Assembly (NCBI RefSeq): GCF_900091465.1
Contig: NZ_FMHV01000002.1
Span: 4,836,001 to 4,900,000, forward strand
Length of the DNA stretch: 64,000 nucleotides
Reading direction: 5' to 3'
Source of the DNA: Micromonospora rhizosphaerae
Lineage (GTDB): Bacteria > Actinomycetota > Actinomycetes > Mycobacteriales > Micromonosporaceae
The notes beneath the pieces are model-generated. The model was not told where the DNA came from and searched no databases. It was given only the letters and a program-made list of their open reading frames with translations. A program made the position numbers and the translations under genes. Positions 1 through 64,000 of the stretch are shown here, piece by piece (positions within the stretch are counted from its first letter, which is position 1; every line of letters starts with the position of its first letter).

Positions 1-165
1 GGCGACAGCCGCGCCGACGAACCAGGCCAGCATCCGTTCCGCGCCGGTCTCCCCGGCGAGCCGCAGCACGACCCATCCGGTGACCGTGAGGCAGACCAGC
101 GTGAGGATCAGATGCCAGGGACCGGCGCCGTAGCCGGCACGGAACCGGGGGGCCAGCTCACGCAT
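1..165 (-). CDS. Membrane protein, N-terminal part only (runs off the window)
   Basis: The first 55 residues are visible on the minus strand, starting MRELAPRF from an ATG at 165. The start overlaps the last codons of the oxidoreductase gene upstream (stop at 158-160) by 8 bases, so the two are probably co-transcribed and translationally coupled. Residues 18-35 form a hydrophobic helix (WHLILTLVCLTVTGWVVL) and a second hydrophobic stretch begins near residue 47, so this is an integral membrane protein. The family cannot be named from this fragment. Its position right after a membrane cytochrome-molybdoenzyme suggests a companion membrane subunit or accessory factor, but that is inference. Confidence 0.6.
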   Translation of the reverse strand, partial: MRELAPRFRAGYGAGPWHLILTLVCLTVTGWVVLRLAGETGAERMLAWFVGAAVA

Positions 166-1462
166 CGGACCGGGTCCGGAAGGCGATGTCGGTGACCCAC
201 TTGGTGCAGTGCACGCCGGGCAGGGCGGGCACGATGACGCGGGCCGGGTAGCCGTGGTCCAGGGACAGGTCGGCGCCGTTGACCCGCAGGGCGAGCAGCG
301 CGTCCGGATGCCGGAGTTGGTTGGCCTGCAGCACCGCCTGGTTGAACAGGCCGGCCTGTTCCAGGGAGCGGACCAGTGCGGACGCTGGTTCGGGCACACC
401 GGCGAGGGCGGCGAGATCGCGCAGTCGTACGCCGGTCCAGGTCTGCGCGGTTGACCATCCCTCGACGCAGGCGATCGGCAGGCGTGCGGTGTGCTGCGGC
501 AGGGCGAGCAGTTGCGTCCGGTCCAGCGCGACGGGCCGCTTCCCGCCGCTGAGGCTGAGCCGCCAGTCGGGGCCGGTGTCGGTGTCGCGGATGGCGGCCG
601 CGGCGGCGGCGCGGTTCACCGGGAAGCCGTTCGGTCCGTGGCCGGGCTGCCGGCCGCGGGGCAGCAGCAGGGCGGTGCGGCGCAGCGGATCCAGGCTCTG
701 CCCGATCGTCAACGCGCCCAGGAGCAGGGAGAGTCCCCCGACCAGGGCCAGGGCCTCGCGCCGGGTCATCGTCGCCGGGCGCGGCTGGGCGGCGACCAGA
801 CCGTCGGGATCCGGCGGTTCGGCCCGGGTCGCGGCGCGGGAGGTCCGCAGCTCGGCGCGGACCGGTCGAGATCGCAGCGCGGACACCAGCCGGGGAAGCT
901 TCAGCGCGACGTGCGCGACGAACGCGGCGATGAAGACCCACGCCCCGAAGTAGTGCGCGGTGTAGAAGTCGAAGCCGAACAGGTACGCGTACTGGATGTT
1001 CAGCAGGCCGGTGGCGATCTGGAACAGGATTCCGCCGACCAGCAGCAGCAGGGAGAGCCGTTCCAGCACCTGCGCCAGAGAGCGGGCCGGCGGCCAGTCG
1101 AACAGTTTCGGGATCACCGACCACAGCTTGGCCAGCACCATGGGGATCAGCATGATCCCGAGGGTCACGTGCAGCCCCTGGGTAAGGCGGAACAGCCAGG
1201 CCGGCCGGGTGGGCCAGTCGAACGGGGGCAGCCGCAACCAGCCCACGTCCCGAGGAAGGGCCTGGCCGAACTGGGGGCTGTAGGCGGCGTAGTCGAGCAG
1301 ACCGGTGATGATCACGAGAGGCAGGCCGACCAGCAGCACCAACCCGTACACGGAGGTCAGCCACGGGCCGCGCAGCGGGCTGCGCCATCGGCGGCCGATC
1401 CCGGCGATCCCGGGTGGCGGGTGCCGGTCCAGGACCCGCCACAGCCGTCGCGGAAACGCCAT
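158..1462 (-). CDS. Cytochrome b561-type membrane domain fused to a molybdopterin-dependent oxidoreductase
   Basis: This 434-residue protein has an N-terminal half with about five membrane helices (roughly residues 30-260) and a C-terminal soluble half that resembles the SUOX/YedY molybdopterin oxidoreductase fold. The motif IACVEGWS contains Cys332, the residue expected to ligate molybdenum in this family, and the tail contains the conserved GVHCTKWVTDI segment. The membrane half probably carries haem b and passes electrons between the enzyme and the quinone pool. The ATG at 1462 was chosen over an upstream in-frame extension because AGGAGG lies just before it. A membrane protein gene follows with an 8-base overlap. 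The substrate is unknown. The gene lies next to sugar-modifying genes, so a role in envelope chemistry is possible. Confidence 0.85.
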   Translation of the reverse strand: MAFPRRLWRVLDRHPPPGIAGIGRRWRSPLRGPWLTSVYGLVLLVGLPLVIITGLLDYAAYSPQFGQALPRDVGWLRLPPFDWPTRPAWLFRLTQGLHVTLGIMLIPMVLAKLWSVIPKLFDWPPARSLAQVLERLSLLLLVGGILFQIATGLLNIQYAYLFGFDFYTAHYFGAWVFIAAFVAHVALKLPRLVSALRSRPVRAELRTSRAATRAEPPDPDGLVAAQPRPATMTRREALALVGGLSLLLGALTIGQSLDPLRRTALLLPRGRQPGHGPNGFPVNRAAAAAAIRDTDTGPDWRLSLSGGKRPVALDRTQLLALPQHTARLPIACVEGWSTAQTWTGVRLRDLAALAGVPEPASALVRSLEQAGLFNQAVLQANQLRHPDALLALRVNGADLSLDHGYPARVIVPALPGVHCTKWVTDIAFRTRSDA

Positions 1463-1581
1463 GCGATGACCCCTTCCTCCTGTCTGCACGCTACGGGAAC
1501 GACAACCGGCACATGAGGTGGAAACCCTTACGAAAGCATGACCACCAGGCTGAATGGGTCGGCTGGCCGGCAAGACGGTCC

Positions 1582-1587
1582 TACCGT
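1582..1587 (+). promoter_or_regulatory. -10 box of a leaderless promoter for the epimerase
   Basis: TACCGT lies six bases before the GTG at 1594 and there is no Shine-Dalgarno sequence, so transcription probably begins at the start codon. Confidence 0.6.
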
Positions 1588-1593
1588 GGTCAG

Positions 1594-2655
1594 GTGCGCG
1601 TACTGGTCACCGGCGCGGCCGGTTTCGTCGGATCGCAGGTCGCGGACCTGCTGGTCGCCGAAGGGCACGAGGTGGTCTGCCTGGACGCGCTGCTGCCCCA
1701 GGCGCACGGCGGTGAGCTGCCGGAGTGGTCCCGGCGGCACGCCCCGGTGGTCGGCGACGTCCGTGACGCCGAGCTGCTGGACCGGTTGCTGTCCGGGGTG
1801 GACGCGGTCTGCCACCAGGCGGCGATGGTGGGGCACGGGCTGGACCCGTCGGACGCCCCCGATTACGCCAGCCACAACGACTACGGGACGGCGGTGCTGC
1901 TCGCCGCGATGCACCGGGCCGGGGTGTCCCGGCTGGTGCTGGCCAGCTCAATGGTGGTCTACGGCGAGGGCCGCTACCGGTGCGCCCGGCACGGCGTGGT
2001 CCATCCCGCCCCGCGGCGCGCCGTCGACCTGGCCGCCGGCCGGTACGACCCCACCTGCCCGGACTGCGCCAGCCCACTCGCCGCCGCGCTCGTCCCCGAG
2101 GACGCTCCGCTGGAGCCGCGTAGCACGTACGCGGCCAGCAAGCTCGCCCAGGAGCACCTGGCCGGCGCCTGGTCCCGGCAGACCGGGGGCGGGGTGTGGG
2201 CGCTGCGCTACCACAACGTCTACGGCCCCCGGATGCCCCGCGACACCCCGTACGCCGGGGTGGCCTCGATCTTCCGCTCCGCGCTGGCCGCCGGGCAGCC
2301 GCCCCGGGTCTACGAGGACGGCGCGCAGCGCCGCGACTTCGTGCACGTCACCGACGTTGCGCGGGCGAACCTGCTGGCGCTCACCGCACCCGCCCCGGAC
2401 GGCCTGGTGCCGGTGAACGTCTGCTCGGGCGAGCCGCACACGGTCGGCGAACTGGCCGCCGCGCTCGCCGCCGCGATGGGCGGACCCGCGCCGGAGGTGG
2501 TGGGCGGTGCCCGGGCGGCCGACGTACGGCACGTGGTCGCCGACCCGCGCCGGGCGCTAGAACTACTCGGCTACACCGCCCGGGTCGGCTTCGTCGACGG
2601 GGTGACCGCGTTCGCCACCGACCCGCTGCGCGAGCCCGCCGCCCTCGCCGTCTGA
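1594..2655 (+). CDS. NAD-dependent sugar epimerase/dehydratase (extended SDR) with a Cys/His insertion
   Basis: This 353-residue protein begins VRVLVTGAAGFVG, the Rossmann GxxGxxG motif at residues 7-13, and has the catalytic YxxxK pair at Tyr179 and Lys183 (STYAASKLA). Extended SDR enzymes of this type interconvert or dehydrate nucleotide sugars in the cytosol. It carries an insertion around residues 128-165 with Cys130, His133, Cys155 and Cys158, spaced as CxxH and CxxC, which looks like a small metal-binding knuckle. The GTG at 1594 is preferred because a TACCGT -10 box sits six bases upstream and the Rossmann motif starts immediately. It converges on a GT-C-like membrane gene. The likely role is making an activated sugar for the neighbouring glycosyltransferases; the substrate is unknown. 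Confidence 0.88.
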   Translation: MRVLVTGAAGFVGSQVADLLVAEGHEVVCLDALLPQAHGGELPEWSRRHAPVVGDVRDAELLDRLLSGVDAVCHQAAMVGHGLDPSDAPDYASHNDYGTAVLLAAMHRAGVSRLVLASSMVVYGEGRYRCARHGVVHPAPRRAVDLAAGRYDPTCPDCASPLAAALVPEDAPLEPRSTYAASKLAQEHLAGAWSRQTGGGVWALRYHNVYGPRMPRDTPYAGVASIFRSALAAGQPPRVYEDGAQRRDFVHVTDVARANLLALTAPAPDGLVPVNVCSGEPHTVGELAAALAAAMGGPAPEVVGGARAADVRHVVADPRRALELLGYTARVGFVDGVTAFATDPLREPAALAV

Positions 2656-2686
2656 CCGGTCCGCGTCGGGCGGCATCCCGGGCCGC

Positions 2687-4102
2687 TCAGGAGACGGTGA
2701 GGAGCAGGTGGTTGACGGCGAGCGCGGTGACCGCCTGCCCGGCCAGCCACCAGCGGCGGGACGGCCCTGGCAGGTGCGCGGTGGCGACCAGCAGCCAGAC
2801 CACGAACGGCAGCCAGATCCGCTCCACCTCGGCCTTGCTCATCCCGGACAGGTCGGCGGCGGTCACCGCCAGCGCCGCGGTCGACGGCAGCAGCACGACC
2901 GGCCCGAGGCGGCGGGCCCGCTCCGCCAACGCCCAGCCAGCCCCGACGGGCGCCGGGCCGGCGCGGTCCGACCACCACCCGGCCCGGGCCACCAGCAGGG
3001 TGCGGCGCAGCGCCGGACCGAGCACCGGCCCCGCCGACAGCAGCAGCGCCGCCAGGTTCGCCCAGACCCAGTAGCCGTACGGGCGGTCCGCCGCCCAGCC
3101 CTGGTGGTAGCGCTCGACCACCCGGTCGTACCCCTCCCACCAGCGGAAACCCGTAATGGTGAACGCGGCAACCACCGCGCCGACCCCGGCCGCCGCGCCG
3201 AGCAACGCGGCCCGTCGGCGGGTCGGCCGCAACGCCAGCACCACCAGGGCCAGCGGCGCGACCAGGATGAAGCCGTACGACAGGTGCAGCGCGAAGCCGA
3301 GCAGCAGGCCCCCGGCCAGCGCCGTGGCGGGTCCGCGGAGCGCGAGCAGGGCAAGGCCGGCGGCGACCACACCGGCGAAGATCCCGTCCGCGGAGGCGCC
3401 CACCCAGACGGCGCCCGGCAGCAGCACCAGGAACGGCAGGACCGCGCGGCCGCTGTCGGCCGCCCCCAGCGCCCGCAGCGTCAGCGGCACCGAGACCGCC
3501 ACCGTCGCGCCGACCAGCACGCAGGCCAGCGCCGCGGCGGCGCCGCCGCCCAGGCCGACCCGGTCCAGCCAGACGAAGACCAGCAGGGCGCCCGGCGGGT
3601 GGCCGGCGGTGTGGGTGGACCACGACTCGGGCTGAAAGTCGAGGATCCGGTCGGTGAAGCCGGCCAGCATCCGGGGCACGTCGGTCACCCGGGGCACCTC
3701 GAAGAGGTACTCGGCCTGCACGGTGAGCCGCCGGGTCAGCCCGGCCGACCAGCCGTCCACCAGCGCCAGGGCGAGCGTCCAGGCCACCGACGCCAGCCAG
3801 CCGGCGGCCAGCAGCACGCTCCACCGGGCGGTCCGGGCCCAGCGCGGGCCCGGGCCGAGCACGACGGCCGCGACGAGCAGCAGCGCCAGCGGGGTCCCCC
3901 AGCCGACGTGCGGCCGCCAGGTGGCGAAGAGTGGCGCCGCGTCCGCGTGCAGGCGCACGCCCCGGGCGTTCAGCATCGCGCCGACGACCACCGCGGCGGC
4001 GAGCAGCGCCGCCTCCACGCACAGCACGACGGCGTCGCTCCGGGTCCAGCCCGGAGGACGCGTCACGGTAGCTGATCGGGGCGGAGCCGTTTGGGACCTC
4101 AT
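2687..4102 (-). CDS. Polytopic membrane protein, probable GT-C/GT39-like glycosyltransferase
   Basis: This 471-residue protein is mostly hydrophobic, with about ten to twelve membrane helices. A loop containing ESWSTHTAGHPPGALLVF (about residue 170) resembles the loops seen in membrane GT-C enzymes that use polyprenyl-phosphate sugars, although no diagnostic metal motif can be proven by eye. The ATG at 4102 was chosen because TACCGT lies nine bases upstream on the minus strand; an upstream extension to 4180 would run through the divergent promoter region. It is transcribed away from the family 2 glycosyltransferase at 4248. In this setting a lipid-linked sugar transferase is the best guess. 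It could instead be an unrelated integral membrane protein. Confidence 0.7.
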   Translation of the reverse strand: MRSQTAPPRSATVTRPPGWTRSDAVVLCVEAALLAAAVVVGAMLNARGVRLHADAAPLFATWRPHVGWGTPLALLLVAAVVLGPGPRWARTARWSVLLAAGWLASVAWTLALALVDGWSAGLTRRLTVQAEYLFEVPRVTDVPRMLAGFTDRILDFQPESWSTHTAGHPPGALLVFVWLDRVGLGGGAAAALACVLVGATVAVSVPLTLRALGAADSGRAVLPFLVLLPGAVWVGASADGIFAGVVAAGLALLALRGPATALAGGLLLGFALHLSYGFILVAPLALVVLALRPTRRRAALLGAAAGVGAVVAAFTITGFRWWEGYDRVVERYHQGWAADRPYGYWVWANLAALLLSAGPVLGPALRRTLLVARAGWWSDRAGPAPVGAGWALAERARRLGPVVLLPSTAALAVTAADLSGMSKAEVERIWLPFVVWLLVATAHLPGPSRRWWLAGQAVTALAVNHLLLTVS

Positions 4103-4111
4103 GACGACCGG

Positions 4112-4117
4112 ACGGTA
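4112..4117 (-). promoter_or_regulatory. -10 box for the GT-C-like gene
   Basis: TACCGT on the minus strand ends nine bases before the ATG at 4102. This would give a very short or absent 5' leader. Confidence 0.45.
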
Positions 4118-4234
4118 CGGCGGCTCCGGCCGGCCCGGCAGCCGAATCACCACACCGTCACCGGACGGTAAGCAACGCAAGGTCGGTAAGGGTTACGTAA
4201 GGCCGTTCGCGCCTCCGGCGACCCCGCCGACACC

Positions 4235-4240
4235 TAATGT
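4235..4240 (+). promoter_or_regulatory. -10 box of a leaderless promoter for the family 2 glycosyltransferase
   Basis: TAATGT lies seven bases before the ATG at 4248, with no Shine-Dalgarno sequence between them. Confidence 0.65.
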
Positions 4241-4247
4241 CGGCGAT

Positions 4248-4922
4248 ATGCCAGGACTCATCGACGTGGTGCTGCCGTGCCTGGACGAGGCCGCCGCCCT
4301 GCCCGGCGTGCTGACCGCGCTGCCGCCCGGATACCGGGCGATCGTGGTGGACAACGGATCCCGGGACGGCTCGCCGGAGGTGGCCGCCCGGCACGGCGCC
4401 TGGGTGGTTCGCGAGCCCCGCCGAGGGTACGGCGCGGCCGTGCACACCGGCCTCGAGGCCGCCGAGGCCGAGCTGGTCTGCGTGCTCGACGCCGACGGCT
4501 CCTTCGACCCACGCCAGCTGCCCGCCCTGGTCGCCCCGGTGGCCGCCGACACGGCGGACCTGGCGGTGGGCCGGCGCCGCCCGACCGCCGCCGGGATCTG
4601 GCCGTGGCACGCCCGGGCCGGCACGGCGCTGGTCGCCGCGCTGCTGCGGCACCGGGGCGTGCCGCTGCGCGACCTCAGCCCGATCCGGGTGGCCCGCCGG
4701 GAGGCGCTGCTCGCCCTCGGGGTCACCGACCGGGGCTTCGGCTACCCGCTGGAGCTGCTGATCCGCGCCGCCGCCGCCGGCTGGCGGATCCACGAGCGCG
4801 ACGTGGCGTACGGGCGGCGCGCCGCCGGCACCCGGTCCAAGGTCTCCGGCTCGGTACGCGGCACCTTGCGCGCGACCCGCGACTTCGCCGCCGTGCTGCG
4901 CGCCGTGGACGGCCGACGGTGA
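4248..4922 (+). CDS. Glycosyltransferase family 2
   Basis: This 224-residue protein starts MPGLIDVVLPCLDEAAAL, the first strand and helix of a GT-A fold, and has VVDNGSRDGS and the metal-binding DAD at residues 81-83 (VLDADGSFDP). There are no obvious transmembrane helices, so it is probably cytosolic or peripheral. It would use a nucleotide sugar, perhaps the product of the epimerase nearby. The ATG at 4248 is preferred because a TAATGT box is positioned for leaderless transcription; the longer open frame upstream is not coding. Its stop overlaps a short relic ORF, and a methyltransferase gene follows, suggesting one operon. The acceptor is unknown. Confidence 0.88.
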   Translation: MPGLIDVVLPCLDEAAALPGVLTALPPGYRAIVVDNGSRDGSPEVAARHGAWVVREPRRGYGAAVHTGLEAAEAELVCVLDADGSFDPRQLPALVAPVAADTADLAVGRRRPTAAGIWPWHARAGTALVAALLRHRGVPLRDLSPIRVARREALLALGVTDRGFGYPLELLIRAAAAGWRIHERDVAYGRRAAGTRSKVSGSVRGTLRATRDFAAVLRAVDGRR

Positions 4923-5023
4923 CCGCGCTGCCTGTGGTGCCCCGGCCCGGTGCGGTGCAGCCCGGACTCGGCCCGCCGGCCGCGCCGCACCGGGCAGCCA
5001 GGATCGCCGCCGCCGGATGCTGA
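4919..5023 (+). pseudogene. Relic of a DUF2064/TIGR04282-type transferase (N-terminus only)
   Basis: A GTG at 4919 overlaps the glycosyltransferase stop codon and opens a 34-codon frame, VTALPVVPRPGAVQPGLG and then PPAAPHRAARIAAAGC, before a stop at 5021-5023. It resembles the N-terminus of DUF2064 transferases, which begin with a hydrophobic strand, a PVPGRVKTRL-like loop and PP.TPEQAA.IA. The catalytic Lys-Thr-Arg stretch is replaced and the rest of the gene is gone; the methyltransferase start follows two bases later. The family match is from memory of the consensus and is an inference. The alternative is a chance overlapping frame. Confidence 0.45.
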
Positions 5024-5024
5024 G

Positions 5025-5753
5025 GTGACCCCCGACGCGGTGGCCGCTGTCCCGGCCGGCTCTGTCGGGCCGGTGGTGGAGGTCCGCCCCGACCTCGTCT
5101 GTGGCTTCGCCGAGGCGCTGCGGGCTCGGGGGGACACGCACTGGCTGGTGCGGACCGACGGGGGGCGCAGTCTGTTGCCGGTGGGCCGGTGGCACGCTCC
5201 GGCCGAACCCGCGTTGGCCGAGGTGGTCGTCCGCTGCGTCGGGCCGGCGCTGGACGTGGGGTGCGGTCCGGGGCGGCTGACCGTGGCACTCGCTCGGGCC
5301 GGCCTGACCGCGGTGGGGGTGGATGCGTGTGCGTACGCAGTCCGGCTCACCCGGGCGCGGGGCGCGGTCGCCGTCCACCGGAATGTGTTCTCCCCGCTGC
5401 CCGGCGAGGGCCGTTGGGCACACGTGCTGTTGATCGACGGCAACATCGGGATCGGCGGTGACCCCGTCGCCCTGCTCCGTCGGTGCCGGGAACTGCTTGG
5501 ACCCGGTGGCACCGTGCTGGTCGAGCTGGAGGCGCCGGAGGTCGGCCTGTGGCGCGGCCGGGCAGGGGTGGTGACCGGGGCCGGTGGAAAGATCGCGCGC
5601 GTGGGTTCCTCGTTTCGCTGGGCGCGCCTCGGCACGTCAGCGGTGCATACCGTCGCGCGGGCCGCCGGGCTGGCCGTACGTGAGGTGTTCCGTCGCGACG
5701 GTCGGTGGTTCGCCGAGCTGGCCCCCGCCTACGAGAGCCAACGGTGCAGGTAG
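5025..5753 (+). CDS. Class I SAM-dependent methyltransferase
   Basis: The 242-residue product has SAM-binding motif I, DVGCGPGRLT, at residues 77-86, followed by GVDACAYAV, the acidic end of the second strand. No membrane helices or signal are visible, so it should be cytosolic. The GTG at 5025 follows the stop of the DUF2064-like relic by one base, so translation may be coupled; a longer form from GTG 4950 is possible but would overlap that relic. The last 25 bases overlap the convergent FAD monooxygenase. The gene ends the glycan-type cluster and probably methylates a small molecule or sugar, but the substrate cannot be told from sequence. Confidence 0.82.
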   Translation: MTPDAVAAVPAGSVGPVVEVRPDLVCGFAEALRARGDTHWLVRTDGGRSLLPVGRWHAPAEPALAEVVVRCVGPALDVGCGPGRLTVALARAGLTAVGVDACAYAVRLTRARGAVAVHRNVFSPLPGEGRWAHVLLIDGNIGIGGDPVALLRRCRELLGPGGTVLVELEAPEVGLWRGRAGVVTGAGGKIARVGSSFRWARLGTSAVHTVARAAGLAVREVFRRDGRWFAELAPAYESQRCR

Positions 5754-7342
5754 GCCCGCAGCCCGGTCACGTCCGTGCCGCCGGCCCGGTAGCCGACGTG
5801 CCCGTCCGGGCGGACCAGATACAGGCCACTGGCCACCGCGGTGAGGCCGAGCCGGCGCAGCGCCTCGGCGCCCTCCCCCGACTCCCCACCGGTCGCGGCA
5901 CCGCCGGTCAGGCGGTGCACGGTGAGCTGCCCGGAGCAGCGGTGAGCCACCGCGTCGACCTCGCCGTCGGGCCACGCCTCCGGTGGCCCACACAGCAGCA
6001 GGTGCCAGCCGGGCGTGGCCGTGAGCCGGTGCAGCGTGGCGCCGTCCTGGGCGCCGGCCAGCCGGGCGTCAGGCAACCGATCCCCGGTTCTGGGGCCGGT
6101 CCGCGGTGCGTGGGGACCCTCGGTGGACAGCGGACTGTGCCGGTAGCCGATGGCCAACTGCGAGACCGTGCGGAAGGCGGTGGCGCGGACGCTCCGGGGC
6201 GCGAGCACGGCGGGGATGAGGGCGGGCGCGATCCGGGTACGGGCGAAACGGATCACCGGGTTGGTGGAGGTGGCGATGGTGAACGCCCGATCGGTGAACC
6301 GCAGCACCATCCGGCCGACCGGCGCCCGCTCCGACTCGTAGCTGTCCAGCAGCGCCGGGTCGGCGCTCCCCCGCAGGGCCTGGGCGAGCTTCCAGCCGAG
6401 GTTCACCGCGTCCTGGATTCCCGTGTTCATGCCCTGCGCGCCGACCGGGCTGTGGATGTGCGCGGCGTCGCCGGCCAGAAACACCGGCCCGGCCCGGTAA
6501 CGGGTGGCGGCCCGGTGGTGCAGCCGGAAGTTCGTCATCCAGACCGGGTCGTGCAGCCGCACCGACGCGCCGGTGTAGCCGTCGGCGAAGGCCTGCAGGT
6601 CATCGAGGGTGACCGGGGCGTCGGGCGCCGTGGCATCGCCGGGCGGGCGCATGGCGATCAGCCGCCAACTGGCCGGGCGAGCGAGCGGGAAGAGGAGGAA
6701 GATCCCCCGGCCGGCGAGGAAGGCGTGCGCGCCGCCCGGCTCGACACCGTCGGCCTCGAGGTCGGCGAGCACGAAGGTCTGGGGGTACGAGCCGCCCTCG
6801 AAGCCGATCCCGGCGAGGTGACGTACGGTGCTGCGCGCGCCGTCGCAGCCCACCACGTACCGGGCCGTCACCCGTTCCTCGCGGCCGTCCCGGTGGCGCA
6901 GCGTGGCCACCGCGGCGGCCTGGTCCGGGGCCAGCCCGGTCAGCTCGACACCCCGCTCGACGTTGACCCCCACCGCCGCGAGGTGCTCGCCCAGCAGGCG
7001 TTCGGTCTCCGCCTGCGACAGGAACAGCAGATACGGGTACGCCGTGTCCTGCAGGCCCAGGTCGAACAACGGCACGGCCCGCTGCCGGCGGCCGACGTGC
7101 AGGCACAACCGGACGGCCGGATTACCGCAGGCCACCATCTCATCGGTCACCCCGAGACCGGCGAGGACCTCCAGCGTGCGGGGCTGGATCGCCAGCGCCC
7201 GGGATTCGTGCACCCGGTCGACGGCACGATCGACCACCCGGACTCGAACACCGAAGGTGGCCAGTTGCGCGGCCATCGCGAGCCCGGTCGGCCCGGCCCC
7301 GACCACCAGCACCTCAACCGGGGCCATCGAGGCGTCGGGCAT
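5729..7342 (-). CDS. FAD-dependent aromatic hydroxylase (PHBH/TetX-type flavoprotein monooxygenase)
   Basis: This 537-residue protein carries the three FAD-fold signatures of class A flavin monooxygenases: GAGPTG near residue 14, CDGARSTVR near residue 165 and GDAAHIHSPVGAQGMNTG near residue 290. The C-terminal 150 residues (WHLLLCGPP... and LVRPDGHVGYRAGG) look like the thioredoxin-like tail found in polyketide-tailoring and phenol hydroxylases. The enzyme would hydroxylate an aromatic ring using NAD(P)H and oxygen. ATG 7342 was chosen over TTG 7348 because AGGGAG lies six bases upstream. It is a single gene convergent with the methyltransferase. The tail RPDGHVGYR is typical of rifampicin- or anthracycline-type hydroxylases, but the substrate is unknown. 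Confidence 0.88.
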   Translation of the reverse strand: MPDASMAPVEVLVVGAGPTGLAMAAQLATFGVRVRVVDRAVDRVHESRALAIQPRTLEVLAGLGVTDEMVACGNPAVRLCLHVGRRQRAVPLFDLGLQDTAYPYLLFLSQAETERLLGEHLAAVGVNVERGVELTGLAPDQAAAVATLRHRDGREERVTARYVVGCDGARSTVRHLAGIGFEGGSYPQTFVLADLEADGVEPGGAHAFLAGRGIFLLFPLARPASWRLIAMRPPGDATAPDAPVTLDDLQAFADGYTGASVRLHDPVWMTNFRLHHRAATRYRAGPVFLAGDAAHIHSPVGAQGMNTGIQDAVNLGWKLAQALRGSADPALLDSYESERAPVGRMVLRFTDRAFTIATSTNPVIRFARTRIAPALIPAVLAPRSVRATAFRTVSQLAIGYRHSPLSTEGPHAPRTGPRTGDRLPDARLAGAQDGATLHRLTATPGWHLLLCGPPEAWPDGEVDAVAHRCSGQLTVHRLTGGAATGGESGEGAEALRRLGLTAVASGLYLVRPDGHVGYRAGGTDVTGLRAYLHRWLS

Positions 7343-7469
7343 GAACAACTCCCTGGCTGGGACCGAGGCTTGCCAGCGTCAACATCACAGTAGTGCAGCC
7401 CGGCAGGAATCCCGCCGGCGAGCGGCAGCCAATCTCGGCCAAGTCGACCCAGGGTCCGGCGGGTTTCCG

Positions 7470-7475
7470 TACGCT
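7470..7475 (+). promoter_or_regulatory. -10 box of a leaderless promoter for the CapA-like lipoprotein
   Basis: TACGCT lies seven bases before the GTG at 7483. Confidence 0.6.
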
Positions 7476-7482
7476 GCGCGGA

Positions 7483-8538
7483 GTGAACTGGGCACGCTCC
7501 CTCGTCGCGCTGGCGGCGACCCTGACTCTGACGGCATGTGACGCCGCGCCCACCCCGCCGAAGCGCGCGCCCACCCGCTCCGCCGCTGCGCCGTCCCCGT
7601 CGCAGCCCGCCGAGATCAGCTTGGCCTTCGCGGGGGACGTGCACTTCGCGGACCGTACCGCCAGTCTGCTGGACAACCCGGCGACCGCGTTCGGGTCGAT
7701 CTCGTCGGCCCTCTCCGCGGCAGACCTGGCGATGGTGAACCTGGAAACCGCCGTCACCACGCGCGGCGTCCCGGAGCCGAAGCAGTTCCATTTCCGGGCG
7801 CCGGCAAGCGCGTACGACGCGGTGAAGGCCGCCGGGATCGACGTCGTGTCGATCGCGAACAACCACACGCTGGACTACGGGCGGACGGGGCTGACCGACA
7901 CCCTGGACGCCGCCAGGGCGGCCGGGATGCCCACCGTCGGAGCCGGCGCCGACGCGGCGGCGGCGTACACGCCTTGGATCACCGAGGTGCGCGGTACGAG
8001 AATCGCTGTCCTCGGCTTCAGCCAGGTCGCCGAGCTGTGGTCGGACTGGAAGGCCACGGACACTCAGGCCGGCATCGCGATGACGCGGGACCTGCCGCGT
8101 GCCGTCGCAGCGGTGCGGGCCGCCCGGCAACGGGCCGACGTGGTCGTCGTCTACATCCACTGGGGCGCGGAGGGCGAGGCGTGCCCACCCGCCGAGGCTC
8201 GCGCGATCGCCGGTGAGATGGCCGCGGCGGGTGCGACCATGGTCGTCGGCACCCACGCCCACCTGCTCCTCGGCGACGGTTGGCTCGGCAGGACCTTCGT
8301 CCAGTACGGGCTCGGCAACTTCCTCTGGTGGCGGGACGACGCGTACAGCAATGACACGGGAATTCTGCGGGTGACCCTCCGCGGACCGGCGATCGTCAGG
8401 ACGGAGCTGGTGCCGGCGACGATCTCCCGGCGGACCGGCCGACCGGAGCTCGCGGGTGGGGAGGACGCGGCCCGGATCCGCCGGGGGTACGCGGACCTGC
8501 GCGCCTGCACCGGACTCGCCGCGGCTCCCGACGCGTAG
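7483..8538 (+). CDS. CapA-family putative metallophosphatase lipoprotein
   Basis: This 351-residue protein has a signal peptide ending in the lipobox LTAC, so it is probably lipid-anchored outside the membrane. The body is a CapA (poly-gamma-glutamate synthesis) calcineurin-like domain: FAGDVHF, MVNLETAV, SIANNHTLDYG, VYIHWGAE, VGTHAHLLLG and GLGNFLWW supply the expected metal-binding Asp, Asn and His residues. The Ser/Pro/Arg-rich stretch after the lipobox is a linker. The GTG at 7483 is supported by the leaderless TACGCT promoter and by the position of the signal peptide; an earlier start would bury the signal. It is divergent from the FAD monooxygenase. A role in surface polymer metabolism is likely but the polymer is unknown. 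Confidence 0.88.
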   Translation: MNWARSLVALAATLTLTACDAAPTPPKRAPTRSAAAPSPSQPAEISLAFAGDVHFADRTASLLDNPATAFGSISSALSAADLAMVNLETAVTTRGVPEPKQFHFRAPASAYDAVKAAGIDVVSIANNHTLDYGRTGLTDTLDAARAAGMPTVGAGADAAAAYTPWITEVRGTRIAVLGFSQVAELWSDWKATDTQAGIAMTRDLPRAVAAVRAARQRADVVVVYIHWGAEGEACPPAEARAIAGEMAAAGATMVVGTHAHLLLGDGWLGRTFVQYGLGNFLWWRDDAYSNDTGILRVTLRGPAIVRTELVPATISRRTGRPELAGGEDAARIRRGYADLRACTGLAAAPDA

Positions 8539-8599
8539 CAGTTTGCCGGGCCGGTACGTGGGTAGACGCGGCTATCCGTCGCAGAGAAAGGCCCCGAAG

Positions 8600-9004
8600 G
8601 TGGACAACAGCGAGTTCATCGACTCGGTGGCGAGACGCTTGCAGACGTCGGCCGAACAGGCGACCGCCATCACGCGCGCCACGCTCACGACCTTGGCGGA
8701 GCGGATCGAGGGGGGCGAGGCGCGTGACCTTTCCGCCCTCCTTCCCGACGAACTGCGGGCCTACGCGTTCGCGCCGAGCGAGAAGGCCGAGCGCTTCGGG
8801 CGCGAGACGTTCATCCAGCAGGTGAGCGGACGCGCCGAGGTGGATGGCTCGCTGGCAGAGGCGGGCATGCGCGCGGTGTTCGACACCCTCCGCGAGGCCA
8901 TCCCGCCGGGCGACTACGACGACGTGGTTACTCATCTCCCGGCAGAGTTCTGGGAACTCACGGACTCAGCCGGGAGGTACGACCGACAACGCAGCCGAGG
9001 TTAG
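8600..9004 (+). CDS. DUF2267 protein
   Basis: This 134-residue acidic helical protein has two copies of the DUF2267 half-repeat: FIDSVARRL..ATLTTLAERI..GEARDLSALLP and FIQQVSGRA..AVFDTLREAI..DVVTHLPAEFWEL. GTG 8600 was chosen because AGAAAGG lies eight bases upstream and the protein then begins like its three paralogues at 34.1-35.4 kb. DUF2267 proteins are common in actinobacteria and cyanobacteria and are often linked to stress regulons, but their molecular role is not established. It stands alone between the CapA-like gene and a methyltransferase gene. Confidence 0.9.
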   Translation: MDNSEFIDSVARRLQTSAEQATAITRATLTTLAERIEGGEARDLSALLPDELRAYAFAPSEKAERFGRETFIQQVSGRAEVDGSLAEAGMRAVFDTLREAIPPGDYDDVVTHLPAEFWELTDSAGRYDRQRSRG

Positions 9005-9108
9005 CCTCCCCGCCAGCAAACATTCGCTGCCGTATATGCATTGGGAACACCGCACCGACCGTCGTGCCGGTACGATCGCCGTGCTGTCCCCGGAGCACGG
9101 AGGTCGCG

Positions 9109-9969
9109 ATGGCCGACACGGCGTCGGAATCACTCGAATCAGGCCGGCAAGCCCGGCCGGACGCCCCACCGTCGTCGCGGATCGACCCGACCATGCCGCA
9201 CGCCGCCCGCCGCTACGACTACTGGCTCGGCGGTAAGGACAACTTCGCCGCGGACCGCGCGTCGGGGGACGCGGTCGCCGCCGCCTACCCGGCGATCCGC
9301 ACCACCGTGATCGAGAACCGGCGATTCATGCACCGCGCCACCCGTCACCTCGCCACAGCGGGGCGCATCCGGCAGTTCCTCGACATCGGAACGGGCATCC
9401 CGACCAGTCCCAACATGCACGAGGTCGCCCAACACATCGCGCCGGGATCGCGGGTCGTGTACGTCGACAACGACCCGATCGTGCTGGCCCACGCCCGCGC
9501 CCTGCTGACCAGCGCACCCGACGGCGCCACCGCCTACGTCGACGCCGACCTGCGCGACCCCGAGCGGATTCTGCACCACCCCGACCTGCGCGCCACGCTC
9601 GATCTCACCCGCCCGGTTGGGCTGATGCTGGTAGCGATCCTGCATTTCCTTCGCGACAGCGACGACCCGTACGGGGTGACCCGCCGGCTGATCGAGGCGA
9701 TTCCCTCCGGCAGCTACGTCGTGATCTCCCATGCCACCACTGATCTGGTGCCGCGACACATCGCGGCCACCGCGGCATCGACCACGGCGACGAGCATGAT
9801 CGACATGGCCTTCCGCACCCGGGACCAGTTCGAGTCGTTCTTCGACGGCCTCGAGTTGATCCCACCAGGCATCAGCCCGGTCACCGAGTGGCGACCGGAG
9901 GATCCGCCGGAACAGCGAACGCCGGCGGTGCAGGCGTCGATGTACGCTGCGGTCGCCCGTAAGCCCTGA
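9109..9969 (+). CDS. SAM-dependent methyltransferase of the actinobacterial DUF574 type
   Basis: The 286-residue protein begins with the hallmark ARRYDYWLGGKDNFAADR and has a SAM-binding loop, FLDIGTGIPTS, near residue 90, followed by VVYVDNDPIVLAHA. Members of this family (PF04672) are abundant in Streptomyces and Micromonospora; their substrates are mostly unknown. The ATG at 9109 has GGAGG five bases upstream, and a TACGAT -10-like box lies at 9071-9076. No partner gene is obvious: the neighbours are DUF2267 and a convergent transporter. It is cytosolic by composition. Confidence 0.9.
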   Translation: MADTASESLESGRQARPDAPPSSRIDPTMPHAARRYDYWLGGKDNFAADRASGDAVAAAYPAIRTTVIENRRFMHRATRHLATAGRIRQFLDIGTGIPTSPNMHEVAQHIAPGSRVVYVDNDPIVLAHARALLTSAPDGATAYVDADLRDPERILHHPDLRATLDLTRPVGLMLVAILHFLRDSDDPYGVTRRLIEAIPSGSYVVISHATTDLVPRHIAATAASTTATSMIDMAFRTRDQFESFFDGLELIPPGISPVTEWRPEDPPEQRTPAVQASMYAAVARKP

Positions 9970-9971
9970 CG

Positions 9972-11921
9972 TCAGGCGACATGCACGTGCGGGCGGCGGT
10001 GCGGGTCGGGCTCCGCATGGCGTAGCACCTCCCGGGTGACGGGGGCGACCTCACCCTCGCCCAGGAACAGGTAACGGAGCAGGTAGATCACCGGGTTGCC
10101 CTCCGTCCAGGCGAAGTAGATGTAGGGTCGCCGCCCCGTGATGTCCCTGATGTGGAGCAGCGTCGCCGCGATCGCGTTGGCGATGCTGGGCCCCTCCACC
10201 CGCAGGATCCGGTAGCCGAAGCGCTCTTCGCCCGCGACGACCAGGGTCGCCTCGAATTCGGATGGGTCATACACCGTCACCTCCAGGAACAGCACCGGTT
10301 CGTCAACCGGGATGCGGCTGTGGGCGCGTTCCTCCGCCTCCTTGGCCCGGTATTCGGCCTCGTCTCGTTCGTGGGGCTCGTTGGCGATGATGTGGATGTC
10401 GCCCCGGGCGGCGGCTTCGGTGATGAACTGACGCGCCAGTTCGTCCACACGCACCTCGGTCACGCGTAGCTCCGTGGCGCGGAGGATCCGCGACAGCAGG
10501 GACGTACCGATGATCGCCACGATGAACAGCGACGCGATCTTGACACCGTCCGGCCGCTCGATGATGTTGGCGATCGTGGTGTAGATGAGAACGAGAGTGA
10601 TCGCACCGAAGGCCAGCGCCGCCGCCGGCTGGCCATGCCTGCGCGCGGCGAGCGTGACCGCAAAGGCGGCCGATGTGATCAGCACCAGGACGCCCGTGGC
10701 GTAGGCGCCGCCCTGGGCGTCGACGCTGGCGCGGAAGACGATCGTGATCAGGAACGAGATGGCGGTGAGGACGAGTACCAGCGGGCGTACCGCACGGGTC
10801 CAGTTGGGCGCCATGCCGTAGCGGGGCAGGTAGCGCGGGATGAGGTTGAGCAGGCCGGCCATGGCCGAGGCGCCGGCGAACCACAGAATCAGCACGGTGC
10901 TGATGTCGTAGACGCTCCCGAATCCGTTACCGAGGTAGGCGTGGGCGAGGAAGGCCAGGGCCCGGCCGTTGGCGGCGCCCCCCGGCTTGAACTCCTCGGC
11001 GGGGATGAGCACGGTGGTGGCGAGGCTGCTGGTGATCAGGAACAGGCTCATGATGACCGCGGCGGTGGTCAGCAGCCGCCGGGCGCCCTCGATGCGTCCC
11101 TCGGGGCGCTGCTCCGTGTCCTCAGGGCGGCCACGGATCAGCGGCATCACGGCGACTCCCGTCTCGAAGCCCGACAGGCCGAGGGCGAGCCTGGGAAAGA
11201 CCAGGAGCGCCACGATGGCGATACCAATGGGATCGGGATGCTGATTGAACAGGTGAGCGCGCCAGCCGGCGAGCAGGTGCGGGTTAGCCACCAGGTGGTC
11301 CAGCGCGACCAGGACCACGATCAGGTTCAGCGCCAGGTAGACCGCGACGAGGACCACGGCGATCCCGATGGCTTCCTTGAAACCTCTGAGGAACACGGCA
11401 CCGAGGACGGCGATCAGGACCAGCGTCACGGTGACCTGTTGGCCGTGCAGCGGCTCGGACAGGAACGGGTTCTCCAGCATGTGGGCGGCGGCGTCCGCGG
11501 CCGACAGGGTGATCGTGATGATGAAGTCCGTCGCCGCGAACCCGAGCAGCGCGAGGACCAGCAACTTCCCGCTCCACCGCGGCAGTATTCGCTCCAGCAT
11601 GGCGATGGAACCCTGGCCGTGCGGGCTCTCCCGGGCCACCCGCCGATACACCGGCAGCGCACCGAACAGGGTCAGGGCGACCAGCACCACCGTGGCCGCC
11701 GGTGCGACCAGGCCGGCGGCGAGGGCGGCGATACCGGGTTGGTAGCCCAGGGTGGAGAAGTAGTCCAGACCCGTCAGGCACATCACCTGCCACCACGGCC
11801 GCTGATGTTCCGCCTTTGGTGGCCCGTGCGGGCCGGCGGGTTCATTGGCGGCGAGATCCTCCAGCAGCCACCGCCGCAGCCGGGTGCCGCGCGCTGGCCC
11901 GGTGTCCGCCACAGAACCCAT
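9972..11921 (-). CDS. APC-superfamily amino acid/cation permease with a long cytosolic tail
   Basis: This 649-residue protein has twelve or so hydrophobic helices between about residues 45 and 490, including [17 protein letters not shown] and [20 protein letters not shown], typical of APC transporters related to the KUP/APC potassium and amino acid permeases. The last 160 residues are charged and soluble. ATG 11921 was picked because a G-rich Shine-Dalgarno stretch precedes it; a GTG at 11966 in frame would add 15 residues. It converges on the DUF574 methyltransferase with a 2-base gap. A potassium or amino acid substrate is the best guess; no residue decides it. Confidence 0.8.
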
Positions 11922-12100
11922 GGCACCCCCACTCCCGGGCACAGCTCCGTTTCCACCTATTTTCACCTGAAAACGACCCCCGACCGCGCGACATTCGCGG
12001 TACCGGGGGACACGTCACCCACGGCCGGAAGCGGCATGATGTTCGGGTCGGACTCTCGTCGGGAGTTTCCGGATCGCCCGCTGGCTGTCCGCCCCGTTGA

Positions 12101-12106
12101 CAGAGT
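12101..12106 (+). promoter_or_regulatory. Possible -10 box of a leaderless promoter for the tandem LtrA gene
   Basis: CAGAGT ends six bases before the GTG at 12113. It is a C-for-T variant of TANNNT, so confidence is low. Confidence 0.35.
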
Positions 12107-12112
12107 AGGTGG

Positions 12113-14518
12113 GTGGCGAACAGCGAGTCGGCGGCGGGTCAGATTCGCTCCGGGCCCGCCAGGCGGATCCAGCTCTCCGCAGGCGGCCGTGGTGTCACCC
12201 GGGTGGAACTCTTCCTCGACCTCGTCTTCGTCTACGCCTTCCTCAACGTCACCAACCTGATGGCGGCGAACCTGCACCCCGAAGGGCTGCTTCAGGGTGC
12301 GGTGGTGGTCCTGCTGCTCTGGCGGTGCTGGGTGTCGTTCACCTGGCTCGGCAACGTCGTTCGGCTGGATCGCGGACTTCTGCCACCGATCGTTTTCGCA
12401 CTCGCGGTGACCCTGCTGCTGATCGGTGTGGCTATTCCGGAGGCGTTCCGCGACCGCCCGGGTGGCTGGCCCGGTCCGCTCGTCTTCGTGGCCGGCTTCC
12501 TGCTGGCGCGCGCCGGCGCCCTGCTGATCATGACCTACGCCCGCTGGGACATTGAGCATGCGCCGCGGCCCGTCCGGCGGGCCTGGCTGCCGGTGTGCGC
12601 CAGCGCGCCACTGCTGCTGGGCGCCGCCCTGCTCCCTGCACACCTGCCCTGGAACGTCGAGGACTTACGGTTGGCCCTGTTCCTGATCGCCGCCGCTGTC
12701 GATTACACCGGCCTGCGGGCCGTGGGCCAGGGCAACTGGCAGATCAGATCCGTACGGCACTGGGCCGAGCGGCACAGCCTTGTCGTGCTCATCGCGCTGG
12801 GCGAGACGATCATCTCGGTCGGGATCAGTCGAGGCCTGGCCGGTGGCCCCCCGATCACCTGGTCGGTGATCGGGGGCTCGGTGCAGGGAATCGTCGTGGT
12901 GGCCGTGCTGTGGTGGGCCTACTTTGACCTCGCACAGCCCGCCGCGGAGCAGGCTATGGAGCGGATATCGGGCACCGGCAGGTCGGTGCTGGGCCGCGAC
13001 GCGTACGACATTCGGCATCTGCCGATGATCGGCGGCCTGGTCCTGCTCGCGCTCGGCCTGAAGCACGCCCTCGCCACCACCGAACCCTCCACTGCCCACC
13101 TGTGGGACAGGACGCACGTGCTCATTCTCTACGGCGGGGTCGTCCTCTATCTGCTCGGCCTGATCGGGCTGGAGCGGCGCACCATTCGCCTGTTGGGGCG
13201 TAGTCCGATCCTTGGCGTCCTACTGCTGCTCACCCTGCTCCCGATCGCCCTCCGGTTGCCGGTGCTGGGCGTGCTCGGGCTGCTCGCCGCAGCGGTCGCC
13301 AGTATGGTGCTGGCCGACCTGACCCTCTTCGGCGGGCGGCACCGCGCGCTGCATAGGGCGGTGGAGCCCGGGGTCCGCGCTGCCGCGGCCGTGACGCCCA
13401 AGGAACTCTTCTTCGACCTGCTGTTCGTGTACGCGTTCATCCAGGTCACGGTCCTGCTGACGCGCCGACCGTCCGTGGTCGGGCTGGTCCAGGGGATGGC
13501 CCTTCTGGTCCTGCTGTGGTGGGCCTGGTGCTGCTACGCCTGGCTGGCCAATGTGGTCCGGAGCGAGGCGGCGGTGGTGCGGTTGGGCATGCTTGTGGCC
13601 GCGGCCCTGACGCTGGTGGCCGGCATCGCCATTCCGCAGGCGTTCGATCGTGTGCCAGGCGGGCTTCCGGGTCCGCTCATCTTCGTGACCTGCTACCTGG
13701 CGCTCCGCGTTCTGCACCTGGGCTCGTTCTGGCTGGTGACACGCCGGGATCCGGCACTGCACGGGCAACTACGGCGGGCCGTTGTCCCCGCCGGCGCGGC
13801 TCTGGTCCTGCTGCTCTGCGCGTCGCTGTTCATTCCGGCGCAGGAGCCGATCACTCCAGTCGGCACCGCCCTCTGGGTAACGGCAGTGGTGGTCGACCTC
13901 GGAGGCGGTTACCTGGTCGGACCGCGTAGCTGGCAGGTTCGATCGGTCGAGCATTGGACGGACCGCTTCGCGTTGATCATCCTCATCGCGCTCGGGGAAG
14001 CGGTCATCTCGACGGGGGTGGCGTTGGGCTCCCGGCCGATGTCCGGCTCGGTCATCACCGCCGTCCTGCTCAGCTCCATCCTCCTGGCCGCCCTGTGGTG
14101 GACCTATTTCGACCGGGACGCCGCAGCCGGACAGCGGGCCCTGCAAACCTCGACCGAGCTACGTCGGGCAACTTTCGCTCGGGACGCCTACACCTACCTG
14201 CACCTGCCCTTGGTCGTGGGACTGATGCTGGTCGCCTTCGGTCTGCGAACCACGCTGGCCCACGTGGGAAGTTCATCGGCCGCCGGGCCGACGGCGCTGG
14301 GACACTACACGCTGTTCTGCGGCGTGATCATCTATCTGCTCGCCGACCAACTGATCTGGGCGCGAACCCGACATCAGCTCCGCTGGCGGCAGGTGTTCGG
14401 GACCCTGGTCGTGGCGGCACTCGCCCCGCTGACGACACCGCTGCCGGCGCTCCTGAGGCTGGCTCTACTCACGGCCGCGACTGTCGGTCTCACCGTCATG
14501 AGCTCGGCCCACACCTGA
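12113..14518 (+). CDS. Tandem low-temperature-requirement A (LtrA) membrane protein, two domains fused
   Basis: This 801-residue protein is an internal duplication of the LtrA family, which normally is about 380-400 residues. Repeat 1 (from about residue 28) has VELFLDLVFVYAFLNVTNLM and a PEAFRDRPGGWPGPLVF segment; repeat 2 (from about residue 427) has KELFFDLLFVYAFIQVTVLL and IPQAFDRVPGGLPGPLIFVT. Both end with an ERHSLVVLIALGETIIS-like and RFALIILIALGEAVIS motif. Each repeat has about ten membrane helices. The GTG at 12113 has only weak translation signals. A TTA leucine codon near 12664 is rare in such genomes and could make translation depend on a bldA-like tRNA. The function of LtrA is unsettled. 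Confidence 0.85.
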   Translation: MANSESAAGQIRSGPARRIQLSAGGRGVTRVELFLDLVFVYAFLNVTNLMAANLHPEGLLQGAVVVLLLWRCWVSFTWLGNVVRLDRGLLPPIVFALAVTLLLIGVAIPEAFRDRPGGWPGPLVFVAGFLLARAGALLIMTYARWDIEHAPRPVRRAWLPVCASAPLLLGAALLPAHLPWNVEDLRLALFLIAAAVDYTGLRAVGQGNWQIRSVRHWAERHSLVVLIALGETIISVGISRGLAGGPPITWSVIGGSVQGIVVVAVLWWAYFDLAQPAAEQAMERISGTGRSVLGRDAYDIRHLPMIGGLVLLALGLKHALATTEPSTAHLWDRTHVLILYGGVVLYLLGLIGLERRTIRLLGRSPILGVLLLLTLLPIALRLPVLGVLGLLAAAVASMVLADLTLFGGRHRALHRAVEPGVRAAAAVTPKELFFDLLFVYAFIQVTVLLTRRPSVVGLVQGMALLVLLWWAWCCYAWLANVVRSEAAVVRLGMLVAAALTLVAGIAIPQAFDRVPGGLPGPLIFVTCYLALRVLHLGSFWLVTRRDPALHGQLRRAVVPAGAALVLLLCASLFIPAQEPITPVGTALWVTAVVVDLGGGYLVGPRSWQVRSVEHWTDRFALIILIALGEAVISTGVALGSRPMSGSVITAVLLSSILLAALWWTYFDRDAAAGQRALQTSTELRRATFARDAYTYLHLPLVVGLMLVAFGLRTTLAHVGSSSAAGPTALGHYTLFCGVIIYLLADQLIWARTRHQLRWRQVFGTLVVAALAPLTTPLPALLRLALLTAATVGLTVMSSAHT

Positions 14519-15116
14519 TCCCGGTCGACTGTTGCATGATCCAAATCGTCAACGGCTCGGCCGTCACCGGGAGCATCACCTCCCAGCCGGCGCGGCGGTA
14601 CACCTCGACGTTGGCGGGGTTGCTGGTTTCCAGGATCGCCGGCAGGCCGTCCACGGCGGCGCGGCGCAGTCCGGCCCCCATGACGGCGTGGCCCCAGCGG
14701 CGGCCGGCGTGCTCGGGGTGGGTGCCCAGGACGCCGAGGTACCAGAACGGGGTGGACGGCAGTGCGGCGTGCACGGCCTGGTCGTAGGCGTTGACGCGGG
14801 CCAGCGCGTCGGCGGGGAGTTGAGCCGCCAGGCTCTCGTCCGGCGGCCCGTGCCCGGCTGCGGGGGCGTCCCACATCGCGACCGCAGCACCGTGCCCGAT
14901 CGTCCAGATCGTTCCCTGGCGCACCCGCTTGTCGAAGAGGTGCCCGAAGAACGCGGCCGCGTAGCGCGGGTAGGTGTCACGGTCGGGAAACAGGTAGCGC
15001 AGGACCGGATCGTTGGCGAACGCGGCGACCAGCGAGCCGATCACCCGGCCACGGTCTGCCGGGGTGGCCACAGTGATCTCAGGTGCGGTCACAGCTTCTG
15101 GCGCCGTTCGCCTCAC
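14496..15116 (-). CDS. GNAT-family N-acetyltransferase
   Basis: The 206-residue protein has a GNAT core with the acetyl-CoA motif YLGVLGTHPEHAGRRWGHAVM near residues 123-143 and ILETSNPANVEVYRRAGWE following it. The fold starts at about residue 12. Its GTG at 15116 lies inside the stop of the UPF0158 gene (GTGA overlap), so the two are translationally coupled. Its 3' end overlaps the convergent LtrA fusion by 23 bases. The substrate is unknown. Confidence 0.85.
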   Translation of the reverse strand: MRRTAPEAVTAPEITVATPADRGRVIGSLVAAFANDPVLRYLFPDRDTYPRYAAAFFGHLFDKRVRQGTIWTIGHGAAVAMWDAPAAGHGPPDESLAAQLPADALARVNAYDQAVHAALPSTPFWYLGVLGTHPEHAGRRWGHAVMGAGLRRAAVDGLPAILETSNPANVEVYRRAGWEVMLPVTAEPLTIWIMQQSTGIRCGPSS

Positions 15117-15583
15117 GGCAGGTCCGGCTCGGCGTGCTCAGCCCGGAGGCCGCCTGCTGCGTGGTCATCGACAAGGGAGTTGTCGAGCAGCCAGTCGATT
15201 GCGCGGCGGGTTGCCCGAGCTCTGCGGAAGGCGTACCAAGCCGGCAGAAGGTGCGGGTACTCCTCGTGCAACTCGTCCTTGAACCGGCGGAAGGCGTCTC
15301 TGCCCTGGATCGCCCGCCGCAGCCTGCGTCCCGCTTGCTCGTCCCTGATCCGCTCGACGAAGTCGGCCATGTCGCGGTACCAGACGGAGGGCGGCAACGG
15401 CTCGATGGGGACCAGATCCAGCTCATCGAGATCCACGGGTGTCTCGCCGTCGATCCCGCCCTCGGCCGTCCACAGCACTGTCTCCCCGGTCTCCGGATTG
15501 ATCAGCCAGCGATGCTCGTACGTGCTCTGGTCCGCCAAGGCGGTCGCGATCTCCTCGAGATCGAGGTTGCGTGCATCAAGCAT
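15113..15583 (-). CDS. UPF0158 family protein
   Basis: This 156-residue acidic protein starts MLDARNLDLEEIATALADQS and contains RWLINPETGETVLW and FVERIRDEQAGRRLRRAI, features of UPF0158, a family of small bacterial proteins of unknown function. ATG 15583 was chosen because CGGGAG lies seven bases upstream; the much longer frame reaches back into kdpE and is not coding there. It overlaps the GNAT gene by four bases in a GTGA and is separated from kdpE by about 107 bases. The coupling suggests that the GNAT acts with it, but no substrate is known. Confidence 0.85.
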   Translation of the reverse strand: MLDARNLDLEEIATALADQSTYEHRWLINPETGETVLWTAEGGIDGETPVDLDELDLVPIEPLPPSVWYRDMADFVERIRDEQAGRRLRRAIQGRDAFRRFKDELHEEYPHLLPAWYAFRRARATRRAIDWLLDNSLVDDHAAGGLRAEHAEPDLP

Positions 15584-15690
15584 CTGTCCGCTCCCGGGTG
15601 CGCGTCGTAGGCACGGTAGCCCGTGCAGTGCGGCGGCGATGCCCCAGCTTCGCGATGCTCCAGGGATCAGCAGTAGCGGCATCGGGCCGG

Positions 15691-16385
<695 letters not shown>

Positions 16386-16389
<4 letters not shown>

Positions 16390-18938
16390 TCCTGCGGCCC
16401 TTCCGACGTGGTCGGGGTGGCGGCGGGCAGCCGCAGCACCATGGTCAGTCCCCCACCCGGGGTGGTCTCCGGGGTGATGCTGCCACCCATCGCCTCGGCG
16501 AGGCCGCGGGACAGGGCGAGGCCGAGACCGACGCCGGTCTGGTTGTCCCGGTCGCCGAGACGCTGAAACGGCAGGAAGACGTGCTCCCACTGGTCCTCGG
16601 GAATGCCCGGCCCGATGTCGATGACCCGTAGCTCGACCTGGCCGGCGTGGGCGCTGGCGGTGATGGTGGGCGGCCGGCCGGGCGGGCTGTAGCGCAGTGC
16701 GTTCGCGACGATGTTGACCAGCACGCGCTGCAGCAGGCCCGGGTCGGCGACGGCGGCCGGGAGATCGGCGGGGATGTCGGTGGTCACGTCTGCCGCCGCC
16801 GGTCCCAGCTCGTCCAGGGCCCCGGGTACGGCGTCCTCCAGGCCGATCGCGGTGGCGGTGATGCCCAGCACGCCGGCCTGCAGGCGGCTCATGTCCAGCA
16901 GGTTGGCGACCAGCCGGCCGAGCCGGTCGAGGGACTCGTCCGCGGTGGCGAGCAACTCCTCCCGGTCCTCGGCTTCAAACTCGACGTCGTGGCTGCGCAG
17001 GCTGCTCACGGCCGCCTTGGCGGACGCCAGGGGTGTACGGAGGTCGTGGCTGACCGCGGCGAGCAGGGCGGTGCGCATCCGGTCGGCCTCCGCCAGGGGC
17101 CGGGCGGTCGCGGCCTCCTCGGCCAGCCGTTCCTGGCGCAGCGCGAGGGCGGCCTGAGCGGCGAACGCCTCGACGATGCGCCGGTCGGCGGCCTCGAGCC
17201 GCCGACCGCTGAGCACGACGGTGAGCCGCTCGTCCACCGGCACCGTGGTCTCTCCCGCGCTGGGACTGCACGGTGGCGCCTCGCCGACACTGGCCACCAC
17301 CCGCCAGGCACCCTCCTCCCGCTCCCGGCCGGGTCGCCCCTCGGCGTCGGCGGCCAACTCGAGGACGCTGACCGCGCGCAGCCCGAAGGTCTCCCGCAGC
17401 CGGTTCAGCAGCGCCGGCAGCGGCCGCTCGCCGCGCAGGACGCTTCCGGCCACCGTGGCCAGGGTCTGCGCGTCGGCGGACGCGCGGGCCGCCTCCCGCG
17501 TCCGCCGGGCGGCAAGGTCGACGATCCAGCTGACCGAGACGGCGACGCCGACGAAGACGCCGAGGGCGAGCAGGTTCTCCGCCTCGGCGATGGTCAACGT
17601 GTGCAGGGGCGGGGTGAAGAACCAGTTCAGCAGCAGGGACCCGCCGAGTGCGGCCAACAGCGCCGGCCACATACCTCCGACCAGGGCGACGCCGACGACG
17701 CCGGCGAGGAAGAGCAGGATGTCGTTGGTCAGGGAGAGGTCCGGCAGCGCCTTCAGCAGCAGGGTGAGCAGCGGCATGCCGAGCAGGGCCAGCGCGAAGC
17801 CGAGCAGGCGCCGGCGCCGCGACAGCGCCGCCGGGACGGCCGCGGCGCGCCGCCCGCGGCCGGCCTCCGGATGGGTGACCAGGTGTACGTCGATCGGGCC
17901 GGACTGGGCGGTCGTGGTGACGCCGACGCCGCGGGAGAACAGCTGCGCGAACCGGCCCCGGCGGCTCGCGCCGAGGACCAGCTGGGTGGCGTTGACGCCG
18001 CGGGCGAAGTCCAGCAACGCCTCGGGGATATCGGCACCGAGCACCTCGTGGTACGTGCCGCCGAGGCTCTCCACCAGCACCCGCTGCCGGGCGAGCTGGG
18101 CCGGATCGGCGCCGGCCAGTCCGTCGGCGCGGGCCACGTGCACGGCGAGCAGGTCGGCGCCCTTGCTGCGGGCGGCGATCCGGGCGGCCCGGCGGATCAG
18201 CGTCTCGCCTTCCGGCCCGCCGGTGAGCGCCACCACCACCCGCTCGCGCGCCTCCCAGGGCTCCGAGATACCGTGCTGGGCGCGGTACCGGTCGAGCTGC
18301 TCATCGACCTTGTCGGCCAGCCAGAGCAGGGCCAGCTCGCGGAGCGCGGTCAGGTTGCCCACCCGGAAGTAGTTACCGAGCGCGGCGTCGATCTTGTCGG
18401 GGCGGTAGATGTTGCCGTGCGCCATCCGCCGGCGCAGCGCCTCCGGCGTCATGTCGATCAGCTCGACCTGTTCCGCCGCGCGGACGATCTCATCCGGCAC
18501 GGTCTCGCGCTGGGTGATGCCGGTGATCTGGGCGACGACGTCGTTCAGCGAATCCAGGTGCTGGATGTTGACGTTGGACAGTACGGTGATGCCGGCGTCG
18601 AGCAGCTCCTGGATGTCCTGCCACCGCTTTTCGTTGCGGGAGCCGGGCACGTTGGTGTGCGCGAGCTCATCGACCACCGCGACCTCGGGCCGGCGGGCCA
18701 GCAGCGCGTCGAGGTCCATCTCGGTGAACTCGGTGCCCCGATAGTTGATCGTCCGGCGCGGCACCTGCTCCAGGTCACCGATCATCGCCGCGGTGTGCTT
18801 ACGGCCGTGGGTCTCGACGAAGCCGATCACCACATCGGTGCCGCGCTCCGCCCGGCGGTGCGCCTCCTCCAGCATGGCGTAGGTCTTGCCGACGCCGGGC
18901 GCAGCACCCAGATAGATCCGCAGCTCTCCACGTGCCAC
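16386..18938 (-). CDS. kdpD: KdpD, potassium-sensing sensor histidine kinase
   Basis: This 850-residue kinase has the N-terminal KdpD P-loop GAAPGVGKTYAML and the VVDELAHTNVPGSRN segment, a universal-stress-type domain (about residues 240-350), about four membrane helices (TPPLHTLTIAEAENLL region), a GAF-like stretch, the HisKA box VSHDLRTPLASAKA and the HATPase box NIVANALRYSPPGRPP. The GTG at 18938 is preferred because GAGAGG lies eight bases upstream and the protein then starts VARGELRIYLG; a longer in-frame GTG at 18974 is possible. It is separated from kdpC by a 17-bp hairpin. It senses low potassium or turgor and drives KdpE. Confidence 0.93.
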
Positions 18939-18996
18939 GCGGACATCCTCTCGCTCTGCCGGCCGCCCGGTCACCCGGACGACATTCTGCCGATCG

Positions 18997-19035
18997 CCGA
19001 GCGGGGGCCACCGAATGCCGGTGGCCCCCGCTCGG
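18997..19035 (-). terminator. 17-bp perfect hairpin between kdpC and kdpD
   Basis: The arms 18997-19013 and 19019-19035 are a perfect inverted repeat around a five-base loop (AATGC), starting a few bases downstream of the kdpC stop. No U-tract follows, so it may be a terminator, an attenuator or an mRNA end-stabiliser. It suggests that kdpDE is partly uncoupled from kdpFABC. Confidence 0.75.
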
Positions 19036-19041
19036 ATTGGG

Positions 19042-19923
19042 TCAGCCGACCGGGTACTTCTTGTCGAGGGCGACGTTCAGTTCCAGCACATCGACCCCGG
19101 GTGCACCCATGAAGCCCAGCGCCCGGCCGTCGGTGTGCTCGGCGACCAGGCGGCGGATCTCCGCCGGGTCCGCGTGCCGCTCGCGGGCGACCCGGGTGAC
19201 CTGCAACTCGGCGTACGCCGGGCTGATGTGCGGGTCGAGGCCGCTGCCGCTGGCGGTGACCGCGTCGGCGGGCACGGCCGGGTGGGCGGGAGCGTCACCA
19301 CGGACCGGGGTGATCAGCCCGCCGGCCGCGACGTAGTCCTCGCCGGGCTTCGCCAGCTCCACCGGCACCCCCTGGTACGAGGAGATGAACGGGGTCGCCG
19401 GCGCGACCTGGTTGACGCTGACCACGCGGGTGATCGCGCCGGTCAGGCCGTTGGCGTGGAACACCGCCAGCACCGCACCGACCCCGTCGGGGGTGCAGTA
19501 CGGGCGGCGCCCGTCGACGCCGTCGAGCTCGCCGATGGCCTTGCTGCGGACGCAGACCTGGGTGAGCAGGCTCTGCGTGGAGTCGTCGGGATTCGGGGCG
19601 ATGGTGTCGACCACGCTCTCCGGGCCGAGGTTGCTCGCGGCGGTGGAGGTGGGGTCGTAGCCGTCGCCGGCGGCCGACGGGCGGGACTGGAAGTAGCGCG
19701 GGACGGGGTTGCCGTCCGCGTCGGTGAAGGCCTGGCCGATCAGGGCGCTGCCGACGGTCTTTCCGTTGACCGTGACGAGGGAGCCGTCCGCCTTGTCGTT
19801 GAGGCCGGGCAGCCGGCCGACCGCGACCAGGGCGAGCGGGTAGGCCAGTCCGAGCAGGACGGTGAAGACGAGCAGCGCGCGCAGAGCGGCGAGGTGCTGG
19901 GCGAGCCAGGTGGGTAGGCGCAT
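19042..19923 (-). CDS. kdpC: KdpC, potassium-transporting ATPase subunit C
   Basis: This 293-residue protein has a single N-terminal membrane helix (RALLVFTVLLGLAYPLALVAV), SLVTVNGKTVGSALIGQAF, YFQSRPSAAGDGYDPTSTAAS and the C-terminal LDPHISPAYAELQVTRVARER, all typical of KdpC. It is about 100 residues longer than the E. coli subunit, with an insertion around residues 115-205 that includes two cysteines. The ATG at 19923 shares one base with the kdpB stop (TGATG), which couples translation. KdpC stabilises the complex and helps ATP binding to KdpB. Confidence 0.95.
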   Translation of the reverse strand: MRLPTWLAQHLAALRALLVFTVLLGLAYPLALVAVGRLPGLNDKADGSLVTVNGKTVGSALIGQAFTDADGNPVPRYFQSRPSAAGDGYDPTSTAASNLGPESVVDTIAPNPDDSTQSLLTQVCVRSKAIGELDGVDGRRPYCTPDGVGAVLAVFHANGLTGAITRVVSVNQVAPATPFISSYQGVPVELAKPGEDYVAAGGLITPVRGDAPAHPAVPADAVTASGSGLDPHISPAYAELQVTRVARERHADPAEIRRLVAEHTDGRALGFMGAPGVDVLELNVALDKKYPVG

Positions 19924-22115
19924 CACGAGATCCCCGGGATGAACTGGATGAGCAGGTCGATGAGCTTGATGCCGATGAACGGCACGATGATGCCGCCGAG
20001 GCCGTAGCGCCACAGGTTGCGGCTGAGCAGCTTCGACGCGCTCGCCGGCCGGTACCGCACGCCCCGCAGGGCCAGCGGGATCAGCGCGACGATGATGATC
20101 GCGTTGAAGATGACCGCGGACAGGATCGCCGACTCGGGGCTGTGCAGGCGCATGATGTTCAGCGCGTTCAGACTCGGGTAGATGACGGCGAACATCGCGG
20201 GGATGATCGCGAAGTACTTCGCGATGTCGTTCGCGATGCTGAACGTGGTCAGCGCGCCCCGGGTGATCAGCAACTGCTTGCCGATCTCGACGATCTCGAT
20301 CAGCTTGGTCGGGTCGGAGTCGAGGTCGACCATGTTGCCGGCCTCCTTGGCGGCCGACGTGCCGGTGTTCATCGCCACCCCGACGTCGGCCTGGGCCAGC
20401 GCCGGCGCGTCGTTGGTGCCGTCGCCGGTCATCGCGACCAGCCGGCCGCCCTGCTGCTCCTTCCTGATCAGGGCGAGCTTGTCCTCCGGGGTGGCCTCGG
20501 CGAGGAAGTCGTCCACTCCGGCCTCGTCGGCGATCGCCTGGGCGGTCCGCGGGTTGTCACCGGTGATCATGACGGTGCGGATGCCCATCCGGCGCATCTC
20601 GTCGAACCGCTCCCGCATCCCCGTCTTGACGATGTCCTTCAGGTGAATGACGCCGAGGGTCCGGGCCGGTTGGCCGTCGAGGTGCTCGGCGACGACGAGC
20701 GGCGTACCGCCGATGCCGCTGATCTCGTCGACAAGCTGGCCGACCTGCTCGGTCGGGTGGCCGCCGTTCTCCCGCACCCACTTCATCACCGCCGCCGCGG
20801 CGCCCTTGCGAATGCGGCGTACCCCGCCGTCGACGCTCTCGACGCCGAGGTCGACGCCGCTCATCCGGGTCTGGGCGCTGAACGGGACGAAGGTGGCGTT
20901 CGCGATCAGGCCGGGCTCGCGCTCGCGGAGCCCGAACTCGTTCTTGGCGAGCACCACGATCGAGCGACCCTCGGGGGTCTCGTCGGCCAGGCTCGACAGC
21001 TGCGCCGCGTCGGCCACCTCGTCCGCCGTGACGCCCTCGACCGCCAGGAACTCGGCGGCCTGCCGGTTGCCAAGGGTGATCGTGCCAGTCTTGTCCAGCA
21101 GCAGCGTGTTGACGTCGCCGGCCGCCTCGACCGCGCGCCCGCTCATCGCGAGCACGTTGCGCTGCACCAGCCGGTCCATGCCGGCGATGCCGATGGCCGA
21201 CAGCAGCGCGCCGATGGTGGTCGGGATGAGGCAGACCAGCAGGGAGACCAGCACGATCCCGGTCACCCCGGCGTTGGTGATCGCCTGGGTGTCAGGAGCC
21301 GCCGCCTGGTAGCCCTTCGAGAAGATGGCCAGCGGCTGGAGGGTGACCACGGCCAGCAGGAAGATGATCGTGAGTGCGGCGAGCAGGATGTTCAGCGCGA
21401 TCTCGTTCGGCGTCTTCTGCCGGCTGGCGCCCTCGACCAGGGCGATCATCCGGTCGATGAAGCTCTCCCCCGGCTTCTGGGTGATCTTCACGATGATCCG
21501 GTCGGAGAGCACCTTGGTGCCGCCGGTGACCGCACTGCGGTCGCCGCCGGACTCCCGGATGACCGGAGCCGACTCGCCGGTGATCGCGGACTCGTCGACG
21601 CTGGCAATCCCCTCGACCACGTCCCCGTCACCGGGGATGATGCCCCCGGCCTCGACCAGGACGATGTCGCCCTGCTTGAGCTCCGGCGCGGGGACGGCCT
21701 CGTCGCGGTAGGTGTTCGCCGCCGCGCCGGGCGCCCAGCCGAGCAGGCGGGTGGCGACGGTTTCCTTCCTCGCCTGCCGCAGGGCTGCGGCCTGGGCCTT
21801 GCCCCGGCCCTCGGCGACCGCCTCGGCGAGGTTCGCGAAGACCACGGTCAGCCAGAGCCAGACGGTGATGGCCCAGGCGAAGACCGACGGGCTGGTCACC
21901 GCCAGGACGGTGGTGAACGCGGCGCCGATCTCCACGATGAACATCACCGGGTTGCGCCACAGCGTGCGGGGGTCGAGCTTGCGCAGCGCGTCGGGCAGGG
22001 ACCGGATCAGCTGCTTCGGGTCGAGCAGGCCGGCGCCCACCCGGTTGCCATGGGTGGCCGGGGTGCCGGCGATCGGCTCCTCTTCGGTGCCGGATGTCAC
22101 GGGCGTGACGGACAT
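19923..22115 (-). CDS. kdpB: KdpB, potassium-transporting ATPase subunit B (P-type ATPase)
   Basis: This 730-residue P-type ATPase contains the phosphorylation motif [13 protein letters not shown], the TGES loop [10 protein letters not shown], the hinge [21 protein letters not shown] and six or so membrane helices. ATG 22115 is used because GAGGA lies a good distance upstream; GTG 22139, which overlaps the kdpA stop, would add eight residues and is an equally possible coupled start. KdpB hydrolyses ATP to drive potassium uptake through KdpA. It sits second in the tightly overlapping kdpFABC string. Confidence 0.95.
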
Positions 22116-22135
22116 GTCCTTGTTCCTCATAGTGG

Positions 22136-23791
22136 TCACAGCCCCTCAGCGAAGGGGCCGAGCGCGAGCGCGGGTAGGAAGGTCAGCGCGACGAGGATCA
22201 CCGTCACGCCGACGACCATCCCGACGAAGAGTGGTCGGTGGGTCGGCAAGGTGCCCTCGGAGGCGGGGGTGGGCTTCTGGCGGGCCAGCGAGCCGGCCAG
22301 GCCGAGCACGAAGATCATCGGCAGGAACCGGCCGAGGAGCATGCAGATCCCCAGTGCCGTGTTCCACCACGGGGTGTTGACGGTGATCCCGGCGAACGCG
22401 GAGCCGTTGTTGTTGCTGGCCGAGGTGAACGCGTAGAGCACCTCGGACAGGCCGTGCGGTCCGACGTTGAGCGCGGTGGCGTTGTTGCCGGTGGCGAAGG
22501 CCGCGGCGGTGCCGACCAGCACCAGGGCCGGGGTGATCAGGAAGTACAGGGAGGCCATCTTGATCTCCCGCGAGCCGATCTTCTTGCCGAGGTACTCCGG
22601 GGTCCGGCCGACCATCAGCCCGGCGACGAACACCGTGATCACCGCGAGGATCAGCAGGCCGTAGAGGCCGGAGCCGGTGCCACCGGGCGCCACCTCGCCG
22701 AGCATCATGTTGACGATCGGCATCATCCCGCCGAGCGCGGTGAAGGAGTCGTGGAACGAGTTCACCGCGCCGGTGGAGGTGAGCGTGGTCGCCGCGGCGA
22801 AGGTCGCAGAGTTCGACACGTCGAACCGGACGTCCTTGCCCTCCAGCGCGGCGCCGATCGCCTGCGGGACGGTGCCGTGCCCGGCCAGCTCGAAGACGTT
22901 GGTCAGGGTGATGCTGGCGAGCGCCAGGGTCGCCATGACGGCGGCGATCGCGTAGCCCTGGCGGTTCTGGCCGACCATCCGGCCGAAGACCCGGGGCAGG
23001 CTGAACGGGATCACCAGGAGCAGGAAGATCTCCAGCCAGTTGGTCCAGGTGGTCGGGTTCTCGAACGGGTGGGCGCTGTTGGTGTTGTAGAAGCCGCCGC
23101 CGTTGGTGCCGAATTCCTTGATCACTTCCTGGCTGGCCACCGGCCCGCCGGTGATGTGCTGCGTGCCACCGGTCAGCGTGGTCACGTCGACGCCGTCGGA
23201 GAGGTTCTGCACCGCGCCGCCGATCATCAGGACGATCGCGCCGAGCACCGCGATCGGCAGCAGGATCCGCAGGGTGATCCGGGTCAGGTCGACCCAGAAG
23301 TTACCCAGCTCCCCGGTCCGGCTGCGGGCGAAGCCACGCACCAGGGCGACCGCGACGGCAATACCCACCGCGGCGGAGAGGAAGTTCTGCACCGCCAGGC
23401 CGGCCATCTGCACCAGGTGGCCCATGGTCGACTCACCCGAGTACCACTGCCAGTTGGTGTTGGTCACGAACGAGACCGCGGTGTTCCACGCGCCGTGGGT
23501 CATCACCGGGTCGAAGCCCAACGAGAGCCACAGGTGGTTCTGCAGTCGCTGGAAGGCGTACAGGAACAGGATCGAGACGGCGGAGAAGGCAAGCACGCTG
23601 CGGGCGTAGACGCCCCAGGACTGCTCGGCCGCCGGGTTGACGCCGACAAGGCGGTAGATGCCGCGCTCGATGCGGGAGTGCCGGGTGCCGGAGACCACCC
23701 GGAACATGTAGTCGCCGAACGGCTTGTAGGCGGCGACCAGCGCCGCCACCAGCACCAGGACGAAGATGACGCCGGCTGTCGTCGTGCTCAT
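22136..23791 (-). CDS. kdpA: KdpA, potassium-transporting ATPase subunit A
   Basis: This 551-residue membrane protein has about ten helices and four P-loop-like filter segments such as [52 protein letters not shown] and [14 protein letters not shown]. It forms the selective potassium channel of the Kdp complex. The ATG at 23791 ([10 protein letters not shown]) overlaps the kdpF stop by one base; the longer frame that reads through kdpF is not coding in that frame. Confidence 0.95.
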
Positions 23792-23880
23792 CAGAAACGC
23801 TCTGGGAAGAGCAGGGCGGCGACCAGGAAGATGCCCAGGCCGATCGCCAGTACCAGACCGACGGCGTTGACGGCGCTCAC
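23791..23880 (-). CDS. kdpF: KdpF, small membrane subunit
   Basis: A 29-residue ORF reads [18 protein letters not shown] followed by [11 protein letters not shown]. It is a single hydrophobic helix ending in PERF, as KdpF does in other bacteria. The GTG at 23880 overlaps the stop of the 27-residue ORF upstream, and its own stop overlaps the kdpA ATG. KdpF stabilises the Kdp complex in the membrane. Confidence 0.9.
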
Positions 23881-23960
23881 AGCTTCTCCACACCCCTCAC
23901 CACGAGGGTGAGCGCCGCGAACAGCGCCACCGTCAACAGCACGAACAGCAGGTCAGACAC
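23877..23960 (-). CDS. 27-residue membrane micro-protein leading the kdp operon
   Basis: The frame GTG 23960 to stop 23877 encodes [18 protein letters not shown] followed by LVVRGVEKL, a single predicted helix with a basic end. A strong GAGGAG Shine-Dalgarno lies six bases upstream (ATGAGGAGTCAGCT before the GTG), and the stop overlaps the kdpF GTG in a GTGA, so it is likely translated. It has no firmly known function. A second small subunit of Kdp, or a regulator of it, is the most natural reading; a translation-coupling leader is the alternative. Confidence 0.75.
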
Positions 23961-23990
23961 AGCTGACTCCTCATAGCTGACTAGTTCTCA

Positions 23991-24007
23991 CGACCGCCTT
24001 CCGGTCG
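23991..24007 (-). promoter_or_regulatory. Small leader hairpin before the kdp operon
   Basis: CGACCG and CGGTCG form a 6-bp inverted repeat around a five-base loop, about 30 bases upstream of the first kdp ORF. It may be an mRNA leader feature; no known riboswitch consensus is visible. Confidence 0.35.
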
Positions 24008-24081
24008 CGCCGGGCAATCAAAACGCCCCTGACCTTGGAAGGACAGGCTCTATAACGCGACCATGACGGCGAACCGCCGAT

Positions 24082-24102
24082 TCTTGACGCCTTTTTGACG
24101 GG
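24082..24102 (-). promoter_or_regulatory. Candidate KdpE box upstream of the kdp operon (two 11-bp spaced repeats)
   Basis: TTGACG occurs at 24084-24089 and again at 24095-24100, an 11-bp (one helical turn) direct repeat as expected for an OmpR-family dimer, about 120 bases before the first kdp ORF. An AT-rich stretch (GTTATAG on the minus strand, 24050-24056) between the box and the gene could be the -10 region. The same layout occurs at 24629-24649. Confidence 0.55.
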
Positions 24103-24125
24103 GCCTGCTGATCGGGTGAGGGCCG

Positions 24126-24512
24126 TCACAGGTTGCCGTCACCCGGCGACCCGATCGACCTCATGTGGCGGTACCCGGTCCCGAGCGCGGCGGCCAAGGC
24201 GATCACCGCGGCGTACGACCAGGCGTGTCCGCCGCCGGTCAGCTCGCCGAAGCGGTGCGCGAGGAACCCGACGAACGTGGCCGTCGCCAGTGCCGTCACC
24301 GCAGCGACCGCCCGCAGGTCCGCCACCAGCGCCGCATAGGCGCCGGCGGCGACGGCCATGAGGACGGCCCGTGGCGGCAGCTCCGCCGGCGGGAACATGG
24401 CCGCGGCCAGCAACGCCACCCCGACCATCACCACCCAGCCGACCGCCACGCTGACCCCCGTCGGCGTCGGCTCCCCGTACGTCGCGCCCTTCTGAACTCG
24501 ATCGACAGTCAC
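24126..24512 (-). CDS. Small polytopic membrane protein resembling the KdpD membrane domain (DUF4118-like)
   Basis: The 128-residue protein has four hydrophobic helices (VGWVVMVGVALLAAAMFPPA, RAVLMAVAAGAYAALVADL, AVTALATATFVGFLAHRF and AYAAVIALAAAL-like), the size and layout of the DUF4118 membrane block of sensor kinases, but it has no kinase part. GTG 24512 has GGAGG six bases upstream. Its own candidate KdpE box at 24629-24649 and its place next to the kdp genes suggest co-regulation with Kdp. The family match is a judgement from helix pattern; a hypothetical membrane protein is the safe label. Confidence 0.65.
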   Translation of the reverse strand: MTVDRVQKGATYGEPTPTGVSVAVGWVVMVGVALLAAAMFPPAELPPRAVLMAVAAGAYAALVADLRAVAAVTALATATFVGFLAHRFGELTGGGHAWSYAAVIALAAALGTGYRHMRSIGSPGDGNL

Positions 24513-24628
24513 AGCACGCCTCCGGCGGCAACGAGGGCCCGCACCTCAGGCCCGCCTGTGGCCAATACCAGTCCGGTCCATAGCCGCCGTCGATGGCTTT
24601 CACGGATCTGCTACGCGCCGACCGGCAA

Positions 24629-24649
24629 TTTTGACGCCGCCTTAACGGC
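24629..24649 (-). promoter_or_regulatory. Second candidate KdpE box (same 11-bp repeat layout)
   Basis: TTGACG (24631-24636) and TTAACG (24642-24647) repeat with 11-bp spacing, with the same CC after the first half and G after the second as in the box at 24082. It lies about 117 bases before the GTG at 24512, close to the 122 bases seen upstream of the kdp ORFs. Apart from this box and the -10 element at 24868, nothing else is visible in the 24513-24879 gap. Confidence 0.5.
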
Positions 24650-24867
24650 ACGCCGGGCAGCCATCTCTCGGCCTCATTCCAGCTGTCCCGCGGGCTGCCG
24701 TGAAAAACGCGTGAAAATTGCGCGGGGGTCGAGGCCTATTCAGTCGCATGGGCGATGCCGCCAGCCTGGTCGCGGCCGGCTCCGCACCCTCGGCGCCGGC
24801 GGCGGACGCCCGGCGCAGCGCCCCCGCACCGCCCGCATCGGCTGGTCGATGACTGGCTCAAGCGGCC

Positions 24868-24873
24868 TAACCT
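24868..24873 (+). promoter_or_regulatory. -10 box of a leaderless promoter for the AfsR-like regulator
   Basis: TAACCT ends six bases before the GTG at 24880. No Shine-Dalgarno sequence is present. Confidence 0.6.
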
Positions 24874-24879
24874 GATCAG

Positions 24880-27800
24880 GTGGCCCCCGAACTGTCCCTG
24901 CTGACCAGAGTGGCCTGGCGCGATCAGGAGATCACCGGGCCCCAGTTGCGCGGGCTCCTCGCACTGCTAGCCGACCACCTGGTCAGCGGGTGCGGCACGA
25001 CCAGGCTCATCGACGCCCTGTGGCCGGACCGCCAGCCACAACACCCGTCGAAGGCCCTGCAGATCCTCGTCTCCCGCGCTCGTGCGGATCTCGGCGCCCA
25101 CCTGATCGAGAAGACGGCCAGCGGCTACCGCCTGAACCTGACCGAGGAGCAGGTCGACGCCACGGCCGTACGGGTGCATGCCGACGCGGCCGAGCGGCAC
25201 GCCCGTGCCGGCGAGGACCTGGCCGCGCTGGCCGAGGCCGAGGCCGGACTCGCCCTGTGGGCGGCACCGCCCACCGACGGGACGTTCGCCGACGATCCGC
25301 TGGCGGTGCTGCGGGCGGCGCGCGTGCCGATCTACCGGTCGCTCGAGCGCTCCCGGGCGCTGGCCCTGTCCCGGCTCGGTCGACACGCCGAAGCCCGCCC
25401 CGCGCTCGACACGCTCGCCGCACGCCGCCCCGAGGACGAGGAGATCCTGGCCGCGCTGCTGCGCTCGGAGGCCGCGACCACCGGCACGCCGGCGGCCCTG
25501 CGCCGCTACGAGGATTTCCGCCGCCGGCTGCGCGACGACCTTGGCAGCGATCCCGGCCCGACGCTGCGGCAGATTCACCGAGAGCTGATCGGCGGCGAGG
25601 CTCACGTCACCCGACACAACGTGCCCCACGAGCCCAACATGCTGCTCGGCCGCGACGACGACATCGCGGCGGTGACCGCGCTGCTGCGCACCGCGCGGGT
25701 CACGTCGATCGTCGGACCGGGCGGCCTCGGCAAGACCCGTCTCGCGTACGCGGTCGCCCGGCGGGCCGAGCAACCCGTCGTGTACGTGGTCCCGCTCGCC
25801 GGCGTCACCGCCGACCATGAAGTGGCGGCCGAGGTGGCGTCCGCCCTCGGGGTCGGCGAGTCCCGCCAGCCCCCCGTCGGCCCACGCACCGTCGCCCCGG
25901 GCGCGGTCTCCGCGATCGCGGCCGCCCTCGGTCCCGGTCCCGGGCTGCTGGTGCTGGACAACTGCGAACAGGTCGTCCAGGGTGTCGCCGACCTGGTGAA
26001 CGCGCTCGTCTCGATGACCCGCGACCTGCGGGTGCTCACCACCAGCCGGACCCCACTGGGGCTGTCGTCCGAGTCGGTTCACCCGCTGCCCGAGCTGGCC
26101 CTCCCGGCGGCGGTCGAACTGTTCACCCAACGGGCGCGCGCCGCCCGACCCGGCGCCGCTCTGCCCGCCGACGCGGTGGCGGACCTGTGCCGGCACCTCG
26201 ACGGGCTGCCGCTGGCGGTTGAGCTGGCCGCGGCCCGGGTGCGGGTCATGACGGTCCCCGAGATCACCCGCCGGCTGGACGACCGGTTCGCCCTGCTCCG
26301 CGGGGGCGCCAGGGACGCGCCGCAGCGCCACCACACCCTGCACGCCGTGGTCGACTGGAGCTGGGCCCTCCTCCGGCCCAGCGGGCAGGCCGCCATGCGC
26401 GCGCTGTCGATCTTCCCCGGTGGATTCGACGCTGCCGCCGCCCGGCGGTTGCTCGGACACGACGACGTGCTGACCGTGCTTGAGCACCTGGTCGACCAGT
26501 CGCTGCTGAAGGTCGAGGACACCCCGGCCGGGGTGCGGTTCCGGATGCTGGAGACCGTCCGCGAGTTCGCCGCAGCCCGCCGGGACGAGGCCGACGAGAC
26601 CGAGCAGGTGATCAGCGACTTCCTCGGCTGGGCGCGGGACTTCGGCGTGAGCCACCACGAGTCGCTGCTCGGGGCCGCCGCCTTCACCGCGGCCGAGCTG
26701 ATCCGTACCGAGCAGGACAACCTGGTGCTGGCGCTCCGGTACGGGCTGGCCCGCTGCGACGGCGGGACGGTCGCCGCGACCTCGGCGGTCCTCGCCGGCC
26801 TGTGGACCCTGGACGCCAACTACCCGCGGATGCTGACCCTCACCGATGAGACGGCCCCGGTCCTCTCCCACTTTCGGCCTGAACCGCCGTTTCTGGAGGT
26901 CACCCGCACGACCTCGGTCCTGGCCGTGGCGCACACCTTCATGATGCTCGGGCCGCGCGCGACCCGCGCGCTGGTCACGCTGCGCCGGCTGCCTCCGCCG
27001 CCACCGGGCACCCTGATCGGCGCCCTGGCCACGGTCCTGTGCGCGGTGCCGGAGATGGCCGTCGATCCCGCTGCCCTGCTCCGGTTCTGCGACCATCCCG
27101 AGCCGCTGGTGGCCGGAGTCGGGAACTGCCTGGCCAGCTACGTGTTCGAGCAGTCGGGCCAGCCCGAGCACGCCCTGGCCGCCGCCCGGCGGATGCTCGG
27201 CGCGCTCGCCGACCGGCCCGTCCCCTGGATCCGCGTCCTCGCCCACTCCCGGGTCGGTGAGCTGTGCATGCAGGCCGAACTCGGCGAGGAGGCGCGCGGC
27301 AACCTCACCGCCGCCCTGAACCTGCTGACCGAGTCCGGGCCCTGGCTCGACGTGCTCCAGATCCGGTGGGCGCTGGTGCTGGTCAACCTGCAACTCGGCG
27401 CGGTGGACGAGGCGGAGCGCTGGCTGGCGCTCGCCACGTACGATCGCGCGGACGACGCGTACCGGATGCGGTCCTTTGAGACCGGGGTCCGCGCGGAGGT
27501 GGCGCTGGCCCGCGGTGACGTCGAGGCGGGCCTGCGCCTGTGGCGGGCCGCCGTGGATCAGCTGGCGACCCCGCTGGATCCGCTGGTGTGGGCGCAGCCG
27601 GACGGTGATCCGCCATGGATCCTGGAGGTACGGGCCGCCGCCGTCGTCGCCCACGCCCGGCGCGGCGGGCTGGACGCCGTCGAAAAGTTGGTCGACGACC
27701 TGTCGGGGAAGCTTGCCGCGCTGCTCGCCCGTCCCCTCGACAATCCGCCGGCGTTCCTGGCGCAGTTGCCGATCTGCGGTGCCATGCTGCTGGCACTGGC

Positions 27801-28104
27801 GATGGTGGACCTCGAGCGGGGGGATCGCACCGGCGACGAGCAGTTGCTGGCCTCCGGCGCACGCCTGATCGCGTTGGCGGAGCGCTTCGGCTGTCTCCGC
27901 AACTTCCAGCCCAGCATGTCGTCCGCCGCGGCGCGGCGGGCGGCCGAGCAGGCCGACCGGGCGGCGTACGACGAGGCGTCCGCGTCGTACGCCGCCCTCG
28001 GTCACGACGACCTGCGGGCGGCCGCCCTCACCGCGCTGCGCGCCCGGCCCTCGGCCGGTCAGCGCGACGGGTCCCGGTCGTACAGTCTCCGGGCCCACAG
28101 GTAG
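24880..28104 (+). CDS. AfsR/BTAD-type transcriptional regulator with NB-ARC ATPase domain
   Basis: This 1074-residue protein has an N-terminal winged-helix domain (about residues 1-85), a bacterial transcriptional activation domain (about 90-240), the Walker A GPGGLGKT at about residues 278-285 and Walker B-like LLVLDNCEQ of the NB-ARC ATPase, then a long helical C-terminal half. SARP-AfsR proteins of this kind activate antibiotic or stress genes. The start is GTG 24880, supported by a TAACCT box. It overlaps the convergent DrrB-like permease by 46 bases. The neighbouring exporter may be a target, but this is inferred from position only. Confidence 0.85.
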   Translation: MAPELSLLTRVAWRDQEITGPQLRGLLALLADHLVSGCGTTRLIDALWPDRQPQHPSKALQILVSRARADLGAHLIEKTASGYRLNLTEEQVDATAVRVHADAAERHARAGEDLAALAEAEAGLALWAAPPTDGTFADDPLAVLRAARVPIYRSLERSRALALSRLGRHAEARPALDTLAARRPEDEEILAALLRSEAATTGTPAALRRYEDFRRRLRDDLGSDPGPTLRQIHRELIGGEAHVTRHNVPHEPNMLLGRDDDIAAVTALLRTARVTSIVGPGGLGKTRLAYAVARRAEQPVVYVVPLAGVTADHEVAAEVASALGVGESRQPPVGPRTVAPGAVSAIAAALGPGPGLLVLDNCEQVVQGVADLVNALVSMTRDLRVLTTSRTPLGLSSESVHPLPELALPAAVELFTQRARAARPGAALPADAVADLCRHLDGLPLAVELAAARVRVMTVPEITRRLDDRFALLRGGARDAPQRHHTLHAVVDWSWALLRPSGQAAMRALSIFPGGFDAAAARRLLGHDDVLTVLEHLVDQSLLKVEDTPAGVRFRMLETVREFAAARRDEADETEQVISDFLGWARDFGVSHHESLLGAAAFTAAELIRTEQDNLVLALRYGLARCDGGTVAATSAVLAGLWTLDANYPRMLTLTDETAPVLSHFRPEPPFLEVTRTTSVLAVAHTFMMLGPRATRALVTLRRLPPPPPGTLIGALATVLCAVPEMAVDPAALLRFCDHPEPLVAGVGNCLASYVFEQSGQPEHALAAARRMLGALADRPVPWIRVLAHSRVGELCMQAELGEEARGNLTAALNLLTESGPWLDVLQIRWALVLVNLQLGAVDEAERWLALATYDRADDAYRMRSFETGVRAEVALARGDVEAGLRLWRAAVDQLATPLDPLVWAQPDGDPPWILEVRAAAVVAHARRGGLDAVEKLVDDLSGKLAALLARPLDNPPAFLAQLPICGAMLLALAMVDLERGDRTGDEQLLASGARLIALAERFGCLRNFQPSMSSAAARRAAEQADRAAYDEASASYAALGHDDLRAAALTALRARPSAGQRDGSRSYSLRAHR

Positions 28105-28850
28105 CCCGCCACGGCGATGCCCACGCACCACCCGACCGCCTGGGCCGCGCTGCTGCCCGTCGACGTGGCGAAGAGCAGGCCGCGCAGAGTCTCGATGATC
28201 GGGGTGAAGGGCTGGTACTCGGCGAACCAGCGCAGGCCCACCGGCATCGACTCGGTCGGCACGAACCCGCTGCCGAGGAAGGGCAGCAGCATCAGCGGCA
28301 TCGGCAGGTTGCTGGCGCTCTCCACGCTCCTGGTCACCATGCCCAGCGCCACCGACAGCCAGGTGATGGCGAAGGAGACCAGCACGAGCAACCCGACGGC
28401 CGCCAGCCACCCGGCCGGACCGGCGGAGGGCCGGAACCCGACCAGCAGGGCCACCGCGACAACGACCGCGACGCCGGTCATCGTCTGCAGGACGGCACCG
28501 ACGACGTGCCCGGTCAGCACCGCCGACCGGGCGATCGACATGGTGCGGAAGCGGGCGACGATGCCCTCGGTCATGTCCATGGCCACCGAGATCGCCGTGC
28601 CCTGGGCCGCCCCGGCGATCGCGAGCAGCAGGATGCCGGGGGTGACGTAGTTGACGTACTCGGAGCGGCCACCGGAGACCCGCCCGAGGCCGTTGCCCAG
28701 GGTGCCGCCGAAGACATAGACGAACAACAGGAGGAAGATCACCGGTATCCCGATGACCGCCACGGTCAATGCCGGATAGCGCAGCGCGTGCCGCAGGTTG
28801 CGGCGCAGCATGGTCGCCGAATCGCCGAGGGTGTGGGCCAGAGTGGTCAC
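28059..28850 (-). CDS. ABC-2 permease, DrrB-type exporter subunit
   Basis: The 263-residue protein has six membrane helices and the pattern of ABC-2 drug exporter permeases (YPALTVAVIGIPVIFLLLFV, then NYVTPGILLLAIAGAAQGTA). The GTG at 28850 overlaps the ATP-binding gene's stop in GTGA, so the two are co-translated. It should work with the ATPase upstream to export lipophilic compounds such as antibiotics. The end overlaps the AfsR-like gene on the other strand. Confidence 0.85.
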   Translation of the reverse strand: MTTLAHTLGDSATMLRRNLRHALRYPALTVAVIGIPVIFLLLFVYVFGGTLGNGLGRVSGGRSEYVNYVTPGILLLAIAGAAQGTAISVAMDMTEGIVARFRTMSIARSAVLTGHVVGAVLQTMTGVAVVVAVALLVGFRPSAGPAGWLAAVGLLVLVSFAITWLSVALGMVTRSVESASNLPMPLMLLPFLGSGFVPTESMPVGLRWFAEYQPFTPIIETLRGLLFATSTGSSAAQAVGWCVGIAVAGYLWARRLYDRDPSR

Positions 28851-29806
28851 TTCGCGCCAACTTTCTCGTCGGTGGGGCGGCCGGTCAGCGCCAGGAAGAC
28901 GTCGTCGAGATCGGGGGTGTGCAGGGACAGCGCGTCGACCTCGATCGACGCGCCGTCGAGCCGGTCGAGCAGGGCCTTCACCGAGCGGACGCTGCCGTCA
29001 CTCGGCACCTGCAGCGTGAGGGCCTCGTTGTCACGCGCCGCCGTCGGCAGCGCGCGGGCCGCCGCGTCGAAACCAACCGGGTCGCCGAACCGCAACCGGA
29101 CATGACCACCCGGGATGCGTCGCTTCAGCTCGTCCGGGGTTCCCTCGGCAACCAGCCGTCCCTGGTCGAGCAGCGCGATCCGCCCGGCGAGGTGATCGGC
29201 CTCCTCCAGATACTGGGTGGTCAGGAAGATGGTCACGCCACCCGCCACCAGTTCCTTGATGATCTGCCACATCATCCGCCGGCTGCGCGGGTCCAGACCG
29301 GTCGTCGGTTCGTCGAGGAAGATCAGCCGCGGCCGGCCCACGAGCGTCATCGCCAGGTCCAGCCGTCGCCGCATCCCGCCCGAATAGGTGGACACGGGTT
29401 TCCCGGCCGCCTCCGCCAGGTCAAACCGCTCCAGCAGGTCGGCCACGATCCGACGTCCCTCGACGCGGCCCAGGTGCCGCAGGTCCGCCATCAACCGGAG
29501 GTTCTCCGCGCCGGTGAGCAGGTTGTCCACGGCGGAGAACTGCCCGGTGACGCCGATGGCGGCCCGCACCCGGTCCGGCTCGCTCGTCAGGTCGTGGCCA
29601 AGGATCCGGACGTCGCCGCCGTCCGCCCGGATCAACGTCGAGAGGATCTGGACCATCGTGGTCTTGCCCGCGCCGTTCGGGCCGAGCAGGGAGAAGACCG
29701 AGGCCTCCGGTACGTGCAGGTCGATGCCGTCGAGCACGACATGATCGCCGTACGACTTGCGCAGGCCGGTCACGGCGATCGCCGGCCCTGGAATGGTCGT
29801 CGTCAT
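28847..29806 (-). CDS. ABC transporter ATP-binding protein, DrrA-type
   Basis: The 319-residue protein has Walker A GPNGAGKTT, signature YSGGMRRRLD, Walker B LIFLDEPTTGLDP and a C-terminal DrrA-like tail ending in DDVFLALTGRPTDE. It would energise export through the permease encoded right after it. ATG 29806 begins MTTTIPGPAIAV. The family is known for resistance to drugs such as daunorubicin, but no drug can be inferred here. Confidence 0.9.
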   Translation of the reverse strand: MTTTIPGPAIAVTGLRKSYGDHVVLDGIDLHVPEASVFSLLGPNGAGKTTMVQILSTLIRADGGDVRILGHDLTSEPDRVRAAIGVTGQFSAVDNLLTGAENLRLMADLRHLGRVEGRRIVADLLERFDLAEAAGKPVSTYSGGMRRRLDLAMTLVGRPRLIFLDEPTTGLDPRSRRMMWQIIKELVAGGVTIFLTTQYLEEADHLAGRIALLDQGRLVAEGTPDELKRRIPGGHVRLRFGDPVGFDAAARALPTAARDNEALTLQVPSDGSVRSVKALLDRLDGASIEVDALSLHTPDLDDVFLALTGRPTDEKVGAK

Positions 29807-29853
29807 GCCCGTAGCGTGCCGGCGGCGGGGATCACCGCGGTTTCACCACGGTT

Positions 29854-30894
29854 TCAGCGCTGAAGGTGATCAGGAGTTGCCCCGGTCGGTCGACCACGCG
29901 GGGGTTCGGCCCGCTGGAAGATGCCGAAGAGCCAGAGCAGCGACGGCACGAGCAGCAGCGCTCCGATGACCAGGACCACCAGCACGGTGGCGAGGACGGT
30001 GGGGTCCCCGGCCGCGTGCGCGACGTCGAGGCCGGGACTAAGCAGGACGGGGTACTGTGCCGCGCCCCACGCCCACAGGACGGCGGCGACGGCGAGGGCG
30101 GCGGTGACCCGGACCAACCGGTACCGGCCGGCGGCGATCAGGACCAGGGAGCCGATGCCGGCGGCGAGGGACAGCAGCACCAGGGGCAGCGCGCGCCCGC
30201 CCAGATCGGCGAAGAGGTCCGGTGCGTCGACGGCCACCACGGCGAGACCGGCGAGGGCGCCGGCACCGACGAGCACACCGGTGACCAGGGCCCGACGACG
30301 GAACTGGGCGACCAGCTCGGGAGCTCCGGCCCGCCGGGCGTCGTGGAGCAGGTACACCGCGGCCAGATAGGCGCAGACGCCGATGGCGAGCAGGCCGCTG
30401 TAGATGGAGGTGGGGTTGAGCCAGCTGCCCCAGATGTCGCCTTGGGCGATGCCGGGAGGTACGCGCCCGGAGGCGAGCGCACCGACGATCGCACCGAGGA
30501 AGAACGGGGTGGCGAGCGAGGAGAGCGCGAACGTCGCACCGTAGAGCCGCTGTTGGGCCAACGTATGGCTGGCCTTGCGGAAGGCGAATGCGGCTCCCCG
30601 GCCGATGATGCCGAACGCGGCCAGGGTGAGCGGGATGTAGAGGGTGGAGGCGAAGGCCGCGAACGCCGGCGGGAAGGCGGTCCAGAACAGTGTGATCACC
30701 AGGATCAGCCAGACGTGGTTGGCCTCCCAGACCGGGGCGATGGAGTGTTCGATCAGCTTCCGCCGACCGGCACCGCGACGGGTGCCGCCGGACAGCAGGT
30801 CCCAGATGCCGGCACCGAAGTCGGCCCCGGCGAACAGGGTGTACAGGGTCAGTCCGAGCAGGAGGACCCCGAGCAGGATGTCGGCGATGGTCAC
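29854..30894 (-). CDS. cydB: Cytochrome bd oxidase subunit II
   Basis: This 346-residue membrane protein starts VTIADILLGVLLLG and has the family segments FAGADFGAGIWDLLSGG and PVWEANHVWLILVITLFWTAF. About eight or nine helices are present. GTG 30894 overlaps the cydA stop in a GTGA, so the subunits are co-translated. CydB pairs with CydA as a quinol oxidase that works at low oxygen. The longer frame upstream of GTG 30894 runs inside cydA and is not coding. Confidence 0.93.
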   Translation of the reverse strand: MTIADILLGVLLLGLTLYTLFAGADFGAGIWDLLSGGTRRGAGRRKLIEHSIAPVWEANHVWLILVITLFWTAFPPAFAAFASTLYIPLTLAAFGIIGRGAAFAFRKASHTLAQQRLYGATFALSSLATPFFLGAIVGALASGRVPPGIAQGDIWGSWLNPTSIYSGLLAIGVCAYLAAVYLLHDARRAGAPELVAQFRRRALVTGVLVGAGALAGLAVVAVDAPDLFADLGGRALPLVLLSLAAGIGSLVLIAAGRYRLVRVTAALAVAAVLWAWGAAQYPVLLSPGLDVAHAAGDPTVLATVLVVLVIGALLLVPSLLWLFGIFQRAEPPRGRPTGATPDHLQR

Positions 30895-32258
30895 GGCCCG
30901 GTTTCCGCCGCCGCCGGTGCCCCCTCCTGCGGCGCCACCGGCTCCTCGCGGTGCCGGGCCATCCGACGCAGCACCAGGATGGTCGCGACCGTCAGCACCA
31001 GGTAGACGCTGGCAACGAGCACCAGACCGGCGGCCAGGCCGGGGGCGGGGTTGACGGCGGCCGAGGTACGCAGCACCCCGTACACGATCCAGGGTTGCCG
31101 GCCGACCTCGGTGACCACCCACCCGGCCTCGACCGCAAACGCTGCGGCGACTCCGCTGAGCGCCGCCGCGCGGAGGAACCAGGGCGAGCGGGGTGGGCCA
31201 CGCCGGCGCCACCACGACAGCCCCCACCACGCGGCGAGCCCCACCAGCGCAGAGCCGACCGCGACCATCAACTGGAACGCCCACTTCACGATCGTCACGG
31301 GAGGCTCCTGGTCGTCCGGCACCTGGTCGAGCCCCGGCACCACGGCGTTCGCGTCCCATTTGGCCAACAGGGACAGGGCGTTGGGGATCTCCACCGCATA
31401 GCGGAGTTCGCCGTCGCGGTAGACGCCGCCGAGGGAGAGCGGGGCGCCCGCCTGGGTGCGGCCGAGCCCTTCTATCGCGGCCAGTTTGGTCGGCTGGTAC
31501 TCCCCGACAAAGCGGGCGGCCCAGTCGCCGACCACGACCTGCACCGGGGCGAAGAGGGCGGCCACGGTGAACGGAATGGCGAACCCCAGCCGGTGGTACC
31601 GGTCCCGGCGACCGCGCAGCAGCGCGACGGCGTACACGCTGGCGATGCCGAAGCCGGTGACCATGAACGCCGCGATGATCATGTGTACCGTCTGCGGTGG
31701 GGTTGCCGGGTTGAACATGGCCGCCCACGGCCGTACGTTCGTCGCCCTGCCGGAGACCAGGTCGAAGCCGCGCGGCTGGTTCATCCAGGCGTTCGCGGAC
31801 ACCACGAAGAACGCGGACGCGACCCCGGCCACGCAGACCGGCAGGCCGGACAGCAGGTGCGCGCGCGGTGGAAGCCGGTCCCACGCGTACAGGTAGATGC
31901 CCACGAAGATGGCCTCGATGAAGAAGGCGAAGCCCTCCAGCGCGAACGGCAGCCCGATCACATCACCGAACGCCCCCATCAGGCCGGGCCAGAGCAGCCC
32001 CATCTCGAACGACAGGATCGTCCCCGAGACCGCGCCGACCGCGAACAGGACACCCATGACCGAGGCCCACCGGCGGGCCAGCCGGGTGTAGACGACGTCA
32101 CCGGTACGCAGCCCCCGCCACTCGGCGAAGACCGTGACCGCTGGCATGCCGACCCCGAACGCGGCGATGACGATGTGCCAGCCGAGCGACAACGCCATCT
32201 GCAGCCGCGCCGCCATCAGGTCAGCCGGAATGGCGTCCTGCGCCAGGAAGTGCAGCAA
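30891..32258 (-). CDS. cydA: Cytochrome bd oxidase subunit I
   Basis: This 455-residue membrane protein carries conserved CydA features: the haem ligand segment MALSLGWHIVIAAFGVGMP, the FEMGLLWPGLMGAFGDVIGL stretch and NAWMNQPRGF. The region between helices VI and VII is short, as in the cyanide-insensitive type with a short Q-loop. TTG 32258 was chosen because GGGAGG lies six bases upstream, giving MLHFLAQDAIPADLM; an upstream ATG at 32288 has no such site. Neither cydC nor cydD is in the window. Confidence 0.9.
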   Translation of the reverse strand: MLHFLAQDAIPADLMAARLQMALSLGWHIVIAAFGVGMPAVTVFAEWRGLRTGDVVYTRLARRWASVMGVLFAVGAVSGTILSFEMGLLWPGLMGAFGDVIGLPFALEGFAFFIEAIFVGIYLYAWDRLPPRAHLLSGLPVCVAGVASAFFVVSANAWMNQPRGFDLVSGRATNVRPWAAMFNPATPPQTVHMIIAAFMVTGFGIASVYAVALLRGRRDRYHRLGFAIPFTVAALFAPVQVVVGDWAARFVGEYQPTKLAAIEGLGRTQAGAPLSLGGVYRDGELRYAVEIPNALSLLAKWDANAVVPGLDQVPDDQEPPVTIVKWAFQLMVAVGSALVGLAAWWGLSWWRRRGPPRSPWFLRAAALSGVAAAFAVEAGWVVTEVGRQPWIVYGVLRTSAAVNPAPGLAAGLVLVASVYLVLTVATILVLRRMARHREEPVAPQEGAPAAAETGP

Positions 32259-32331
32259 CCGATGCCTCCCATCGATTGCGCACATCATCGCAACGACATC
32301 GGACGTATGGGCAGGAATGCGAGATCTCCCG

Positions 32332-32337
32332 TACCCT
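32332..32337 (+). promoter_or_regulatory. Possible -10 box upstream of the 32391 membrane gene
   Basis: TACCCT lies about 50 bases before the ATG at 32391. It is consistent with a normal leader carrying the GAGGGAG ribosome site, but the -35 is unclear. Confidence 0.35.
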
Positions 32338-32390
32338 CGGGGCCGGTGCCAGCGTGAGGCACTGCCCTGGCAGATGAGGGAGCCGCGACC

Positions 32391-33293
32391 ATGGCAGTGC
32401 TCGACCGGTCGTCCAGCAAACCGCGATGGGCGGACGCGGCCGGCGTTCTTGCCCTCGTCGTCACCATGATTCTGACTGCCCGCCAGCTACGCCCGCTGAC
32501 CGAGGCTGGTGCCTTCCTCCTGCGTACGGGCGAAACGCTGAGTGTCGTGCCGGTATGGGCCTGGCCCCGAGCAGCGGCCTGGGTCGCGATCAGCGTCGCC
32601 GTCCTCTTCCGGGCACGGACCGCCGCGGTGCTAGGCGCCTGGGCGGCCGTGCTGTACGAGATCGTCGTGGTCATGCTGCGGATCAACGGCGACCCGCGCT
32701 ACGACGTGCCCTTTGACCTGCTGGTGTGGCCGTTGCTGCTGGCGATCGCGGCGGCGTTCCTGTTGACCCTGTCGGCTCGGGCTCCGCACGGCCTCGACCT
32801 GCTCGGGCGCCATGGACGTCGGCTACTCGCAGCAGCGGCCACGGTCACCACACTCACCGCGGTGGCGATTCCGATCCTGGGCGATTACCACCCGCCGCCC
32901 CCCGCGGACTCCATCGACCGTGGGTTCCACGCCAGCTTCGTCTTCCCGTCGCAGCTCGCCGACGCTGTCGCCGGCGCGACGTTCGCGGTTGTGCTGGCCC
33001 TCGCCCTGGCCGCGGTCAGCGGCGTCGACCGGGCCGTCCGCCCCCGGGTGTACGCGCTGTCGGGGGCGGGCATCGCCGGATTCGTCGCGATCCAGCTCGG
33101 CCTGCCCCAGCCATTCGGTTTGTCGATCGTGCCGGCGCCGTCGCGACCCACCCAGGCCGTGGTCCTCGTGATCGGACCGGGCCTCGTCCTCGGCGCTGGT
33201 CTGTTGTTGATTCGGTTCAGCGAGCGGCACCGCCCTACAGTCGACGGCATCGATCGACGGAAGGACCCCTCATGGACGAGCGCGACGGGATGA
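32391..33293 (+). CDS. Hypothetical integral membrane protein
   Basis: The 300-residue protein has about seven hydrophobic helices and starts MAVLDRSSSKPRWADAAGVL. The ATG at 32391 has GAGGGAG eight bases upstream. No recognisable family motif is seen. It is divergent from cydAB and overlaps the next gene by 22 bases, so the two are probably one operon. Confidence 0.75.
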   Translation: MAVLDRSSSKPRWADAAGVLALVVTMILTARQLRPLTEAGAFLLRTGETLSVVPVWAWPRAAAWVAISVAVLFRARTAAVLGAWAAVLYEIVVVMLRINGDPRYDVPFDLLVWPLLLAIAAAFLLTLSARAPHGLDLLGRHGRRLLAAAATVTTLTAVAIPILGDYHPPPPADSIDRGFHASFVFPSQLADAVAGATFAVVLALALAAVSGVDRAVRPRVYALSGAGIAGFVAIQLGLPQPFGLSIVPAPSRPTQAVVLVIGPGLVLGAGLLLIRFSERHRPTVDGIDRRKDPSWTSATG

Positions 33294-33778
33294 CGTTCCG
33301 CACGTCCATCCGCCTCATGTTCATGGTCATGCTGCTGATCGGCTTCCTGGCCTGGGTCTTCGTCCAAGCCGTGTACTCACTCGTCGCCGGGCGGTTGCCG
33401 ACCGACCTGATGAGCACCGCCGCGTCGGGCATCCTCTACGCTGTCGCCTTCAGCGCTCTCTCGCTCGCCCTGCACCGCCGCAACTGGCCGTCGGTCCACG
33501 TCAGCGATCCCGCGCTCGGGCTGGCCGGGAAGGGGCGAGCGGCCGAGCTCCCATGGCCGGCGATCCAGTCGGCGACGGTCCACCGTCCTGGCCCGTTCGC
33601 CATGCTCCAGGTCACCCTCCAACCCGGAGCGGTCGTGCCGTCCGCCACCACGCTTCGGCCACGCATGTGTGCTGGCCAGCCTGTCTACACAGTCAACGTC
33701 GGCCTGCTTCGGCCCGCGACGAGGGTCCTACGTACCGAGCTCGCCCGCCACCTGCCAGAGGTCGCCTCCGGACCCTGA
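33272..33778 (+). CDS. Hypothetical small membrane protein with a soluble C-terminal domain
   Basis: The 168-residue protein starts MDERDGMTFRTSIRLMF and has two hydrophobic helices (about residues 11-35 and 45-65), then a soluble stretch with PGPFAMLQVTLQPGAVVP that may be a PH-like or beta-rich domain. The ATG at 33272 has GGAAGGA upstream and overlaps the end of the preceding membrane gene, pointing to coupled translation. The function is unknown. Confidence 0.7.
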   Translation: MDERDGMTFRTSIRLMFMVMLLIGFLAWVFVQAVYSLVAGRLPTDLMSTAASGILYAVAFSALSLALHRRNWPSVHVSDPALGLAGKGRAAELPWPAIQSATVHRPGPFAMLQVTLQPGAVVPSATTLRPRMCAGQPVYTVNVGLLRPATRVLRTELARHLPEVASGP

Positions 33779-33835
33779 TTCCCGCTTCGAAGTGACTCGG
33801 GGCGACCACCGCCCACAGCCCGGCTCAGGGATTAG

Positions 33836-33925
33836 ATCCCCGCCGCGTTCCTCGTCACCGCCGCGCTCAGCTTCGTGATGCTCGGCGAGGCGGTCCGCGA
33901 GGCGCTCGATCCCAAACTGCGCTGA
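33836..33925 (+). pseudogene. C-terminal relic of an oligopeptide ABC permease (DppC-like)
   Basis: A 29-codon open frame after an in-frame TAG reads IPAAFLVTAALSF followed by VMLGEAVREALDPKLR and a stop at 33923-33925. DppC/OppC permeases end in a hydrophobic helix followed by LG.GLRDALDP.LR, so this is probably the very end of such a gene whose body is lost. There is no start codon. Nothing else is visible in the 33779-34066 gap apart from the promoter area of the DUF2267 gene. Confidence 0.6.
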
Positions 33926-34066
33926 ACGAGCACATACGATGCCGGGGTCGCAAGGTCGCCCACGGTTCGCTCCAGGCCATGCCGGAACAGGAATATCAGC
34001 GCGCCACCCGTTTGTGGGCGGTAGCCGAGGGTAGCCACGCCGTGTCCGGGATCGGAGGGACGGGGC

Positions 34067-34456
34067 ATGGCTGAGCTGCAGTTCTACGAAAAGGTGGCCG
34101 CACGGGCGGGCGTCCCGCCGGAGACGGCGCAATCCCTGACCGAGGCCACCCTGCGTACCCTCTCGGAGCGGATCAGCGGCGGCGAGGCGGCAGACCTGGC
34201 TGACCACGTGGCGCACGAGTTGCGCCCGTTCGTGGCCAAGGCACCACCGGAGGAACCGGAGGTGTTCGCGTACGACGAATTCCTGCGGCGGGTGGCGGAC
34301 CGCGCGGGGGTGGACCAGGGCGTCGCGGAGCGCGGCGTGCGAGCCGTCCTGCAGACCTTGCATCGCGTGGTGGGCCACGACGAGTTCGAGGACGCCATGT
34401 CGCAGCTGCCGGCGGACATCCGGGCGCTGGCCCAGCCCGTGCCCCGCGGGGCGTGA
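34067..34456 (+). CDS. DUF2267 protein
   Basis: This 129-residue protein has two helical half-repeats: FYEKVAARA..ATLRTLSERI..EAADLADHV and FLRRVADRA..AVLQTLHRVV..DAMSQLPADIRAL. The ATG at 34067 follows GGAGGGA. It is the first of three consecutive DUF2267 genes here (with a fourth at 8600). The function is unknown; a stress-linked role is inferred from the family and the neighbouring PfpI-family gene. Confidence 0.9.
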   Translation: MAELQFYEKVAARAGVPPETAQSLTEATLRTLSERISGGEAADLADHVAHELRPFVAKAPPEEPEVFAYDEFLRRVADRAGVDQGVAERGVRAVLQTLHRVVGHDEFEDAMSQLPADIRALAQPVPRGA

Positions 34457-34539
34457 CCGCGGGGATCTCCACACGCGCCGTTTTGCCAGACACACCTCGG
34501 GTAAGCGGCGCTGATTCGCCGCGAGAGGAGGAGCAGCAG

Positions 34540-35031
34540 ATGAACGGTTCCGAGTTCGTCGACTCGGTTGCCCGGCACTCCGGCATCCCGCAGGCGCAGG
34601 CTGACGCCCTCACCCGCGCCACCCTGCAGACGCTGGCTGAACGGCTCACCGCAGGCGAGGCGAGGGATCTTGGCGAGCAGCTGCCCAGGGAGTTACGGGA
34701 TGACCTGTGTCAGGCCCAGGGAGGCGCCGAGCCGTTCGGGCTGGCGGAGTTCCTCCAGCGCGTCAGCTCACGCGCCGGTGTGGATGCGGCCCTGGCCGAC
34801 AAGAGCGTGCCCGCGGTGTTCAAGACGATCTGCAAAGAGGTCACCAGCGACGAGTTCGACGACATGATGGCTCAGCTTCCGGAGGAGTTCTGGGACGTGC
34901 GCGAGCCGGCCGGGGCACGGGTCGGGGTGGAACGGCGCCCGGAGGTACCGGCACGAAGCAGAACAGCAGCCGACGCCGGTCGCGGACGCCGCGACGCCCC
35001 GGAGATGGTCCGGAAGGAGAACCCGCGGTGA
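34540..35031 (+). CDS. DUF2267 protein with a basic C-terminal tail
   Basis: The 163-residue protein has the two DUF2267 half-repeats (FVDSVARHS..ATLQTLAERL..GEARDLGEQLP, then FLQRVSSRA..AVFKTICKEV..FDDMMAQLPEEFWDV) plus an extra Arg-rich tail of about 38 residues (VGVERRPEVPARSRTAADAG). ATG 34540 lies after GAGGAGGAGC. Its stop overlaps the next gene's GTG. The tail may bind nucleic acid, or may be a disordered linker. Confidence 0.9.
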   Translation: MNGSEFVDSVARHSGIPQAQADALTRATLQTLAERLTAGEARDLGEQLPRELRDDLCQAQGGAEPFGLAEFLQRVSSRAGVDAALADKSVPAVFKTICKEVTSDEFDDMMAQLPEEFWDVREPAGARVGVERRPEVPARSRTAADAGRGRRDAPEMVRKENPR

Positions 35032-35423
35032 ACTACGCCGAGTTTCTGGAAGCGGTGGCGGAGCGGGCGGGCCTGCCACCCGCGGAGGCGGCGAACGTCA
35101 TCCGAGCCACGCTCAAGACATTGGCGGAACGGGTCAGTGGAGGACAGGCTTCCGACCTGGCCGAGCAGCTTCCCGAGGAGTTCCGGGGGCACCTGTACAA
35201 GGAAGTGGATTTCGCCGAACGGCTCGATCTGCCCGAGTTCCTGCATGAGATACGGGCGCGCGCGGGAGTGGGTGATGATCAGCGGGCCGCCGAGGCTGCC
35301 CGCGCCGTGTTGACGACCGTACGCGACGCGGTGAGCGCCGAAGAAATCAAGGACCTGGAATCGGAGCTGCCGAAGGACATTCGGCAACTGCTTCATCCGG
35401 TACGCCGCGGAGTCGGGGCGTGA
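35028..35423 (+). CDS. DUF2267 protein
   Basis: The 131-residue protein begins VNYAEFLEAVAERAGLPPAE and has the two half-repeats with ATLKTLAERVSGGQASDLAE and AVLTTVRDAVSAEEIKDLES. GTG 35028 overlaps the preceding stop (GTGA), and GAAGGAG lies upstream, so translation is coupled. It is the third of the run and precedes the PfpI-family gene. Confidence 0.9.
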   Translation: MNYAEFLEAVAERAGLPPAEAANVIRATLKTLAERVSGGQASDLAEQLPEEFRGHLYKEVDFAERLDLPEFLHEIRARAGVGDDQRAAEAARAVLTTVRDAVSAEEIKDLESELPKDIRQLLHPVRRGVGA

Positions 35424-35454
35424 AGCGAGCCGTGTAGGGAGAGGAGCTCAGTCG

Positions 35455-36039
35455 ATGCCCGTGCCGCAGACACCACTGATCGGAAAGACCGTGGCCTTCC
35501 TGGCCACCGACGGCGTCGAGGAGGTCGAGTACACCCAACCGCGCCGGGCGGCCGAGCAGGCAGGCGCACAGGTCCACCTCATCTCCATCAAGTCCGCACC
35601 GATCCAGTCCATGCAGCACGACATACATCCGTCGAACACCTACCCGGTCGACCGGACCGTCCAAGAGGCCGACCCGGCGGCGTACGACGCGTTGGTGCTG
35701 CCGGGCGGGGCGGTCAATCCGGATCGGCTCCGGCTCAACCCCGATGCGATCCGGTTCATCCGTGCATTCTTCGAGCAGCAGAAGCCGGTCGCGGCGATCT
35801 GCCACGGCCCGTGGACGCTGGTGGAGGCGGGCCTGGTCGCCGGCCGGACCCTGACCTCGTACCCGAGCCTGCGGACCGACATCACCAACGCCGGGGGCAA
35901 CTGGGTGAACGAGCCGGTGCACGTCGAGAACGGGCTGGTGACCAGCCGCGGCCCGAACGACATCCCCGCCTTCTGCGACAAGATGGTCGAGGAGATCACG
36001 GAGGGTCGACATGTCGGGCGGATGATGCCGGCCCGCTGA
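35455..36039 (+). CDS. DJ-1/PfpI family protein
   Basis: This 194-residue protein has VAFLATDGVEEVEY near the N-terminus and the nucleophile elbow AAICHGPWTLVEAG with the catalytic Cys at about residue 121, typical of PfpI/DJ-1 glutamine-amidotransferase-like proteins. Members act as proteases, glyoxalases or chaperone-like stress proteins. ATG 35455 is preceded by GGGAGAGGAG. It sits 31 bases after the third DUF2267 gene and may share its operon. Confidence 0.9.
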   Translation: MPVPQTPLIGKTVAFLATDGVEEVEYTQPRRAAEQAGAQVHLISIKSAPIQSMQHDIHPSNTYPVDRTVQEADPAAYDALVLPGGAVNPDRLRLNPDAIRFIRAFFEQQKPVAAICHGPWTLVEAGLVAGRTLTSYPSLRTDITNAGGNWVNEPVHVENGLVTSRGPNDIPAFCDKMVEEITEGRHVGRMMPAR

Positions 36040-36117
36040 TCCGGGGCCGCGTGGCGGCGGCCGGGCCCGGCGGTAGCTGGCCGGGTTGAACCCCGGCGGC
36101 ACGCGGGGGTGTTGCGG

Positions 36118-36123
36118 TAGAAC
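36118..36123 (+). promoter_or_regulatory. Possible -10 box of a leaderless promoter for the TMEM175-type channel
   Basis: TAGAAC ends six bases before GTG 36130. It deviates from TANNNT at the last base, so it is a weaker case. Confidence 0.35.
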
Positions 36124-36129
36124 CGTGGA

Positions 36130-36747
36130 GTGAGCCGAACTCGGCTGGAGGAATTCAGCGATGGGGTCTTCGCGGTCGCGATCACGCTACTCGCGCTGAA
36201 CCTGGCGATGGCCGGCCCGGGTCACGGCCCGCTCCTGCATCAACTCGCGGACCACTGGCCCTCATTCGTCGCCTACCTGATCAGCTTCTTCACGATCGGG
36301 ATCATCTGGGTCAACCATCACGCCCTCATCGGCAACGTCGCCGTCGTCGACCGGACCCTGGCCCTCCTCAACCTCGTCCTGCTGCTGTTCGTCGTCCTCA
36401 TCCCGGTAGACACGGCGACGGTGGCCAAGTACGTCACGCTGGGCGGACAGGACGCCCGGGTGGCGGTGGTTCTGTATGCAGCTGCCTTCCTGGGGATGGG
36501 GCTCAGCTTCGGCGGGATCTTCGAATGGACCTTGCGTACGGGGCGGCTCCAGCAGCCGCTGCCGGAGCGGGCCCGTCGGGCGGCGCGGCTGCGATTCTGG
36601 ACCGGGTCGATCCTGTATCTGGCCGCGATCGCCGTCGCCTTCGTCAGCCCGCCGGTGGCGCTGGCCATCATCGGCGCCGTCCCCGTTTACTACATCTTCG
36701 AACGCACCCCGGCGGGCAGCCCTCCTGCAGACGCACGGCAGCAATGA
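36130..36747 (+). CDS. TMEM175-family (DUF1211) potassium channel-like protein
   Basis: This 205-residue protein has six membrane helices and the hallmark of TMEM175 channels at the first helix: RLEEFSDGVFAVAITLLAL. Bacterial TMEM175 proteins form potassium channels as tetramers in the membrane. The GTG at 36130 has no Shine-Dalgarno and may be leaderless. It adds a second potassium-handling system to the Kdp cluster some 12 kb away. Confidence 0.87.
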   Translation: MSRTRLEEFSDGVFAVAITLLALNLAMAGPGHGPLLHQLADHWPSFVAYLISFFTIGIIWVNHHALIGNVAVVDRTLALLNLVLLLFVVLIPVDTATVAKYVTLGGQDARVAVVLYAAAFLGMGLSFGGIFEWTLRTGRLQQPLPERARRAARLRFWTGSILYLAAIAVAFVSPPVALAIIGAVPVYYIFERTPAGSPPADARQQ

Positions 36748-36801
36748 GCCGGTGCCGAGCTGGGGTCGAGCCCGGACCACGCCTCCGGAGTTGACCCCCC
36801 G

Positions 36802-38256
36802 TCAGCCGGTCACCGTGGGGATCAGTTTCCGGACCACGTCGACCAGCAGGTCGATGTCGGCCTCGGTGGTGCGCCAGTTGACGATCGCGGGTCGCAGTGC
36901 CACCCTGCCGCCGTAGACGGTGGTACCGGCATGGACCCGGCCGTCGTCGAGCAGGGCTGCGCCGAGGCGTCGGTTGAGGTCGTCGAGCGTCTCCTCCGGC
37001 ACACCGGCGGGACGCACCCGGAAGCAGACGATGTTGAGCGGCACCTCGGCGAGGAGTTCCAGTTCGGGCGCCTCGTCGACCATCCTACGGAGACGTTGAG
37101 CAAGGTCGAGGTGGCGCTCCACCATCGCCCGGTAGCCGTCGCGGCCGTACGCGGCCAGGGTCGCCCAGATGGGCAGCGACCGGGCCCGCCGGGAGGACTC
37201 GGGGCCGAGCAGCGCGTAGTCCGGTCCGGCGGAAGCGGGCAGGGCGCTCCGCTTCCCCGGCAGGTACGCCGCTCCCGGCATGCCGAACGCGGCCGGAAGT
37301 CGCGCCGGGTCCCGGAGGAAGGCGAAGCCGCTCTCGTACGGCACGTTGAGCCACTTGTGCGCGTCGCCGGCGATCGAGTCGGCGCGCTCCATGCCATGAA
37401 CCAGGTGGGCGGTACGCGGCGAGAGCGCGGCGAAGACGCCGAACGCGCCGTCGACATGCAGCCAGGCACCGTGCCGCTCGGCGACGTCGGCCAGTTCCTC
37501 CAGCGGGTCGAAGTCACCGGCGTTCACCTCCCCGGCGCTGGCGATGAGCACCGCCGGCGCGTTGAGCAGGCGCAGCCGGCTCTCCAGTGCGGGCAGGTCC
37601 ACCCGGCCCACGCCGTCCCGGACGAAGACCTCGACAGCGTCCCGGCCGTGGCCGAGCAGTTGCAGCGCCTTCCGGTCGCTGGCATGCACGTATCCGCCGG
37701 ACAGCACCGGCATCCGCGGTAGCCCCGCCAACCCGTCCGCTGCCACGTCGACCCCATGCTGCTCGCCCCACCAGTGGGTGGCGGCGGCCAGGCCGGTGAC
37801 GTTCGCGAAGGTGGCGCTGGCGACCAGCGCACCACCGAACGCGCCCGGCAGGCCGAACAGTTCACGCAGCCAGGCCAGCGCGATGGTCTCGGTCATCGTG
37901 GCGAACTTGGACGAGGCACGGAACGCCGCATTCTGATCGAACAGGGCGGCGGCCCAGTCGGCGGCGAGCGCCGCCGGGGTCGCACCGCCGATGATGAAGT
38001 GGAAGAACCGTGGCCCCGCCGAGTGGGTCGCCGCGGCCGCGCCGATCCGCAGCAGCCGCTCCAGCACGACGACCGAACCCTCGCCCCGCTCGGGCAGGCC
38101 GCCACCGTGCGCCGGACGCCACAGCTCGTCAAGCAGCGGCAGGCTGCGGGGGTCGTGCACCGGCCGGTCGGCGAGTGACGACAGATAGGGCCCTGCCGCC
38201 TCGTACACCTGCCGCAGCGCGTCCTCGGCGTCGGCATCCCGGAACGGATCCGTCAT
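36802..38256 (-). CDS. PLP-dependent amino acid decarboxylase
   Basis: This 484-residue protein is of the aromatic-L-amino-acid/glutamate decarboxylase group (pyridoxal-dependent decarboxylase II). The PLP lysine sits in GDAHKWLNVPYESGF, and HGAWLHVDGAFGVFAALSP supplies the Asp that contacts PLP. The ATG at 38256 follows GGGAGG with a good spacing. It lies downstream of pncB on the same strand. The substrate is unknown. The palindrome CTGGCGCGCCAG lies between the two genes. Confidence 0.87.
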   Translation of the reverse strand: MTDPFRDADAEDALRQVYEAAGPYLSSLADRPVHDPRSLPLLDELWRPAHGGGLPERGEGSVVVLERLLRIGAAAATHSAGPRFFHFIIGGATPAALAADWAAALFDQNAAFRASSKFATMTETIALAWLRELFGLPGAFGGALVASATFANVTGLAAATHWWGEQHGVDVAADGLAGLPRMPVLSGGYVHASDRKALQLLGHGRDAVEVFVRDGVGRVDLPALESRLRLLNAPAVLIASAGEVNAGDFDPLEELADVAERHGAWLHVDGAFGVFAALSPRTAHLVHGMERADSIAGDAHKWLNVPYESGFAFLRDPARLPAAFGMPGAAYLPGKRSALPASAGPDYALLGPESSRRARSLPIWATLAAYGRDGYRAMVERHLDLAQRLRRMVDEAPELELLAEVPLNIVCFRVRPAGVPEETLDDLNRRLGAALLDDGRVHAGTTVYGGRVALRPAIVNWRTTEADIDLLVDVVRKLIPTVTG

Positions 38257-38376
38257 CGCGGGTTCCTCCCTCTCGTCCGGGCAGACGGCACCCGGAGGCG
38301 GCGGTCGCATCAGCCTGACACCGCAGCACGGCCTGGCGCGCCAGCCAATTCGTGTGAGGTGGCCCGGTGATCGTTT

Positions 38377-39708
38377 CTAACCCGGCGCGAACTGCTTGGC
38401 CAACCGGTCGTGGAGCGCGGTGAGTGCCGGGCTGACGGTGGCGATGAGCGGCTCCGGATCCGCCAACCGGCGCGCCGCCTCCGGCAGCCAGGCCAGGTCG
38501 GCGTCGAACCGCTGGCGTGCCTCGCGTACCTCGCCAACGGGATCGGCCGCGTCGAGGCGGCGTCCGCCGCGCATGACCGGTACGAGCAGCGGCTCCCGGT
38601 TCCCCGGTGGCGGCTCCTCGCGCAGCCCCACCACGTCGCCGCTGGCCCCGGTGGGGTCACGGAAGACCTGCTTGGGACCGGGCAGGGTGGCCTTGCCGGG
38701 CGACAGCTTGAGCACCGGCCGGTCGCCGACGGCCACCAGCTTGTAGGCGCTGTCGAGTGACGGTGCGTCGTAGGAGACGCCCATGCGGGTGCCGACGCCG
38801 TACCCGTCGATAGGTGCGCCCTTGGCGACGATCGCCGCGATGACGTCCTCGTCGAGGCTGCCGCTCGCCACGATCTGGGCCTGGGTCAGCCCGGCGCCGT
38901 CCAGGATGGCGCGGGCCTGCACGGCCAGTGCGGCGAGGTCTCCGGAGTCGAGCCGGACGGCGACCGGCCCGGTCAGGCCCAGCTCGGTGATGACGTCGAC
39001 GGCGGCCCGCACTCCGGCGGGCGTGTCGTAGGTGTCGACGAGGAAGATCGGGTTCGTGGGAAAGTCTGCGGCGAACGCGCGGAACGCCGCACGCTCGTCG
39101 GGGAACGCCTCGACGTACGAATGGGCCATCGTTCCGGACGGCTTCAGTCCGTAGCGTCGGGCGGCCTCGACGTGGCTGGTCGCCGCGAAGCCGGCGATCG
39201 CCGATGCCCGCGCCACGCCCGCCCCGGCCTCGATCCCGTGCGTACGCCGGAACGCGAAGTCGATCAGCTGCGCGCCGCCCGCGGCGAGGCGGCAGCGGGC
39301 GGCCTTACTGGCCACCGTGGTGTGGAACGTGATCAGGTTGAGCACGCCGGTCTCCACCAGCTGCGCCTCGGCGATCGGCGCGGTGACCTCCAGCAGCGGC
39401 TCGTCGGCGAACACCACGCGACCCTCCGGTACGGCGCAGACATCGCCGGTGAACCGCAGCCCGGCCAGCGTCGACAGGGTCGACTCGTCGAGCCCGACGA
39501 CGTCGCGCAGATAGGCCAGCTCGTCGTCGTCGAACGCGAAGCTCTCCAGGAAGGCCAGCGCCTCGGCCAGGCCGGCGGCCACCAGGAAGCCGCGCTGTCG
39601 GGGCAGGCGGCGGGCGAAAAGGCTGAACGTGGCGGGCTCCACCATGCCGCGATGCAGGTAGCTGGCCGCCATCCGCAGCTCGTACAGGTCGGTCCGCAAC
39701 CCCGTCAT
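38377..39708 (-). CDS. pncB: Nicotinate phosphoribosyltransferase
   Basis: This 443-residue protein starts MTGLRTDLYELRMAASYLHR, and shows LDSGDLAALAVQARAILDGAG and ASGSLDEDVIAAIVAKGAPIDGYGVGTRMG, all typical of PncB, which makes nicotinate mononucleotide in NAD salvage. ATG 39708 has AGGAGG six or so bases upstream. It is likely to be transcribed with the decarboxylase that follows. Confidence 0.92.
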   Translation of the reverse strand: MTGLRTDLYELRMAASYLHRGMVEPATFSLFARRLPRQRGFLVAAGLAEALAFLESFAFDDDELAYLRDVVGLDESTLSTLAGLRFTGDVCAVPEGRVVFADEPLLEVTAPIAEAQLVETGVLNLITFHTTVASKAARCRLAAGGAQLIDFAFRRTHGIEAGAGVARASAIAGFAATSHVEAARRYGLKPSGTMAHSYVEAFPDERAAFRAFAADFPTNPIFLVDTYDTPAGVRAAVDVITELGLTGPVAVRLDSGDLAALAVQARAILDGAGLTQAQIVASGSLDEDVIAAIVAKGAPIDGYGVGTRMGVSYDAPSLDSAYKLVAVGDRPVLKLSPGKATLPGPKQVFRDPTGASGDVVGLREEPPPGNREPLLVPVMRGGRRLDAADPVGEVREARQRFDADLAWLPEAARRLADPEPLIATVSPALTALHDRLAKQFAPG

Positions 39709-39833
39709 GCCACCTCCTCGGCCACGCCACCACTGTGGTGGAACCGGCGGCGGAGCGTGCGGGAAATGGGAGAACCTCGAGCTTGCCGACCGCCGGAGCG
39801 CATCAGGTTGATACATGGCGAGACCGCAACTGG

Positions 39834-42620
39834 TTACACCGTCGGCGGCGGCTTCGGAGGAGAGAGCAATGTGCGGAGCTGCCTGCGTGAGCTGACTCCG
39901 AGCTTGCTGAACACGTTGCCGAGGTGCCATTCCACTGTTCGTGGACTGATGAACATCTGGGCGGCGATCTCAGCGTTGGTGTGCCCGTCTCTGGCCAGCT
40001 TGGCGATCTGGGCCTCCTGGCTGGTGAGTTCGGCGACAGTCGCGGCCGTCCGCTTGCGTGCGGTTTCCCCGGTTGCCTGAAGCTCCCTGCGGGCGCGCTC
40101 GGCAAAACCGTCGGCTCCGATCCGGCTGAAGGCCTCGTAGGCGGAGCGTAGCTGGGTACGGCTTTCCTGGCGCCGGTTCTGGCGACGTAGCCACTCGCCG
40201 TACAGCAGACGGGCGCGGGCCAGGTGGACGGCGATCCGGCAGCGTCCGAGATGCTCGATCGCCTCCCGGTAGAGCGCATCGGCTCCCGGTCCGTCGCTGA
40301 GCAACGCGCGTGAGCAGGCTTCCACGCCCAGCGCCCACTCGGTTCCGCTCACGCGGGTGCGTTCGGTGAGCTTGTCCAACGCCGCCGCGGCGGCCTCTGG
40401 CTGCCCGCTGCGGGCAGCCGCCTCGATCAGTTCGACCAGTGCCCACCCGAAGAATCCCAGATCCTCGTACTGGCATGCGCGTGTCGCCGCCGCCAGCGCG
40501 GTGTCGTAGCGGCCGAGGCCGTTGTGCAGCGCTGCGGCTGCGTACTCGGCGAGGCTGACCGTTCGTCCCTCACCCCGGACGCGCACCTCTTCGATGGTGG
40601 TTTCGATTAGGTCCCGTGCCTGGGTTTCCTGTGCTCGCCAGGCGCCGAGTACCAGTGACGTGTACATCATGGGTGCGCCGCCCGTCGCGTCCGAGATCGC
40701 TGTCGCTTCGTCGATCAGAGCCGCTGCGGCATGGAATTCTCCAGCGAACACGTGGTAGAGCGCCTTGTAGGTCAGTGCCATCGGGAGGACGGAGAGCGCC
40801 CCCGTTTCGCGGGCGATGCGGACGGCGCCGGTCGCCATCTCCTGCCACGCGTCGTCGTCCCACAGCTCCGGTACGAGAGGCTCGGGTATCACCCGGAACG
40901 CGAGCCACAACCAGCGCCTGTCCACATCCGTCGGGCCAGATTTCTGCTCCTGTCGGACGATGTGTAGTGCACGCCTGAGAGCGTCGACGCTGGCAGCGGA
41001 GCGATCGATGATCAGGCCGGCCATGCTGTCCAGAAGGACGTCGACCGCCCGCGGCGGCGTCGGCGGCGACGGTCCGGCGCGGGCTGCCTCGGCCACTTCC
41101 CGGGGCCCGGGTCCTGCACCCAGACGGCCGGCGAAGATCGCCGCGCCGACCGCTTCCAGCAGCGTGTCACGGGCGAGGGCAGCGTCGAGAGGCGCCAGCC
41201 GGTGTGCGGCGTCGAGCAGAAGGCGCGGCGCGTCGCTGCAGCGTAGCTGGGCGAACACCAGCCGGGCGCGCAACCTCTCGAGTCGGGCGCGCTGCAGGTC
41301 GTCGAGGGGGCCGGCCTCCGCGACCGCCAGCAGGCTGTCGGCCTGTTCTGCCCCGCCAGCGTCAATGTCGAGCTCAGCGGCGGCCAGTGCACGGGTGACG
41401 CGTCGCGCGGGATCGGGCGTCAGCTCCGCCGCCCGCCGCAAGAACGAGGCTGCGGCAGCGACTCCGCCCCTGCCTTGAGCCCGGTCAGCCGAGCGCTCCA
41501 GGTCGACGGCGACGCTCTCGTCCGGACCGGTGGCCGCGTGAGCGCGATGCCACGCCCTACGATCAGGATCACGGTGGGGATCGGTGGCTTCTGCCAGTGC
41601 TCGGTGCACCGCCCGGCGATCCGGCGGGGGCGTCCTCTCGTAGATGGCTGAGCGCACCAGGGGGTGATGGAACCGCACCCTGGCACCGAACTCGACCAGT
41701 CCTGCGGCCTCGGCCGGCGCTGCGGCGTCCACCGGTACCTCCTGAAGACCGGCTGCGCGCCACAACAGACCCGCGTCTCCGGTCGGCTCGGCCGCGGCGG
41801 TCAGCAGAAGCCGCTGGCTGTCCTGCGGAAGTGATCGGAACTGCTGATGAAAGGCGTCTTCGATGCGGCTCGCCAAGGGCGGCCTGCCGGGGAGGCAGAA
41901 ACCGCCCGCCAGCTCAGCAGGTGCGAGCGCACGTGGCACATGCAGCAGGGCCATCGGGTTGCCGTGCGCCTCGGCAACGATCCGGTCCCGTACCAGCGGG
42001 TCGAGCGGCGCGGGGCAAGCCGAGGCCAGCAGGGCACGCGCGTCGGGCTCGCTGAGGCCCTCGACGATCAGCTCTGGCAGACCGGCCAGCTTACGATCGA
42101 CATCAGGCTCCCGCACGGCGAAGATCAAAGCTACCGATTCGGCCAGCAACCGCCTGGCGACAAACGCCAGCACCTGCATGGACCCGTCATCGAGCCACTG
42201 CGCGTCGTCGACGAGGCAGGCCAGCGGCTGATCCTCGGCGGCGCCGGCCAGCAGACTGAGCACAGCCAGGCCCACCAGGAACCGGTTGGGCGCCTCGCCC
42301 TCCCGCAGTCCGAACGCGACGGCCAATGCATCGCGCTGCGGCCCAGGCAACTCATGAAGACGACCCAGCATCGGCGCGCAGAGCTGATGAAGGCCCGCGA
42401 ACGGCAGCTCCATCTCCGATTCAATGCCCGCGATGGCGACCGTGCGGAACCCGGCCGCCCGGCCGGCTGCGTAGTCCAGCAACGCGGTCTTGCCGATCCC
42501 TGCCTCGCCGCGAAGGACCAGGATCGCGCTGCTGCCCGCCCGCGCCTCGGCCAGCACCCGCTCCAGCGCGGCCGTTTCCCGGCCACGGCCCGGCGGCCCG
42601 TCGATGGCGGGTACGCCCAT
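39834..42620 (-). CDS. LuxR-family LAL (large ATP-binding) regulator
   Basis: This 928-residue protein has Walker A GEAGIGKTALLD near residue 40, Walker B-like ACLVDDAQWLDDGSMQ near residue 140, a long helical middle and a C-terminal LuxR helix-turn-helix (LTSQEAQIAKLARDG followed by HTNAEIAAQMFISPRTVEWH). Such LAL proteins activate secondary metabolism or sugar genes. ATG 42620 is preceded by AAGGAAG. No co-directed target gene is visible nearby, so the effector and targets are unknown. Confidence 0.9.
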   Translation of the reverse strand: MGVPAIDGPPGRGRETAALERVLAEARAGSSAILVLRGEAGIGKTALLDYAAGRAAGFRTVAIAGIESEMELPFAGLHQLCAPMLGRLHELPGPQRDALAVAFGLREGEAPNRFLVGLAVLSLLAGAAEDQPLACLVDDAQWLDDGSMQVLAFVARRLLAESVALIFAVREPDVDRKLAGLPELIVEGLSEPDARALLASACPAPLDPLVRDRIVAEAHGNPMALLHVPRALAPAELAGGFCLPGRPPLASRIEDAFHQQFRSLPQDSQRLLLTAAAEPTGDAGLLWRAAGLQEVPVDAAAPAEAAGLVEFGARVRFHHPLVRSAIYERTPPPDRRAVHRALAEATDPHRDPDRRAWHRAHAATGPDESVAVDLERSADRAQGRGGVAAAASFLRRAAELTPDPARRVTRALAAAELDIDAGGAEQADSLLAVAEAGPLDDLQRARLERLRARLVFAQLRCSDAPRLLLDAAHRLAPLDAALARDTLLEAVGAAIFAGRLGAGPGPREVAEAARAGPSPPTPPRAVDVLLDSMAGLIIDRSAASVDALRRALHIVRQEQKSGPTDVDRRWLWLAFRVIPEPLVPELWDDDAWQEMATGAVRIARETGALSVLPMALTYKALYHVFAGEFHAAAALIDEATAISDATGGAPMMYTSLVLGAWRAQETQARDLIETTIEEVRVRGEGRTVSLAEYAAAALHNGLGRYDTALAAATRACQYEDLGFFGWALVELIEAAARSGQPEAAAAALDKLTERTRVSGTEWALGVEACSRALLSDGPGADALYREAIEHLGRCRIAVHLARARLLYGEWLRRQNRRQESRTQLRSAYEAFSRIGADGFAERARRELQATGETARKRTAATVAELTSQEAQIAKLARDGHTNAEIAAQMFISPRTVEWHLGNVFSKLGVSSRRQLRTLLSPPKPPPTV

Positions 42621-42691
42621 GGTCGATCTTCCTTATCAGCTGCTTGGCGAAATGTGCGGCCAATACGATCTTTTGGCAAGATCTTGACTAG

Positions 42692-42966
42692 CTAGGCTGC
42701 GGCGGTTCCGGCGAGGGCGGGGACGGGCGTGGCCCGTTCAATGATTTTGCCCCATTCGAAGCGGGCTCCGGCGCGAATGAGCGCGACGAGGTGTGGTGCG
42801 TTGACCGCGCGCCACCGGTGTTGGGCGACTTCGATGAGTTTGAACGCCATGGCCCGGCCGGCGGCCTTCGAGCAGGGACCTTGGTGACCTCGCTGCGGTG
42901 CCGGACGGTGGCGACGGTCGAATCGATCGGGCTCGTGGTGCGTAGGTAAACGTAGTCGGCGGCGGA
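42692..42966 (-). pseudogene. IS256-family transposase relic with a frameshift
   Basis: The minus strand reads YVYLRTTSPIDSTVATVR and HRSEVTK in one frame, then GPCSKAAGRAMAFKLIEV and AQHRWRAVNAPHLVALIRAG in the next frame. This matches the C-terminus of IS256-type transposases (LRTTNPIESTFATVR ... MAFKLIEAA). The frame break near 42880 fits loss of a single G. The remainder of the transposase and the terminal repeats are missing, so this is a scar. Confidence 0.8.
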
Positions 42967-43168
42967 CAGGCCCGGCCGGCGAACGCGCGAGCCTCGTCCT
43001 GCCCACTGCACCGCAGTCCCCCGCCCGTGGAATCCGGCGTTCCCGGCGCGACAGCCGACTCGCAGTCCTACCCGGACCCGCCCGCAGGGCAGGACGAAAG
43101 CCATATCACCGACATACTCGCCCGCAATGGAAGATCAAGACTAGGCCCTCTGCAACACGTACCGGTTC

Positions 43169-43195
43169 AAACCCCGGGGAAGCCCCCGGGGTTTT
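43169..43195. terminator. Strong intrinsic terminator
   Basis: An 11-bp perfect stem (AAACCCCGGGG, 43169-43179, paired with CCCCGGGGTTT, 43184-43194) with loop AAGC is followed by T residues. It works in the forward direction and probably in both. It lies between the IS256-type relic and the epoxide hydrolase. The surrounding 42967-43422 region contains no other supported feature. Confidence 0.8.
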
Positions 43196-43422
43196 CCCAG
43201 GGGCGAAGCGCGAACCGCCGCGCAACAGTGAAGACGTCCGCGAAACAGAGACGTGGACGACGCAAGGCGAGGATCGCCGGGCCGCCCGAGCGGATTCGAT
43301 GATCGGGACCTAGAGCACTTAGGCCCGACCCGATCTCCGGTTGTCCGGCCCCCACAAGCGGTCCACCGAGTTGCGGCCACGGATGCGGCACTAGTCATGA
43401 AGAGGAGGCATTTCCGGCTGAT

Positions 43423-43451
43423 TTAACGCAAATCCGTGTTCTGCCTATATT
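43423..43451 (+). promoter_or_regulatory. Promoter of the epoxide hydrolase gene
   Basis: TTAACG (43423-43428), a 17-base spacer and TATATT (43446-43451) form a sigma-70-like promoter in an AT-rich stretch, about 40 bases before the TTG at 43491. The AT-richness is unlike the rest of the window. Confidence 0.65.
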
Positions 43452-43490
43452 CAAAATTTCCATGGGAAAATCAGACTTCAAGGAGACCTC

Positions 43491-44690
43491 TTGTCTGTCA
43501 CACCAGACAATTCCACGATCCGCCCGTTCACGTTCGAGTTCCCCGACGCCGAACTCGAGGACCTGCGTGCCCGCATCAGGGCCACGCGTTGGCCCGAGAA
43601 GGAGACCGTCGCAGATCAGTCGCAGGGCACGCAGCTCGCCACGATTCAGGAACTCGCGCGCTACTGGGCGTCGGGATACGACTGGCGCAAGGTCGAGGCG
43701 AAGCTGAAGGCTCTGCCGAATTTCATCACCGAGATCGACGGGCTGGACATTCACTTCATTCACGTCCGCTCGAAGCATGAGAATGCTCTGCCGCTGATCG
43801 TCACGCACGGCTGGCCCGGCTCGATCATCGAGCAGCTGAAGATCATCGAGCCGCTCACCAATCCCACGGCACATGGCGGGGACGCATCGGACGCTTTCCA
43901 TGTGGTGATTCCGTCGATGCCGGGCTACGGCTTCTCGGGCAAGCCTGCCACCACCGGCTGGGCCCCCGACCGCATCGCGCGTGCCTGGGGAGAGCTGATG
44001 AAGCGCCTCGGCTACACGAAGTACGTGGCGCAGGGCGGCGACTGGGGTGCGATCGTCACCGATCTCATGGGCGTGCAGCAGCCCGAGGGGCTGATCGGCA
44101 TCCACGCCAACATGGCCGGCGTGTTTCCGCCCGCCATTGACAAGGCCCTCCAGGCCGGCAACCCGCTGCCGACCGACCTCTCCGACGAGGAAAAGCGCGC
44201 GTGCGAGCAGATGGAATTCTTCTGGGATCACGCCGCCTACGGCCTCATGATGGGCTCGCGTCCGCAGACGCTGACCGGATTCGCGGACTCGCCCGTCGGC
44301 CTGGCGGCCTTCATGATCGACCATGACGCGGCCAGCCTGGAGCTGATCTCTCGGGCCTTTGCCGGACACTCCGAAGGCCTGACGCGAGACGATGTCCTCG
44401 ACAACATCACGCTCTTCTGGCTGACGAACACGGGGGTTTCTGCGTCGCGTCTCTACTGGGAGTGCATCAAGAGCGGGATCTCCTTCTTCGGCGTCAAGGG
44501 CGTCAACATCCCGGTTGCCGTGAGCGTCTTTCCTGACGAGCTCTACGAGGCCCCGAAGAGTTGGGCAGAGCAGGCGTATCCCAATCTCATCCACTACAAC
44601 AAGCTCGACAAGGGCGGCCACTTTGCGGCCTGGGAGCAGCCGCAACTCTTTGTGGACGAGCTGCGCGCCGGCTTCCGGTCGCTTCGCTAG
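43491..44690 (+). CDS. Epoxide hydrolase (EHN-domain alpha/beta hydrolase)
   Basis: This 399-residue protein has the epoxide hydrolase N-terminal domain (FTFEFPDAELEDLRARIRAT) and an alpha/beta hydrolase core with the oxyanion motif HGWPGS, the nucleophile Asp in VAQGGDWGAIV and the catalytic His in DKGGHFAAWEQP. It opens epoxides to diols. TTG 43491 is supported by AAGGAGA just upstream. Codon use is less GC-biased than in the neighbouring genes (many AAT, ATT, AAG and TTT codons), and the gene sits between two transposase relics, so horizontal origin is likely. Confidence 0.9.
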   Translation: MSVTPDNSTIRPFTFEFPDAELEDLRARIRATRWPEKETVADQSQGTQLATIQELARYWASGYDWRKVEAKLKALPNFITEIDGLDIHFIHVRSKHENALPLIVTHGWPGSIIEQLKIIEPLTNPTAHGGDASDAFHVVIPSMPGYGFSGKPATTGWAPDRIARAWGELMKRLGYTKYVAQGGDWGAIVTDLMGVQQPEGLIGIHANMAGVFPPAIDKALQAGNPLPTDLSDEEKRACEQMEFFWDHAAYGLMMGSRPQTLTGFADSPVGLAAFMIDHDAASLELISRAFAGHSEGLTRDDVLDNITLFWLTNTGVSASRLYWECIKSGISFFGVKGVNIPVAVSVFPDELYEAPKSWAEQAYPNLIHYNKLDKGGHFAAWEQPQLFVDELRAGFRSLR

Positions 44691-44729
44691 ATGACCGTGT
44701 CCGACCGTCTGCAGAGGCTCTAGCTAGGC

Positions 44730-44771
44730 GGGGCGGCCGAGTGGCTCACCTGCGAGTCTCTCGGCCGCCCC
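44730..44771. terminator. Large hairpin downstream of the epoxide hydrolase
   Basis: GGGGCGGCCGAG (44730-44741) is perfectly complementary to CTCGGCCGCCCC (44760-44771) with an 18-base loop, and outer TAGCT/AGCTA arms extend the stem. It begins about 40 bases after the stop codon and probably ends transcription. It may also be part of a mobile-element scar. Confidence 0.6.
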
Positions 44772-44809
44772 GAGCTACGCGGCCACCTCACCCTTGTGGA
44801 CTTTTCTAG

Positions 44810-44905
44810 ACGCTGACGTGCATCAATTGGCTGCGTACGGAGCCGCAGGTCCGCGCCTGGTCGCAGACCTACCGCGTACGACAAACCCCGAACCCGTGGG
44901 ATTAA
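44810..44905 (+). other. Coding-like relic of unknown origin
   Basis: An open frame between two stop codons reads LTCINWLRTEPQVRAWSQ and TYRVRQTPNPWD. It has no start or ribosome site and no recognised family, and lies just before the IS110-type relic, so it may be gene debris. It could also be chance. Confidence 0.25.
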
Positions 44906-44984
44906 GAGACACAACCCAGGCCACGGCTAGTGGCCTGCCACCTCGGGGGCGCGTGACGGTTTGAAGTCGACTGCGGAGCGCTAG

Positions 44985-45089
44985 CGCCTGACCTGGTTGC
45001 TAAGCGGTTGCCTCAAAACCGGCACCGCCTACGACGAGGCCACCGCCTGGCGACACCGCGAAGCACACGACCAAACGGCCGCTGCTTGA
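44985..45089 (+). pseudogene. IS110-family transposase relic (C-terminus)
   Basis: A short open frame reads RLTWLLSGCLKTGTAYDEAT and AWRHREAHDQTAAA and stops at 45087-45089. IS110 transposases end in a similar HGCLKT.T.YDEATAW segment, so this is the tail of one. The upstream body is missing and a TAG lies just before it. The gap 44906-45201 has nothing else supported. Confidence 0.65.
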
Positions 45090-45201
45090 CCGCTCCGCTC
45101 ATGGGATGTCTGTCAGCGTTGCTGGCGGGCCGACATCTTCGCGCTGCCGCGTGGTACGAATGCTTCGAGTCTAGACAAGGCGGGCAGAACGGGCGGGAAA
45201 G

Positions 45202-46380
45202 ATGACGGCGAGCGGTGCCAAGCTGCTGCGAAGACCCGGGGAGCCGCGGCAGACAAACTTCCTGGAGCTGTTCTTCGACCTGGTGTTTGTCGTCGCGCTC
45301 GCCCAACTCTCGCAGGCGCTGATACAGGATCTCCGGTGGAGCGGCGCCTTCCAGACGCTGGTGCTGCTGTTGGCCATGTGGTGGATCTGGACCATGACAG
45401 CGTGGACAACCGACCTCTACGACCCGGAACGGCCGGCGATACAGCTGCTGGTCACCGCGACCATGCTCGGCAGTCTGGTGATGGTCGTCGCGCTGCCCGA
45501 CGCGTTCGGCGAGCGAGGTCTGGTCTTCGCAGGCACGTACGTCACCATCCATGTCGGCCGCCAACTCTTCCTCGTCCTCGCCCTGCGCGGCCACGAATTG
45601 CAGCCCAGAAGCATTCGGGTGCTGTTCTGGTTCGGTGTGTCCGCGGTGCCGTGGATCGCTGGGGCGGCCGCACACGGTGCGGCGCGTGAGGCGCTGTGGA
45701 CGCTGGCGGTGGCTGTGGAATACGTGTCGCTCTCGTTCCGCTGGCCCACGCCGGGGCTGGGTCGCTCACCCAAGCCGGAAATGGGCATCCTGGGCGAGCA
45801 CCTGGCCGACCGCTACCGGCAGTTCTTTATCATCGCGCTCGGCGAGTTGATCCTGGTCTCTGGTTTGACCCTTTACGGCAGCGGCTTCGCGGCTGATCAG
45901 ATCGCGGCGCTCGTGGTCTCGTTCGCCACCACGGCGCTGTTCTGGCGGATCTACATCTACCATGCCGGGGAACTGTTGGCCGAGGCTGTCGCAGCGGCCC
46001 CCGACCCGGAACGCGTCGCCCTCTCGGCGACACTCTCCTACCCGATCATGGTGGCCGGCGTCGTCGCCACCGCCGTCGGCGACAAACTCGTCATCACCCA
46101 TCCACTCGGACACACGCAACCGGCGTGGGTCTCCGTCATCCTCGGCGGACCCGCGCTGTTCCTGGCCGGGCGCGCCTGCTTCGAGTACGCGGTATTCAGC
46201 CACCTGTCCTGGATTCGACCAATCGGCGTGCTCGTGCTGGCCGTCCTGGCACCCGCGATGCTGTTCGTGCCGCCGCTGCTGGCCGCCCTCGCCGCGACCG
46301 CAGTCCTAGCCGGGATCGCCATCGCCGACGCAGTCCGCGTCCACCGACGCCCACCCGAGCCGCCATCACCACCCGGCTAG
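45202..46380 (+). CDS. Low-temperature-requirement A (LtrA) membrane protein
   Basis: This 392-residue protein is a normal single-copy LtrA: NFLELFFDLVFVVALAQLS at the N-terminus, ALPDAFGERGLVFAGTYVT, and the ADRYRQFFIIALGELILVSG motif. About ten membrane helices are present. ATG 45202 follows GGGAAAG. It is the second LtrA gene in the window, the other being the tandem form at 12113. The function is unknown. Confidence 0.9.
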   Translation: MTASGAKLLRRPGEPRQTNFLELFFDLVFVVALAQLSQALIQDLRWSGAFQTLVLLLAMWWIWTMTAWTTDLYDPERPAIQLLVTATMLGSLVMVVALPDAFGERGLVFAGTYVTIHVGRQLFLVLALRGHELQPRSIRVLFWFGVSAVPWIAGAAAHGAAREALWTLAVAVEYVSLSFRWPTPGLGRSPKPEMGILGEHLADRYRQFFIIALGELILVSGLTLYGSGFAADQIAALVVSFATTALFWRIYIYHAGELLAEAVAAAPDPERVALSATLSYPIMVAGVVATAVGDKLVITHPLGHTQPAWVSVILGGPALFLAGRACFEYAVFSHLSWIRPIGVLVLAVLAPAMLFVPPLLAALAATAVLAGIAIADAVRVHRRPPEPPSPPG

Positions 46381-46530
46381 CTCGCGGTCCATCAACGCGG
46401 CCACGATGCGGCCCCGGTCATCCTCCGACGGTCGGCGTAGCGCCGAGAGGGCGCCCACATCGACGCGGCCCTCAGCGAACCGGAAGAGGCGGGTGGGTGA
46501 CGAGTGACACGGTTGCTGTCGCCGTTGCTG
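46366..46530 (-). other. Coding-like stretch without a start, minus strand
   Basis: A 54-codon open frame ends LSALRRPSEDDRGRIVAA and LMDRELAGW before a stop at 46366-46368. The part from about 46486 down reads like real protein (RFAEGRVDVGALSAL) but has no start codon. It may be the end of a lost gene. It overlaps the LtrA end by 15 bases. Confidence 0.3.
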
Positions 46531-46540
46531 TCACTCACCC
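46496..46540. repeat. Inverted repeat with internal direct repeat upstream of 46633-47706 stop side
   Basis: GAGTGACA (46502-46509) and TGTCACTC (46529-46536) are inverted repeats with further GGGTGA/TCACCC-type pairing outside, and the loop contains TTGCTGTC twice. It could be an operator or a hairpin for the minus-strand end of the DUF4037 gene. Confidence 0.35.
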
Positions 46541-46632
46541 GAACGACATCTGGGCACCCACCCTCAACGGTTGAGGAGCTGTCCCTGCGTCCTGGACAAC
46601 ATCACGGGTCGGCGTTGTCCCGGCCTAGCAGA

Positions 46633-47706
46633 TCAGCGCGGCAGGACGGCCGCGGCGATCCGGCAGGCGCGGTCCGGGTGGGTGAGCACCTCGACGTTGT
46701 CCACGTACTGGTCGATCGCGCCGACCGGCGGGCGCTCGCGCAGCGCCGGGTCGGTGATGGCGGCGCGCAGCGCCGCGGCGAACCGGTTGGCGTCGAGCAC
46801 CAGGAAGGGCCGCTGGTGGAACTGCCGCGCCCGGGGGTCGACGGCCGGGGCCAGCCCGGTGTCGTTGGTCCAATGGGCGAGGGTCTCCAGGGCGTGGACC
46901 AGCCCCGTCTGCCGGTCTGCCCAGCCGCCGGAGCCGAGGGCGTCGGTCAGCGCCGCGGCCACCGGCGCCGCCGCGGGCAGCCGGGAGAAGGTGGTGCCGA
47001 GCCACTTGGCGTACGGGGGCCAGCGGCGGTGCAGCAGCAGGCCGAGCCGCATCAGGTCCCGGGCCAGCCCGGCGGTCACCACCCGGCTGCCCAACTCGTC
47101 ACCGACCTCGGCGCACCGACCGGCCAGGTGCTCGGCCTGGCCGACCCGGCTCCATTCGGCGGCCAGCACGTGCCGCCAGACGTCGTCCGGGTACCAGGCC
47201 AGCCGGGCCCGCGCCGAGGTGAGCGCCCCGTCGAGCCCGTCGTGGAAGACCTCGCCGCCGGTCAGCTCGGCCAGCCGCTGAGTGGGCGTCGACAGCCAGT
47301 CGTCCACGCCGATCCCGGCGAGCGGGTCGAAGCCGAGCCGCCCGCGCAGCCACCCGTCCAGCTCGGCCACCTCCACGCCGTGCCGGTCGCCGTCGGGATC
47401 CGCGACGCCGAGGCGAACGTCGGGGCCGCCGGTGAAGCGGGTCGGCCAGCCGAGGAACTCCGCCGGTAGCTCGGCGTCCAGCAGCGCGCGAACCGGCGCG
47501 ACGTCGCCCGGGTCGGCGACGAAGAGCTGGGCGCGGGGCCCCCAGTCGTGGTCGGTGGAGCGGGGGGTGTCCAGACCGAGCAGCTCCGAACCGCCGTCGA
47601 GCAGGCCGGCGGCGTAGCACAGGCCGAGGCGACGGCGGGCCAGCAGCGGGGCGAGCACCTCGGCGTGGAAGCGGCGGCAGAGCGTCAGCCCGGGTACGAA
47701 CGCCAT
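46633..47706 (-). CDS. DUF4037 protein
   Basis: This 357-residue protein starts MAFVPGLTLCRRFHAEVLAP and has the family segment DTPRSTDHDWGPRAQLFVAD and YVDNVEVLTHPDRA. DUF4037 is thought to be a nucleotidyltransferase-like fold, but its role is unknown. The ATG at 47706 has a CAGACT element at the leaderless distance. It is divergent from the small membrane gene at 47813. Confidence 0.85.
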   Translation of the reverse strand: MAFVPGLTLCRRFHAEVLAPLLARRRLGLCYAAGLLDGGSELLGLDTPRSTDHDWGPRAQLFVADPGDVAPVRALLDAELPAEFLGWPTRFTGGPDVRLGVADPDGDRHGVEVAELDGWLRGRLGFDPLAGIGVDDWLSTPTQRLAELTGGEVFHDGLDGALTSARARLAWYPDDVWRHVLAAEWSRVGQAEHLAGRCAEVGDELGSRVVTAGLARDLMRLGLLLHRRWPPYAKWLGTTFSRLPAAAPVAAALTDALGSGGWADRQTGLVHALETLAHWTNDTGLAPAVDPRARQFHQRPFLVLDANRFAAALRAAITDPALRERPPVGAIDQYVDNVEVLTHPDRACRIAAAVLPR

Positions 47707-47712
47707 GTCGGC

Positions 47713-47718
47713 AGTCTG
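47713..47718 (-). promoter_or_regulatory. Possible -10 box for the DUF4037 gene
   Basis: CAGACT on the minus strand lies six bases before the ATG at 47706. It is a C-for-T variant of TANNNT. Confidence 0.35.
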
Positions 47719-47812
47719 CCCGCCCCGGCCGCGGGCCACCCAGCGGTTATCGATCCGCCGGCCGGTCGCCGCCGATAGCCTGGTCCGGAGGAACGACGGA
47801 GGGCGGCGGACG

Positions 47813-48037
47813 ATGCCAGCGAGTGAGCGGGACCGGGCGGCGGCACGGCGTAGCCGGCTGCTCTGGGCCGGCATCCTGGCCGTGATCGGGCTGGTGCTGC
47901 TCCTGCTCGGCCTGACCGTCGCCAACGGCGCCGTGGCCGGGATCGAGGTGGCACTGGCGATCGTGTTGCTGCTGACGAGCTTCGCCATGCAGCGCGTGGC
48001 CCGCCGCGAGACGCTCTACCGCGAGGAGGGCCGCTGA
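47813..48037 (+). CDS. Small two-helix membrane protein
   Basis: The 74-residue protein starts MPASERDRAAARRSRLLW and has two hydrophobic helices (WAGILAVIGLVLLLLGLTV and EVALAIVLLLTSFAMQRV). The ATG at 47813 has GGAGGG upstream, and TAGCCT at 47776 fits a -10 box. The family is unknown. Confidence 0.75.
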   Translation: MPASERDRAAARRSRLLWAGILAVIGLVLLLLGLTVANGAVAGIEVALAIVLLLTSFAMQRVARRETLYREEGR

Positions 48038-48104
48038 CGCCCCCACCCGCCGGGCTCCATCACCCGCCGACCGGCCCGTCCCCCATCTCGTCGTACGGCT
48101 GTGC

Positions 48105-48110
48105 CAGGCT
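48105..48110 (+). promoter_or_regulatory. Possible -10 box for the 5'-3' exonuclease gene
   Basis: CAGGCT ends six bases before GTG 48117. It is a TANNNT variant with C at the first position. Confidence 0.35.
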
Positions 48111-48116
48111 GTCAGC

Positions 48117-49037
48117 GTGGCACAGCAACCCCCGATCCTGCTCGTCGACGCCCCCAGCCTCTACTTCCGGGCCTACTTCGGCATCCCCGAATCGGCCGCG
48201 AAGAGCGAGGACGGCCAGCCGGTCAACGCCGTGCGCGGCTTCCTCGACATGCTCGCCCAGCTCATCCGCACCCGCCGGCCGGACCGGATGGTCTGCGCGC
48301 TCGACCACGACTGGCGACCGGCGTGGCGGGTGGAGCTGCTGCCGTCGTACAAGGCGCACCGGGTCGCGCCGGAGGGCGGCGAGGTGGTGCCGGACACCCT
48401 CTCCCCGCAGGTGCCGGTCATCCTGGAGGTGCTGGCCGCGATCGGTATCACCGCCGTCGGCGCCACCGGCTACGAGGCCGACGACGTGCTCGGCACGCTG
48501 TCGGTGACCCAGCCCGGTCCGGTGGAGGTGGTCTCCGGCGACCGGGACCTGTTCCAGCTCGTCGACGACGCCCGCGGGGTCCGGCTGCTCTACGTCGGCC
48601 GTGGCGTGGCCAAGCTGGAGGACTGCGACGACGCCGCGGTCCACGCCCGGTACGGCGTCCCCGCCGACCGGTACGCCGACTTCGCCGCCCTGCGCGGCGA
48701 CCCGAGCGACGGGCTGCCCGGGGTGCCAGGCGTGGGCGAGAAGACCGCCGCCCGGCTGATCGACCGGTACGGCGGCCTCGCCGGCATCCTCGACGCACTG
48801 GACGACTCCGGCGCCGGCTTCGCGCCCGGGCTGCGGACCAAGCTCAACGCCGCCCGCGACTACCTGGCGGTCGCGCCGAAGGTGGTGCGGGTGGCCACCG
48901 ACGTACCGCTGCCGCAGCTGCCCACCGCGTTGCCGACCGCGCCCGCGGACCCGGACCGGCTGCTGGACCTGGCACAGCGGTGGAACCTCGCCGGCTCGTG
49001 CCGGCGGCTGGTCGACGCGCTCGCCGCCCGTTCCTGA
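48117..49037 (+). CDS. 5'-3' exonuclease (PIN/H3TH fold)
   Basis: This 306-residue protein resembles the 5'-3' exonuclease domain of DNA polymerase I without the polymerase: LLVDAPSLYFRAYFGIP, YEADDVLGTLS, VVSGDRDLFQLVDD and the helix-hairpin-helix DGLPGVPGVGEKTAARLIDR. It should remove RNA primers or flap DNA. GTG 48117 has no Shine-Dalgarno but a possible leaderless -10 box. It is next to the HelY helicase gene with a convergent arrangement. Confidence 0.92.
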   Translation: MAQQPPILLVDAPSLYFRAYFGIPESAAKSEDGQPVNAVRGFLDMLAQLIRTRRPDRMVCALDHDWRPAWRVELLPSYKAHRVAPEGGEVVPDTLSPQVPVILEVLAAIGITAVGATGYEADDVLGTLSVTQPGPVEVVSGDRDLFQLVDDARGVRLLYVGRGVAKLEDCDDAAVHARYGVPADRYADFAALRGDPSDGLPGVPGVGEKTAARLIDRYGGLAGILDALDDSGAGFAPGLRTKLNAARDYLAVAPKVVRVATDVPLPQLPTALPTAPADPDRLLDLAQRWNLAGSCRRLVDALAARS

Positions 49038-49038
49038 G

Positions 49039-49078
49039 TAGCGGCGGGCGGCGGAAACGCTGCCCCCGCCCGCTGCGC
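49039..49078. terminator. Possible GC-rich terminator between convergent genes
   Basis: Imperfectly complementary GC-rich stretches around 49041-49053 and 49058-49075 lie between the exonuclease and MHYT stop codons. The stem is imperfect, so this is only suggestive. Confidence 0.3.
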
Positions 49079-49087
49079 ACACCCCGA

Positions 49088-49969
49088 TCAGCGGGGCGGG
49101 TTGCCCCGGCGGGACGGGAACGGCGTGCCGGGCTGGCCCAGGGTGGACCGGCCACGCCGCCCGGCCGGGGCCGGCTCCGGCGAGGCGACCGTCGGCTGCT
49201 CCGCGCGCCGCGGCGCGTCCAGGTACGCCGCCCCGGTGTGGTCGTCCTCGGCGGGCGGGGAGAGCAGCGCGTAGATCAGCCCGACCACCCCGAAAATGAC
49301 CGCGAGCACGATCGGCAAGAGCAGGCCGCTGACCTCGGTGCCGGCGAGCTCGCCGCGGCGTTCGTGCAGGTGCACCGAGAGCGCGCTCATCCCGGTGAAG
49401 TGCATCCCGTTGACCGCCATCCCCATGACCAGCGCGGAGGCGCCGATGGCCAGGCCGCGGCGGACGGTCATCGACAGCCAGAGCGCCACGGTGGCGGCCA
49501 CCAAGGCGATGAGCACCGACAGCGCCACCCGGGTGCGGTCGTAGTCGATGGTGCCGTCCAGCCGCATCGCGGCCATGCCGGTGTAGTGCATCGCGGCGAC
49601 GCCGACCCCGGTGAACAGACCGCCGGCCAGGAGCCGGAGCGCGTTGAGGCGGCCGGTGCCGACGATGGCCAGCCCGATGCCGACCGCCACCATCGCGATC
49701 ACCGTGCTGGCCGCGGTGATCGGCACGTCGTAACGGATCCGCGTCCCCTCGACGGCGAAGCCGAGCATCGCCATGAAGTGCATTGCCCAGATGCCCGTGC
49801 CGCCGATCGCCCAGGCGGCGAGCACCCCCCACCAGGCCCGCTGTCCGGCGCCGCGGGCGCTACGGATCCGGCCTGCGCAGACCAGCCCGAGACCCGACCC
49901 GAGAACGGACAGTGCGTAGCTGAGCGCGGGTGTGATCCACCCATACTCAAAGTGATGGATCTGCCCCAT
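49088..49969 (-). CDS. MHYT-domain membrane protein
   Basis: This 293-residue protein starts MGQIHHFEYGWITPALSYAL and has seven or so helices with three MHYT-type motifs: WAMHFMAML, MHYTGMAAM and MHFTGMSAL. MHYT domains are thought to sense oxygen or other gases through bound copper or haem. There is no attached GGDEF or EAL output domain. ATG 49969 was chosen because GGGGAG lies about nine bases upstream. Confidence 0.9.
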   Translation of the reverse strand: MGQIHHFEYGWITPALSYALSVLGSGLGLVCAGRIRSARGAGQRAWWGVLAAWAIGGTGIWAMHFMAMLGFAVEGTRIRYDVPITAASTVIAMVAVGIGLAIVGTGRLNALRLLAGGLFTGVGVAAMHYTGMAAMRLDGTIDYDRTRVALSVLIALVAATVALWLSMTVRRGLAIGASALVMGMAVNGMHFTGMSALSVHLHERRGELAGTEVSGLLLPIVLAVIFGVVGLIYALLSPPAEDDHTGAAYLDAPRRAEQPTVASPEPAPAGRRGRSTLGQPGTPFPSRRGNPPR

Positions 49970-50135
49970 CGCAGTCGTCTCCCCGTGGATTGCCGGGCGC
50001 GCGGCAGAGTGCGCCCGAGCCATGATCTGGGAGGTGCATGAGCAGGTGCAATAGTCCACCCGGGCGAATCGGGGTACCCATCGCGGTGACGCTGCGATGC
50101 CGCGACTGCCGACCAGCGGTGACCGGAGGCGATGG

Positions 50136-52928
50136 TCAGGCGGCGGCCTGGTAGGCGAGCACGCCGCGGTTGACGGCCGCGATCGCCTGCCGGGCGGTGG
50201 ACCGTAGGTCCGCCGACGCCCCGCCGGAGTCGGCGAGCTGGCCGAGCAGGTCGACGACCTGGCGGGCCCAGCGGACGAAGTCGCCGGCGGGCATCTCGCC
50301 GTCGATCTGCTGTCCGCTGGCGAGCACCTTGGCCAGGGCCTCACCCCGGGCCCAGCGGTAGATGGGCCAGGCGAAGCCGAGGTCGGGCTCGCGGGTGACC
50401 GCGAGGCCCCGGGCGGCCTCGTCCGCCTCGATGTCGCTCCACAGCTTGAGCGTCTCGTCCACCGCGTCGGCGACCGGGCCGCGCGGCAGCGAGGCCCGCT
50501 CCTCGATCTCCCGCCGGGACTCGAAGACCACCACGGACACGGCGGCGGCCAGCTCGGCCGGGGAGAGCCCGTCCCAGACGCCCCGGCGCATGCACTCGGC
50601 GACCAGCAGGTCCGCCTCGCTCCAGATCCGAGCGAGCATCCGCCCGGCGTCGGTGACCGTGCCGTCGGGCGCGAGGTAGCCGCGCGCGGTGAGCAGCGCG
50701 ACGATCCGGTCGAAGGTACGCGCGAGCGAGCCCGTCCGGCCGGCCACCCGCTGGCGCAGCTCCTCGGTGTCGCGTTCGAGCCTGCGACGCCGCTCCGCCC
50801 AGCGGGCGTGCTCCTCCCGTTCCGGGCAGGCGTGGCAGGGATGGCGGCGCAGCTCGCCGCGCAGCTGGCTGAGCCGGTGGTCCTCGCCGGTGGCCTGCCG
50901 GGATCGGCCGCCGCGCCGGCCGGCGTGCCGGTCCAGCCCGGTGCCGCTGACCGCGGCGGCCAGGTCCCGACGGGCGGCCGGCGAGCGGTGGTTGAAGTGC
51001 TTGGGCACCCGGATCCGGGTCAGGACCTCGGCCGGGGTGGTGAAGTCGCCGGGGCTGACCCGACCGGCCCAGCGGTCCTGGGTGAGCACGAGCGGGCGGG
51101 GCTCGCCGAAGCCGCCGGTGGCCGGGTCGAGGACGACCGCCAGCCCGGCCCGCCGCCCCGAGGGGACCCGGATCACGTCGCCGACCCGCAGCCGCTCCAG
51201 CGACGCCACCGCGGCCGCCTTGCGCTGGGTCTGCCCCTGCCGGGCAATGGCCCGCTCCCGGTCGGCGATCGCCACCCGCAGCGCGAAGTACTCGTCGAAG
51301 TCGCCGTGGTGGCAGGCCGCCTCGGCACCGTACGCCTCGATGGTCTCGGTGTTGCGCTGCACCTGCCGGGCCAGGCCGACCACCGACCGGTCCGCCTGGA
51401 ACTGCGCGAACGAGGACTCCAGCAGCGCCCGGGCCGGCTCCGCGCCGACCGTGCCGACCAGGTTGACCGCCATGTTGTACGACGGCCGGAAGCTGGACCG
51501 CAGCGGGTAGGTCCGGGTGGACGCGAGACCGGCCACGTGCCGCGGGTCGGTCTCCGGGGACCAGACCACGACGGCGTGCCCCTCCACGTCGATGCCGCGC
51601 CGCCCGGCCCGCCCGGTGAGCTGGGTGTACTCCCCCGGGGTCAGGTCGACGTGGGCCTCGCCGTTGTACTTGACCAGCCGTTCCAGCACCACGCAGCGGG
51701 CCGGCATGTTGATCCCCAGCGCCAAGGTCTCGGTGGCGAAGACCGCCTTGACCAGGCCGCGGACGAACAACGACTCCACGACCTCCTTGAACGCGGGCAG
51801 CATGCCGGCGTGGTGGGCGGCCAGGCCGCGCTCGAGGCCGTCGAGCCATTCCCAGTAGCCGAGCACGGACAGGTCCTCGCCGGGGATGGCGGTGACCCGG
51901 GACTCGACGACCTGGCGGATCTCGGCGCGCTCCTCCGGGGAGGTGAGCCGCAGGCCGGCGGCGAGGCACTGCTGCACGGCGGCGTCGCAGCCGGCCCGGC
52001 TGAAGATGAACAGGATCGCCGGGAGCAGCCCCTCCCGGTCGAGCCGGTCGACGATGTCCGGACGGCTCGGGCCACGCCAGCGCGGGCCGCGTCGCCCGCC
52101 GCCCGGGAACGCGCTGCGCCCCTCCCCCAGCTCCAGCCGGCGCATGGTGTCCCGGGTGTAGCGCAGCAGCTCTGGGTGCACGTCGTGCTTGCGGGCCGCG
52201 TCGGCGTCGTGGAACAGGTCGAACATCCGCCTGCCGACCAGCATGTGCTGCCAGAGCGGCACCGGCCGGTGCTCGCTGACCACCACCGCGGTCTCGCCCC
52301 GCACGGTAACCAGCCAGTCGGCGAACTCCTCGGCGTTGGAAACCGTGGCGGAGAGGGAGACCAGGGTGACCGAGGCGGGCAGGTGGATGATCACCTCTTC
52401 CCACACCCCGCCGCGGAACCGGTCGGCGAGGTAGTGCACCTCGTCCATCACCACGTACGCCAGGCCCTCAAGGGTGCTGGAGCCGGCGTAGAGCATGTTG
52501 CGCAGCACCTCGGTGGTCATCACCACCACGGGCGCGTCGCCGTTGATCGCGTTGTCGCCGGTGAGCAGCCCGACCTGGTCGGCGCCGTAGCGGTCGACCA
52601 GGTCGTGGTACTTCTGGTTCGACAGCGCCTTGATCGGCGTGGTGTAGAAGCACTTGCGCCGGGTGGGCGGCTCCTCGGCCGCCGCCGGCTGCTGGGGGGT
52701 CCCGCGCAGGGCAAGGTGCACGGCGAACTCGCCGACCACGGTCTTGCCGGCGCCGGTCGGGGCGCACACCAACACCCCGCTTCCCCGTTCCAGCGCCTGG
52801 CACGCCTCCCGCTGGAAGTCGTCGAGGTCGAATCCCAGGTCACGGGCGAACTCGTCCAGGGCAGGGAAGGCGGCGGCCTGCGCGGCCCGGCGGCGCGCCG
52901 CGGCGTACCGCTCGGCGGGGCTCGACAT
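50136..52928 (-). CDS. helY: HelY-type Ski2-like DEAD/DEAH helicase
   Basis: This 930-residue helicase has Walker A APTGAGKT at residues 56-63, the DEVH box VVMDEVHYLADRF, and motif VI TGRAGRRGIDVEG, followed by the winged-helix and C-terminal segments of the Ski2/Mtr4 group (MLARIWSEADLLVAECMRRG and NRGVLAYQAAA). In actinobacteria HelY is thought to act in RNA metabolism. The ATG at 52928 has a TAATCT box seven bases upstream on the minus strand, so it may be leaderless; GGAGG lies too close to be a standard Shine-Dalgarno. Confidence 0.92.
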   Translation of the reverse strand: MSSPAERYAAARRRAAQAAAFPALDEFARDLGFDLDDFQREACQALERGSGVLVCAPTGAGKTVVGEFAVHLALRGTPQQPAAAEEPPTRRKCFYTTPIKALSNQKYHDLVDRYGADQVGLLTGDNAINGDAPVVVMTTEVLRNMLYAGSSTLEGLAYVVMDEVHYLADRFRGGVWEEVIIHLPASVTLVSLSATVSNAEEFADWLVTVRGETAVVVSEHRPVPLWQHMLVGRRMFDLFHDADAARKHDVHPELLRYTRDTMRRLELGEGRSAFPGGGRRGPRWRGPSRPDIVDRLDREGLLPAILFIFSRAGCDAAVQQCLAAGLRLTSPEERAEIRQVVESRVTAIPGEDLSVLGYWEWLDGLERGLAAHHAGMLPAFKEVVESLFVRGLVKAVFATETLALGINMPARCVVLERLVKYNGEAHVDLTPGEYTQLTGRAGRRGIDVEGHAVVVWSPETDPRHVAGLASTRTYPLRSSFRPSYNMAVNLVGTVGAEPARALLESSFAQFQADRSVVGLARQVQRNTETIEAYGAEAACHHGDFDEYFALRVAIADRERAIARQGQTQRKAAAVASLERLRVGDVIRVPSGRRAGLAVVLDPATGGFGEPRPLVLTQDRWAGRVSPGDFTTPAEVLTRIRVPKHFNHRSPAARRDLAAAVSGTGLDRHAGRRGGRSRQATGEDHRLSQLRGELRRHPCHACPEREEHARWAERRRRLERDTEELRQRVAGRTGSLARTFDRIVALLTARGYLAPDGTVTDAGRMLARIWSEADLLVAECMRRGVWDGLSPAELAAAVSVVVFESRREIEERASLPRGPVADAVDETLKLWSDIEADEAARGLAVTREPDLGFAWPIYRWARGEALAKVLASGQQIDGEMPAGDFVRWARQVVDLLGQLADSGGASADLRSTARQAIAAVNRGVLAYQAAA

Positions 52929-52935
52929 GCCTCCA

Positions 52936-52941
52936 AGATTA
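52936..52941 (-). promoter_or_regulatory. -10 box of a leaderless promoter for helY
   Basis: TAATCT on the minus strand ends seven bases before the ATG at 52928. It is divergent from the HAD gene promoter. Confidence 0.6.
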
Positions 52942-53001
52942 ATCGGTACGGCCGACGGTTACTGGCCAAGGCCGTCCGGCGGCACCGTCTCCCGAGGTCG
53001 G

Positions 53002-53007
53002 TAGGGT
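53002..53007 (+). promoter_or_regulatory. -10 box of a leaderless promoter for the HAD gene
   Basis: TAGGGT lies seven bases before the GTG at 53015. Confidence 0.6.
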
Positions 53008-53014
53008 GCACGAC

Positions 53015-53770
53015 GTGCCGGACCATGCCGAACCGCCCCACCCGTCGAGCGGCGCCGACCGCGCGAGCACGTCGCGCCGGCCCGTCGAGGCGGTGCTCTT
53101 CGACTTCCACGGCACCCTCGCCCAGGTGGAGGAGCCGCGCGAGTGGGTGCTGGCCGCCGCGGCGGCGTGCGGGGTGGAACTGGACCGGGTGCGGGCCACC
53201 GCCCTGGCCGACCGGCTGCTCACCGCCGGGCGGGCCGGCGGGCCGCTGCCGGCCCGGGTGCCGCCCCGATTGGCGGAGCTCTGGGCCGACCGGGACCTCT
53301 ACCCGCACGCCCACCGCGGCGCGTACATCGGGCTGGCCGAGACGGTCGACGCGGGCATCGACGGGTTCGCCGACGCGCTCTACGAGCGGTTGCTGGTCCC
53401 GGAGGGCTGGGTGCCGTACCCGGACACCGAGGCGATCCTGAAGGCGCTGCGCCAGGCCGGGGTGAAGGTGGCCGTGGTGAGCAACATCGCCTTCGACATC
53501 CGGCCCCTCTTCGCCGCCTGGGGCCTCGACGACCTGGTCGACGCGTACACGCTCTCCTACGAGGTGGGGCGCTGCAAGCCCGACCCGGGGATCTTCCTGC
53601 GCGCCTGCGGGATGCTCGGCGTCGACCCGGAGCGGAGCCTGATGGTGGGCGACACGCCGGCCGACGCGGGGGCGGTGGCGGCCGGCTGCGCCGTGCTGGT
53701 GCTCCCGGCCGCCGACGCCGGTCGGGCCAACGGGCTCGGCGCGGTGCTCGACCTGGCGCTGCCTTCGTGA
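53015..53770 (+). CDS. HAD-superfamily hydrolase with a His in place of the second Asp
   Basis: The 251-residue protein has motif I VLFDFHGTLAQ (Asp30, His32), motif II VVSNIAFD, motif III Lys in VGRCKPDPGIF and motif IV MVGDTPADA, so it is a HAD fold. Motif I normally reads DxDxT; here the second Asp is His32, so the phosphatase mechanism may be altered. GTG 53015 is used because the TAGGGT box fits leaderless transcription; an upstream in-frame GTG at 53006 is possible. Confidence 0.85.
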   Translation: MPDHAEPPHPSSGADRASTSRRPVEAVLFDFHGTLAQVEEPREWVLAAAAACGVELDRVRATALADRLLTAGRAGGPLPARVPPRLAELWADRDLYPHAHRGAYIGLAETVDAGIDGFADALYERLLVPEGWVPYPDTEAILKALRQAGVKVAVVSNIAFDIRPLFAAWGLDDLVDAYTLSYEVGRCKPDPGIFLRACGMLGVDPERSLMVGDTPADAGAVAAGCAVLVLPAADAGRANGLGAVLDLALPS

Positions 53771-53947
53771 CCTGCGGTTCCGGCGACCGCGCCGCGCTCG
53801 GGCGAAGCGGCGCGGGGGCGCGTGAACCGCTCCATCCCGGGGTATCGGGGTGTGCGCGCGTCGGTGACCTGGTGAGGAGCCGGCCGCGACCGGTGTGGCG
53901 GGCGCCCGCCCGGCGCGACCCGCCGAAACTCGGCCTGGTCGCCCGGA

Positions 53948-53953
53948 TAGCGT
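53948..53953 (+). promoter_or_regulatory. -10 box of a leaderless promoter for the EamA gene
   Basis: TAGCGT lies seven bases before the ATG at 53961. Confidence 0.6.
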
Positions 53954-53960
53954 CGGGGGC

Positions 53961-54932
53961 ATGACCCGCACGCTCAGCCCGCCCACGCCGACACGTTCCC
54001 TACGCCGCCTCCGCGGCGGTCAGGTGGGAGCGGTCGGGCTGGTGCTCGGCGGGGCGCTGTCGGTGCAGTTCGGGTCCGCGGTCGCCGCGCTGCTCTTCCC
54101 GCATACCGGGGTGGCCGGGGCGGTGACCTTGCGACTCACCATCGGCGCCCTGCTGATGCTCTCGGTGTGCCGCCCGAGGCTGCGCGGGCACGACCGCGCC
54201 GACTGGGCGTCGGTGGTCGCGTTCGGCCTCGCCCTCGCCGGCATGAACTCGATCTTCTACCAGGCCATCGAGCGGATCCCGCTCGGCCCGGCGGTCACCC
54301 TGGAGGTGCTCGGGCCGCTCGCGCTGTCGGTGTTCACCGCCCGCCGGCTGGCCGCCTGGGGCTGGGCCGGGCTGGCACTCGCCGGGGTGGCGCTGCTCGG
54401 CCAGGGCGGCTTCGACCGGCTCGACCCGCTCGGCGCCGCGCTCGCGCTCGCTGCGGGCGCGATGTGGGCGGCGTACATCGTCTGCTCGGCCCGGGTCGGC
54501 GGCCGGTTCCCGCGCGCCGACGGGCTGGCCCTGGCGCTGACCGTGGCCGCCCTCGTCACCCTGCCGATCGGCCTGGCCGGGGCCGGATCGCGGCTGTGGC
54601 ATCCCGCGGTGCTGGGGCTCGGGACCGGGCTGGCCGTACTGGCCTCGGTGCTGCCGTACACGCTCGAACTGCTGGCGCTGCGCCGGCTGCCCACCGCCAC
54701 CTTCGCGGTGCTGATGAGCCTCGGCCCGGCTATCGCCGCCGTCGCCGGTTACCTGGTTCTGGGCCAGGAGCTGCGCGCGGTGGAGATCGTCGCGATCGGC
54801 CTGGTGATCGCCGCCAGCGTCGGCGCGGTCCGGGCCGGCGGCAAGCGGGCCGACGAGGCGGTCGGGCCGGTCGCCGAAGGGCCGGACGGGCAGCTCAGCG
54901 CAGCAGCCGCACGGCCTGCGGCACGGCGGTGA
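53961..54932 (+). CDS. EamA/DMT-family exporter (RhtA-like)
   Basis: This 323-residue protein has about ten membrane helices arranged as two repeated EamA halves (SVQFGSAVAALLFPHTGVAG, then AYIVCSARVGGRFPRADG and RRLPTATFAVLMSLGPAIAAV). RhtA-type proteins export threonine or homoserine, but the substrate is not provable. ATG 53961 fits the leaderless TAGCGT box. Its end overlaps the convergent lipid-kinase gene by 38 bases. Confidence 0.85.
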   Translation: MTRTLSPPTPTRSLRRLRGGQVGAVGLVLGGALSVQFGSAVAALLFPHTGVAGAVTLRLTIGALLMLSVCRPRLRGHDRADWASVVAFGLALAGMNSIFYQAIERIPLGPAVTLEVLGPLALSVFTARRLAAWGWAGLALAGVALLGQGGFDRLDPLGAALALAAGAMWAAYIVCSARVGGRFPRADGLALALTVAALVTLPIGLAGAGSRLWHPAVLGLGTGLAVLASVLPYTLELLALRRLPTATFAVLMSLGPAIAAVAGYLVLGQELRAVEIVAIGLVIAASVGAVRAGGKRADEAVGPVAEGPDGQLSAAAARPAARR

Positions 54933-55812
54933 TCCGCACCGGCAGGTCCAGCGCCCGCTCCCCGTCGGCGTACGTGGTGATGCCCTCGGCGGACACCTCC
55001 ACCGTCCGGGCCCGGTAGCTGCGCACCAGCGGGTGGTTGACATGGGTGCCCTGGTAGATGCGCGGCTTCACCCGCATCAGGGTCCGCCGGTCGAACCGCC
55101 CTCCGACCACCACGTCCAGCAGCCCGTCGGTCGGATCGGCATCGGGGCAGATTCGCATCCCGCCGCCGTAGGTGGGGCAGTTGCCCACCGCCACCAGAAC
55201 GGCGTCCACCTCCTGCGCCTCGCCGTCGAGACGCAGGGTGTACCGGCGCGGGCGCAGCCGGGCCAGCTCCACCAGGATCGCCAGGTCGTAGCGGCGCGGT
55301 CCGCGCGGCCAGCGCATCCGGTTGGCTCGCTCGTTGACGATCGCGTCGAAGCCGGCCGCGACAACCGCCCCGTACCAGCGGTCGTCGCCGTCGGCGCCGC
55401 TCATCCGGGCCAGGTCGATTGGTCGGGTCCGCCCCTCCCGCAGCGCGGCCGCGATCACGTCGACGGCGGCGAGCGGGTCGGCGGGGAACCCGGTGTCGAC
55501 GGCGAAGTCGTTACCCGTGCCGGCGGGAACGGGGCCGAACGGCACCGCCGTACCGGCGACCGCCTGCAACGCCCGGTGGACCGTGCCGTCGCCACCGACC
55601 GCGACCAGCGCGCTGGCACCGTCGGCGACCGCCGCGTCGCACGCCGCCTCCGCCTCGGCCGGGGTGTGCGCCTCCAGCAGCCGGACCGGACGGCCGGCGT
55701 CCGCCAGCCGCTCGAGCAGTCGGGGCAACAGGCCACGGTGCCGTCCCCGGCCGGCGGTCGGGTTGGCCAGCACGGCGACGGGGCCGGCGGAGAGGTGATC
55801 GTCTGCGGTCAC
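54895..55812 (-). CDS. Diacylglycerol/lipid kinase family protein
   Basis: This 305-residue protein has the diacylglycerol kinase catalytic signature VAVGGDGTVHRALQ and PAGTGNDFAVDTGF, with LANPTAGRGRHRGLLPRLL at the N-terminus and the C-terminal TYADGERALDLPVRI. It should phosphorylate a lipid such as diacylglycerol or phosphatidylinositol precursor. GTG 55812 has TACGGT seven bases upstream. The overlap with the EamA gene is convergent. Confidence 0.9.
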   Translation of the reverse strand: MTADDHLSAGPVAVLANPTAGRGRHRGLLPRLLERLADAGRPVRLLEAHTPAEAEAACDAAVADGASALVAVGGDGTVHRALQAVAGTAVPFGPVPAGTGNDFAVDTGFPADPLAAVDVIAAALREGRTRPIDLARMSGADGDDRWYGAVVAAGFDAIVNERANRMRWPRGPRRYDLAILVELARLRPRRYTLRLDGEAQEVDAVLVAVGNCPTYGGGMRICPDADPTDGLLDVVVGGRFDRRTLMRVKPRIYQGTHVNHPLVRSYRARTVEVSAEGITTYADGERALDLPVRITAVPQAVRLLR

Positions 55813-55819
55813 GGCGAGC

Positions 55820-55825
55820 ACCGTA
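55820..55825 (-). promoter_or_regulatory. -10 box of a leaderless promoter for the lipid kinase gene
   Basis: TACGGT on the minus strand ends seven bases before GTG 55812. Confidence 0.6.
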
Positions 55826-55904
55826 CCGGTACGACCCCACGCCCTCACCTCCGGCGGAAGGCAGAGGCCGGGTCGCCCGGACGGACAAGGCCCGCGCCGA
55901 CGGA

Positions 55905-55910
55905 TAGTCT
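55905..55910 (+). promoter_or_regulatory. -10 box of a leaderless promoter for the 148-residue membrane protein
   Basis: TAGTCT lies seven bases before the GTG at 55918. Confidence 0.65.
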
Positions 55911-55917
55911 CCGCTGC

Positions 55918-56364
55918 GTGATCTCCGTGGCGGGGCGCACGCGGGGAACCGTCGTGCTGGCGCTCGGTTCGGTGATCTGCGTCCTCACCTGCTGCGGAGT
56001 GCTCGATCTGGTCGGCAAGGCGAATGACAGACAGGACCGGCGGGCGGCCCGGGCTGCGCTGGGCGGGTATCTGACGCGGGTGGAGGATGGCGACTACCTT
56101 GCCGCGTACCAGCAACTCTGCTCCGACGTGCTCGAGGACTACCCCGAAACGGAGCATGTGGCATTCCTCCGCCAGCAGCGGGCGTTCGTGTCCTACGCGA
56201 TCGGCGACCCGACGGAGTCCAGCGGCATCGACGGGACGTACCTGGCATTCCCCGTCAGCCTGACCTACGTCGACGGCTCCGCCGACGAGATCGGTCTGGT
56301 CGTCGGTCTGCAGACCGACGGCCCGAAGGTCTGCGACAGCGAATCCTGGCGCTCCGGATCTTGA
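55918..56364 (+). CDS. Hypothetical membrane-anchored protein
   Basis: This 148-residue protein has an N-terminal hydrophobic helix (VVLALGSVICVLTCCGVL) and a soluble domain beginning ALGGYLTRVEDGDYLAAYQQ that could be an NTF2-like/DUF4878 fold, common in actinobacterial anchored proteins. GTG 55918 is supported by TAGTCT. The cysteine-rich helix (CVLTCC) could be a lipobox-like site but is not canonical. The function is unknown. Confidence 0.75.
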   Translation: MISVAGRTRGTVVLALGSVICVLTCCGVLDLVGKANDRQDRRAARAALGGYLTRVEDGDYLAAYQQLCSDVLEDYPETEHVAFLRQQRAFVSYAIGDPTESSGIDGTYLAFPVSLTYVDGSADEIGLVVGLQTDGPKVCDSESWRSGS

Positions 56365-56379
56365 TCGCAACACCCGTCC

Positions 56380-56475
56380 CGAAGAGCTGTCCGGGCCGGC
56401 TCCGTCGACGCCGACCGCCGGCTCGCCTTCCAGGCCGACTATCCGGTACGCGATCCGGCCGCAAGTAGCCGGTGA
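56380..56475 (+). other. Coding-like relic, C-terminal fragment
   Basis: An open frame ends RAGSVDADRRLAFQADYP and VRDPAASSR with a stop at 56473-56475. It has no start or ribosome site. It may be debris of a gene. It could be chance. Confidence 0.25.
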
Positions 56476-56503
56476 CGGGGCAGCCGGGCCACGGATCGGC
56501 CAT

Positions 56504-56509
56504 TATCGT
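56504..56509 (+). promoter_or_regulatory. -10 box of a leaderless promoter for the 56516 lipoprotein
   Basis: TATCGT ends six bases before the ATG at 56516. Confidence 0.6.
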
Positions 56510-56515
56510 GCGCCC

Positions 56516-57088
56516 ATGAGATGGCGATCGTGCCTGCCGTTCGCCGCGATGCTCGCGGCGACGCTGACCGGCTGCGGGTGGGTGGGCGCACACGACGCCG
56601 CCCGGGTGCCGGGCTGCACCGTGCCCGACGACGAGGACGGGCTGCTGGACGCGTACGCCGACGACCCGGTCCTCGCGGTGCGGCCGCAGGGGGCGCGGCG
56701 CGCGGGTGACGTCATCCGCAGCAAGGGATGCGAGCGGGTGAGCCGGGAGGACACCACGAACACCTCCGTGTCCCTCACCTGGCGGCTGTCGCGCGGCTAC
56801 GACGATGGGGCGCTGCGACGCACGTTCGACCCGGTGGCCCGGGAGGCGGGCTGGCGGTTCACGCCGGCCGGCGACCGCGGGCCGGTCGCGGACGGATCGG
56901 TCTTCCTCACCTACTGCCGTAGCGTGCTTGAGGTGCCCAGCCGCCTCGTCATCCGCTCGGATCCGGAGCAACGGGTCGATGTCCGCCCGAGCACGGCGGA
57001 CCGGCCGCCGTCGCCGCAGTGGTCAGTGCTCAGCCCGGCCGGCATCTACGTCACCATCTACGCCGACCCGACCTGTCCCACGCCCTGA
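56516..57088 (+). CDS. Secreted lipoprotein of unknown function
   Basis: This 190-residue protein starts MRWRSCLPFAAMLAATLT and has the lipobox LTGC, so it is probably an outer-surface lipoprotein. The rest is a soluble domain with no known motif. The ATG at 56516 is supported by TATCGT and no Shine-Dalgarno. It may be related to the neighbouring anchored protein gene, but no link is proven. Confidence 0.8.
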   Translation: MRWRSCLPFAAMLAATLTGCGWVGAHDAARVPGCTVPDDEDGLLDAYADDPVLAVRPQGARRAGDVIRSKGCERVSREDTTNTSVSLTWRLSRGYDDGALRRTFDPVAREAGWRFTPAGDRGPVADGSVFLTYCRSVLEVPSRLVIRSDPEQRVDVRPSTADRPPSPQWSVLSPAGIYVTIYADPTCPTP

Positions 57089-57180
57089 CGAGCGGAAGAC
57101 GGGAGATTTGCGTCCCCGGCCTGATCGGTCGCAGCCACCACCGTGAATCACCCCCGTCCACATCAACGATGCCGGGGACG

Positions 57181-58060
57181 TCAACCTGTCAGCGCGACGC
57201 TGATCGCCCGGACGTGGGGCGGGGCCATGGACGCCCAGAAGGCATTGTCGTGGCAGCCGGTGGTGACCTGGACGACGCCCGGGTTCGGTAGCCGGTCGCG
57301 CAGCGTCCGCACGGCCGGGGCGAACGGGTCGGCCGCGCCGATCGCGATCCGCGCCGGCAGCCCGGCGAGCTCCCGGGCGCGGGCGGTCACGTCGTACCGG
57401 GCCCACTCCCGGGCGCTGTCGAAGGCGCCGGCGTTGACGCCCCGGGCGTCGGCGTAGGAGTGGAAGATCGCCGGTGAGGTGGCCACCACCGCCCGGAAGC
57501 GGCCGGGGTGGGTCAGCGCGGCCAGCAGCGCCCCGTACCCGCCATCGACCAGCCGGCCACCGCGATCCGGTCGGTGCGCAGACCGCGTTCGGCGAGCAGC
57601 GGCAGGAACTCGTCGACGAGCATGCCGAGCGGGTCGTCGTCGGCGTGTGGATGCCAGTAACCGTTCCCGCCGTCCGGCGCGGCGAGGGCGAACGGGGCCA
57701 CCCCGTCCCGCATCGCGCCGGCGAGGAACTCCGGGTACCGGGCGGCCGCGACGGCGGTGCCGGCGTTCGCCGCGTACCCGTGCAGGGCCAGGCAGACGGG
57801 TAGCTTCGCGCCCGGGGCGTACCCGGGTGGGTAGGAGATGGCGAAGCCGATCTCTCGGCGGCGCGCCGCGGAGCGGAAGTTCCCGGTGACCGGCGGCGGC
57901 GTCGGCCCGGCCGGGCGTCGCAGCGACCGAGCGCGTGGTTGAGCACCGACCGGCCGGCTAGCACCTCGACGTCGACCAGGGCGACACCGCCCGCGCCGAG
58001 CCCCGCGACACCCACGGCGGCGCCGCGGGACTGGAGGAGCCGACGTCGGGTGACCGGCAT
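57181..58060 (-). pseudogene. Secreted alpha/beta hydrolase (esterase) with two frameshifts
   Basis: The N-terminus, MPVTRRRLLQSRGAAVGVAG, is a Tat-type signal in one frame; the frame changes near 57900-57925 to read RRREIGFAISYPPGYAPGAK, PVCLALHGYAANAG and RIAVAGWSMAG; a second shift near 57541 leads to GYGALLAALTHPGRFRAVVA, then TSPAIFHSYAD. Motif GWSMGGYG is expected for the Ser elbow, and one G is missing exactly there. So this is a single esterase gene with two frame breaks, either a pseudogene or sequence errors. Confidence 0.75.
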
Positions 58061-58081
58061 CCGGTCACCCGAGACGCCGGT

Positions 58082-58501
58082 TCATTCGAGGTGCGGCGGC
58101 AGCATCGCCAGCGTCGGCGCGAGCTGCGAGTGCAGCGGCTCCGGCAGGGCGTCGCGGCTGTACCAGCCGAGCCGGTCGAACTTGTGCGGCTCGCCGATGG
58201 CGACCGTGGCCGGGTCGACCCGGACCGCGAAGACCACCGCCACCCAGTGCGAGGGCGGGTCGTCGCGCAGCACGTTGCGGACCCCGAGCAGGGTGATCGC
58301 CAGCGGTGACGTCGCGTACTCCTCGCGGACCTCGCGGGTGACGGCGGCCTCGAAGGTCTCGCCGTACTCCAGCGCGCCCGCGCCGGTGTCCCAGGTGCCG
58401 GGTTCGTCGCGGGCCCCGGCACCGCGCCGGGCGAGCAGCAGCCGGCCGGCGCCGTCGTGGCAGACGAAGACGCAGGACACCGAGGGAGTACGCGGAGACA
58501 T
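58082..58501 (-). CDS. NUDIX hydrolase
   Basis: The 139-residue protein has the Nudix box GALEYGETFEAAVTREVREE (G, then E, then REVREE with the right spacing), with RRGAGARDEPGTWDTG before it. It should hydrolyse a nucleoside diphosphate linked compound. The ATG at 58501 is directly after the ArsR-type relic on the same strand, so both may once have been one transcript. Confidence 0.87.
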   Translation of the reverse strand: MSPRTPSVSCVFVCHDGAGRLLLARRGAGARDEPGTWDTGAGALEYGETFEAAVTREVREEYATSPLAITLLGVRNVLRDDPPSHWVAVVFAVRVDPATVAIGEPHKFDRLGWYSRDALPEPLHSQLAPTLAMLPPHLE

Positions 58502-58505
58502 CAGC

Positions 58506-58990
58506 TCATTCTGCGCGACCGGTCTCCTCGGTCGACCCGGCCCCGGCGATCAACGCCTCCGCGGAGCTGGTCCGGGCGTAGAGCAGGAGCCGCCCGACCC
58601 GATGGGTGCCCACCAACCCGGCGTCGCGCAGCGCGGTGAGGTGGTGCGACACCGTGCCGGCGGTGACCCCGCGGCGCCGGGCCAGCTCGGTGGTGGCGGT
58701 CGGCACGGCCAGCTCGTGCAGCAGCGTCGCCCGGGTGCGGCCCAGGACCCGGGCCAGGGCCTCGCTGGCCGGGGCCGCGCTGCGCTCCCAGAGTGTCCCG
58801 ACCGCGCGGGCCGGACAGCGCAGGACCGGCTGCGCGGCCCGCTCGGACAGGTTGGACCAGACCCGCGACCCGGCGAAGACCGACGGGACCAGCAGCAGGC
58901 CCCGGCCGTCCAGGGCCACCTCACCGGAGTGGGTCAGGTGGTCCACGTGCAACGTCCCGTCGTCCCAGGAGACGTACTGGTCGATCCGGT
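58506..58990 (-). pseudogene. ArsR-type regulator with DUF5937-like region, N-terminus lost
   Basis: The remaining part reads QYVSWDDGTLHVDHLTHSGE, RGLLLVPSVFAGSRVWSNL and a winged-helix motif HELAVPTATTELARRRGVTA, then GTVSHHLTALRDAGLVG. In complete relatives, about 150 or more residues precede this region. Here the frame begins at 58990 without a proper start (only a TTG at 58952), so the gene looks truncated. A relic of a different gene (58994-59071, opposite strand) abuts the break, suggesting a deletion. Confidence 0.6.
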
Positions 58991-58993
58991 TGA

Positions 58994-59071
58994 CTGACCT
59001 GGCTGCCGGTGTTCCGCCCGCCGCTGCGGACGCTGACCGACCCGGCCGCGCTGCCCGCAGCCGACCGCTGA
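58994..59071 (+). pseudogene. C-terminal relic on the plus strand at the deletion junction
   Basis: After an in-frame TGA (58991-58993) the frame reads LTWLPVFRPPLRTLTDPAAL and PAADR and stops at 59069-59071. It looks like the tail of a membrane transporter, but the family is not identified. It meets the broken ArsR-type gene at about 58990. Confidence 0.4.
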
Positions 59072-59236
59072 CCGGCCCGACGCCCGCGAAGCGGACCGCC
59101 TCCCGCCGCGAACGCGCCCCCCGCCGGCTGTTACCTGACGGTTACCCGGCTGCGAAGCCGCTGTGGCACGCCGGTCCGACCGTCGAGCCGGGACCACCGG
59201 TGGTGGTCCCCAGTGGAGCACCGACAGGAGGACACG

Positions 59237-59791
59237 ATGAGACTGAAGAGAGCGCTGCTGGCGCTGGCCGTCGTGCTCGGCGGGCTGGTCGCCGGCACGG
59301 GCGGCGCCACCGCGGCGACGCCGTACTGCGGGATCACCTGGGGCAGCACGGCCAAGGCGGCCGGCACGCTCAGCACCGGCCCGCTGGTCGAGGTCCGCAC
59401 CGGCCAGCACGACTGCTGGGACCGGGTGGTCTTCGAGTTCGCCGGCCCGGCCAACGGCTACTCGGTCGCGTACGGGGAGACCTTGACCGAGGGGCAGGGG
59501 CTGGCGCTGTCCCCCTACACCGCCGGCGGCGCGCTGCTCCGGGTCTCCCTGCGGGCCCCGGCGTACGACGAGCAGCACGTCGCCACCGTGCCGTACCGCA
59601 CCGGGCAGCACGCGGCCAACGCGCTGGGCTACCGGACGCTGCGGGACGTGGTCTTCGGCGGCAGCTTCGAGGGCTACACCACCTTCGCCGTCGGCGTCCG
59701 GGCGCAGCTGCCGTACCGGGTGTTCGTCCTCCCCGGTCCGGGCACCCACAGCCGGATCGTGATCGACGTGGCCCACCGGTGGCAGCAGTGA
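59237..59791 (+). CDS. Secreted AMIN-like protein
   Basis: This 184-residue protein has a signal peptide (MRLKRALLALAVVLGGLVAG) and a single soluble domain with FEFAGPANGYSVAYGE and HSRIVIDVAHRW, resembling the AMIN-like domain found in actinobacterial secreted proteins that bind the cell wall. ATG 59237 has AGGAGG five bases upstream. It precedes a large palindromic terminator and the RR-HK-GerMN operon. Confidence 0.8.
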   Translation: MRLKRALLALAVVLGGLVAGTGGATAATPYCGITWGSTAKAAGTLSTGPLVEVRTGQHDCWDRVVFEFAGPANGYSVAYGETLTEGQGLALSPYTAGGALLRVSLRAPAYDEQHVATVPYRTGQHAANALGYRTLRDVVFGGSFEGYTTFAVGVRAQLPYRVFVLPGPGTHSRIVIDVAHRWQQ

Positions 59792-59800
59792 CCCACTCGG

Positions 59801-59832
59801 CGGTGATGAGGGCCGGCCGGCCCTCATCACCG
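59801..59832. terminator. 32-bp perfect palindrome terminator
   Basis: The sequence from 59801 to 59832 is its own reverse complement, centred on 59816/59817 with GGCC pairs at the middle (CGGTGATGAGGG at the start). It starts ten bases after the AMIN-like stop, so it is probably a bidirectional terminator separating that gene from the two-component operon. Confidence 0.75.
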
Positions 59833-59868
59833 ACCGTTGCGCCAGGGTCCCGGGCCGTCGTGCCGGGC

Positions 59869-59874
59869 TACCCT
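59869..59874 (+). promoter_or_regulatory. -10 box upstream of the response regulator
   Basis: TACCCT lies nine bases before the ATG at 59884, so the transcript would have a leader of only a few bases. Confidence 0.45.
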
Positions 59875-59883
59875 GAGATCCTC

Positions 59884-60564
59884 ATGGAGGGCCGCGTGCT
59901 ACTGGTCGAGGACGATGCCTCCATCCGGGAGGTGACCGCCCTCGGTCTGCGGCGGGCCGGGTTCCGAGTGGAGACCGCGGTCGACGGCCGGGCGGCCCTG
60001 GCCGCCTGGCGGGCCCGGCCGATGGACCTGATCGTGCTCGACGTGATGCTGCCCGGCCTGGACGGCTTCGAGGTCTGCCGGGAGGTCCGCCGGACCAGTC
60101 AGGTGCCGATCCTGATGCTCACCGCACGCACCGACACCATCGACGTGGTGGTCGGCCTGGAGTGCGGCGCCGACGACTACCTCCGCAAGCCGTTCGACCT
60201 GCCGGAGCTGGTCGCCCGGGTCCGCGCGGTGCTGCGCCGGACGGTCGCCCCGGTCGAGGAGACCACCGTGACGGTCGGCCCGTTGGAGATCGACCCGGCG
60301 CGGTTCGTGGCCCGCAAGGCGGGCCGGGAGCTGACCCTGACCGCGACCGAGTTCCGGCTGCTGCTGGAGCTGGCCCGCCGACCCGGGCAGGTGTTCACCC
60401 GCGAGCTGCTGCTGGACCGGGTGTGGGGGCACGCCTACCTCGGCGACTCCCGGCTGGTGGACGTGGCGGTGCAACGGCTGCGCGGCAAGGTCGAGGACGA
60501 CCCGGGCCACCCCGTGCTGATCAGGACGGTCCGCGGCGCCGGCTACAAGCTGTCGACGGGGTGA
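59884..60564 (+). CDS. OmpR-family response regulator (MtrA-like)
   Basis: This 226-residue regulator has LLVEDDASIRE, the phosphoacceptor in LIVLDVMLPGLDGFE, Lys in DYLRKPFD, and a winged-helix domain with FTRELLLDRVWGHAYLGDSR. It starts an operon with a histidine kinase and a GerMN lipoprotein, an arrangement like mtrA-mtrB-lpqB. ATG 59884 is used; GTG 59896 with GGAGG upstream is an alternative that would shorten it by four residues. Confidence 0.92.
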   Translation: MEGRVLLVEDDASIREVTALGLRRAGFRVETAVDGRAALAAWRARPMDLIVLDVMLPGLDGFEVCREVRRTSQVPILMLTARTDTIDVVVGLECGADDYLRKPFDLPELVARVRAVLRRTVAPVEETTVTVGPLEIDPARFVARKAGRELTLTATEFRLLLELARRPGQVFTRELLLDRVWGHAYLGDSRLVDVAVQRLRGKVEDDPGHPVLIRTVRGAGYKLSTG

Positions 60565-60571
60565 GGGCCCG

Positions 60572-61975
60572 ATGGTGGCGGGCAGCGTGTCACCGGGGCG
60601 CCTGCGGCGCCGGCTCGTCATCGCGTTCGTGCTCGTCGCCGGCGTCTCCGCCGGGGTGCTCGCCGGTGGCTCGTACCTGATGCTGCGGCAGGCCCGGCTC
60701 GACGGCTCGCTGCAACGCGCGGCGGCCGACGCCCGCTACCAGCTGGTGCTGGCCGGACAGTTCCTGCCGCTCACCGACACCCGCCGGGCGGACCTGCTGA
60801 CCAGCTTCGAGGCCAGTGGACGGCACGTGCTGCTGATCGCCGGCGACGCCGAGGCGTCGAACCCCCGGTTCGCGCCGGTGCCCGGCCGCGCCCTGCGGGA
60901 GGCGGTCGCCGCGGGGCACCTCGGCTACCAGCGCTCCCCCGACGGCGCCCGGCCGCAACTGCTGGTGGTCGGCGGCCGGATCCCCGGCTCCACCGCCGAG
61001 CTGTACGTGGTGACCGTGGAGGACGAGCTCGTCGGCGGCCTGCATCAGCTCCGTACGGCGTTGGCGGTCGGCTGGGGGGTGGTGGTGCTGCTCGCCGCCG
61101 CGGTCGGCAACACCCTGGCCCGTCGGACCCTGGAGCCGGTGGGCCGGGCCAGCCGGGCGGCCCGGGCGGTCGCCGAGGGGCTGCTGGACACCCGGCTGCC
61201 GGTGCAGGGCCGGGACGAGTTCAGCGCCTGGGCCGCCTCGTTCAACGAGATGGCCGATGCGCTGGAGACGAAGATCGAAGCGCTTTCCCGGGCCCAGGCC
61301 CGGGAGCGGCGGTTCACCGCCGACGTCGCGCACGAGCTGCGTACCCCGGTGACCGCGCTGGTCGCGGCGGGGTCGCTGCTCGGCGAGCAGCTGAACACGC
61401 TGCCCGCGGACGCCCGCCGGGCCGCCGAACTTCTCGTCACCGACGTGGTCCGGCTGCGACGACTGGTCGAGGAGCTGATGGAGATCTCCCGACTGGACGC
61501 CGGGCAGGAGATCGTCGCGGTCCGCCCGGTGGACGTCCCGGCCCTGCTGCGCACCATCGTGGACGCGCGCGGCTGGAGCGGCCGGGTCGCCGTGACCGGC
61601 GATGCCGCCCGCGTCCCGACCGACCCGCGCCGCCTGGAACGGGTGCTGGCCAATCTGGTGAGCAACGCGGTCGAGCACGGCGGCGGCGAGATCCGAGCCG
61701 AGGTACGGCAGGACGGCCCGCTGATCACGGTCACCGTCATCGACCGGGGGCCGGGCATCCCCGCCGAGCACCTGCCGCACCTGTTCGACCGCTTCTACAA
61801 GGTCGATCCGTCCCGCACCGGACCGGGCAGCGGGCTCGGGTTGGCCATCGCCCTGGAGAACGCCCGCCTGCTCGGCGCCCGCCTGCTCGTGCACAGCGAG
61901 ACCGGCGTCGGCACCGAGTTCCGGCTGGAACTGCCCGCGAACGGCGACCTCGCCGGAGAGGACGGTCCCCGGTGA
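60572..61975 (+). CDS. HAMP sensor histidine kinase (MtrB-like)
   Basis: This 467-residue kinase has two membrane helices flanking an extracytoplasmic domain (about residues 15-170), a HAMP segment (GNTLARRTLEPVGRASRAAR), the H box FTADVAHELRTPVTALVAAG, the N box NLVSNAVEHGGGEI and G boxes (DRGPGIPAEHLPHLFDRFYK, GSGLGLAIA). It signals to the response regulator encoded just upstream, probably from the cell envelope. The stop overlaps the lipoprotein GTG. Confidence 0.93.
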   Translation: MVAGSVSPGRLRRRLVIAFVLVAGVSAGVLAGGSYLMLRQARLDGSLQRAAADARYQLVLAGQFLPLTDTRRADLLTSFEASGRHVLLIAGDAEASNPRFAPVPGRALREAVAAGHLGYQRSPDGARPQLLVVGGRIPGSTAELYVVTVEDELVGGLHQLRTALAVGWGVVVLLAAAVGNTLARRTLEPVGRASRAARAVAEGLLDTRLPVQGRDEFSAWAASFNEMADALETKIEALSRAQARERRFTADVAHELRTPVTALVAAGSLLGEQLNTLPADARRAAELLVTDVVRLRRLVEELMEISRLDAGQEIVAVRPVDVPALLRTIVDARGWSGRVAVTGDAARVPTDPRRLERVLANLVSNAVEHGGGEIRAEVRQDGPLITVTVIDRGPGIPAEHLPHLFDRFYKVDPSRTGPGSGLGLAIALENARLLGARLLVHSETGVGTEFRLELPANGDLAGEDGPR

Positions 61976-62865
61976 AACGACCCCTCGCCCTGCTCGCCGC
62001 CATCGCGCTGCTGGCCGCCGGCTGCGCGGACGCCCGGTCCGGGACGCTCGGTCCGGCGCCGACCGCCGCGCCGCCCGCCGAGACCACCGCCGCCCCGCCC
62101 ACCAAGGTCCCGCCGCTGACGACCGGCACCCCAACGCCGCGGCCGTCCCCGGGAACACCGACCTCGACCGGCCGGCCCGGCGACCCCGCACCGTCCGGCA
62201 CCATCACCCTGCAGCTGTGGTTCGTCTCGGCCGGAAGGATCGTGCCGACCCAGCGCACCCGGCCGGCCACCGTAGCGACATCCCGGCTGGCCCTCACCGA
62301 GCTGGCCGCCGGGCCATCGCCCGCCGAGGCCGCGGCCGGTCTGACCACCCTGCTGCCGACCGGCGTCGAGGTCGTCCGCATTGTCGAGGGACTGGCGGTG
62401 GTGAGCCCTCCGCCGGGCTTCTCCGACGGCGGGGCAGCGACGGTCCGGCTCCGCCGGGCCCAGGTGGTCTACACCCTCACCCAGTTCCCCACCGTGCGCC
62501 GGGTCGCCTTCCCGGCGGGCGAGTCCGTCTCGCGGCGCGACTACGCCGACCTCCTGCCGGCGATCGTGGTGACCGCCCCGACCATCGGCCAGCGGGTCAC
62601 CAGCCCGGTGACCCTCGCCGGCACCGCGCAGGTCTTCGAGGCGACCGTCAGCATCCGCATCCTCGACAGCGCCGGACGGGAGATCGCCACCGCCTTCACC
62701 ACCGCCAGTTGCGGCACCGGTTGTCGCGGTGACTACCGCACCGCGGTCGCCTACCGACTCGCCACGACCCAGCCCGGCACCGTCGAGGTGTACGAGGTAT
62801 CGGCCCGCGACGGTTCCCGGATCAACGTCGTGAGGATTCCCGTCGTCGTCACCGCCAGCAGGTGA
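61972..62865 (+). CDS. GerMN-domain lipoprotein (LpqB-like)
   Basis: This 297-residue protein has a signal and the lipobox LAAGC, a Pro/Thr linker, a GerMN domain (ITLQLWFVSAGRIVPTQR, RLALTELAAGPSPAEAAAGL, VYTLTQFPTVRRVAF) and a C-terminal Ig-like Gmad2-like domain (VTAPTIGQRVTSPVTLAGTA). GTG 61972 overlaps the kinase stop in GTGA. With the kinase and regulator it forms an mtrAB-lpqB-like envelope-sensing module; it may modulate the kinase. Confidence 0.87.
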   Translation: MKRPLALLAAIALLAAGCADARSGTLGPAPTAAPPAETTAAPPTKVPPLTTGTPTPRPSPGTPTSTGRPGDPAPSGTITLQLWFVSAGRIVPTQRTRPATVATSRLALTELAAGPSPAEAAAGLTTLLPTGVEVVRIVEGLAVVSPPPGFSDGGAATVRLRRAQVVYTLTQFPTVRRVAFPAGESVSRRDYADLLPAIVVTAPTIGQRVTSPVTLAGTAQVFEATVSIRILDSAGREIATAFTTASCGTGCRGDYRTAVAYRLATTQPGTVEVYEVSARDGSRINVVRIPVVVTASR

Positions 62866-62876
62866 GCAAGGCACCG

Positions 62877-63626
62877 TCACTGCCACTGGCCGGTGAGCAG
62901 CGGCGCGGCCGGTTGCTCCGCGCGCCCGATGCGCAGATCCTCGAAGATCGTGTTTCGGGCCGCCCGCTCCACCTCGGCGTCCAGGTCGATCCCGAGCTCG
63001 GCCGAGGCGTCGTGGGCCGCCCCGATCAGCACCAGCTCCACGCCCCCGTGGTCGAGGAACCGGGGCGGATCGAGCGGCGCGAACCGGCGGCCGTGGAAGC
63101 GCTCCTGCAGGTCAGCTGGGAGCTTCGCCTTGCCGGGCCCCGGCAGACCGACCCCGGGCGGCGACGGTGCCTGCGGATTCTTCACCGTGACGATGTAGCT
63201 CGCCTCGGGTTCGATGTCGAGTTCGTGCTGCGGCGGACCGAGACGATGGGGCAGCTCGAGCTGGTACGCCAGATGGGTGTGGTCGTCGTGGCGGGCGATG
63301 CTGTACGCCCCCTCGGCCGCGGGCCGAGCCGCCGGTTGCAGGCGCTCACCACGGGTCTTCGTCTCGTACTGGCGCGGCCGGAGCGCTTCGTAGAGCTGCT
63401 GTGGCCGGCTCACCACGGTGTCGACGAACCCCCAGAAGCGGTTGTGCTCGTCGATCTCGGGTAGGTGCTTGCGGCCGACCACGAGCAGCCGCAGCCGCTG
63501 CCGTCCGCGCCACGGGTGCAGCACCACCAGCAATCGCTGCACCTCCTCCAGCGAGTCCACGTGCTGCTCGCCCACCCGCGGGCGGTAGAGGAAGTAGATG
63601 TCGCCGTCCTCCAGCACCTCGCTCAT
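62877..63626 (-). CDS. Hypothetical protein
   Basis: This 249-residue protein starts MSEVLEDGDIYFLYRPRVGE and has HDDHTHLAYQLELPHRLGPP in the middle. No known motif is recognised and no membrane helix is visible. The ATG at 63626 follows AGGAAAG. It is 15 bases after the 72-residue gene upstream, so they are probably co-transcribed. It converges on the lipoprotein gene. Confidence 0.75.
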   Translation of the reverse strand: MSEVLEDGDIYFLYRPRVGEQHVDSLEEVQRLLVVLHPWRGRQRLRLLVVGRKHLPEIDEHNRFWGFVDTVVSRPQQLYEALRPRQYETKTRGERLQPAARPAAEGAYSIARHDDHTHLAYQLELPHRLGPPQHELDIEPEASYIVTVKNPQAPSPPGVGLPGPGKAKLPADLQERFHGRRFAPLDPPRFLDHGGVELVLIGAAHDASAELGIDLDAEVERAARNTIFEDLRIGRAEQPAAPLLTGQWQ

Positions 63627-63641
63627 GCCGAGACCGCTTTC

Positions 63642-63860
63642 CTACCGTGGCCCGCCATCGGACGCCTCGTAGATCCAGGACTCGGGCGCGCCCTGCGGCG
63701 CGCGCTCAGCCCGGCGGTATTCGATGGTCTCCACCGTCTCGTGCGGTCCGTGCAGTTTCAGCTGGTACGACGGCGGCGGGTCGTCCGCGTTCGGCACGTC
63801 CCAGCCCACGGTCTGCCCGTCGTACGGCCCGCCACGCAGGCGCACGTTCATTTTGTCCAC
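63642..63860 (-). CDS. Small hypothetical protein
   Basis: This 72-residue protein starts at GTG 63860 (VDKMNVRLRGGPYDGQTV) with a TACCGT box six bases upstream on the minus strand, fitting a leaderless start. It has no known family motif. It precedes the 249-residue gene on the same strand and may share its transcript. Confidence 0.7.
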   Translation of the reverse strand: MDKMNVRLRGGPYDGQTVGWDVPNADDPPPSYQLKLHGPHETVETIEYRRAERAPQGAPESWIYEASDGGPR

Positions 63861-63866
63861 ATCCCG

Positions 63867-63872
63867 ACGGTA
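63867..63872 (-). promoter_or_regulatory. -10 box of a leaderless promoter for the 63860 gene
   Basis: TACCGT on the minus strand ends six bases before GTG 63860. Confidence 0.6.
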
Positions 63873-63934
63873 GCGAAGCCAGGTGCCGGGCGGACCCGAG
63901 TCGCCGCAACGCGTACCGTTCTTCGGCTGCCGCG

Positions 63935-64000
63935 CTATTCGTGGGTCAGACTTCGCGGGTTGGCGTCGATCTGCCGGAACATGGCGTACACCGAGTGGTA
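63935..64000 (-). CDS. C-terminal end of a gene that runs off the window
   Basis: The last codons of a minus-strand gene end with YHSVYAMFRQIDANPRSLTH and a final E, then stop at 63935-63937. The family cannot be named from 21 residues. It lies upstream of the two small hypothetical genes on the same strand. Confidence 0.5.
   Translation of the reverse strand, partial: YHSVYAMFRQIDANPRSLTHE

Follow-up and report, generated by a model that had tools for sequence, protein, structure and literature searches.

A small membrane protein gene of Micromonospora rhizosphaerae shares a four-half-site KdpE-type element with the kdp operon and probably belongs to the same potassium-starvation regulon

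The stretch of DNA analysed here (the window, 64,000 bases of the genome of the soil bacterium Micromonospora rhizosphaerae) carries a complete kdp locus on its minus strand. The locus starts with a conserved 27-aa ORF (23877-23960), followed by kdpF (23791-23880; 29 aa, PF09604), kdpA (22136-23791; PF03814), kdpB (19923-22139, assigned from its translation and from matches beside kdpA in relatives), kdpC (19042-19923, with the start chosen at MRLPTW and matches beside kdpB in relatives), kdpD for the sensor kinase (16386-18974; domains KdpD, DUF4118, HATPase, HisKA and Usp) and kdpE for the response regulator (15691-16389). Upstream of the locus, also on the minus strand, lies a gene with a GTG start (24126-24512) for a 128-aa small membrane protein, here SMP, and then, divergently, an AfsR-type regulator gene with a BTAD domain (24880-28104, plus strand). 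The 27-aa ORF, the first of the kdp operon, encodes one hydrophobic stretch and gave no match in a Pfam scan; it stands ahead of kdpF in all 20 aligned kdp loci and is apparently an unnamed conserved Kdp peptide. The kdp leader also holds an inverted repeat (CGACC..GGTCG, 23990-24009) that is varied but kept in aligned Micromonospora-type kdp leaders; an Rfam search of 23700-24900, which includes it, found no match.

Hydropathy analysis of SMP gives four segments (16-46, 47-79, 65-86 and 97-113, the second and third overlapping), in line with the original prediction of a four-helix membrane protein. The window protein belongs to no Pfam or NCBIfam family above cut-off, an NCBIfam search returned nothing convincing, and the SMP profile, compared with solved structures, gave no useful match (best E 0.55). 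That the lack of a family betrays a reading frame that is not a gene is, nevertheless, exceedingly improbable: 71 of the 300 family genomes searched encode homologues (E ≤ 1e-3), among the matches listed there is no internal stop except in one weak extra match (genome G297), and the proteins share a conserved motif around GFLxNRFGEL, which for the family reads GFL(A/V)(N/H)(R/Q)(F/Y)G(E/D/V)L.

The kdp and SMP genes had been linked by two matching boxes, and both boxes are present on the plus strand, TTGACGCCTTTTTGACGG at 24084-24101 near kdp and TTGACGCCGCCTTAACGG at 24631-24648 near the SMP gene. A search of the whole genome (7,181,580 bases) for the repeat with 11-bp spacing agreed with the prediction, in that the exact pattern TTGACGN5TTRACGG matches twice, only at these two boxes, and its reversed control not at all. 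Once up to two mismatches are allowed, the pair pattern becomes unspecific (150 matches against 122 in the control), and the pair alone is thin evidence. Alignment of 20 kdp upstream regions, including that of the window, brought out a second 11-bp repeat pair, 32 bp downstream of the first, which the prediction had missed. The sequences ahead of 40 SMP genes, that of the window among them, were inspected as well, and the second pair is found at both promoters. The earlier observation is one half of a larger element of four half-sites. On the coding strand the full element reads CGTNA-N6-CGTNA-N16-CGT-N8-CRTNA, with half-sites at 0, 11, 32 and 43, that is, a spacing of 11-21-11. The two KdpE-type elements of the window both lie on the minus strand, at 24053-24100 for kdp (C of CGT at 24100, 24089, 24068 and 24057) and at 24600-24647 for SMP (24647, 24636, 24615 and 24604). 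By coordinates, the first base of the element is 140 bp from the first kdp ORF (the 27-aa ORF ahead of kdpF) and 135 bp from the SMP start. The exact four-part pattern has two matches in the 7.18-Mb genome, at the kdp and SMP promoters; if up to two mismatches are tolerated it has 5, and so has the control. A matrix was made from 59 kdp elements, with the window's own kdp element among them and SMP elements left out. On it the SMP site reaches 40.5 bits and the kdp site 58.0, and no other place in the 64-kb window does better than -3.3.

SMP and kdp adjoin in the window, so that a promoter duplication is conceivable, and the SMP element might then be a relic, or a chance match, without function. 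To us this seems very unlikely, given how the element behaves at other SMP genes. The kdp matrix was applied to 260 bp of sequence ahead of each of 40 SMP genes, one from locus L181 and the others from the 40 stretches that had been fetched around SMP matches (39 of these; L108 was left out, having no tblastn match). The best scores exceeded the 99.9% background level in 26 of the 40 regions and the 99% level in 35; none of the 40 reversed controls exceeded the 99.9% level. Upstream of SMP in L094, L096, L106, L107 and L181, where some starts are uncertain, the score stayed below the 99% level. With a first background, contaminated by real elements, none of the 40 regions reached p < 0.001; the threshold from the second is conservative, since this background still holds real elements (in L108, a stretch with SMP, and in L204 before kimA). 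The element is present before SMP also in loci far from kdp: 13 of the 21 SMP loci without kdpA in the stretch pass the 99.9% level, a set that includes L102, which has kdpBCDE and passes, and L107, which has other kdp genes. Of 22 same-genus loci examined, 17 have the pattern, and in 16 of these it is placed 132-138 bp from the SMP start. Conservation is concentrated in the half-sites, whose columns average 1.45 bits across 34 SMP elements against 0.49 for the other columns. The distance to SMP is kept in loci without the AfsR-like gene (24880-28104), which makes it unlikely that the second element of the window controls that divergent gene instead.

Among the 300 family genomes, 148 contain the exact element, compared with about 4 for the reversed control. 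Genes were assigned to 150 listed matches (there are at least 150 in all). By coordinates, kdpA follows 70 of these at a distance of 281-359 bp, and SMP follows 27 at 120-189 bp. Reading the remaining 53 one by one placed 28 more ahead of kdpA, for a total of 98 (in one of the genomes counted, G291, kdpA is found in separate fragments only). Two elements precede kdpD, one of them in a genome (G298) where no kdpA was found, three precede trkH (PF02386), and two precede kimA-type permeases, one of which matches the solved KimA structure 6s3k (E 1e-100), the other being a PF13520 protein 73% identical to it. Altogether 132 of the 150 listed elements stand ahead of kdp genes, trkH, kimA or SMP. 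The other 18 comprise two before large Pfam-less transporter-like proteins, one before a Usp gene, one before a 146-aa ORF, three before short-chain dehydrogenases (two of them some 605 bp away), three before small hydrophobic ORFs and eight that have no assigned gene or are chance-like. The PHO box of PhoP is likewise built of 11-nt repeats, of the GTTCA type. We think that reading unlikely here, as exact elements are limited to two in the genome and the targets are potassium genes.

Across the class, 36 of 231 genomes (three of the same genus) carry the exact element, and 2 its control. The 15 loci that were fetched divide into three with kdpA, six with kimA and/or a short kdpD-kdpE and six where none of the query proteins was found. 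Two side observations concern single loci. Small ORFs that look hydrophobic by eye lie behind exact elements in three g29 genomes (L144 1578-1856, L145 3621-3986, L146 3641-3991), and possibly encode another small membrane protein of the regulon. Outside the family, near-identical element-like sequences with no queried potassium protein beside them (L218, L219 and L223) look like a repeated sequence.

The regulator that we propose for both elements of the window is KdpE. With a match at E ≤ 1e-70 as the definition, which takes in kimA-type paralogues, a KdpE-type regulator is encoded in 248 of the 300 family genomes, and kdpA in 225. The regulator accompanies the element in 147 of the 148 element genomes, the exception, G063, being 77% complete; here and below, genome co-occurrence counts are raw and ignore phylogeny. 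The strict pattern is absent from 101 of the 248 regulator-bearing genomes, and from 17 of the 23 that have the regulator without kdpA. The element, the regulator and an importer gene stay together in some genomes without kdpA: the order is short kdpD, kdpE, element and trkH in G069 and G148, and element, kimA, short kdpD and kdpE' in G208. At L206 and L207, where no kdpA was found, the short kdpD-kdpE, an exact element and trkH are kept, and Kdp-type signalling has apparently been rewired to a Trk importer.

Residues R193, R200 and T215, which E. coli KdpE is reported to need for DNA binding (PMC3264566), are conserved in the window KdpE according to an alignment in which the numbering is inferred. 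In Mycobacterium smegmatis a 22-bp KdpE site, CCGTAAAGAAACCATCAAGGCC, was mapped by footprinting and EMSA (PMC5401905). Its authors, in the part of the report drawn on here, describe it as not noticeably similar to the sites known from E. coli and elsewhere (PMC5401905). The site, CCGTAAAGAAACCATCAAGGCC, contains CGTAAA and CATCAA 11 bp apart, and it scores 11.8 bits on a matrix of the first pair of the 59 kdp elements, on the same strand and in the same register, a value reached by 5 of 20,000 shuffles; on this matrix the pairs of the window reach 35.6 (kdp) and 25.7 (SMP). Since M. smegmatis KdpE is described as binding a single pair in vitro (PMC5401905), a need for two pairs would not be implied by that system.

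Another OmpR-family regulator might use the elements instead, and the main rival is a KdpE paralogue. The genome has a second potassium locus (C2:5631000-5643000; L204 5763-9884) with kimA, a short kdpD and kdpE'. The short kdpD encodes 461 aa with DUF4118, HisKA and HATPase domains and no N-terminal KdpD part, and kdpE' encodes a protein 62% identical to KdpE. This locus has a degenerate 11-21-11 element of its own at the kimA promoter (19.9 bits), and in G208 the element is accompanied by the kdpE'-type paralogue only. The kimA element, however, misses 3 of the 16 template positions, whereas kdp and SMP have exact elements in the same genome, and the element pair agrees with the site mapped for KdpE in M. 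smegmatis. Among the 75 kdpA-less genomes, the element occurs in 6 of the 23 with a KdpE-type regulator and in 1 of the 52 without, a count that does not separate KdpE from its paralogue. On balance we consider control by kdpE' or another family member rather improbable, and KdpE remains our preferred regulator.

SMP is accompanied by kdpA in 69 of its 71 genomes, and by a KdpE-type regulator in 70; Kdp evidently works without SMP, judging by the far wider occurrence of kdpA (225 genomes). Class-wide, the SMP profile found 4 of 231 genomes, two of them of the same genus. Kdp genes are present in 21 of the 40 stretches fetched around SMP matches. At other loci (L069-L074) SMP sits beside a conserved gene set unrelated to potassium, with a TetR gene behind it. 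In five loci (L194, L199, L202, L203 and L213) the element, SMP, the 27-aa ORF, kdpF and kdpA follow in one run, and the kdp operon begins with SMP. These fusion loci represent four genomes, as L199 and L202 come from one metagenome-assembled genome; L213 comes from outside the family (genome G326). SMP overlaps the 27-aa ORF in L194, L199, L202 and L213, and in L203 an N-terminally short SMP ORF of 91 aa runs past its start. The 11-21-11 element is exact in L203 and L213, and its first half-site is CGTAT in L194, L199 and L202.

Some further neighbours of SMP are recorded for their own sake. Genes for a PLP-dependent decarboxylase (PF02784) and a short-chain dehydrogenase recur beside SMP in L093, L101 and L107, with KdpE-type elements near both genes in L107; a link between polyamines and potassium is possible. 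A gene belonging to one cluster of related sequences is found behind SMP in L080 (8041-8724), L075, L076, L077, L081, L084, L086 and L090, and the product of the L080 member resembles PRiA4_ORF3, just under the Pfam cut-off.

Taken together, the shared element, the nature of its targets, the co-occurrence with the regulator and the operon fusions make it very probable that SMP belongs to the KdpE potassium-starvation regulon. The shared regulon put forward in the original prediction is thus upheld at the level of sequence, where the M. smegmatis site also fits, and SMP appears to be switched on together with the Kdp pump through the same control element.

Less can be said for the view of SMP as 'KdpD-like', which is weakly supported. 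The layout of its segments is similar to that of the KdpD membrane domain, with four in about 100 residues by hydropathy, and sub-threshold DUF4118 matches (E up to 1) occur in 10 of 30 aligned SMP homologues, the window's protein being among the 30. The best of these (E 1.9e-5, 24.8 bits) lies below the 28.4-bit gathering cut-off, and a rescan of ten proteins gave five at E < 0.01; the likeness to KdpD is suggestive. The window copy itself, in contrast, had no DUF4118 match at E up to 1 in the Pfam scan, and hhalign of the SMP profile against KdpD membrane domains gave a probability of 0.1% (with a shallow KdpD alignment of 12 sequences, Neff 1.7). The hhalign register pairs the same loop in both, GFLAHRFGELT of SMP with NWFFTPPLHTLT of KdpD; the FTPP loop motif between helices 3 and 4 of the window KdpD is absent from SMP. 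SMP is possibly a distant relative of DUF4118, and we do not call it a member.

What SMP does within the regulon is a more speculative matter. It is established for Kdp systems elsewhere that KdpD phosphorylates KdpE at low potassium. If this holds here, a fall in potassium would lead KdpD to phosphorylate KdpE, and KdpE dimers could then occupy both 11-bp repeat pairs just upstream of the kdpFABC and SMP promoters; the pair starts are 32 bp, or about three turns, apart, which would put both pairs on the same face of the DNA. Such occupancy would activate both promoters, so that SMP, a predicted four-helix membrane protein, would be made together with the Kdp pump. As a kinase-less relative of the membrane domain, SMP might then insert beside KdpD and tune its signalling in a feedback. 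We favour this role as the most likely one for SMP, and still hold it tentatively.

Almost equally likely, though also at well below even odds, is an accessory function at KdpFABC or KimA: SMP would be in the KdpE regulon as a KdpF-like subunit of a potassium importer, and not as a partner of KdpD. It overlaps the small ORFs ahead of kdpA in L194, L199, L202, L203 and L213. A permease of one cluster is divergent to SMP in L077, L080 and L086, and L076 has just an 81-aa piece; in L077 this KimA-type permease, and in L076 the piece, stand beside SMP without kdp, and the L080 permease, the only cluster member compared, matches solved KimA at E 2.4e-79. L194 also has a KimA-like gene (41%). On the other hand, the repeated weak DUF4118 matches point to the membrane domain of KdpD, SMP comes after kdpDE in L102 (and, by a weaker partial match, in L214), and most kdpA genomes have no SMP match. 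Nor is SMP KdpF itself, as the window protein has no PF09604 match and the true kdpF lies at 23791-23880. Returning to the role at KdpD, we tentatively propose a wider scheme that would take in both sites of action: a free-standing relative of the KdpD sensor domain, induced by KdpE, might assemble with KdpD or with the Kdp or KimA importers and tune potassium sensing. In this scheme KimA, TrkH and kdpDE would be joined to the same actinobacterial potassium regulon by the single four-half-site element.

KdpDE is a textbook sensor, and the mechanism by which KdpD senses potassium is still debated. A protein that is conserved, linked to kdp and under the same control would offer a concrete handle on this question, and suggests that this familiar sensing system has a new accessory component. 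The four-half-site element makes the potassium-starvation regulon of actinomycetes predictable. If SMP is indeed induced by KdpE and tunes potassium sensing, a small protein would close a feedback loop in a two-component system that is widespread. According to a 2023 review, KdpDE had not been analysed in any Streptomyces model (PMC10117811). The literature covered, mostly outside subscription papers, yielded nothing on a KdpE regulon in Micromonospora, or on a stand-alone DUF4118 or four-TM protein as a member of any KdpE regulon.

Compared with known KdpE sites, the elements described here combine familiar and new features. As in M. smegmatis, an actinobacterial KdpE would recognize two half-sites 11 bp apart in the same orientation; there, one pair was mapped (PMC5401905), whereas the elements here consist of two pairs, 32 bp apart, and a further gene is a target. 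A four-TM protein such as SMP goes unmentioned in the passages of that report drawn on here (PMC5401905). The E. coli site, as described, has two 6-bp half-sites with a 5-bp gap, which again makes an 11-bp repeat, but it is a single, AT-rich pair (TTTATA/TTTACA), unlike the elements here (PMC3264566). SMP itself resembles DUF4118 (PF13493), the four-helix membrane domain of KdpD, in having four segments at similar spacing, and differs from KdpD in standing alone, without KdpD, Usp, HisKA or HATPase domains or the FTPP motif. KdpF is, as proposed for SMP, a small membrane protein of the Kdp regulon; it is reported to interact with KdpD in a two-hybrid assay, and its overexpression to bring no important change in kdp regulation (PMC3618439). 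In contrast to KdpF, with its single helix and about 30 aa, SMP has four segments and, in the window, its own element, and exists beside kdpF. Finally, natural truncated forms of KdpD show that parts of this protein without histidine kinase activity do occur, as SMP would be; the truncated KdpD described keeps the N-terminal domain, whereas SMP would represent the membrane part alone (PMC11018627).
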